Shown here: positions 1 through 23,679 of the stretch, piece after piece
Layout: each line of letters opens with the position of its first letter
Position numbering within the stretch: position 1 is the stretch's first letter
IMG/VR virus record: IMGVR_UViG_3300040751_000516
Coordinates: 1 to 23,679 of that record
Origin: a virus
DNA length: 23,679 nt
Direction: 5' to 3' (one strand)
Position numbers and translations under genes: made by a program
The notes under the pieces: generated by a model
The model's database searches: none
Told to the model about the DNA's origin: nothing
What the model saw: the letters and a program-made list of their open reading frames with translations, nothing else

Positions 1-1
1 T

Positions 2-931
2 GGTGGCATCGTCCGAATGCGCCAAGCTGGAGCGGTACAAGAGATGTCAGTGCCATTTGTGGCAGGACAGACTCTAGGCGCTCTTGAGTACTACGACCAA
101 TCTATCGAGCAGAAGACTGGCGTTGCCCGTGCTTCTAACGGCTTAGACCCTAACGCTCTACAGAACACCACTGCTACGGCTGTACAGGCGACTATGGCAG
201 CAGGTCAAGGTCAGATTGAGGTAATCGCACGTAACTTCGCTGAAGGCGGCATGACACGCCTATTCAAGTTAATGTTGAAGGCATTGGCAGAGAACAGCCC
301 AGAAGACGAAATGATGCGTATTGCTGGCGACATGTTTGCACCAATCGACCCACGTTCTTGGAATACCGACATGGGTATTTCAGTCAATGTAGGCTTGGGT
401 ACTGGTAAAGAAGACGAGAAGGCTGCTGCACTGCAAATGACTCTTCAGACCCAGATGGGCATCTTCCAACAGTACGGAGCGCAGAATGGAGTTGTCAGCC
501 TCACTAATATCCGAAATACACTGGCAGATATCTTGGCTCTTGGTGGTTTACGTAATGCTGACCGCTATTACGCGCCTATGAATCCACAGATTGAGCAGCA
601 GTTGATGGCTATGCAGGCACAACAGGCAGCTCAGAACCAGCCACAAGACCCTAACGCTGCACTAGCACAGGCTCAGGTACAGGCTGAGATGATTCGCGCA
701 CAATCCAAGGCTCAGTCTGATATGGCTAAGGTTCAGCTAGACGCTCAGAAGGCACTGGCTGAAGACGACCGTAAGCGCGATGAAATGGACCAAGACCTAT
801 TGGTTAAAGCAGCTGAGATTATCGGTAAATACGGCACTGCGGTAGACGTAGAGCGTGTTAAGCAATTACAGGCAGAGCCACGTTATCCTGACGTAGCACC
901 TACTGAGGCAGTTCCACAAGCGAGATATTAA
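2..931 (+). CDS. Portal protein, C-terminal part (5' end cut by window)
   Basis: The reading frame is open from the first bases of the window, so the gene begins upstream; the first in-window ATG at 17 is internal. The protein would form the dodecameric ring at the head vertex through which DNA is packaged and ejected. The segment GGIVR, followed by a stretch rich in Q, T and A (about residues 30-75) with NALQNTTATAVQATM, is typical of the C-terminal half of P22/SU10-like portals. The last 100 residues are Q/A-rich and helical, as expected for a portal barrel or crown. It is followed by a small gene, scaffold and capsid genes in classic head order. The stop overlaps the next ATG (TAATG). Family assignment comes from remembered family features, not a search. 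Confidence 0.85.
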   Translation, partial: GGIVRMRQAGAVQEMSVPFVAGQTLGALEYYDQSIEQKTGVARASNGLDPNALQNTTATAVQATMAAGQGQIEVIARNFAEGGMTRLFKLMLKALAENSPEDEMMRIAGDMFAPIDPRSWNTDMGISVNVGLGTGKEDEKAAALQMTLQTQMGIFQQYGAQNGVVSLTNIRNTLADILALGGLRNADRYYAPMNPQIEQQLMAMQAQQAAQNQPQDPNAALAQAQVQAEMIRAQSKAQSDMAKVQLDAQKALAEDDRKRDEMDQDLLVKAAEIIGKYGTAVDVERVKQLQAEPRYPDVAPTEAVPQARY

Positions 932-1164
932 TGGAAAGTATTAAAGACAAGGCACTCCGCTACCGGAACCTGTCTAAAGATGAGACCTTTAGAGAACTAA
1001 TTGAGAACGTCGCAAACGAGCAAGTTGCGGTATTTTTAGACCCCTCGTCATCGGTTGACGCTATTGATGACGCTAGAGCAATAGTGGTAGCATTAAAGAA
1101 CATAGATAGAACAATTCAACGAATCCTCGATGAAGAGTCTATTTATGACAAACACAATTCGTAA
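931..1164 (+). CDS. Small unknown protein between portal and scaffold
   Basis: This 77-residue, mildly acidic protein is predicted to be mostly helical. I do not recognise a family. Its ATG shares a base with the portal stop codon (TAATG), so it is probably translated by coupling, and it lies between portal and scaffold in a head operon. Small proteins in this place are often virion or assembly accessories, but that is context only. There are no cysteines, no membrane segment and no clear motif. Confidence 0.75.
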   Translation: MESIKDKALRYRNLSKDETFRELIENVANEQVAVFLDPSSSVDAIDDARAIVVALKNIDRTIQRILDEESIYDKHNS

Positions 1165-1187
1165 CTAGCAAAGGGGGACTCAGTACC

Positions 1188-2207
1188 GTGGAAACGACTG
1201 AACCTATGAGCATTGACCAAGCTGTTGAAGCTATGGTCGCACCAGAAGAGACTACCGAAGAGGTAGTAGAAACAGAATCTCAGTCGGCGTCAGAGCCAGA
1301 GGCAGAGTTAGAGGAAGAGCAACCCGAAGCGGACTCTTTCGATGAAGACGAAACCGAAGATGAAGACGACGATGAACCGGAATCGGACGACGCGGACGAT
1401 GAAGGGGATGAGGACTACGAAGACGACGTAGACGAAGCTGAGGAAGAACAAGACCCTGAAGCAGAACTCATCACCGTAAAGGTGGACGGAGTTGAAGAAC
1501 AGGTAAGCCTTGAAGACCTCAAGCGAGGATACAGCGGTCAGAAGTATGTCCAACAGGGTATGCAGAAAGCAGCCGAGGCACGTAAAGAAGCCGAGGACGT
1601 ATATGCAGCCTTGATGAGTGAACGGCAGAAACTTGCAGAGTTGGTAAACAATGTTCAGCAAGGCAATCTGACGCCACCGAAAGAACCAAGCCGTGAGCTG
1701 TTCGACAGTGATCCCATCGGATACATGGAAGCGAAGATGGAATACGACGAGCAAGTAAAGGCTTACCAGCAGAAGGTTGGACAAGTTCAAGAGCAGATGC
1801 AACAACAGTCACAGGCTGAGCAATATGCTAAGAACGCTTACATCCAACAAGAAGTTGGCAAATTGGTTGAAGTTATGCCCGAACTTGCTGACCCGAAAAA
1901 AGCGGAAGCATGGCAGGCACGTATTAACAAAGCAGGCGAAAAGTTTGGATTCTCCAAAGAAGAGCTTGCTGCTGTAGACAATCACCGAGTGATGTTGGTG
2001 TTAGACGCAGCTGCTAGATACATGGAACTTCAGAGTGGTAAAGAGATTGTTCGACAAAAGTCTAAGAAGGCTCGCAAACCTGTTAAGGCAGGCGCGAAAA
2101 AGATTAGTACTAAGTCAGAAGCTGTTCGCAAACAACGCGACAAACTAAGACAGAGCGGTTCTATTGAGGACGCAATGTCACTGATACTTAATCCAAACTT
2201 GAAGTAA
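1188..2207 (+). CDS. Capsid scaffolding protein
   Basis: The protein (339 residues) would nucleate procapsid assembly inside the capsid shell and then be removed. The N-terminal 90 residues are almost wholly acidic (long runs of E and D), the middle is a Q/K/E-rich helical, probably coiled-coil, region, and the C-terminal 50 residues are strongly basic (KARKPVKAGAKK), the usual place where scaffolds contact the coat. Size, charge layout and position directly before the capsid gene match scaffolds of podovirus type. The start is GTG at 1188, supported by the ribosome site AAAGGGGGA about 8-10 bases upstream; an ATG lies six codons later. The acidic codons create a long open frame on the opposite strand that is not a gene. 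Confidence 0.85.
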   Translation: METTEPMSIDQAVEAMVAPEETTEEVVETESQSASEPEAELEEEQPEADSFDEDETEDEDDDEPESDDADDEGDEDYEDDVDEAEEEQDPEAELITVKVDGVEEQVSLEDLKRGYSGQKYVQQGMQKAAEARKEAEDVYAALMSERQKLAELVNNVQQGNLTPPKEPSRELFDSDPIGYMEAKMEYDEQVKAYQQKVGQVQEQMQQQSQAEQYAKNAYIQQEVGKLVEVMPELADPKKAEAWQARINKAGEKFGFSKEELAAVDNHRVMLVLDAAARYMELQSGKEIVRQKSKKARKPVKAGAKKISTKSEAVRKQRDKLRQSGSIEDAMSLILNPNLK

Positions 2208-2224
2208 TTTAAGGAGACTTAATC

Positions 2225-3190
2225 ATGGCACAGCCAAGTAATACTTTTGACAGCTACGATGCTGTCGGCATCCGCGAAGATTTGCGCGATGTAATCTACA
2301 ACATCTCTCCAGAAGAGACCCCATTCCTGTCTAAGTGTAAGAAGTCAAAAGCGACTAACACTTATCACGAGTGGCAGACTGACTCATTGCGTTCATCAGC
2401 AGCTAACGCGCACATTGAAGGTGATGCAACTACTGCTGAAGCTCGCTCTGCGACTGTACGTCTGGGCAACTACACTCAAATCTTCAAGAACGCAGTTGTT
2501 GTTCCTGATACCGACGAAGGCTTGAACAAAGCTGGTCGTGCTAAGGAAATCGCGTATCAAACAATGAAGATTGCTAAAGAGCAGAAGTTGGACATCGAGA
2601 AGGCACTTTTCGACAACAACGCTCGTGTAGCAGGTGACTCTTCTACAGCTCGTGAACTAGCAGGCGCTCCAGCTTGGTTGACCACCAACACTGACTTTGG
2701 TGCAAACGAAGGTGCAGACCCTACTACTATCGGTTCAACAGCTCGTACTGACGAAACCACTACTTTGATCGCATTCGACCAAGACCGTTTTGACGGTGTA
2801 ATGCAGTCAATCTGGGAAGCAGGCGGCAAGCCAAACACTGTTTACTTGTCAGCGTTCCAGATGAACAAAGCATTGGCTTTCACTGGTATGAACAACCAGC
2901 GTTCAACCATCGGTGCTTCTGTTGGCGGTACTAACGCAGTAATCAATGCAGTTGACGTTTACGTTACTCCATGGGGTACTGTTGAGTTCATGCCTTCTCG
3001 TGAGAACCGCTCACGTGACGTGTTCATCATGCAAGATGACATGTGGGAAGTTGCAGAGCTACGTCCAATGAAGAACACTCAGTTGGCGAAGACTGGTGAC
3101 AACACCTCTCGTCAAATCGTTACTGAGTTGACTTTGGTCGCTAAGAACGAAGCTGCTAACGGCGGCGTGTTCGACAACACTATTTCTTAA
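2225..3190 (+). CDS. Major capsid protein (DUF5309 / SU10-type)
   Basis: The protein (321 residues) forms the icosahedral shell. The N-terminal pattern (SYDAVGIREDL, then ISPEETPFLSKC) and the later GNYTQIFKNAVVVPDT are hallmarks of the DUF5309/SU10 major capsid family of HK97 fold, and the length is normal for it. It has a strong ribosome site, AAGGAGA, about 8 bases before ATG 2225. A strong intrinsic terminator follows 14 bases after the stop, consistent with very high expression of this gene and an end to the head operon. Codon use is more regular here (GCT, GGT, CGT, AAC, GAC) than in neighbouring small genes, as expected for an abundant virion protein. Confidence 0.92.
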   Translation: MAQPSNTFDSYDAVGIREDLRDVIYNISPEETPFLSKCKKSKATNTYHEWQTDSLRSSAANAHIEGDATTAEARSATVRLGNYTQIFKNAVVVPDTDEGLNKAGRAKEIAYQTMKIAKEQKLDIEKALFDNNARVAGDSSTARELAGAPAWLTTNTDFGANEGADPTTIGSTARTDETTTLIAFDQDRFDGVMQSIWEAGGKPNTVYLSAFQMNKALAFTGMNNQRSTIGASVGGTNAVINAVDVYVTPWGTVEFMPSRENRSRDVFIMQDDMWEVAELRPMKNTQLAKTGDNTSRQIVTELTLVAKNEAANGGVFDNTIS

Positions 3191-3204
3191 TGGTGTAAAG
3201 TAAG

Positions 3205-3233
3205 AGGGGTGGCTTCGGCTGCCCCTTTTTTTT
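3205..3233 (+). terminator. Strong intrinsic terminator after the capsid gene
   Basis: A 9-bp stem (AGGGGTGGC with GCTGCCCCT, two G-U pairs) closes a TTCG tetraloop flanked by C-G, the extra-stable UUCG form. Eight T residues follow at 3226-3233. This is a textbook Rho-independent terminator. The ribosome site GGAG of the next gene starts three bases after it, so downstream genes depend on read-through or another promoter. Confidence 0.93.
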
Positions 3234-3246
3234 ATGGAGTTTTAAG

Positions 3247-3438
3247 ATGAAAGCACAGGTCGTAATCGGCGCTTTATTTATAAATGACGTTAAGTATCGT
3301 CGCGGCGATATTGTTGAAGTTGACGATATTCATAAGTACGGCACAAAGCTGCAAGAATATGTAGAGCCACCTAAGCCAGTAAAGAAGAAAGTGGCTAAGA
3401 AGAAGGCTACCAAGAAGGTCGAAGATGGCGAAGATTAA
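3247..3438 (+). CDS. Small basic-tailed protein after the capsid gene
   Basis: The 63-residue protein has a short beta-type N-terminal domain (KAQVVIGALFIND, then YRRGDIVEVDD) and a lysine-rich tail (KKKVAKKKATKK). The G-D-I-V-E pattern is like small capsid-adjacent phage proteins that begin with a minimal beta barrel, but I cannot name the family. The basic tail might bind DNA or the acidic capsid surface (inference). ATG 3247 has GGAG 7 bases upstream, just after the capsid terminator. The 3' end overlaps the next gene by 14 bases. Confidence 0.75.
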   Translation: MKAQVVIGALFINDVKYRRGDIVEVDDIHKYGTKLQEYVEPPKPVKKKVAKKKATKKVEDGED

Positions 3439-3721
3439 AGAAGAGATTCTGTACGACAACCAGTTTGACAAGATTATTGTCAAGAAGTCGTATGACGACC
3501 AAGCCGAGCTTGACCGTGTAGCTCAAATCCGTAAAGATTCAGGCATCAACAAGTTTGGTTCTGATTACAAGTTTGTGGGCAGTGTCCCTACGCACCTAAT
3601 CAGCGAATGGTTAAAAGAGGCTGGTATTTCATGGGATGACCCTGCTCGCGCAGATGTCATTAAAAAGAAGATGCTATCAGGCGAATTTGATCGTCTGAAG
3701 GCTTGGAAAGGCAAGTACTGA
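3425..3721 (+). CDS. Unknown 98-residue protein, head-gene neighbourhood
   Basis: I do not recognise this protein. It is charged, soluble and probably alpha/beta, with conserved-looking patches (NKFGSDYKFVGSVP, then WDDPARADVIKKKMLSGEFD). No cysteines or membrane segment are present. Its start overlaps the basic-tailed gene upstream by 14 bases, and its TGA overlaps the following ATG (TGATG), so it belongs to the same transcript. Position soon after the capsid gene makes a virion or assembly role possible but unproven. Confidence 0.75.
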   Translation: MAKIKEEILYDNQFDKIIVKKSYDDQAELDRVAQIRKDSGINKFGSDYKFVGSVPTHLISEWLKEAGISWDDPARADVIKKKMLSGEFDRLKAWKGKY

Positions 3722-3924
3722 TGGATATTGAAACAGCAGAAAGACTCTCAAAGCTAGAGACTCAGATGGATCAGCTAATTGGCTTGGTCGAAGAGAATCA
3801 TAAAGACTTGCACGAGGTCAAAGATCAACTGACCAAGTGGAAAGGTATTGCCGGTGGTATTGCTATTGCAGTTTCGGTTCTATGGGCTGGCATCTTATTT
3901 ATCATAGAAATGTTTAAGCGTTAG
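3721..3924 (+). CDS. XhlA-like membrane protein, possible lysis accessory
   Basis: The protein has 67 residues when started at ATG 3721, which overlaps the stop of the preceding gene; six codons upstream another ATG (3703) lies inside that gene and is less likely. The first 42 residues form a heptad-rich coiled coil (LSKLETQMDQL), followed by one membrane helix at about residues 43-63 (GGIAIAVSVLWAGILFII) and a short basic end. This layout matches the haemolysin XhlA type of phage membrane protein, often found beside holins. A role in lysis is inference; it could also be a virion-associated membrane peptide. Confidence 0.75.
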   Translation: MDIETAERLSKLETQMDQLIGLVEENHKDLHEVKDQLTKWKGIAGGIAIAVSVLWAGILFIIEMFKR

Positions 3925-3933
3925 GCATTATGC

Positions 3934-4428
3934 ATGTTAGACCCAGTCTCAATTATTGGTATAGCTACTACAGCCTTCAAGGGACTCAAGGCAGCAGTGG
4001 AAGCGGGTCGGGAGATCGAGGACTGCATCGGACAACTGAGTCAGTGGGCGGGAGCGATAGCGGACTTAGACAAGTCGGACGAGTTAATCAAGAAGAAGAA
4101 AAACTCGCTGTTCAGGTCGTTAGTGCCTTCCAATGGCAAGAGCATCCAAGCACAGGCTATGGAAGCATTCGCTGCAAAGCAAACAGCAGTGAAGCAACGG
4201 AACGAGTTACGCCAGTTGATCCAGTACACCGCTGGAAAGAACGGTTGGGACGAGTTTATAAGGATGGAATCGTCCATCAGAAAGGAGCGACAAGAAGCGT
4301 TATATGCTGAGATTGAGCGTCGCGAAAAGGTTAAAGACCTTTTTATCGGTATAGGCGTAGCCTTGTTCACCATTGGCACAATGGGTCTTGCTATATGGCT
4401 CATGGTTCTAATCAATGGGCATAAATGA
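3934..4428 (+). CDS. Membrane protein with hydrophobic ends, conserved in marine-type phages
   Basis: The 164-residue protein has an N-terminal moderately hydrophobic segment (LDPVSIIGIATTAF, then GLKAAVEAGREIED), a charged helical middle and one clear C-terminal membrane helix (about residues 134-160). The opening LDP-S-I plus 'G+-IED...W-GA-+D' is a pattern I associate with unnamed proteins of podoviruses and cyanophage-like genomes, close to capsid genes; function is not known. Candidate roles are an internal virion protein that reaches the membrane or a lysis regulator. The 3' end overlaps the next small gene by 14 bases. A second long frame through the same DNA (3930-4310) looks like a shadow. 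Confidence 0.8.
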   Translation: MLDPVSIIGIATTAFKGLKAAVEAGREIEDCIGQLSQWAGAIADLDKSDELIKKKKNSLFRSLVPSNGKSIQAQAMEAFAAKQTAVKQRNELRQLIQYTAGKNGWDEFIRMESSIRKERQEALYAEIERREKVKDLFIGIGVALFTIGTMGLAIWLMVLINGHK

Positions 4429-4612
4429 ACTCATACTGATATATGCAATGAACCATGGCGTCTGGTCTATGGATTCTGACGGTTTGCCACAAATCTGTCT
4501 TAAAGTTCCAATAGAGTCTACTGAAGAAAAGACCGAGTTTTTCCAAGGCTGCACTTCAGTTCCCGAAAAAATCCTAAATAAATGGCTTCAAGATAGCCAT
4601 ATTAAAGTTTAA
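4415..4612 (+). CDS. Small unknown protein
   Basis: This 65-residue protein has no family I recognise. The start at ATG 4415 lies 14 bases inside the upstream gene and has no strong ribosome site, so translation may be coupled; ATG 4448 (11 codons later, MNHGVWSMDSDG) is an alternative. It has two cysteines, an acidic centre and a C-terminal helix (KILNKWLQDSHI). It is followed by a short A/T-rich gap before the next gene. Confidence 0.55.
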   Translation: MGINELILIYAMNHGVWSMDSDGLPQICLKVPIESTEEKTEFFQGCTSVPEKILNKWLQDSHIKV

Positions 4613-4647
4613 GTGCTTGTTATTTATAGCAATATAGGTTTATAGTC

Positions 4648-4917
4648 ATGCAACCAGTCATTATCAAATGGGTCGATATCACAACTGAGCTTGTTTGGAA
4701 TGATGATAAACCAAAGGTAAAACCGTTAGAGTTTACTTCTATCGGGTTTTTAGTTGAAGACCGCGATGAGTATGTTGTTGTTAGTGATACTGATGGCGAG
4801 TGGGGTCAACATACTGCGTACCCGAGAGGGTGCATTCTTCAGATGAGGGAACTAAAAGATGGAAAACCTAACCGAGTTGCTAAAGTACGCAACGCAAGAA
4901 CAAGCCGAAAAAATTAA
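4648..4917 (+). CDS. Unknown 89-residue protein, probable beta-barrel
   Basis: The protein alternates hydrophobic and charged residues in short strands (VIIKWVDITTELVW, then GFLVEDRDEYVVVSD), suggesting a small SH3- or OB-like beta fold. This kind of small phage protein is common and unnamed. Its basic C-terminus (KVRNARTSRKN) is encoded in DNA that also encodes the first 20 residues of the metallophosphoesterase, a 59-base overlap, which is long for this genome. Confidence 0.65.
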   Translation: MQPVIIKWVDITTELVWNDDKPKVKPLEFTSIGFLVEDRDEYVVVSDTDGEWGQHTAYPRGCILQMRELKDGKPNRVAKVRNARTSRKN

Positions 4918-6040
4918 GGCTTACGTTGATAGTGGGTATAACGCCACTGAGGCAGGCAAGATTGTTGGCTGTCACCGAACGAACATCATTCGTGGCATTG
5001 AAACTGCCCGTAGAACGGCTGTAAAGCGGGGATACGACCCCGAACACGACATGACCCACCCTGTGGCTCAGGGCTTCGCTGTAAAGGGTGTATCCACGTA
5101 TTATGACGAAGACGGCAAGATTAAGGGTCAGTGGGTCAAATCACACGAAGATAAGCAAGCCCGCATAGACGCTCTTATAGAGCGATTAGAGAGCTTTGAG
5201 TGGAAACCCGCCCCCATCATACCCCTGAAGACAGAAAAGCACGACAGCGACCTCTGTACGCTTCTGACGTTGACTGACTTCCATCTTGGCATGTACGCCT
5301 ACGGCAAAGAGACTGGTGACGACTGGAACACCGACATGGCGGCTAGTGAGTACATCTCAGCTATCCAAGAGATGTGTGACGGCTCACCTAATTCTGAGAC
5401 TGGTATTCTGAACCTTCAGGGTGATTTTATGCACTGGGACGGCTTGGATGCGGTAACACCTACCAGTAAGCACGTTCTCGACGCTGATACCCGCTTCTCA
5501 CGCCTAATAGACACGTCTTTGGACGTTATTATGGCATCGGTAGAAATCATGCTTGGCAAGTTCAAGCAGGTGAAGGTAATCGTCTGTGAGGGCAACCATG
5601 ATCTAGTCGGCTCTATGTGGATTCGTAAAGCCATCAAGAAAATCTATGAGAACAACGAGCGTGTCGAGATTGACGACACTGACTTCCCATTCTACGCCCA
5701 CCTACACGGCGATATCATGCTGGGCTTCCACCACGGTCATAAGGTCAAGAATAGTAACTTACCTGCCCTATTCTCATCAGAGCCTCGATACCGTAAAATG
5801 TGGGGTACAGCCCAATACACCTATATTCACACGGGTCACTACCATCACTCAGAGCAGATGATGGGTGAGGGTGGCGGAGCGATTGTCGAGAGACATCCTA
5901 CGTTATCGGGCAAGGACGCATATGCAGCCCGTGGTGGATATCATTCATGGCGAGCAGCGCATGCAATCACATACCACAGTGATTTTGGCGAACATCGTCG
6001 AGTCACCGTAACACCGAAGTTTAAGGTAGAACATGACTGA
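4859..6040 (+). CDS. HTH-metallophosphoesterase fusion protein
   Basis: The protein (393 residues) has an N-terminal helix-turn-helix region (about residues 10-50: TEAGKIVGCHRTNIIRGI) followed by a calcineurin-like metallophosphoesterase domain. Metal ligands are visible in order: D140-x-H142 (TDFHLG), G188-D189 (LQGDFMHWD), G245-N-H-D248 (EGNHDL), H292/H294 (HHGH) and G326-H-x-H329 (GHYHH). The set looks complete, so the enzyme is probably an active two-metal phosphoesterase or nuclease. Such wHTH-phosphoesterase proteins recur in tailed phages and are of unproven function; DNA-targeted nuclease or nucleotide phosphatase activity is inferred. ATG 4859 follows only a weak ribosome site inside the upstream gene. 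The 3' end overlaps the next gene by 8 bases. Confidence 0.88.
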   Translation: MENLTELLKYATQEQAEKIKAYVDSGYNATEAGKIVGCHRTNIIRGIETARRTAVKRGYDPEHDMTHPVAQGFAVKGVSTYYDEDGKIKGQWVKSHEDKQARIDALIERLESFEWKPAPIIPLKTEKHDSDLCTLLTLTDFHLGMYAYGKETGDDWNTDMAASEYISAIQEMCDGSPNSETGILNLQGDFMHWDGLDAVTPTSKHVLDADTRFSRLIDTSLDVIMASVEIMLGKFKQVKVIVCEGNHDLVGSMWIRKAIKKIYENNERVEIDDTDFPFYAHLHGDIMLGFHHGHKVKNSNLPALFSSEPRYRKMWGTAQYTYIHTGHYHHSEQMMGEGGGAIVERHPTLSGKDAYAARGGYHSWRAAHAITYHSDFGEHRRVTVTPKFKVEHD

Positions 6041-6395
6041 AGAAGTGAAAGAAGTTGACCATAGCTCTGCGAAGGAAGTGGCGTCTAAGTTTATTGGCAA
6101 GTATGGTTTAGGCGTTGTACTTGTTTTAGTTCTGGCTGGTATCTACGCAGCAGGCTCATTAGAGGCAGGCACTTTAGCAGTAGTCATGTCAATGATATCT
6201 ACTGTAGTGATGGCTGTAATAGGTATTCTAATGGGTATTACAGGTACTAAAGATAAAGAAGAGAAGCCAGAGATCACCATCATCCGTGACCTGATTGACA
6301 AGGCATCTAAAGAGGAATCACCTATGCAGGTTGACGTTTCTGACGGCAAGGTGACTGTTCGCAAGGGCGACTCAACTACTACGATGGAGCGTTAA
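6033..6395 (+). CDS. Two-helix membrane protein, holin candidate
   Basis: The 120-residue protein has a charged N-terminus, a first membrane helix at about residues 25-41 (GLGVVLVLVLAGIYAAG), a short turn, a second helix at about 47-70, and a charged cytoplasmic-type tail with a D-V-S-D-G-K-V-T-V-R-K beta motif. Two hydrophobic segments with charged ends are typical of class II holins that open the inner membrane at lysis. It overlaps the phosphoesterase gene by 8 bases and is followed one base later by another membrane protein gene. No endolysin lies beside it, so the holin role remains inferred. Confidence 0.72.
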   Translation: MTEEVKEVDHSSAKEVASKFIGKYGLGVVLVLVLAGIYAAGSLEAGTLAVVMSMISTVVMAVIGILMGITGTKDKEEKPEITIIRDLIDKASKEESPMQVDVSDGKVTVRKGDSTTTMER

Positions 6396-6396
6396 A

Positions 6397-6834
6397 ATGT
6401 TTGGATTACCTATTGAAGCTGTCAGCATGATCGGATCGACCGCTCTTGGTGGCTTGATGAAAATGTGGGGACAGGCACAGCAAGACAAAGCTGAGCAGTT
6501 CAAGCAAATGATGGCTCGTAACGGTCAGATCGAAGAAGGTGTGAACAATGCGCGAGCTATGCAGAATCCTAACGCAGCTTGGGTTCGTCGTTTTATTGTT
6601 GTCACTGCTATGCTTGGCGGGTTGGGTATTGTTTTCCTTGCTCCACTGCTTGGACAATCGACTAATGTGCCAATAGAAGTCACTTCAGGCTTCAAGTTCC
6701 TGTTCTTGGACTTCACTAACACTGCGACTGAATATCTTCAGCTAGACGGCTTTGTGACCCCAGAATGGCTACCTGTAGCCATAATGAATATTATCGGCTT
6801 CTACTTCGGCTCAGCCGCGATGCAGCGTAAATAA
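6397..6834 (+). CDS. 3TM-type holin candidate
   Basis: The 145-residue protein has three hydrophobic stretches: about 8-22, 65-85 (FIVVTAMLGGLGIVFLAPLL) and 124-142. The 'NPNAAWVRRFIVV' sequence before the second stretch resembles the proline/arginine signature of the GTA_holin_3TM family, which releases particles in gene transfer agents and related phages. It follows the two-helix protein after one base and its stop overlaps the ATG of a small lipoprotein (TAATG), forming a membrane-active cluster. I judge the 3TM holin assignment plausible rather than certain. Confidence 0.7.
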   Translation: MFGLPIEAVSMIGSTALGGLMKMWGQAQQDKAEQFKQMMARNGQIEEGVNNARAMQNPNAAWVRRFIVVTAMLGGLGIVFLAPLLGQSTNVPIEVTSGFKFLFLDFTNTATEYLQLDGFVTPEWLPVAIMNIIGFYFGSAAMQRK

Positions 6835-6986
6835 TGAAGTTAGCCACATTATTAATAAGCACAGCATTATTAACCGGCTGCTCATCTCTGGGTTGGCTAG
6901 GAACTGGCGCAAGCGCACTAAGCGATTGTTCATCTGAATCGACCCCTTTATGCATCCGCATCAATGGAGCTACGAATGCCCGTTAA
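6834..6986 (+). CDS. Small lipoprotein (o-spanin-like candidate)
   Basis: A 50-codon frame starts at the ATG overlapping the upstream stop (TAATG). The protein has a short positively charged N-terminus, a hydrophobic stretch (LATLLISTALL) and a lipobox L-T-G-C with the lipidated cysteine at position 16. The mature part is only 35 residues and contains two more cysteines (32 and 40). Rz1-type outer-membrane spanins are similarly short lipoproteins in lysis clusters, but they are usually proline-rich, which this is not, and no Rz-type partner is seen around it. It may be a unimodular or divergent spanin, or an unrelated exported lipoprotein. Confidence 0.72.
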   Translation: MKLATLLISTALLTGCSSLGWLGTGASALSDCSSESTPLCIRINGATNAR

Positions 6987-7107
6987 GAAAGTGAAAGGTG
7001 GTTACCGTTGGGGAACCTCTGGTAAAGTATACAAAACCAAAGCTGCGGCTGAGAAGCAAGGTCGCGCAATCTACGCATCAGGCTACAAGCCAAAAGGAAA
7101 AAAGTAA
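6976..7107 (+). CDS. Conserved basic phage miniprotein
   Basis: A 43-residue protein is encoded in a frame that overlaps the lipoprotein gene by 11 bases. It starts MPVKKVKGGYRWG and contains SGKVYKTKAAAEKQGRAIYA, a recurring pattern in small proteins of tailed phages and in larger phage proteins as a terminal module. It is very basic and probably has a beta hairpin followed by a helix. Its function is unknown; nucleic acid binding is possible given the charge. The stop overlaps the next ATG (TAATG). Confidence 0.75.
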   Translation: MPVKKVKGGYRWGTSGKVYKTKAAAEKQGRAIYASGYKPKGKK

Positions 7108-7277
7108 TGGCTGAGCAATACGATGGAAAGGGCAAATATCTGCCTGAATGGGTGCGAAACTACGCGCTTGAAGAAGAAAAAAAGTCAATGAAGTCTAAGA
7201 AATTTCAGCCATGCTCACGCTGTCCTAATCCTGCGTCATGCGCAGCAGCAGGTAAGTGTTTAGCCAAGAGCTTCTAA
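7107..7277 (+). CDS. Cysteine-rich miniprotein, probable zinc site
   Basis: This 56-residue protein starts in a TAATG overlap. The C-terminal half contains C36-x2-C39, C45 and C51 (PCSRCPNPASC, then GKC), enough for one tetra-cysteine zinc site. The N-terminal half is charged (YLPEWVRNYALEEEKK). I do not recognise a family. It is the last gene before a terminator, in a string of coupled small genes. Confidence 0.7.
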   Translation: MAEQYDGKGKYLPEWVRNYALEEEKKSMKSKKFQPCSRCPNPASCAAAGKCLAKSF

Positions 7278-7345
7278 TAGCTGTCGCGGCAAGAAATCTG
7301 TGAGATAATCCACGCGTCGGTTCTCGTGACCTCTTATCCGACACT

Positions 7346-7390
7346 AACCCCGTTCAGGTTTCCTCATCTGCCTGTTCGGGGTTTTTTATT
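7346..7390 (+). terminator. Intrinsic terminator ending the late/lysis segment
   Basis: AACCCCG (7346-7352) pairs with CGGGGTT (7377-7383). A T-T/T-T internal mismatch follows and then CAGG pairs with CCTG around a 12-base loop. Six T residues follow (7382-7387). It separates the upstream small genes from the promoter at 7400. The preceding 7278-7345 holds no gene; a weak 5-bp GTCGG/CCGAC hairpin (7316-7342) is the only structure I see there. Confidence 0.82.
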
Positions 7391-7399
7391 GCCTGAGTG

Positions 7400-7428
7400 T
7401 TGACATGTGAATTTACCTATACTATTGT
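7400..7428 (+). promoter_or_regulatory. Sigma70-like promoter of the recombination operon (P1)
   Basis: TTGACA at 7400-7405 and TATTGT at 7423-7428 are separated by 17 bases. An overlapping TATACT at 7418 has wrong spacing. TTTAC lies at 7412, exactly 12 bases after the start of TTGACA, as in the promoters at 12138 and 15513. An inverted copy, TGTAAAC, lies downstream at 7443-7449 before the ribosome site, suggesting a possible operator. Confidence 0.75.
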
Positions 7429-7459
7429 TAGCACTCAGTTAATGTAAACGAGGTCACAC

Positions 7460-8077
7460 ATGTCATTACATCAACAGGTCTGGTCGACCCTGTCTAAAGT
7501 CGACGTTTCTAAGCACATCGAGCGCAAAGGCAACCTAGATTATTTGTCGTGGGCATTCGCCTATTCGACTTTGTCTACTTATTACCCTAACAACAGCTAC
7601 TCATTCTCTGAGACTAAGTACGAAGACGGCACAATGATGGTCGAGTGCGTACTAACGATCCAAGAGAACGACCAGATGGCTATGCGTACCATGTGGCTGC
7701 CTGTTATGGATTACCGTAACAAACCTATCGCTAACCCTGATGCATTTGCCATCAATACCACTCGCATGCGTTGTTTGGTTAAGTGTATGGCGATGTTCGG
7801 TCTAGGTATCTCTATCTACGGCGGTGTTGAGCTGACTGGAGAGCCAGAAGCAGAACCTGCTAAACCTGCCAAACGAATCAACAAAGAGCAGAAACAGCTC
7901 TATGTAACAGCGTTCTTGAATGCTCTTGAGGAAGAGGATGCATTAGCGTTGAAAGAATTAGGTGATGAACTCAAAGAAGACGAGCCAATGATGTCGGCTG
8001 TCTGGTCTGAGTTTTCGTCTAAGCAAAAGGCATCTATCAAGGAAATTCTTGATACGTTGCGTAAAAACACACTCTAA
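7460..8077 (+). CDS. Single-strand annealing protein, DUF1071 / Sak3-like
   Basis: The protein (205 residues) would anneal complementary single strands during phage recombination and replication, like other Rad52-superfamily annealing proteins. The N-terminal signature YLSWAFAYSTLSTYYP (about residues 28-43) and the following Y-S-F-S-E-T, D-G-T-M-M-V and M-R-C-L-V-K-C-M-A-M-F-G-L-G order identify the DUF1071 (Sak3) family. The C-terminal 70 residues form a charged helical region after an E-P-A-K-P linker. It is the first gene behind promoter P1 with ribosome site GAGGT 5 bases before ATG. It is followed by an SSB-tail-like protein two genes later, fitting an annealing protein/SSB pair. Confidence 0.88.
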   Translation: MSLHQQVWSTLSKVDVSKHIERKGNLDYLSWAFAYSTLSTYYPNNSYSFSETKYEDGTMMVECVLTIQENDQMAMRTMWLPVMDYRNKPIANPDAFAINTTRMRCLVKCMAMFGLGISIYGGVELTGEPEAEPAKPAKRINKEQKQLYVTAFLNALEEEDALALKELGDELKEDEPMMSAVWSEFSSKQKASIKEILDTLRKNTL

Positions 8078-8089
8078 GAGGACACGAAG

Positions 8090-8767
8090 ATGAGTAAAGG
8101 TCATACAACATCAAAAGCTGTTGTTAACGGCGGTTCACGCCAAACACAGATGCACATGCATCACCTGTCACAGGAAGAAAAGCGTCAGATATGGGCTGAG
8201 ATGATGAGGCGTAAAGAAGAGGCTAAGCAACAGCCGTTAGACAAGTTCTATAAAGGCGTTAGCTACAAGACAGCTAAATCGATAACTGCATTTTATCTAG
8301 CCGCATCTGGCAAGAAGATAAATAAGAAAACCATACTTGATAACTACGACGTAGGGCTTTCTACATATCAGCGCTATTACTTCTGGTTCAGTAACGGCAC
8401 TTTCTCTGGTTCTTCACAGAAAATTAACCAATACGTAACTAAGAATAGAGATGCTCTTCTTGCTGCGATCAAGAAGTCTAAGTCGCCCAGCATCGATGAA
8501 ATCAATCGACTGTACAGCATTGCTAATCCTAAGTACTTCAATATCGTTGCCGGCAAGGTATACGAGAGCCGTAGCACGGAGCATAAGAAAAAGCTCATGG
8601 ATTTAGCTGTTGATCAGGCTAAAGCTACTGGTGAGATTCCAGTGATCAATTTTGATTTTGATCAGAAATCACTTACTAAGTCAGACGTAGTCACTGGCGT
8701 AATCACTGGCGCTCTTATCGGCGCTGCAATGACTGCATATCTTTTCATGTCTAACGGAGCAATCTAA
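8090..8767 (+). CDS. Unknown protein with C-terminal membrane helix
   Basis: The 225-residue protein has a basic, helical body (KRQIWAEMMRRKEEAKQQ at about 30-47) with several K/R-rich stretches and one hydrophobic helix at about residues 199-218 (VITGALIGAAMTAYLFM) near its C-terminus. The middle (KTILDNYDVGLSTYQRYYFW) could be a helix-turn-helix. I do not recognise a family. It lies between the annealing protein and the SSB-like gene, so a membrane-anchored DNA-binding role in replication is conceivable but is inference. AGAGGA lies 8 bases before ATG 8090; its stop overlaps the next ATG. Confidence 0.72.
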   Translation: MSKGHTTSKAVVNGGSRQTQMHMHHLSQEEKRQIWAEMMRRKEEAKQQPLDKFYKGVSYKTAKSITAFYLAASGKKINKKTILDNYDVGLSTYQRYYFWFSNGTFSGSSQKINQYVTKNRDALLAAIKKSKSPSIDEINRLYSIANPKYFNIVAGKVYESRSTEHKKKLMDLAVDQAKATGEIPVINFDFDQKSLTKSDVVTGVITGALIGAAMTAYLFMSNGAI

Positions 8768-9000
8768 TGGAATACGATAATACTAATCGCGGAGTCCTTT
8801 TTAAGAACGATCGCAAAGAAACCGATCGTCACCCTGAGTACAAGGGTTCTATCAACGTCGATGGTCAGGAGTTCTGGCTATCTGCATGGGTTAAGGACGG
8901 TAAGTCAGGCAAGTTCATGTCTTTATCTATCACGCCTAAGAACGACCAGCTTCAACCACAAGCTACAAGTTCTGCGCCTGAGCAGGATGTGCCGTTCTAA
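8767..9000 (+). CDS. Small SSB-tail-like protein
   Basis: The 77-residue protein has a compact beta-type core (NRGVLFKNDRK, YKGSINVDGQEFWLSAW, KSGKFMSLSITPK), a low-complexity Q/A/S linker and the final residues E-Q-D-V-P-F. Bacterial SSB ends with an acidic tip of D-D-I-P-F type that recruits partner proteins, and this ending is close. I infer a mini SSB or an SSB-mimic in the recombination operon that works with the annealing protein. The core may be half an OB fold. Both ends use TAATG overlaps. Related short proteins are common in phages but usually unnamed. Confidence 0.72.
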   Translation: MEYDNTNRGVLFKNDRKETDRHPEYKGSINVDGQEFWLSAWVKDGKSGKFMSLSITPKNDQLQPQATSSAPEQDVPF

Positions 9001-9359
9001 TGATCCTTGTGAAGCCTGAATCAGAAGCTCACGCAGGTCAGGCGTTGAAGGTTGCGTGCCATATGTTTGGCGCGCCGCTTTCTCACGTTGCCAAGCATCT
9101 TGGCGTATCGAGACAACACGCTCACAACATGCAGAATACCAAGCGCATGAATGACGAGCGTCTTGAGAAGATCGCCGAGTTCTTTGGCATATCTGTCGAG
9201 GAATTTCTGAACCTATCTAACGCACCAGTAAGCTCGTTCTACAAGAAGAACATGCAACAAGTGCTAGAGGCTATCGACCATAGGTGTAACGACTCACGTT
9301 ATACCGAGCTGGTAGCTCACAGCAAACTGGTGGAAAACTTAATTAAAGAACTTGAATGA
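9000..9359 (+). CDS. XRE-type helix-turn-helix regulator
   Basis: The 119-residue protein carries a lambda-repressor/XRE-type helix-turn-helix at about residues 26-62 (APLSHVAKHLGVSRQHAHNM), followed by 'MNDERLEKIAEFFGISVEEFL', the common fifth-helix ending. A C-terminal helical stretch of 50 residues may dimerise. It sits inside the recombination operon instead of facing it, so it may be an autoregulator or a middle-gene switch. The repeated TTTAC/GTAAA elements at promoters P1-P3 are candidate target sites (inference). The start uses a TAATG overlap. Confidence 0.82.
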   Translation: MILVKPESEAHAGQALKVACHMFGAPLSHVAKHLGVSRQHAHNMQNTKRMNDERLEKIAEFFGISVEEFLNLSNAPVSSFYKKNMQQVLEAIDHRCNDSRYTELVAHSKLVENLIKELE

Positions 9360-9372
9360 CGTGCAGGGTCAC

Positions 9373-9537
9373 ATGCTTGCTTGTGAAGCCCGATACTGGA
9401 AAGAGCAAGTAAAGCGTCACGGTCATGGGTGGTGGAACGCGAGAAAAGACGCCATCAAGAAGAAACGTGGCGAAGCTGCACTGAAACAACTACAGGATGA
9501 GATGAATGGGAAAACTGAGAACGGCAAACCAAAATGA
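9373..9537 (+). CDS. Small unknown basic protein
   Basis: The protein is short and basic with a pattern seen in unnamed phage proteins: CEARYWKEQV, then WWNARKDAIKKKRGEAALKQL. I chose ATG 9373 (54 residues), which has AGGGT just upstream; GTG 9361 and TTG 9352 are possible earlier starts that would touch the preceding gene. No catalytic motif is seen. The last 32 bases overlap the next gene. Function is unknown. Confidence 0.6.
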   Translation: MLACEARYWKEQVKRHGHGWWNARKDAIKKKRGEAALKQLQDEMNGKTENGKPK

Positions 9538-9814
9538 CTGGGGTCATGTCGTGTTCCGTGAAGTCGCTCACGAGCTGGCATTCATGGACTTCGATATGCG
9601 CAACATCAAGGTCGAAATACCGCCAACAGAGGCATTGGTAAAAGACCGCATGTTTAAGCCAATCATGCAGGCTATGTACCCAGAAAAACGTAGCACAACA
9701 CAGCTGACAACAGCTGAATTCAACGAAGTAATGGATGTCTTTATCGACGCTTTACGAGACAAGCTCGGCATCCACGTAACACTACCAGAAGAGAGAGGTC
9801 GAAATGATTACTGA
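9506..9814 (+). CDS. Unknown 102-residue protein, weakly NinB-like
   Basis: The protein starts inside the previous gene (ATG 9506). Its second half, RSTTQLTTAEFNEVMDVFID, followed by a short G-I-H-V-T-L-P end, resembles the C-terminal motif of NinB/Orf-type recombination mediators ('ST..L...EF....I......GI..P'). The N-terminal half (VEIPPTEALVKDRMFKPIM) does not clearly match. NinB-like proteins help RecFOR-independent strand exchange, and NinG is encoded 1.7 kb downstream, so the assignment is attractive but weak. Confidence 0.6.
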   Translation: MGKLRTANQNDWGHVVFREVAHELAFMDFDMRNIKVEIPPTEALVKDRMFKPIMQAMYPEKRSTTQLTTAEFNEVMDVFIDALRDKLGIHVTLPEERGRNDY

Positions 9815-10025
9815 TATTAAGAAGTCGAAGCGCATGGCAATCGATGCGAAGTGTAAGGACTGCAACTACGACAGTTGCGATCGTGGCACATGGCGTCAGC
9901 AAACAGAGTCGTGTGAAGCTACGGATTGCCCATTATGGTGGCATCGCCCAGCATCTGCTAACTACGAAGGGCATGAGGCTAGGTACGCAGCAATTATGGC
10001 GAGAAAGGGGCAGAATAATGTCTAA
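9804..10025 (+). CDS. Conserved cysteine-rich phage protein
   Basis: The 73-residue protein contains C17-x2-C20, C25, C37 and C42 with the pattern 'KCKDCNYD..DRGTWRQQTE', then 'C-P-L-W-W-H-R-P'. This GTWRxQ...CPLW..RP pattern is a recognised but unnamed family across many tailed phages, usually in the replication/recombination region. It probably binds one zinc ion. Ribosome site GAGGT lies 4 bases before ATG 9804; the gene overlaps its neighbours at both ends by 8-11 bases. Confidence 0.8.
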   Translation: MITDIKKSKRMAIDAKCKDCNYDSCDRGTWRQQTESCEATDCPLWWHRPASANYEGHEARYAAIMARKGQNNV

Positions 10026-10242
10026 ACGGGTACTAACTGATGAGCAGGTGAAGGAAATCCGCTGTCTCGACTTGATGCGATCGCATTACCATGGTCTAGC
10101 TGACTGCTACAGCTTAGCTAACATAGCTAAGAAGTTCTGCGTATCTCCGACCACCATCCACAATATCGTGTACGGCATTTCCTACACAGATGTTCCATTT
10201 CCAAAATGCGAGGTTAAAGATGAGTCAAAAACAGGTATTTAA
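10018..10242 (+). CDS. Small helix-turn-helix protein
   Basis: Started at ATG 10018, behind AGGGG, the protein has 74 residues. It opens with LTDEQVKEIR and contains YSLANIAKKFCVSPTTIHNIV, a classical homeodomain-like helix-turn-helix followed by 'Y-G-I-S-Y-T-D-V', the same module found at the ends of phage HNH endonucleases. Here it is alone, so it may be a DNA-binding regulator or a remnant of a homing endonuclease. An open frame extends upstream to 9844, but it runs through the upstream gene and is not needed. Confidence 0.72.
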   Translation: MSKRVLTDEQVKEIRCLDLMRSHYHGLADCYSLANIAKKFCVSPTTIHNIVYGISYTDVPFPKCEVKDESKTGI

Positions 10243-10495
10243 GCCTAAGTTTGGTTACGCCGAAGGGTACAAGACGCCATTGGATTACGATTACGTAATA
10301 GACATCAAGATGACCGCAATGCTCAAAGATATGGTGTATTGCGTCGTTACCGATCGCGATGAAGAGTCAATCACGGTAGAGCCACTGTATATGGATATGC
10401 CGCATGCGTATCCACATAAGTTCTATATGTCTGACTACATGGGTAAATTCTGCCCACTTGAAGAAGAAGACCTACCTAACTGGGGGAAGCAATGA
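10220..10495 (+). CDS. Unknown 91-residue acidic protein
   Basis: The start is ATG 10220 with GAGGT 5 bases upstream; an ATG 10 codons earlier (10190) lacks a ribosome site. The protein is beta-rich and acidic, with many tyrosines and methionines (YDYVIDIKMTAML, MVYCVVTDRDEESITVEPLYM) and an 'EEEDLPNW' end. It looks like a small phage beta-barrel. No family was recognised. It overlaps the helix-turn-helix gene before it and the next gene by a few bases. Confidence 0.65.
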   Translation: MSQKQVFKPKFGYAEGYKTPLDYDYVIDIKMTAMLKDMVYCVVTDRDEESITVEPLYMDMPHAYPHKFYMSDYMGKFCPLEEEDLPNWGKQ

Positions 10496-10710
10496 TGAAT
10501 GACGTAGCACAGATCATGGAAAATGAACTGACCCCACACGATGTTGACTTAATTAAGCAACTTTGTGAGGAGCGAGCTAGATTGCGCAGAGAAATGCTCC
10601 AGCTTAGCAATGAAATCTTGGCTGAGAAGTTCGATACCACGGCGCAAGAGATAAACAAGATTGCCAAGTACATGAACCATCAGCGCATAAGACCAAACAA
10701 GCACGTATGA
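10492..10710 (+). CDS. Small helical protein upstream of the methyltransferase
   Basis: The 72-residue protein contains a long heptad-type helix (KQLCEERARLRREMLQLSNEI) followed by a helix-turn-helix-like 'LAEKFDTTAQEINKIAKY'. The latter is a degenerate homeodomain-like motif (L-A-E-K-F-D-T-T-A-Q-E-I), so DNA binding is possible. It starts behind GGGGGAAG with two adjacent ATGs (10492 and 10495), and its end overlaps the methyltransferase ATG. It may be a small regulator of that gene (inference). Confidence 0.65.
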   Translation: MMNDVAQIMENELTPHDVDLIKQLCEERARLRREMLQLSNEILAEKFDTTAQEINKIAKYMNHQRIRPNKHV

Positions 10711-11582
10711 ACTATTACAACGAGTTTGATCCGTTCGCGTCAGAATGGCTAAGAGAACTCATCAAAGAAGGACTAATTCCTGATGGAGAAGTTGATGACA
10801 GATCAATCACTGAAGTCGAAGCAAACGACCTTAAAGGATTCACTCAGTGTCACTTCTTCGCAGGAATTGGTGGATGGAGTTACGCACTCGAATTGGCAGG
10901 ATGGGATTCAGCTAGACCTGTTTGGACAGGAAGTCCGCCATGCCAACCATTCTCAGTCGCAGGAAACAACAAAGGCAAGTCAGACGAACGACACCTTGCA
11001 CCAGTCTTCACAGAGCTTGTCGCCAAGTGCCAGCCTTCAGTCATATTTGGAGAACAAGTTAGCTCAGCAATTAGGACAGGATGGTTCGACGATCTACAAA
11101 CTGACTTGGAAAAAGAAGGTTACGCCACAGCAATGGTCGTATTGCCAGCTTGCAGCGTCGGCGCCCCGCACAAAAGAGAACGATTGTTCTTCGTATCCCA
11201 CTCCAACAGCATCGACGGGCGGAGCAAGCAAGAATCCAGACAATCCGAGAGGAGTGAATGGTGGCAATCCTCTAGCGACGGCAGCAAGTCTTGTTCCGTA
11301 CCCAACTCCATCAACTCAGGACAATCCGCAAGTACGGGGAGAAGGAGCAGCAGCCAATCATCCGAGTCAAGGCACAACCCTTGGTGGGGCTGCCAGACTA
11401 TTGAATGCAGAGATGGAAAACAAAGACCAATACCGATTGAACCCACGCTTTTCCCTTTGGCTAATGGGGTTCCCAATCGAGTGGGCTTACTGCGGGGAGC
11501 GGGTAACGCTATCGTCCCGCAAGTCGCAGCGGAAGTCATAAAGGCGTATATGGATTATGCAAGCCAAGAATCGCAAATGTAG
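10707..11582 (+). CDS. DNA cytosine-5 methyltransferase
   Basis: The enzyme (291 residues) transfers a methyl group from S-adenosylmethionine to C5 of cytosine in DNA. Motif I F-A-G-I-G-G (residues 51-56), motif IV GSPPCQPFS with catalytic C79, motif VI as E-Q-V (116-118, in place of E-N-V), motif VIII K-R-E-R (156-159) and motif X GNAIVPQ (266-272) are all present in order. The target recognition region (about 165-240) is short and S/Q-rich, as in phage Dcm-type enzymes, and ends with 'LANGVPNRVGLLRG'. Unusually, positions 10783-11541 are also open in the +1 frame. It probably masks phage DNA from host restriction. It overlaps both neighbours. Confidence 0.9.
   Translation: MNYYNEFDPFASEWLRELIKEGLIPDGEVDDRSITEVEANDLKGFTQCHFFAGIGGWSYALELAGWDSARPVWTGSPPCQPFSVAGNNKGKSDERHLAPVFTELVAKCQPSVIFGEQVSSAIRTGWFDDLQTDLEKEGYATAMVVLPACSVGAPHKRERLFFVSHSNSIDGRSKQESRQSERSEWWQSSSDGSKSCSVPNSINSGQSASTGRRSSSQSSESRHNPWWGCQTIECRDGKQRPIPIEPTLFPLANGVPNRVGLLRGAGNAIVPQVAAEVIKAYMDYASQESQM
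10783..11541 (+). CDS. Overprinted +1-frame protein inside the methyltransferase gene
   Basis: A 252-codon frame lies wholly inside the methyltransferase gene, one base out of phase. It opens at ATG 10783 with AAGGA 10 bases upstream; ATG 10795, with GGAG 6 bases upstream, is an alternative start. The protein has signatures I associate with a widespread unnamed phage family: D-L-F-G-Q-E at 45-50, 'LSPSASLQSYLE' at 79-90, 'GSTIYKLTWKKKVTP' at 101-115, 'YPTPTAS' near 138-144, and LNPRFSLWLMGFPIEW (219-234) followed by 'SSRKSQRKS'. These families are usually encoded next to or over C5 methyltransferases. I think both frames are real, though function is unknown. Confidence 0.72.
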   Translation: MEKLMTDQSLKSKQTTLKDSLSVTSSQELVDGVTHSNWQDGIQLDLFGQEVRHANHSQSQETTKASQTNDTLHQSSQSLSPSASLQSYLENKLAQQLGQDGSTIYKLTWKKKVTPQQWSYCQLAASAPRTKENDCSSYPTPTASTGGASKNPDNPRGVNGGNPLATAASLVPYPTPSTQDNPQVRGEGAAANHPSQGTTLGGAARLLNAEMENKDQYRLNPRFSLWLMGFPIEWAYCGERVTLSSRKSQRKS

Positions 11583-12141
11583 TTACTGCAAGAAGAAAGT
11601 GCCTGCCGAGACTGCCATCCGTGGTGGTCTGCGGGCATTTTGTTCTATGGAGCATCTCATCGCCTTCGCTAAATCTGAAGAAGGTCAGGAAGTGGTACGT
11701 AAAAGCGTACGTCAAGACACCAAAGAACAGCTCGCCAAGATGCGTACTAAATCTGACTGGGTGAAGCTGGCACAGAAAGCCGTCAATGCGTGGGTACGGT
11801 TCAGAGACCGTGATAAGCCTTGTATCAGTTGTGGCAACTTACCACAGCAGAAGCTAGGCGGAACCATGGATGCTGGACACTACAGGTCTCGTGGCGCAGC
11901 CGGTCATCTACGGTTCAATACATGGAACATTCATGCCCAGTGCGTCAAGTGCAACCGTCACTTGTCAGGCAACGTCGTAGAGTTCAGAATAAACCTGATT
12001 CGCCGCATTGGTGAGGACAAAGTTCAACAGCTAGAAGCAGACTCTTCCATTAGGAACTTCGATGTCCACTATTTGCAGCGAATCACTGAGGTCTTTAGGA
12101 AAAGACTACGAATAGAGAAAAAGATTGCCAACAAAGGTTGA
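11557..12141 (+). CDS. ninG: NinG/Rap-family recombination protein
   Basis: The protein (194 residues) belongs to the lambda NinG (Rap) family, structure-specific endonucleases that act on recombination branch points. It begins with a zinc knuckle (C8-x2-C11, with C29), followed by the conserved core: 'AQKAVNAWVRFRDRDKPCISCG' (split about residues 72-93), 'MDAGHYRSRGA' (104-114), and NIHAQCVKCNRHLSGN (124-139) with C129 and C132. The GHYRSRG...CxxCN layout is the HNH-like fold of the family. Length matches lambda NinG (about 200). The start at ATG 11557 lies 26 bases inside the methyltransferase gene. No gene follows directly; a new promoter overlaps its last bases. Confidence 0.92.
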   Translation: MQAKNRKCSYCKKKVPAETAIRGGLRAFCSMEHLIAFAKSEEGQEVVRKSVRQDTKEQLAKMRTKSDWVKLAQKAVNAWVRFRDRDKPCISCGNLPQQKLGGTMDAGHYRSRGAAGHLRFNTWNIHAQCVKCNRHLSGNVVEFRINLIRRIGEDKVQQLEADSSIRNFDVHYLQRITEVFRKRLRIEKKIANKG

Positions 12142-12165
12142 CATACTTGTTTACATGAATATACT
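12138..12165 (+). promoter_or_regulatory. Sigma70-like promoter P2
   Basis: TTGACA (12138-12143) and TATACT (12160-12165) are separated by 16 bases, overlapping the end of ninG. TTTAC starts at 12150, 12 bases after the start of TTGACA, as in P1 and P3. The first downstream ATG is at 12175, so transcription starting about 7 bases after the -10 box would leave almost no leader. Confidence 0.82.
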
Positions 12166-12174
12166 GGTATCAAG

Positions 12175-12375
12175 ATGAGTTACGACGTACAACGAATCCG
12201 AGACATTCAAGAGAAGCTACAATGCACGATTGAATGTATTGAGAAATCACGCGTGGCAGGTGACGCCGAGACACTAGAAGCGTGTGAGTATTTAGCCGCT
12301 AGCTATAACGAGAAGCTAGCATCATTAGTAAACAGAGGTCTTGAAGATGAGAAACAACAACATGCAACTGTATAG
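12175..12375 (+). CDS. Small helical protein behind promoter P2
   Basis: The 66-residue protein is helical with heptads (VQRIRDIQEKLQCTIECIEK, then LEACEYLAASYNEKLASLV), probably a helical hairpin. I recognise no family. There is no good ribosome site before ATG 12175, and the promoter -10 box ends only 9 bases upstream, so the message may be leaderless. The end overlaps the next gene by 29 bases. Confidence 0.6.
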   Translation: MSYDVQRIRDIQEKLQCTIECIEKSRVAGDAETLEACEYLAASYNEKLASLVNRGLEDEKQQHATV

Positions 12376-12553
12376 ATTCTATATGCGCCAGAAGCAAGGT
12401 TACCCATACCCATGTGCTGACTACGATAAGACGTGGTACGGCTACACATTGTCTGGTGCAGTCGATATGGCTCGCAGCCTAAACAAAGGTCGCATTGGCA
12501 TGGAAATCTACAAAGTCGAAGAAGTCAGCTGCGGCGAGACGGAGTACCTGTAA
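12347..12553 (+). CDS. Unknown 68-residue protein
   Basis: Start chosen at ATG 12347, with GAGGT 7 bases upstream (12335-12339); a TTG two codons earlier is unlikely. The protein is rich in tyrosine and has a beta-alpha-beta look: QLYRFYMRQKQGYPYPCADY, TWYGYTLSGAVDMARSL, GRIGMEIYKVEEV. No family is recognised. Its stop shares bases with the next ATG (TAATG). Confidence 0.65.
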   Translation: MRNNNMQLYRFYMRQKQGYPYPCADYDKTWYGYTLSGAVDMARSLNKGRIGMEIYKVEEVSCGETEYL

Positions 12554-12912
12554 TGCACCTTACTGAACTGGAATGGACGTTATTGTCTCTTGGTCTTGAG
12601 TATCCTGAAGATATTGCTGAAGGTCTCGACATGGACGAGGAAGAAGCAGAAGCTCGTTGTGAGTATATGTTCCAAGAGCATCAGTTCGATGAGACGAGTC
12701 ACCAGAACCGTCGCATCCTAGAGTTCTGTATCACCAACGCAAAGTGGAAAGACGCATTCGAGCAGAATAGCTTCGACTACGACACCATGATTGATTTGGT
12801 TGATGCAGCGTACTCGCTGGAAGACCGTTTTGCCGCCCGATTCCCGCTAGAACCTAGTGAATGGTTTGGGTATGTGGATATTGGGCTTGACTCGGGTCTA
12901 AAGACCCACTAA
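12553..12912 (+). CDS. Unknown acidic 119-residue protein
   Basis: The start is ATG 12553, coupled to the upstream stop; an open frame extending to 12433 lies over the upstream gene. The protein is helical and strongly acidic (LEYPEDIAEGLDMDEEEAEARC), with aromatic residues near the end (EWFGYVDIGLD). The acidic character could suit a DNA mimic or an inhibitor of a host protein, but no family is recognised. It is the last gene before the long structured non-coding region. Confidence 0.65.
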   Translation: MHLTELEWTLLSLGLEYPEDIAEGLDMDEEEAEARCEYMFQEHQFDETSHQNRRILEFCITNAKWKDAFEQNSFDYDTMIDLVDAAYSLEDRFAARFPLEPSEWFGYVDIGLDSGLKTH

Positions 12913-12918
12913 ATTGAA

Positions 12919-13390
12919 CGTGTTCCGGATGGAGCTTGGCAGGCTCCTTAAGTGACCGGAACGTAGAAAGGTAAGGAAAGAACCGAACCGTCCACATCCG
13001 GACACATTCATGAATGTGAATGTCACACTCGGTGATTAATGTAGAGCATGTTCATGCCTGCGTCAATACTCTTTCCTCTCTGCGTTTTAGTCACACCGGA
13101 ATCGGGATGTTCCCCGTTGAAGTGTGCGGCTTAACTGTGCCGCCGGATACAAAAGCAGTCAGTTACTAGGCTACGTAACGACAATCGATTCCAAGGCGCA
13201 GGGCTTAGACCGACCTGAAACTAAACGTCCGCTAACGTGAACACTCTCTAAGGATGGAGACGGGAATGGCAGTATTCTCGATAGACGGCTTCACATACCG
13301 TTAGAAACTGTGGGCGCAATAACGCAGGAATCGCAAAATTACAGATTCAAGACCATTCATAGTGTTCCTTCACATAACGGTCTAAATGAC
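12919..13390 (+). ncRNA. Candidate large structured RNA
   Basis: The 510 bases from 12913 to 13422 hold no credible gene but many nested complementary segments. A 5' hairpin pairs 12922-12928 with 12956-12962 (7 bp), enclosing 12931-12935 with 12943-12947. A larger domain is closed by 12975-12980/13071-13076 and holds hairpins, including a perfect 16-base palindrome at 13003-13018. A middle domain has 13092-13096/13122-13126, 13103-13106/13113-13116 and 13127-13130/13139-13142. Further helices are 13162-13166/13175-13179 and a 3' multibranch domain (13186-13192/13327-13333 around 13232-13241/13290-13304) with the 7-bp hairpin 13261-13280. AGACC/GGTCT closes a last hairpin at about 13349-13383. 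Size and setting recall GOLLD/ROOL phage RNAs, but I cannot match any known class; exact ends are uncertain. Confidence 0.5.
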
Positions 13391-13422
13391 AGGTATTGCC
13401 TGAAGAAAATGAGGTACAAGAA

Positions 13423-13629
13423 ATGCAGTGCAAATGCGGCGGTGAGATAACAAGGTCAGAGCGAGAGATTAAGACTCTGGCTAAAGCAGAAGAGTATTTT
13501 ATTGATGTCGATGGCACTGACTTGCCATTGCAGATAACTGAAAAGAAATGCACAGCCTGTGGTAGATGCGCGATAACTGTCTACAACCTCAACTACAAGC
13601 TACTCAATCGCTTAGGTCAGTTCGTATGA
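13423..13629 (+). CDS. Small zinc-finger-like protein
   Basis: Start chosen at ATG 13423 with GAGGT 7 bases upstream (13411-13415); this gives 68 residues. The protein has two paired cysteine motifs, C-K-C-G-G at residues 3-7 and C-T-A-C-G-R-C near 44-50, separated by a charged middle. It resembles the small N-terminal zinc ribbons of YgiT/MqsA-type proteins, but no antitoxin domain follows. Its stop overlaps the helicase start (ATGA), so it may work with the helicase. Confidence 0.7.
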   Translation: MQCKCGGEITRSEREIKTLAKAEEYFIDVDGTDLPLQITEKKCTACGRCAITVYNLNYKLLNRLGQFV

Positions 13630-15101
13630 TTAGCCTACGTCCACATCAAGAACGCGCTATTGAGATGCTGCGTGACTCTTTACGTAAAGGTAATAAACGC
13701 ATCGTACTGGCTGCACCTTGCTCATTCGGCAAGACCCGTGTCGCTGCCTACATTCTGGCTGAAGCTGCCAAGCGTGGTAAGAAAGGTGTCTTTATCTGCG
13801 ACCGTATCAAGCTCGTCCAGCAAGCTCTCGATTCTTTCGATGAGTTCAAACTTAATGTGGGTGTTATCCAAGGCGACCACTGGCGTTGGAACCCTGACGC
13901 TGATATTCAAATCTGTTCTATCCAGACGCTCGCTCGCCGCCAAAACAAACTGCCTTTTGACATCGCAGTAGTTGACGAGTGTCATACCCACTACGAAACA
14001 CTTTCGGACTACATGAACGCATTTAATGCAGTGCCGTTCATAGGTCTGTCAGCTACCCCTTTCAGCAAAGGTCTGGGAAAATGGTACACAGACTTAGTCG
14101 TCCCAAGCACGCCAATCGAGCTTCTCGACGAAAACTATTTAACTCCAGTTCGTTATTGGGGCGGAAAGAAGGCTAACGTCAAAGGTTTGAAGCGTCGGGC
14201 TTTGAAGACTGGTGGTACTGACTACGACCCAAATCACTTGGGTAAACGTCTCACCAGCGACAACGAATTGACCGGCGACATTATTAAGAATTGGAAGCTG
14301 CACGGGGAAGACTCGCAGACAATTATGTTCTGCCCGACGATAGCCCACAGCAAACACATGGTGGAACGATTCAATGAATCAGGTATTTCAGCAGAACACA
14401 TCGATGGCTACATGCCAGACCACGAACGTCAGATGCTCTTTGAAGCACACGACAACGGCGAGTTCAAAATACTCTCATGCTCTAAGCTGCTGAATACTGG
14501 CTACGACGCCCCCAAAGTGCGCTGCCTAATCGACGCTTACCCAACCAAGTCTCTAATCCAACACGTACAACGTGCTGGTCGCATCATGCGCTTGGCTGAG
14601 GGTAAGGAATACTCAATCTACCTTGACCATGCTGGCAACATCTCTAACTTAGGTATGCCTGAGTACATCATCCCTGAACACTTGGATGACGGTGAGGATA
14701 AGTTCGACGAGCGTAAGCAGACGAAGAAAGAGAAGAAAGAGACCAAGCCTAAAGAATGTCCTCAGTGCTACTCAATCTTCACAGGTCTACGCTGTTCATG
14801 TGGCTACGAGGTTCCCCGTGAGGTAGAGCTGAAGGACGACGGCTCAATCCTTGAAGAGATTAAGGATGCTAAACGCGCCAACCGTTTGGTATCTGGCGAG
14901 GCTAAGGCACGGTTCTTTGGTGACTTGGTGCAGATTGGCAACGAGCGTGGCTACAAGCGTGGCTGGGCGATGAATAAATACAGAGAGCGCTTTGGTGTCT
15001 ACCCTAACAAGATTACGCCGGTAATCGCTGAGAAGGCACACCAAGACACACTTAACTGGATAACACACTCAAATATCAAATGGTCGAGGTCTAAAAGATG
15101 A
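13626..15101 (+). CDS. SF2 DNA helicase with C-terminal zinc ribbon
   Basis: The protein (491 residues from ATG 13626) is a superfamily 2 ATPase that probably unwinds DNA during replication or recombination. Motifs: L-R-P-H-Q near the N-terminus; a Walker A variant P-C-S-F-G-K-T (31-37); D-E-C-H (117-120); S-A-T-P (142-145); a motif IV/V region (MFCPTIAHSKHMVERF, then LLNTGYDAP); and Q-R-A-G-R (315-319) with its finger arginines. A C378-x2-C381-x8-C390-x-C392 zinc ribbon follows, in a K/E-rich linker, then a C-terminal helical domain. It overlaps the zinc-finger gene and the CHC2 primase-domain gene by four bases each, so these form a coupled replication unit. An earlier in-frame ATG at 13566 lies inside the zinc-finger gene. 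Confidence 0.9.
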   Translation: MISLRPHQERAIEMLRDSLRKGNKRIVLAAPCSFGKTRVAAYILAEAAKRGKKGVFICDRIKLVQQALDSFDEFKLNVGVIQGDHWRWNPDADIQICSIQTLARRQNKLPFDIAVVDECHTHYETLSDYMNAFNAVPFIGLSATPFSKGLGKWYTDLVVPSTPIELLDENYLTPVRYWGGKKANVKGLKRRALKTGGTDYDPNHLGKRLTSDNELTGDIIKNWKLHGEDSQTIMFCPTIAHSKHMVERFNESGISAEHIDGYMPDHERQMLFEAHDNGEFKILSCSKLLNTGYDAPKVRCLIDAYPTKSLIQHVQRAGRIMRLAEGKEYSIYLDHAGNISNLGMPEYIIPEHLDDGEDKFDERKQTKKEKKETKPKECPQCYSIFTGLRCSCGYEVPREVELKDDGSILEEIKDAKRANRLVSGEAKARFFGDLVQIGNERGYKRGWAMNKYRERFGVYPNKITPVIAEKAHQDTLNWITHSNIKWSRSKR

Positions 15102-15502
15102 TTAATGACGTTCTGTCAAAACTCGAAGGGGTCAAGCAGGTTGGAACTAATAAGTGGAAAGCAAAATGCCCCGTACACAACGACAACAATCCATCGATGA
15201 CCGTATCCGTGAAGGACAACAGAGTCCTATGCTACTGCTTCTCGTGTCAGGCGACGGGCAAGGACGTGGCAGAGGCTATTGGGTTGCCCGTGAGCAGCCT
15301 ATTCGAGAATCCGATGACAGTGGACAAGAGTGAATGGCGCAAGAAGAAGCTCTTAGAAGAGAAGGCTAGTGACGAGCTGTTCCTGAATATCTACCGCCAG
15401 TGGCAGAAGGCAGGCAAATACATACCTTGGTCTGACCAGAAGCGATACAAGATTGCTATCAATCGAGTTCAATCAATAGAAAATATTTTGGCATCTTTTT
15501 AA
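15098..15502 (+). CDS. Stand-alone CHC2 primase zinc-finger protein
   Basis: The 134-residue protein carries a DnaG-type zinc finger: C24-P-V-H27, with 'N-P-S-M-T-V', and C47-x2-C50 (CYCFSC), followed by 'GKDVAEAIGL'. Primases use this part to read the template and start RNA primers. The RNA polymerase (Toprim) domain is missing, and the frame ends before promoter P3, so the catalytic part must come from elsewhere or the protein is a dedicated single-domain factor. Short phage CHC2 proteins are known. C-terminal 60 residues are helical and basic. It overlaps the helicase gene by four bases (ATGA). Confidence 0.85.
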   Translation: MINDVLSKLEGVKQVGTNKWKAKCPVHNDNNPSMTVSVKDNRVLCYCFSCQATGKDVAEAIGLPVSSLFENPMTVDKSEWRKKKLLEEKASDELFLNIYRQWQKAGKYIPWSDQKRYKIAINRVQSIENILASF

Positions 15503-15512
15503 CAAAAATATG

Positions 15513-15540
15513 TTGACGCATTTGTTTACAGTGCTATAGT
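15513..15540 (+). promoter_or_regulatory. Sigma70-like promoter P3
   Basis: TTGACG (15513-15518) and TATAGT (15535-15540) are separated by 16 bases. TTTAC starts at 15525, 12 bases after TTGAC, in a TTTGTTTACA context nearly identical to P2 (CTTGTTTACA). The promoter lies in the gap behind the CHC2 gene and drives the next small-gene group. Confidence 0.82.
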
Positions 15541-15575
15541 TACAACATCGAAGCACAACAGATGAGGAAATAAAA

Positions 15576-15707
15576 GTGCAGACATACCTTGGAGTAGAGA
15601 TTGAATATGACCTTGATTGCCATGTGTACATATTCTCAGTAGGCGGCTGGATTTACGAAACCGCAACGCTTGAAGAAGCAAAGCTAACCATCAAAGAATT
15701 TAACTAA
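15576..15707 (+). CDS. 43-residue small protein
   Basis: A GTG start at 15576 with GAGG (15564-15567) 8 bases upstream gives a 43-residue protein: QTYLGVEIEYDLDCHV, YIFSVGGWIYETATL, EEAKLTIKEFN. The strand-strand-helix layout with a 'T-L-E-E-A-K' helix start is typical of small conserved phage proteins. No ATG is available. It is the first gene behind promoter P3; function unknown. Confidence 0.7.
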   Translation: MQTYLGVEIEYDLDCHVYIFSVGGWIYETATLEEAKLTIKEFN

Positions 15708-15712
15708 TCAAC

Positions 15713-15727
15713 GGGGGCTTAGCCCCC
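15713..15727 (+). promoter_or_regulatory. GC-rich intercistronic hairpin
   Basis: GGGGGC and GCCCCC (6 bp) flank a TTA loop, immediately before the GAGGT ribosome site of the following gene. There is no T-run, so it is not an intrinsic terminator. It may protect or separate messages, or set translation of the next gene (inference). Confidence 0.6.
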
Positions 15728-15742
15728 ACATGAGGTCACAAC

Positions 15743-16030
15743 ATGTTTAACTACGAAGATTATTTTGAAGAATCGGTTGACGAGATTTTCAACGACCCTA
15801 AGCACCTAGACTTTGTCGAAGATACGCTGATTGACCAGTTAGTCGGTTACAACATGGTCACTATGTGTAACGACAAAGACCTACGCGACGACATCTTTGA
15901 CACCATCGTCAAGCGTACTAAGGAAATCATTGGCGAACACTTCAAAGACGACATTGACGCTGAGTACGAAGAAGGTAAGCGTGAGTACCTAGCTGACCTC
16001 TACTACGATATGTCTAAGGAAGGTTGCTAA
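15743..16030 (+). CDS. Acidic 95-residue unknown protein
   Basis: The protein is strongly acidic and helical (YEDYFEESVDEIFNDPK, then DDIDAEYEEGKREYLADL), with two cysteines. It may be a DNA mimic or host-takeover protein, but no family is recognised. The ribosome site GAGGTCACA (15732-15740) is identical to the one before the annealing protein gene at 7450-7458. Its stop is coupled to a tiny membrane peptide (TAATG). Confidence 0.7.
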   Translation: MFNYEDYFEESVDEIFNDPKHLDFVEDTLIDQLVGYNMVTMCNDKDLRDDIFDTIVKRTKEIIGEHFKDDIDAEYEEGKREYLADLYYDMSKEGC

Positions 16031-16107
16031 TGTCTAGGTTAGAAGCCATTGCAATCGGTTTATCCTCAGCTATACTCCTAGCTACCCTATCCACCTTGTT
16101 GGTTTGA
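16030..16107 (+). CDS. 25-residue membrane peptide
   Basis: A 25-codon frame starts in a TAATG overlap with the upstream stop. The peptide (starting MSRLEAIAIG, ending TLLV) is almost entirely one hydrophobic helix with a positive residue at its N-terminal end. Such peptides are known phage accessories, but this could also be chance; the overlap is the main support. It is followed by a 38-base gap and a terminator. Confidence 0.45.
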   Translation: MSRLEAIAIGLSSAILLATLSTLLV

Positions 16108-16145
16108 CATCTCCAACGCTCCCGCACTTCTCCTAGGTGGACTTT

Positions 16146-16173
16146 GACCTCACTATAGTGGGGTCTTTTTTTT
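16146..16173 (+). terminator. Intrinsic terminator ending at a start codon
   Basis: GACCTCAC (16146-16153) pairs with GTGGGGTC (16158-16165) around TATA, with a T-G wobble, followed by eight T residues (16166-16173). The next base begins ATG 16174 of the nuclease-like gene. The GTGGGG, the only ribosome-site-like sequence for that gene, is in the 3' arm of the stem. Confidence 0.9.
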
Positions 16174-16620
16174 ATGAACGCACACGACACATTCAGAAGC
16201 GACCTAAATAGAGGCAAGAAGGTAGAGTTAAAGGTTCTTGAGATGGTTAGAGCCATTTACCCTGAAGCCTACATCGTAGACGGTTACTGCAAGGACGGTG
16301 ATATCTACATACCACCACCAGAAGATGATTGGGTTGAGGTCAAGTACGACCCTATGTCGAAGCAGACTGGCAACATCGTCATCGAGATAGAGTTCAACGG
16401 TAAGCCGTCAGCACTCTCCACTACCAAGTCATATCGGTGGGTATTCTTTACTGACGACGAATACATCATCACCTCACCAGAACGCCTAAAGAAAATGATT
16501 GATGACAACAACCTCAAGCCAGCTAAGTTCACTGGTCGAGGCGACACATGTCCAAAGCTAGCCTACTTGGTGAAGAAGAAGCTGGTGATGGATACCGCCA
16601 TACTGATTATCAATGCTTGA
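16174..16620 (+). CDS. PD-(D/E)XK nuclease-like protein
   Basis: The protein (148 residues) has the order E18, D43 (K-D-G-D-I-Y-I), E55-x-K57 (WVEVKYD) and 'SKQTGNIVIEIE' that matches the PD-(D/E)XK nuclease superfamily used in phage recombination and DNA repair. The core D...ExK residues look complete, so cleavage activity is plausible. 'PSALSTTKSYRWVFFTDD' and 'R-L-K-K-M' follow as expected for resolvase-like members. The family role is inferred by motif. No other start is convincing; ATG 16174 follows directly on the T-run of a terminator, and its end overlaps promoter P4. Confidence 0.72.
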   Translation: MNAHDTFRSDLNRGKKVELKVLEMVRAIYPEAYIVDGYCKDGDIYIPPPEDDWVEVKYDPMSKQTGNIVIEIEFNGKPSALSTTKSYRWVFFTDDEYIITSPERLKKMIDDNNLKPAKFTGRGDTCPKLAYLVKKKLVMDTAILIINA

Positions 16621-16646
16621 CTTACATTAGAGTTTTCTAATATACT
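16617..16646 (+). promoter_or_regulatory. Sigma70-like promoter P4
   Basis: TTGACT (16617-16622) and TATACT (16641-16646) are separated by 18 bases. Unlike P1-P3, it lacks TTTAC at +12. It starts inside the nuclease-like gene and drives the small exported protein, whose ribosome site is at 16673. Confidence 0.7.
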
Positions 16647-16684
16647 AGATGTATCTACAATGTATACACAATGAGGTTGTGCAA

Positions 16685-16966
16685 ATGAAACAAGTGAAAA
16701 TGGTAATCGGTGTAGCCCTAGCAATCGTATGGGGCGCAATCTTTCTGGTTATGCCAGCAATGGCTGCTGAGAAAGCAAACGTCAATCACAATGGTTCTGC
16801 TGAGCATAAGTCTACTGCTAATGCTACAGGTCGTGGCGTAGCGACTTTCGGCATGAACTTCTCAGCTTCAGCTAACACCACTGGTGACTTCGATCACAAC
16901 GGCATGATGCAAAACATCTTCGGTGGTAACTCTGAAGACCGTGGCTACTACTACAACGTCAAGTAA
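16685..16966 (+). CDS. Small exported protein with signal peptide
   Basis: Started at ATG 16685 (GAGGT 7 bases upstream), the protein has 93 residues. A classical signal peptide spans about residues 1-27 (MKQVK, a hydrophobic core, then A-M-A before A28). The mature part is about 66 residues, polar, low in hydrophobics and free of cysteines, with repeated N/A/S/T/G composition (HKSTANATGR, FGMNFSASANTTGD) and a 'Y-Y-Y-N-V-K' end. No enzyme family is seen. An own promoter (P4) suggests a deliberate early or mid-time product, perhaps an envelope or superinfection-exclusion protein (inference). An earlier ATG at 16649 is less likely. Confidence 0.75.
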   Translation: MKQVKMVIGVALAIVWGAIFLVMPAMAAEKANVNHNGSAEHKSTANATGRGVATFGMNFSASANTTGDFDHNGMMQNIFGGNSEDRGYYYNVK

Positions 16967-16978
16967 TGTAGTAAACTA

Positions 16979-17058
16979 GGGGCTATCATTACGTTTGGAC
17001 GCTGAGACATGGCACAAGCAGATAGCCCCAATATGGGGACGATAAGCCCCAAAATGGG
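16979..17058 (+). repeat. GGGGCT/AGCCCC repeat cluster over the terS start
   Basis: GGGGCTATC (16979-16987) is perfectly complementary to GATAGCCCC (17021-17029), a 9-bp stem with a 33-base loop that holds the terS start. Behind it are two near copies: GATAGCCCCAATATGGGG (17021-17038) and GATAAGCCCCAAAATGGG (17041-17058), each with its own small inverted pair (CCCC/GGGG and CCC/GGG). They could be a terminase-binding (pac) site, a translational brake, or both. Confidence 0.65.
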
Positions 17059-17446
17059 TAGACCAACAAAACTTACTGAAGAGATCATCAAGAAGGCTGA
17101 GAACTACATCGCTGGCGACTGGATGACGCTAGGTCATGTAATGCCATCAGCTGTAGGATTAGCTAAAGTTATAGGTGTATCAAAGAAGACTATCTATAAC
17201 TGGGCTGACAATAATGATGAGTTTTTACACATATTAGCGGAACTCAATACTGAGCAAGAGTTCACGCTGCTAAATAACGGCTTAACAGGCGAGTTCAACA
17301 CTGCTATCACTAAGCTGGTGCTAACGAAGCACGACTACTCAGACAAAGTCTCACAAGACGTTACAAGCTCAGACGGCTCTATGAAGCCTGTCGTTGTTGA
17401 ATTGGTTGGGGTCACCAATGAAAGCTCAGCTGAAGATACCGAATAA
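17009..17446 (+). CDS. terS: Terminase small subunit
   Basis: The protein (145 residues) recognises phage DNA and hands it to the large subunit. After a repetitive start (SPNMGTISPKMG) comes GRPTKLTEEIIKKAENYI, then a helix-turn-helix-type stretch PSAVGLAKVIGVSKKTIYNWA and 'NGLTGEFNTAITKLVLTKHDYS', an order known from P22/Sf6-type packaging proteins (gp3 group). Location directly before the large terminase gene confirms it. No good ribosome site precedes ATG 17009; the start sits in the loop of a 9-bp inverted repeat. The 3' end overlaps terL by 29 bases. Confidence 0.88.
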   Translation: MAQADSPNMGTISPKMGRPTKLTEEIIKKAENYIAGDWMTLGHVMPSAVGLAKVIGVSKKTIYNWADNNDEFLHILAELNTEQEFTLLNNGLTGEFNTAITKLVLTKHDYSDKVSQDVTSSDGSMKPVVVELVGVTNESSAEDTE

Positions 17447-18695
17447 GCTCGTACCTGTATTCGAAGGTAAGTCTCGTTACCGTGGCGCCTATGGTGGTCG
17501 TGGTAGTGGTAAGACTCGTACCTTTGCGTTGATGACAGCTGTACGTGGCTATCAATGGGGGATGGCGGGTAAGACTGGTCAGATACTCTGCGGTCGTGAG
17601 TTCATGAACTCTCTGGATGATTCGTCACTTGAAGAGATTAAAGCTGCGATAAGCGAAGTACCTTGGCTGGCTGACTACTACGAAGTGGGGGAGAAGTTTA
17701 TTCGTAGTAAGGATGGTCGAGTCTCTTACGTCTTTGCTGGCTTACGCCGTAACTTGGACTCAATCAAATCTAAGGCTCGTATCTTGCTGGCATGGGTGGA
17801 CGAGGCTGAGACTGTGTCAGAGACCGCTTGGTCAAAGCTGATACCTACCGTGCGTGAGCATGACTCTGAGATATGGGTGACATGGAACCCTGAGAGCAAA
17901 GAGTCGGCAACTCACAAACGCTTCCGTGATGACCCACCTGACGGCGCTAAGATTGTCGAGATGAACTACATGGATAACCCATGGTTCCCTGAAGTCTTAG
18001 AGCTAGAACGCCAGACTGACCAAGAGAAGCGTCCAGAAGCCTACGATTTTATCTGGCTCGGTGATTTTTTAACGCATAATAGTGGGGCTTACTATGCTAT
18101 CGAGATGCGTGATGCAAAGTCTTCTGGTCGTATTGGTTTTGTTCCTTACGAGCCTAGCCTTGGTGTTATTACCTCTTGGGACCTTGGGATTGGGGATTCG
18201 ACGTCGATTTGGTTTCTCCAAGTCTCGGGGGCTGAAATACGTATCATCGACTACTACGAGCAGAACGGGGTAGGACTAGACCATTACGCTCGTGTCCTGC
18301 AAGACAAAGGCTACGTCTACTCTGAGCATATCCTTCCGCATGACGTACAGGTGAAAGAGTTAGGCTCTGGAAAAAGCCGGATAGAGACGTTAGACAATCT
18401 AGGTGTACGTCCTATCACTATTGCACCTAAACTCGGCGTAGACGACGGCATACAGGCTGTCAGGTCTATTCTTCCACGCTGTTGGTTCGATGCTGAGAAG
18501 GTCGAGCGAGGCATTGACTGTTTACGCCAGTATCACCGTGAGTACAATGAGACCAACAAGGCATGGCAAGGTAGACCAAAACATGACTGGGCATCACACG
18601 GAGCGGACGCTTTCCGCTATTTCGCTGTCGGCTATAGTCCTATTAGTAACTCTTGGGGTACTGCGATACGACGAAACGTCAAAGGTGTTGCCTGA
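17418..18695 (+). CDS. terL: Terminase large subunit (PBSX/Sf6-type)
   Basis: The protein (425 residues from ATG 17418, ribosome site GGGG upstream) is the ATPase-nuclease motor that cuts and pumps DNA into the head. Walker A is GGRGSGKT (26-33), Walker B L-L-A-W-V-D-E (123-129, D128/E129), a coupling-type motif follows (W-N-P, about 156-158), and the RNase H-type nuclease carries W-D-L-G-I-G-D (D255), P-H-D (D309) and D397 in DWASHGADAFR. The PBSX-type N-terminus (SRYRGAYGGRG) and the nuclease order match Sf6 gp2. It overlaps terS by 29 bases. An upstream in-frame TTG at 17394 is unlikely. Confidence 0.93.
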   Translation: MKAQLKIPNKLVPVFEGKSRYRGAYGGRGSGKTRTFALMTAVRGYQWGMAGKTGQILCGREFMNSLDDSSLEEIKAAISEVPWLADYYEVGEKFIRSKDGRVSYVFAGLRRNLDSIKSKARILLAWVDEAETVSETAWSKLIPTVREHDSEIWVTWNPESKESATHKRFRDDPPDGAKIVEMNYMDNPWFPEVLELERQTDQEKRPEAYDFIWLGDFLTHNSGAYYAIEMRDAKSSGRIGFVPYEPSLGVITSWDLGIGDSTSIWFLQVSGAEIRIIDYYEQNGVGLDHYARVLQDKGYVYSEHILPHDVQVKELGSGKSRIETLDNLGVRPITIAPKLGVDDGIQAVRSILPRCWFDAEKVERGIDCLRQYHREYNETNKAWQGRPKHDWASHGADAFRYFAVGYSPISNSWGTAIRRNVKGVA

Positions 18696-18720
18696 CGAGG
18701 AAACTCTGTATAATCAGACG

Positions 18721-19071
18721 ATGCCTAGAACGCCTCAAATGTCTGAAGACGAATTGATTGGAATCCTCGACGCTATCAAAGCGTTGACGGGCGAATACAC
18801 TGCGCGTGGTACTGAGATGGAGATTGAGCCGAAGCAGTCTAAGTGGGGCAACTTCCAAGCGAAGGACGAAGACGGTTATCTGGTCTACAACGACAAAGGC
18901 GAGCGTAACTACGATGTCCAGCTGTCTGAGCAAGACGTAGTCGGAATCCTACAAGCACTCAGCGCCCAGCCACACTACCGTCCTATCGAGACATCACCAG
19001 ACCCAATGGACTTCATGGACTTTGAGGCACAGGTTATGAAGCGTTATCCACAGTTCTTTGGTGGTCGTTGA
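18721..19071 (+). CDS. Unknown 116-residue protein after terL
   Basis: The protein starts at ATG 18721, or at TTG 18688 if it overlaps the terL end. It is acidic, with a helical N-terminus (SEDELIGILDAIKALTGEY), a charged strand-turn middle (KWGNFQAKDEDGYLVYNDKG) and 'DVQLSEQDVVGILQALSA'. No family is recognised. TATAAT at 18709, just upstream, might be a -10 box (TTGCCT lies 15 bases upstream), but the spacing is poor. Its stop is coupled to the next gene (TGATG). Confidence 0.65.
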   Translation: MPRTPQMSEDELIGILDAIKALTGEYTARGTEMEIEPKQSKWGNFQAKDEDGYLVYNDKGERNYDVQLSEQDVVGILQALSAQPHYRPIETSPDPMDFMDFEAQVMKRYPQFFGGR

Positions 19072-20699
19072 TGGGTATTCTTGAAGGTTTAACTGCTAGT
19101 CAATTATCTGACAAATACGTATCTGAAGAGCAGAAGCGCAAAAATGAAGGCTTGATGGATGCGCTGAAGAATATGCCAGAAGAAGCATGGGATAACATGC
19201 ACTGGCTAGATAAAGCCGCACTTATCTCATCTGTAACGCCTGTAGTTAATGCTTCGCCTATCGCATGGGGTCTTGGAGCTGCCGCAGATGTACGTTCTGC
19301 CGTACAAGAACCAGACCAATTCTTTCAGCCTGCTAACCTTGCCATGACTGGATTGAGCTATGCCCCAATGGGTCGTCTTGGCAAGTATGGCGAGCAGCTA
19401 GGAATTTGGGGTGGCGGTACAGCTAAGAATGCCCCCGCTGAAGATATGTTCCAAGCTAGCCAGATGGCTAAACAAGGCGAGAAGCCTGATAGAATTTATG
19501 ACAAGACAAAGATTCGCGTTGATGATGCAGGAAATACCTCATTTGAGATTCCAGACTATCCATCAAATTTAGGCGGAGACTTATCTACATTTAAAGTGGG
19601 TCAGACTGCTACTCTACAAGATGTTCTTAAACATCCTGAGTTGTATAAAAATTATCCTGATATGCAATACATGGATGTCAGATTTACTGATGACCCATCA
19701 AGAAGCGCAATGGCTTGGTACACGCCTTCAGCCGATACCGTAACGTTTAATAAAACTGGTATGCCTAAAGATATTAACGAGCAGCGCAGTACGTTATTGC
19801 ATGAGCTTCAGCATGCAGTTCAAATGAGAGAAGGAACACCTACGGGCGGCAGTATTAGCTTGGGTGAGAAAATTCCTAATATTGCTGACATGGCTCAGAA
19901 TAACATTGCTCGTAAAAAGGCTGATATTGATAAACAGATGGCTGAAAGCAGGGCTGCTCATAATGTTGATGAGGTTTCTATGCTGGCAGAAACTTCTCGC
20001 AAAATGGACGAGATTAATCGTTTACGTGGATACCTTGAGGATTACTACAAGGGCGGCAATCTGACTGATAAACGCCGCCATATCTTTAGCAGCGGCGCAT
20101 CATTGATGGAGCATAATGCTGAGTACAGAATGCGTAACGATATTAGTTGGGCTAAGAAACATCGTCCAAAGTCTGAGCGTAACGCTAACTATGAAGAGTA
20201 CATTCAGCGAGCAATTAAAGCAGGTGAAGAGTCATTAGACCCTAATTTGGTTAAGCAAGTTCGAGCAGAAACTGTTAAAAATCCTACTCAGAAATACGAA
20301 AGAGCAATTAATAAGTGGGTTAAGGATGAAGGGTCTTTGCGCAATCAAAGATATGCGCTTAACGAGGCTCAGGATATTCTCAATCCAATCATTAAAGACA
20401 GAACACAAACAGCAGGTCTTGGTCTTGGTGAACCAACACAATTAAGCAGAAACCGTGCAGGTGCGTTCTGGAACTATGAAAACTTGGCAGGTGAAGCTGA
20501 AGCCAGATTGGTTCAAGAGCGAATGAATACGCCACCAGCCGAACTAGGCAATCCGTTTAGAGGCGAGGTATACTCTCAATACCCATCAATGGGTCAGACG
20601 TATATTAGACCTGATAATTCAGTAGACCCTAATAGTACTTTGGGAGCAGCTGTCTATGAGTTTTGGGATGATATATACAAGAAGCTAGGTTACAAATAA
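19071..20699 (+). CDS. Large HExxH protein, LPD23-like polyvalent domain
   Basis: The protein (542 residues) carries the zinc-metalloprotease-type motif LLHELQHAVQ (H244-E-L-Q-H248) and, far downstream, YENLAGEAEARLVQERM (E475/E477), a pairing seen in large polyvalent protein domain LPD23 of phages and mobile elements. H244, H248 and a glutamate of GEAEAR could bind zinc. The N-terminal 110 residues have a hydrophobic glycine-rich stretch (LISSVTPVVNASPIAWGLG). Placed between terminase and adaptor genes, it may be an internal virion or ejected protein. Peptidase activity is unproven. From about 19470 the codon mix becomes more A/T-rich than in terL, suggesting a separate origin. Confidence 0.78.
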   Translation: MGILEGLTASQLSDKYVSEEQKRKNEGLMDALKNMPEEAWDNMHWLDKAALISSVTPVVNASPIAWGLGAAADVRSAVQEPDQFFQPANLAMTGLSYAPMGRLGKYGEQLGIWGGGTAKNAPAEDMFQASQMAKQGEKPDRIYDKTKIRVDDAGNTSFEIPDYPSNLGGDLSTFKVGQTATLQDVLKHPELYKNYPDMQYMDVRFTDDPSRSAMAWYTPSADTVTFNKTGMPKDINEQRSTLLHELQHAVQMREGTPTGGSISLGEKIPNIADMAQNNIARKKADIDKQMAESRAAHNVDEVSMLAETSRKMDEINRLRGYLEDYYKGGNLTDKRRHIFSSGASLMEHNAEYRMRNDISWAKKHRPKSERNANYEEYIQRAIKAGEESLDPNLVKQVRAETVKNPTQKYERAINKWVKDEGSLRNQRYALNEAQDILNPIIKDRTQTAGLGLGEPTQLSRNRAGAFWNYENLAGEAEARLVQERMNTPPAELGNPFRGEVYSQYPSMGQTYIRPDNSVDPNSTLGAAVYEFWDDIYKKLGYK

Positions 20700-21328
20700 T
20701 GGCTATTACTAACTACACAAATCTACAGACAGCTATCGCGGATTTTCTGAACCGAGATGACCTGACGTCTATTATTCCTACGTTCATCCAGATGGCAGAA
20801 GCCCAGCTTAATCGTGAAGTTCGCCACTGGAAGATGGAAGCACGCACTAGCGGTCAGCAATCAGCTGGCGATCAGTACATGCAAGTGCCAAGCGATTGGC
20901 TTGAGACCATCCGCCTACACCTGACCGGCTCAGGTACTTCAGCACTTACGCTGGCATCACGCGCTGCTATCGCAGACATTCGCGCTAAGAATGAGAATGT
21001 ATCTACGGTATTACCGTATTACTATTGCCACGCTGACGGTCAGTTCGAGCTATATCCAACGCCTACTGAAAACACTGACTTCGAGCTGCTGTACTATCAA
21101 AAAATTCCTGATTTGGCTACCAACAGTACCAACTGGTTGTTGACTGACGCGCCAGACGTTTACCTATATGGGGCTTTGCTCCACAGTGCGCCATACTTAG
21201 CCGAGGATGCTAGAGTCGCGGTTTGGGCGCAAATGTATTCTGCCGCAGTGCAGAATGTGAACAGCGCGTCTGAGAAGGCACGTTACTCCGGCTCTGGCAT
21301 GACACTTAAAGTACGAGGATTGGGCTAA
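20699..21328 (+). CDS. Head-tail adaptor protein (SU10-type)
   Basis: The protein (209 residues) would bind under the portal ring to join head and tail. Its N-terminus (NYTNLQTAIADFLNRDDL, then IPTFIQMAEAQLNREVR) is characteristic of the SU10/gp6-like adaptor group, followed by 'LPSDWLE'-type strands (VPSDWLETIRLHL) and a helical C-terminus. The capsid type and this adaptor fit one another, though they are far apart in the window. It begins in a TAATG overlap and ends in another, within a coupled structural operon. Confidence 0.82.
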   Translation: MAITNYTNLQTAIADFLNRDDLTSIIPTFIQMAEAQLNREVRHWKMEARTSGQQSAGDQYMQVPSDWLETIRLHLTGSGTSALTLASRAAIADIRAKNENVSTVLPYYYCHADGQFELYPTPTENTDFELLYYQKIPDLATNSTNWLLTDAPDVYLYGALLHSAPYLAEDARVAVWAQMYSAAVQNVNSASEKARYSGSGMTLKVRGLG

Positions 21329-21714
21329 TGTCTTTTTCTAATTATTTGGAAAATAAACTGCTTGCACACACATTCAGCGGCACAGCATTTACTGCGCCTG
21401 CGACTATGTATCTTGGCTTGCACACATCAAACCCTGATGAAGATGATTCAGGTACTGAGGTATCTACTTCAGGCACAGCTTACGCTCGACAAACCGTAGC
21501 ATTTACCACTACTGGCAGCACATCATCCAACTCAGCGGCGGTAGAGTATCCAACAGCCACAGCTAATTACGGCACTGTGACCCACGTTGGTGTTTACGAT
21601 GCTTCAACTGGCGGCAACCTGCTTGCATACGCTGCACTGACATCATCTAAGACCATCGAAACAGGTGACGTATTCCGCATCCCAACGGGTGACTTGGATA
21701 TTTCGCTGAACTAA
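21328..21714 (+). CDS. Beta-rich virion protein, common fibre/structural family
   Basis: The 128-residue protein shows a familiar phage pattern: 'MYLGLHTSNP', 'GTEVSTSGTAYARQTVAF', 'YPTATANYGTVTHVGVYD', 'GGNLLAYAALTSSKTI', 'DVFRIPTGDLDISL'. I know this family as an abundant structural protein in phages with siphovirus- and podovirus-like morphology, usually in fibre regions. It is a compact beta sandwich by appearance. It is coupled to the adaptor gene by TAATG, and the next gene follows after 12 bases. Confidence 0.82.
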   Translation: MSFSNYLENKLLAHTFSGTAFTAPATMYLGLHTSNPDEDDSGTEVSTSGTAYARQTVAFTTTGSTSSNSAAVEYPTATANYGTVTHVGVYDASTGGNLLAYAALTSSKTIETGDVFRIPTGDLDISLN

Positions 21715-21726
21715 TAGGGGTCTGTA

Positions 21727-22176
21727 ATGGCACTTGTTCTACGCGACAGGGTAAAGGAAACAACCAGCACAACTGGCACAGGTACTCTTACTCTGACTGG
21801 CGCATCTGATGGCTTCCAGTCATTCAGCGTCATTGGTGATGGCAATACAACGTATTACGCGATTATCAGCGGCAACGACTGGGAAGTTGGCATTGGCACT
21901 TACACTGCATCAGGCACGACCCTGAGCCGTGACACTGTGCTTGAGTCGTCAAACAGCGGCTCTGCAATTAATCTGACTGCGGCGGCTGAAGTGTTTGTCA
22001 CTTATCCTGCTGAAAAGTCGGTAACAGGCGCAATGGGATTTGTTGAGAATGACACCACCATTAGCGTGAACCAAGAGATTACCATCGGTCGTAATGCCAT
22101 GAGCGCAGGTCCCGTAAGTATTGATACTGGCGTATCTGTCACAGTGCCATCTGGCTCAGTTTGGACGATTGTGTAA
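21727..22176 (+). CDS. Tail-fibre-type structural protein
   Basis: The 149-residue protein begins with 'DRVKETTSTTGTGTLTLTGA' and then 'GFQSFSVIGDGNTTYYAI', 'WEVGIGTYTASGTTLSRDTVLES' and 'VFVTYPAEKSV'. This order is common in fibre or spike-associated phage proteins. The C-terminus (VPSGSVWTIV) is a motif shared by many fibre ends. The RBS is AGGGG about 8 bases before ATG 21727. It is part of the fibre cluster that runs to the window end. Confidence 0.84.
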   Translation: MALVLRDRVKETTSTTGTGTLTLTGASDGFQSFSVIGDGNTTYYAIISGNDWEVGIGTYTASGTTLSRDTVLESSNSGSAINLTAAAEVFVTYPAEKSVTGAMGFVENDTTISVNQEITIGRNAMSAGPVSIDTGVSVTVPSGSVWTIV

Positions 22177-22824
22177 ATGTTTGGCATATCAGCACTAGGT
22201 CAGTCACCGTTTTCAGCACTTGGTGTTGTTTACACTGACGGTGCTGCTGCTACCACTGCAAACGCTACTGTTACTGCGTCTGCTCTAAATGTCCAAGATG
22301 CTTATGCAAGCGCATCTGCGTCTGCTTCGGTAAGCTGTGATGCTACCCGTGTCAGAGAGTCTGATTGCGCCCCTGCTGGCGACACATCAATATCTGTCGT
22401 CTATATCAGGGAAAGGATCGATGGGGCTGTATGTGCAGCTACATCCAGTGCTACGGCATCTGCTGAGAGGATTCAAAAAAGCTCAGCATCTACAACAGCG
22501 GCTTCAACTAATACTTGTACTGCAAATGTTACATTGCTTGCCGCATCAAGTATCAGTGCTTCATCTTCTACTACGGCGGCTTGCATTCGTAAGCGTGTAT
22601 TAAATTCTGCTACGGCATCTTGCTTAGCGTCACTATCTGTTATTGGTCGTGAGAAGTGGGAGCCAGAAGCGGAAGCCTCAGATGTTTGGACGCCAATTCC
22701 TGAAGCAAGCGACACTTGGACGCAAATCGCTGAAGCTAGCGACACATGGACGCCAATCACAAACAATACAAGTACATGGACGCCAATCACAAACAACACG
22801 AATACATGGACTAACGCGGCATGA
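22177..22824 (+). CDS. Repetitive fibre protein with decapeptide tail
   Basis: The 215-residue protein starts directly after the upstream stop (one-base gap is absent; TAAATG). It has a middle of about 130 residues with roughly 20-residue units alternating small residues (A, S, T) and R-x-R segments, including seven or more cysteines, and ends with five tandem decapeptides (E-A-S-D-x-W-T-P-I-x, see the repeat entry). Composition fits an elongated beta fibre. Its TGA overlaps the next ATG (ATGA). Function as fibre shaft is inferred. Confidence 0.78.
   Translation: MFGISALGQSPFSALGVVYTDGAAATTANATVTASALNVQDAYASASASASVSCDATRVRESDCAPAGDTSISVVYIRERIDGAVCAATSSATASAERIQKSSASTTAASTNTCTANVTLLAASSISASSSTTAACIRKRVLNSATASCLASLSVIGREKWEPEAEASDVWTPIPEASDTWTQIAEASDTWTPITNNTSTWTPITNNTNTWTNAA
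22672..22821 (+). repeat. Five 30-bp tandem coding repeats (decapeptide units)
   Basis: Five consecutive 30-bp units encode E-A-S-D-V-W-T-P-I-P, E-A-S-D-T-W-T-Q-I-A, E-A-S-D-T-W-T-P-I-T, N-N-T-S-T-W-T-P-I-T and N-N-T-N-T-W-T-N-A-A, ending exactly at the stop codon. The W-T dipeptide is fixed in all five. Units 4-5 differ from 1-3 in the first half, so the array has two subfamilies. Confidence 0.93.
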
Positions 22825-23438
22825 GTAAGGTAAAGATCGAAGGTAACGCAAGCGGTACAGGTACGTTTACCATTGCGGCTCCTAATACGAATACAGATAG
22901 AACACTAACGTTGCCTGATGGTGCAGGTGAATTGCTATTAGCCAATGGTGATGGTAGTCAGCTTACTGGTATTGGTGGTGGTACTTCAGTAGCAATTATT
23001 GAAGAAGTAACTACAGGCACTAATGGTGATACAACAAACGGTACATGGACTACTCGTGTTTTAAATACAATTACTGCTGATGATGATTCTATTGTAACCA
23101 GTCTTTCTAGCAATCAGTTTGTATTAGAAGCAGGTACTTATGTAATCCAATGGTCAACCTATTTTAATACTACAGGTGACAACCAAACCAGATTAAAAAA
23201 TGTAACTGACACTACTTATATGTATGGTCAATCTAGTTGGGCTAACTTAACTAACTATTATGGCGCAGTAAACCCTAGTGGTAACGCCACCTTTACCATA
23301 AGTGCTCAAAAGACATTTCAATTGGAGTATATAGCTAACTCTACTGGCGGTACTTATCCTTATCGTTTAGGTTGGTCACAAACTGACAACGGCGTTGATG
23401 ATATTTGGACTACTGTATTAATTAGCAAAATAGGTTAA
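22821..23438 (+). CDS. Tail fibre protein with C-terminal beta head
   Basis: The protein (205 residues) opens with VKIEGNASGTGTFTIAAP, 'NTDRTLTLPDGAGELLLANGDGSQLTGI', a common phage fibre start. The C-terminal 150 residues (FVLEAGTYVIQWSTYFN, then LKNVTDTTYMYG, FTISAQKTFQLEYIA) form a jelly-roll-like, C1q/TNF-type head that usually binds receptors as a trimer. Codon use becomes more A/T-rich here than in the genes before, as in swapped host-range modules. It overlaps the upstream gene by 4 bases. Confidence 0.84.
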   Translation: MSKVKIEGNASGTGTFTIAAPNTNTDRTLTLPDGAGELLLANGDGSQLTGIGGGTSVAIIEEVTTGTNGDTTNGTWTTRVLNTITADDDSIVTSLSSNQFVLEAGTYVIQWSTYFNTTGDNQTRLKNVTDTTYMYGQSSWANLTNYYGAVNPSGNATFTISAQKTFQLEYIANSTGGTYPYRLGWSQTDNGVDDIWTTVLISKIG

Positions 23439-23441
23439 ACA

Positions 23442-23679
23442 ATGAAATACGCATTAATTACAAACGGCGTTGTAGATTGCATCGCCTACACTCAAAGAGA
23501 AGGATTCATTGAAGTAGCTGATGATGTTTATGGTGGTATGGTTCAATTAGCTGATGGCACATTTGATCTAAGTGATGAAGTTAAAGCAGCTAATCAAGCA
23601 GCTCTAGCAACACAATATCAACGTGATCGTGCAGCAGCATACCCCTCAATAGGCGATCAACTAGACATGATCTATCGTG
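23442..23679 (+). CDS. Fibre-associated protein, 3' end cut by window
   Basis: The gene starts at ATG 23442, three bases after the fibre stop, and stays open to the end of the window (79 complete codons). It begins 'KYALITNGVVDCIAY' and ends within 'RAAAYPSIGDQLDMIYR'. The A-Y-P-x-I-G-D-Q-L-D pattern is common near the C-terminus of small fibre-assembly or XkdW-type proteins next to tail fibres. An assembly-chaperone role is possible. Confidence 0.75.
   Translation, partial: MKYALITNGVVDCIAYTQREGFIEVADDVYGGMVQLADGTFDLSDEVKAANQAALATQYQRDRAAAYPSIGDQLDMIYR

Follow-up and report, generated by a model that had tools for sequence, protein, structure and literature searches.

A structured RNA of about 480 nt, encoded in a 23,679-base virus fragment from IMG/VR (the whole stretch analysed here, called the window), is probably the 5′ leader of a replication operon. 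We assign a probability of roughly 0.6 to the reading that this leader has a sigma-70 promoter of its own and is controlled by a short antisense RNA, which would start at a facing promoter inside the leader. Antisense control is the mechanism best supported by the comparison of predicted promoters and base pairs, and we hold it with the same confidence. By sequence comparison, the module is carried by roughly a dozen or more phage-contig lineages, mostly SU10-like, and mostly lies 5′ of a helicase gene. The leader family appears to be new, while its principle is already known from plasmids; no published description of it was found in a search of mostly open-access literature.

Nearly all genes of the window are on the + strand. 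They include structural and packaging genes (SU10-type portal, SU10-type major capsid protein, terminase) and genes for replication and recombination (Sak annealing protein, exonuclease, NinG, superfamily 2 helicase, primase fragment). A DNA methyltransferase gene is also encoded; at 11034-11191 it is 76-77% identical to that of Klebsiella phages, among them S9a and Salado, and no other part of the window matches named phages as well. The gene-free stretch of about 510 bases that a first-pass annotation of this DNA had reported is confirmed as a gap of 510 nt (12913-13422) between the end of a 119-aa ORF (12912) and the start of a 68-aa ORF (13423). It is indeed located beside replication genes, with the helicase gene and the primase fragment nearby. 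The features of the sense strand are the following:

12887..12892, + strand: predicted -35 box of the sense promoter, TTGACT, with a 17-bp spacer to TAAATT
12910..12915, + strand: predicted -10 box of the sense promoter, TAAATT, with a predicted transcription start at about 12922
12922..13402, + strand: structured sense RNA of about 480 nt, the probable replication-operon leader, defined by fold energy (z -3.11), covariation and boundaries set by comparison
13383..13414, + strand: conserved 3′ motif UAAAUGACnnnUAUUGCCUGAAGA..., which runs into the ribosome-binding site of the next gene
13423..13629, + strand: first ORF 3′ of the RNA, 68 aa, putative zinc-ribbon-like protein (phrog_4789)
13626..15101, + strand: superfamily 2 DNA helicase (ResIII and Helicase_C, phrog_16)

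The sense promoter has the strongest + strand score near the gap (10.2 in the first scan and 12.6 in the second). Nearly all related loci have a comparable sigma-70-like promoter immediately 5′ of the RNA, in most cases with 17 bp between its boxes; it is weak in L023, L038 and L083, and none was seen in L039 and L055 at the anchor used.

The view that the gap encodes a large structured phage RNA is supported by folding and by comparison. The + strand of 12919-13390 reaches -148.7 kcal/mol. Dinucleotide-shuffled sequences of equal composition fold less stably, at -130.4 +/- 5.9 kcal/mol (z -3.11; none of 100 as stable); the - strand gives z -1.36. Covarying pairs in homologous gaps, the search for which had been set beforehand as a refutation test, were found as well. 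The excess stability is confined to the 5′ part (12913-13080, z -3.37), and the 3′ part (13081-13422) is ordinary in fold energy (z -0.70). For the 3′ half, the more than a dozen helices proposed in the first-pass annotation therefore lack support from energy, and some helices are superseded by the comparison of homologues. No Rfam model matched the window at the gathering threshold, and GOLLD and ROOL gave no match in the region 12800-13500 at E<=5; the same held for the relatives. GOLLD, ROOL, OLE, ARRPOF and group I and group II introns had no match at any threshold used, and riboswitches and other classes had none either, in agreement with the first-pass annotation, which could not match the RNA to a known class. 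A resemblance to the Salmonella sRNA STnc420 at 13394-13441 (UAUUGCCUGA-GAAA; E=0.71, 19 of 70 bits) was dropped as an identity since its score is under the threshold, and we take it as a mark of the conserved 3′ motif.

A search with the helicase yielded 23 phage loci; the helicases of named phages reach at most about 34% identity over their length. Two of these loci, L004/L005, share 93.7% identity with the window over the first 95 nt of the gap and have the same local fold, compared to about 70-80% for the flanking genes, a sign of constraint on the nucleotides. When read from sequence, the gaps of L008 and L012 have a 3′ domain in common with L004. Patterns for this 3′ domain and for a second subtype added L036-L046, L056-L073 and L055; matches of a pattern ATGTAG..TGCCTGCGT in L031-L035 were rejected as chance hits in coding sequence. 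The 3′-domain pattern has a single GTDB match, L055; this contig of 7.8 kb, assigned to an Anaerolineales MAG, carries a methylase-like ORF beside phage-like ones and is probably phage DNA that was binned with the MAG. The leader is carried by L004, L008, L012, L023, L038, L039, L040/41, L043, L045, L055, L083 and the group of L009/L010/L056-L073. In the type B RNAs (L056-L073) the 5′, middle and 3′ blocks are combined differently between contigs, and these mosaics look as if recombination had occurred within the RNA gene.

R1, a covariance model built on the 3′ domain, returns the type A members with E values from 3e-27 to 6e-44. It also found three new loci that played no part in building it, L007 (3e-38), L020 (2e-22) and L083 (1e-16). 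Matches to type B 3′ domains are weak (E 0.05-0.7) yet collinear. R1 does not recognise the 3′ domain of the window itself (best 5 bits), which by this comparison is diverged or swapped; the 3′ end of the window resembles L084 (85% over 48 nt). A SU10-type capsid gene is present in 6 of the 11 records searched, including the window and five of the larger ones, and neither integrase nor ParA was found in these 11 records, which are fragments and of which none is known to be complete. The members measure 326-483 nt between the -10 box and the conserved 3′ motif, and each record has one strong copy.

Blastn with the RNAs of the window, L040, L010 and L008 against phages and plasmids gave nothing useful. 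The regions upstream of the helicases of Fels-1, Serratia, Vibrio and other named phages held no member recognisable by eye, and none by the 3′-domain model at E<=0.1. A different structured stretch with a common block ATCGGCCAGTGATGGTTAAAGCGnCTTCTCCnAGCAGGCGCAnCGG is located upstream of a related helicase in Pseudomonas phage PS-1 (L048:852-1465) and in phage YA3 (L049:767-1238); it has no Rfam match and is possibly a second leader family, in cultivable phages.

The 5′ part of the leader contains strands that can pair in two ways, with beta positioned just past the P2 hairpin, gamma about 45-60 nt beyond, and delta farther downstream:

12924..12931, + strand: alpha strand UCCGGAUG, can pair either to beta or, over 8 perfect bp, to gamma; conserved in nine lineages
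12931..12947, + strand: P2 hairpin GGAGCUUGGCAGGCUCC with a UUGG (YUNR-type) loop; a hairpin in every lineage, covarying in type B
12952..12971, + strand: beta strand GUGACCGGAACGUAGAAAGG, pairs with alpha (hairpin of -17.6 kcal/mol) or with delta (-27.2 kcal/mol)
12995..13002, + strand: gamma strand CAUCCGGA, pairs with alpha (-17.6 kcal/mol)
13075..13094, + strand: delta strand CCUCUCUGCGUUUUAGUCAC, second partner of beta (-27.2 kcal/mol)

Alpha:beta and alpha:gamma thus have equal energy in the window, and alpha:gamma together with beta:delta forms a pseudoknot. For the comparison, the -10 anchors and P2 hairpins were placed by eye, after which every locus was searched for the strands in the same fixed stretches. 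When partners were permuted among nine lineages, alpha:beta was equalled in 14, alpha:gamma in 1 and beta:delta in 13 of 20,000 permutations, and each of the three pairings in 0 of 500 shuffles. In type B, P1 (alpha:gamma) and P2 are paired in 98.1% of cells, with 8 double-changed cells and a score that was reached by 0 of 500 shuffles. The comparison shows a conserved choice at the 5′ end, predicted from these pairings, between alpha:beta and alpha:gamma with the freed beta paired to delta. The stem GTTCCGG/CCGGAAC (12922-12928/12956-12962) of the first-pass annotation exists as complementarity, and it represents one of two pairings of the 5′ strand that exclude each other. A local hairpin at 12922-12962 as P1 was accordingly replaced once the second partner, gamma, had been found, and became one arm of the switch.

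The P2 cores TTGGCAG/CTGCCAA occur in both orientations. The P2 sequence GGAGACUGCCAAUCUCC of L040 is the exact reverse complement of GGAGAUUGGCAGUCUCC of its close relative L041, and GGGGCUACAACCCC of L010 is the reverse complement of GGGGUUGUAGCCCC of L066 (L056 was compared too). We read these orientations as recurrent inversion of a small palindrome within the RNA gene. Cores in either orientation, with one exact inversion between close relatives, also speak for a DNA-level element, namely an origin of replication or a region bound by protein, with palindromes that would look like RNA structure. We consider this highly improbable, since double-sided changes that keep RNA pairs over 30-180 nt, including G-U pairs, are not expected from such an element.

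The 3′ part, ordinary in energy, has its own support from covariation. Two helices close it:

13206..13212, + strand: 5′ strand of Pa, UAGACCG, 7-bp complement of 13378-13384, in the position of the covarying Pa of relatives
13239..13245, + strand: 5′ strand of Pb, GAACACU, 7-bp complement of 13361-13367, in the position of the covarying Pb of relatives
13361..13367, + strand: 3′ strand of Pb, AGUGUUC, complement of 13239-13245
13378..13384, + strand: 3′ strand of Pa, CGGUCUA, complement of 13206-13212

In a MAFFT alignment of ten sequences (A4), 92.9% of the 3′-domain cells are paired, versus 79.1% after shuffling and 35-49% after sliding; 10 of 20 pairs are double-changed, and the covariation score is 0.319 versus 0.127 (0 of 500 shuffles). 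With fixed search stretches in twelve loci, Pa and Pb fit their own partners over those of other lineages (0 of 20,000 permutations each); without the window, 2 and 1 of 20,000 permutations did as well. Pa and Pb of the window itself are assigned by position and complementarity. The closing helix proposed earlier, CGATTCC/GGAATCG (13186-13192/13327-13333), is complementary as described, but it would cross the helices supported by comparison (13206-13212/13378-13384 and 13239-13245/13361-13367). The 3′ motif is common to the window, L009-L011, L024, L083 and L084. It abuts the start of the next gene, the start codon following after 10-25 nt in most members, and no intrinsic terminator was found at the 3′ end of the sense RNA.

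A second promoter is predicted on the opposite strand, inside the leader:

13038..13043, - strand: predicted -10 box of the antisense promoter, TACATT, identical in L004
13061..13066, - strand: predicted -35 box of the antisense promoter, TTGACG, with a 17-bp spacer
12905..13031, - strand: predicted antisense RNA with inferred ends, about 125 nt long, which is the complement of alpha, P2, beta and gamma

Hexamers and spacing are identical in the window and L004 while the spacer sequence differs, and for this reason a hairpin at 13038-13066 was dropped in favour of the antisense promoter. All promoter calls were made with a generic weight matrix. In a first scan, the top-scoring promoter of the minus strand lay between +73 and +128, counted from the -10 box of the sense promoter, in about half of the loci; the spacer is mostly 17 bp. 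When +60 to +165 was then tested in twelve loci, the Stouffer z was 7.06 on the minus strand and -0.33 on the plus strand, the stretch having been picked after the first scan had shown the sites and the twelve lineages being not fully independent (three are type B). Of four lineages outside this test, L020 (z 2.38), L055 (z 2.30) and L084 (z 2.19) agree and L039, which has neither promoter, does not; in L071 the antisense promoter is weak. Type B members, L038, L039 and L055 have an antisense-strand terminator (-11 to -19 kcal/mol, with U-run) where the sense RNA starts, and L012 has one at +13; the one of the window is weak, with a short U-run. The predicted antisense RNA of the window folds with z -4.62 on the minus strand. 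The comparison shows a predicted minus-strand promoter that is conserved in position, and its transcript would cover the 5′ switch.

The antisense layout may also explain why the 5′ domain stays about 94% identical where neighbouring genes are 70-80% identical, since a single stretch of DNA would need to serve two RNAs and two promoters.

The same leader could act in cis and have no antisense partner, by read-through of terminators or by gating translation of the first gene, the minus-strand promoter being incidental. One such antitermination leader is HK022 put RNA, which is also structured and is found close to where an early phage operon begins; there are two put elements, each far shorter. 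The RNA studied here likewise lies between a promoter and an operon, about 10-25 nt from most start codons, and type B RNAs directly follow the terminator hairpin that ends the upstream genes, as expected for an element of this kind. Only one strong copy per record was seen, not a put-like pair of sites, and the RNA is much larger than known put RNAs. A purely cis-acting leader would also leave the antisense-strand terminator hairpin with its U-run without obvious use, and the minus-strand promoter is fixed in position, mostly with a 17-bp spacer, and far above shuffles. We therefore regard this alternative as rather doubtful.

Some features would suit an abundant, free RNA that acts in trans. 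Candidates of this kind are the GOLLD and ROOL RNAs, which often lie near tRNA genes and form homo-oligomeric RNA cages. The RNA of the window is large, ornate, pseudoknotted and phage-borne, and it is conserved whatever the next gene is (helicase, nuclease-like protein, zinc ribbon, unknown proteins). Its position varies as well: in L020 it lies more than 2 kb before the helicase, and the L038 and L039 loci have no helicase. In being a large multi-helix pseudoknotted phage RNA it is like GOLLD and ROOL, of which examples measure 659 and >800 nt and whose function is unknown (PMC12286853). It differs in that it matches neither model (RF01998, RF03087), is about 330-480 nt long, has no tRNA in the window (ARAGORN), and occupies a leader position with a predicted antisense promoter. 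The likeness to GOLLD and ROOL drawn in the first-pass annotation fails on this different anatomy, namely the own sigma-70 promoter, the antisense promoter, the bistable 5′ switch and the 3′ end abutting the next gene. A free RNA would leave the antisense promoter unexplained, is at odds with a 3′ motif that abuts the next start in nearly all members, and lacks a 3′ intrinsic terminator, so that we consider it improbable.

By analogy, the leader is arranged like the RNAs that control plasmid copy number (ColE1 RNA I/II, pT181). Antisense-controlled plasmid replicons comprise ColE1, pT181/pIP501 and IncFII/IncI, and the plan that the leader has in common with them would consist of a facing antisense promoter, a conformational choice and a U-turn-like loop (UUGG in the window). 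In ColE1, a long sense RNA has its own promoter, a facing antisense promoter lies about 75-130 nt inside, and the antisense RNA ends near the sense start and covers alternative 5′ pairings; the sense RNA becomes a primer processed by RNase H, with the origin at its 3′ end. The leader resembles this system in its predicted sense promoter, in its length (326-483 nt, somewhat shorter than about 550 nt), and in a predicted facing antisense promoter with an antisense terminator near the sense start; the terminator is weak in the window, and the promoter fails in L039. In pT181/pIP501, an antisense RNA acts against the rep leader, which has mutually exclusive folds. The leader is like these in its mutually exclusive folds and, as the probable leader of a replication operon, in being opposed by a predicted antisense RNA, but it is far longer, has a conserved 3′ domain and shows no clear sense attenuator.

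The resemblance to ColE1 raises the possibility that the sense RNA is itself a pre-primer, processed and then extended by DNA polymerase downstream, and that the antisense RNA blocks primer formation. Size, own promoter, an antisense promoter over the 5′ switch and alternative 5′ pairings would all fit the RNA I/RNA II plan, and the 3′ domain is strongly conserved despite the differing next gene. R1 finds no match at the ColE1 origin, blastn finds none in plasmids, and the window has no match to Rfam RNA I. The leader is located beside phage helicase and primase genes, unlike ColE1, and a primer role is a candidate one. A stretch CGACCT...ACAGCGT close to the origin of ColE1 (L085, about 955-994), in the order of the conserved 3′-domain motif, was taken as chance because the model gives no match there. 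No GC-skew switch occurs at the RNA in the window, G001, G003 and G004, and GC skew is uninformative on an origin since most genes point one way. We consider such an origin unlikely. A precedent for it is the RNA-based prophage replication in cluster A mycobacteriophages, where a region beside maintenance genes, tied to parABS and the prophage state, expresses a noncoding RNA needed for extrachromosomal prophage replication (PMC7157519). The two phage noncoding-RNA regions are likened by description, not by sequence, and differ in that neither ParA nor integrase was found in the 11 records here.

Returning to antisense control of the leader, the following course can be proposed. In the nascent RNA alpha:beta would form first and later be replaced by alpha:gamma together with beta:delta. 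The antisense RNA would bind the nascent leader, probably starting at the P2 loop, and would thereby fix one of the two folds. The fold chosen may set the output of the replication operon, or the ability of the RNA to act as a replication primer. The output may be a primer, transcription or translation: type A has no sense-strand attenuator, type B has a marginal one (-5 to -6 kcal/mol; several members show a weak hairpin and U-run at +136 to +159 of the sense leader), and GC skew is uninformative. Only with low confidence do we suggest that SU10-like phages in which no integrase was detected use RNA-primed replication under antisense copy control, from a plasmid-type origin in the phage replication operon that would be ColE1-like in logic and unrelated in sequence.

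The leader adds an RNA family that is absent from Rfam, and since its alternative pairings covary, the mechanism is directly testable by compensatory mutation. Antisense control of replication is classic in plasmids, and few RNA-based cases have been described in phages. If the proposed control is true, these phages would count or time their own copies by an RNA pair, and among viruses this would be an unusual means of governing replication genes.
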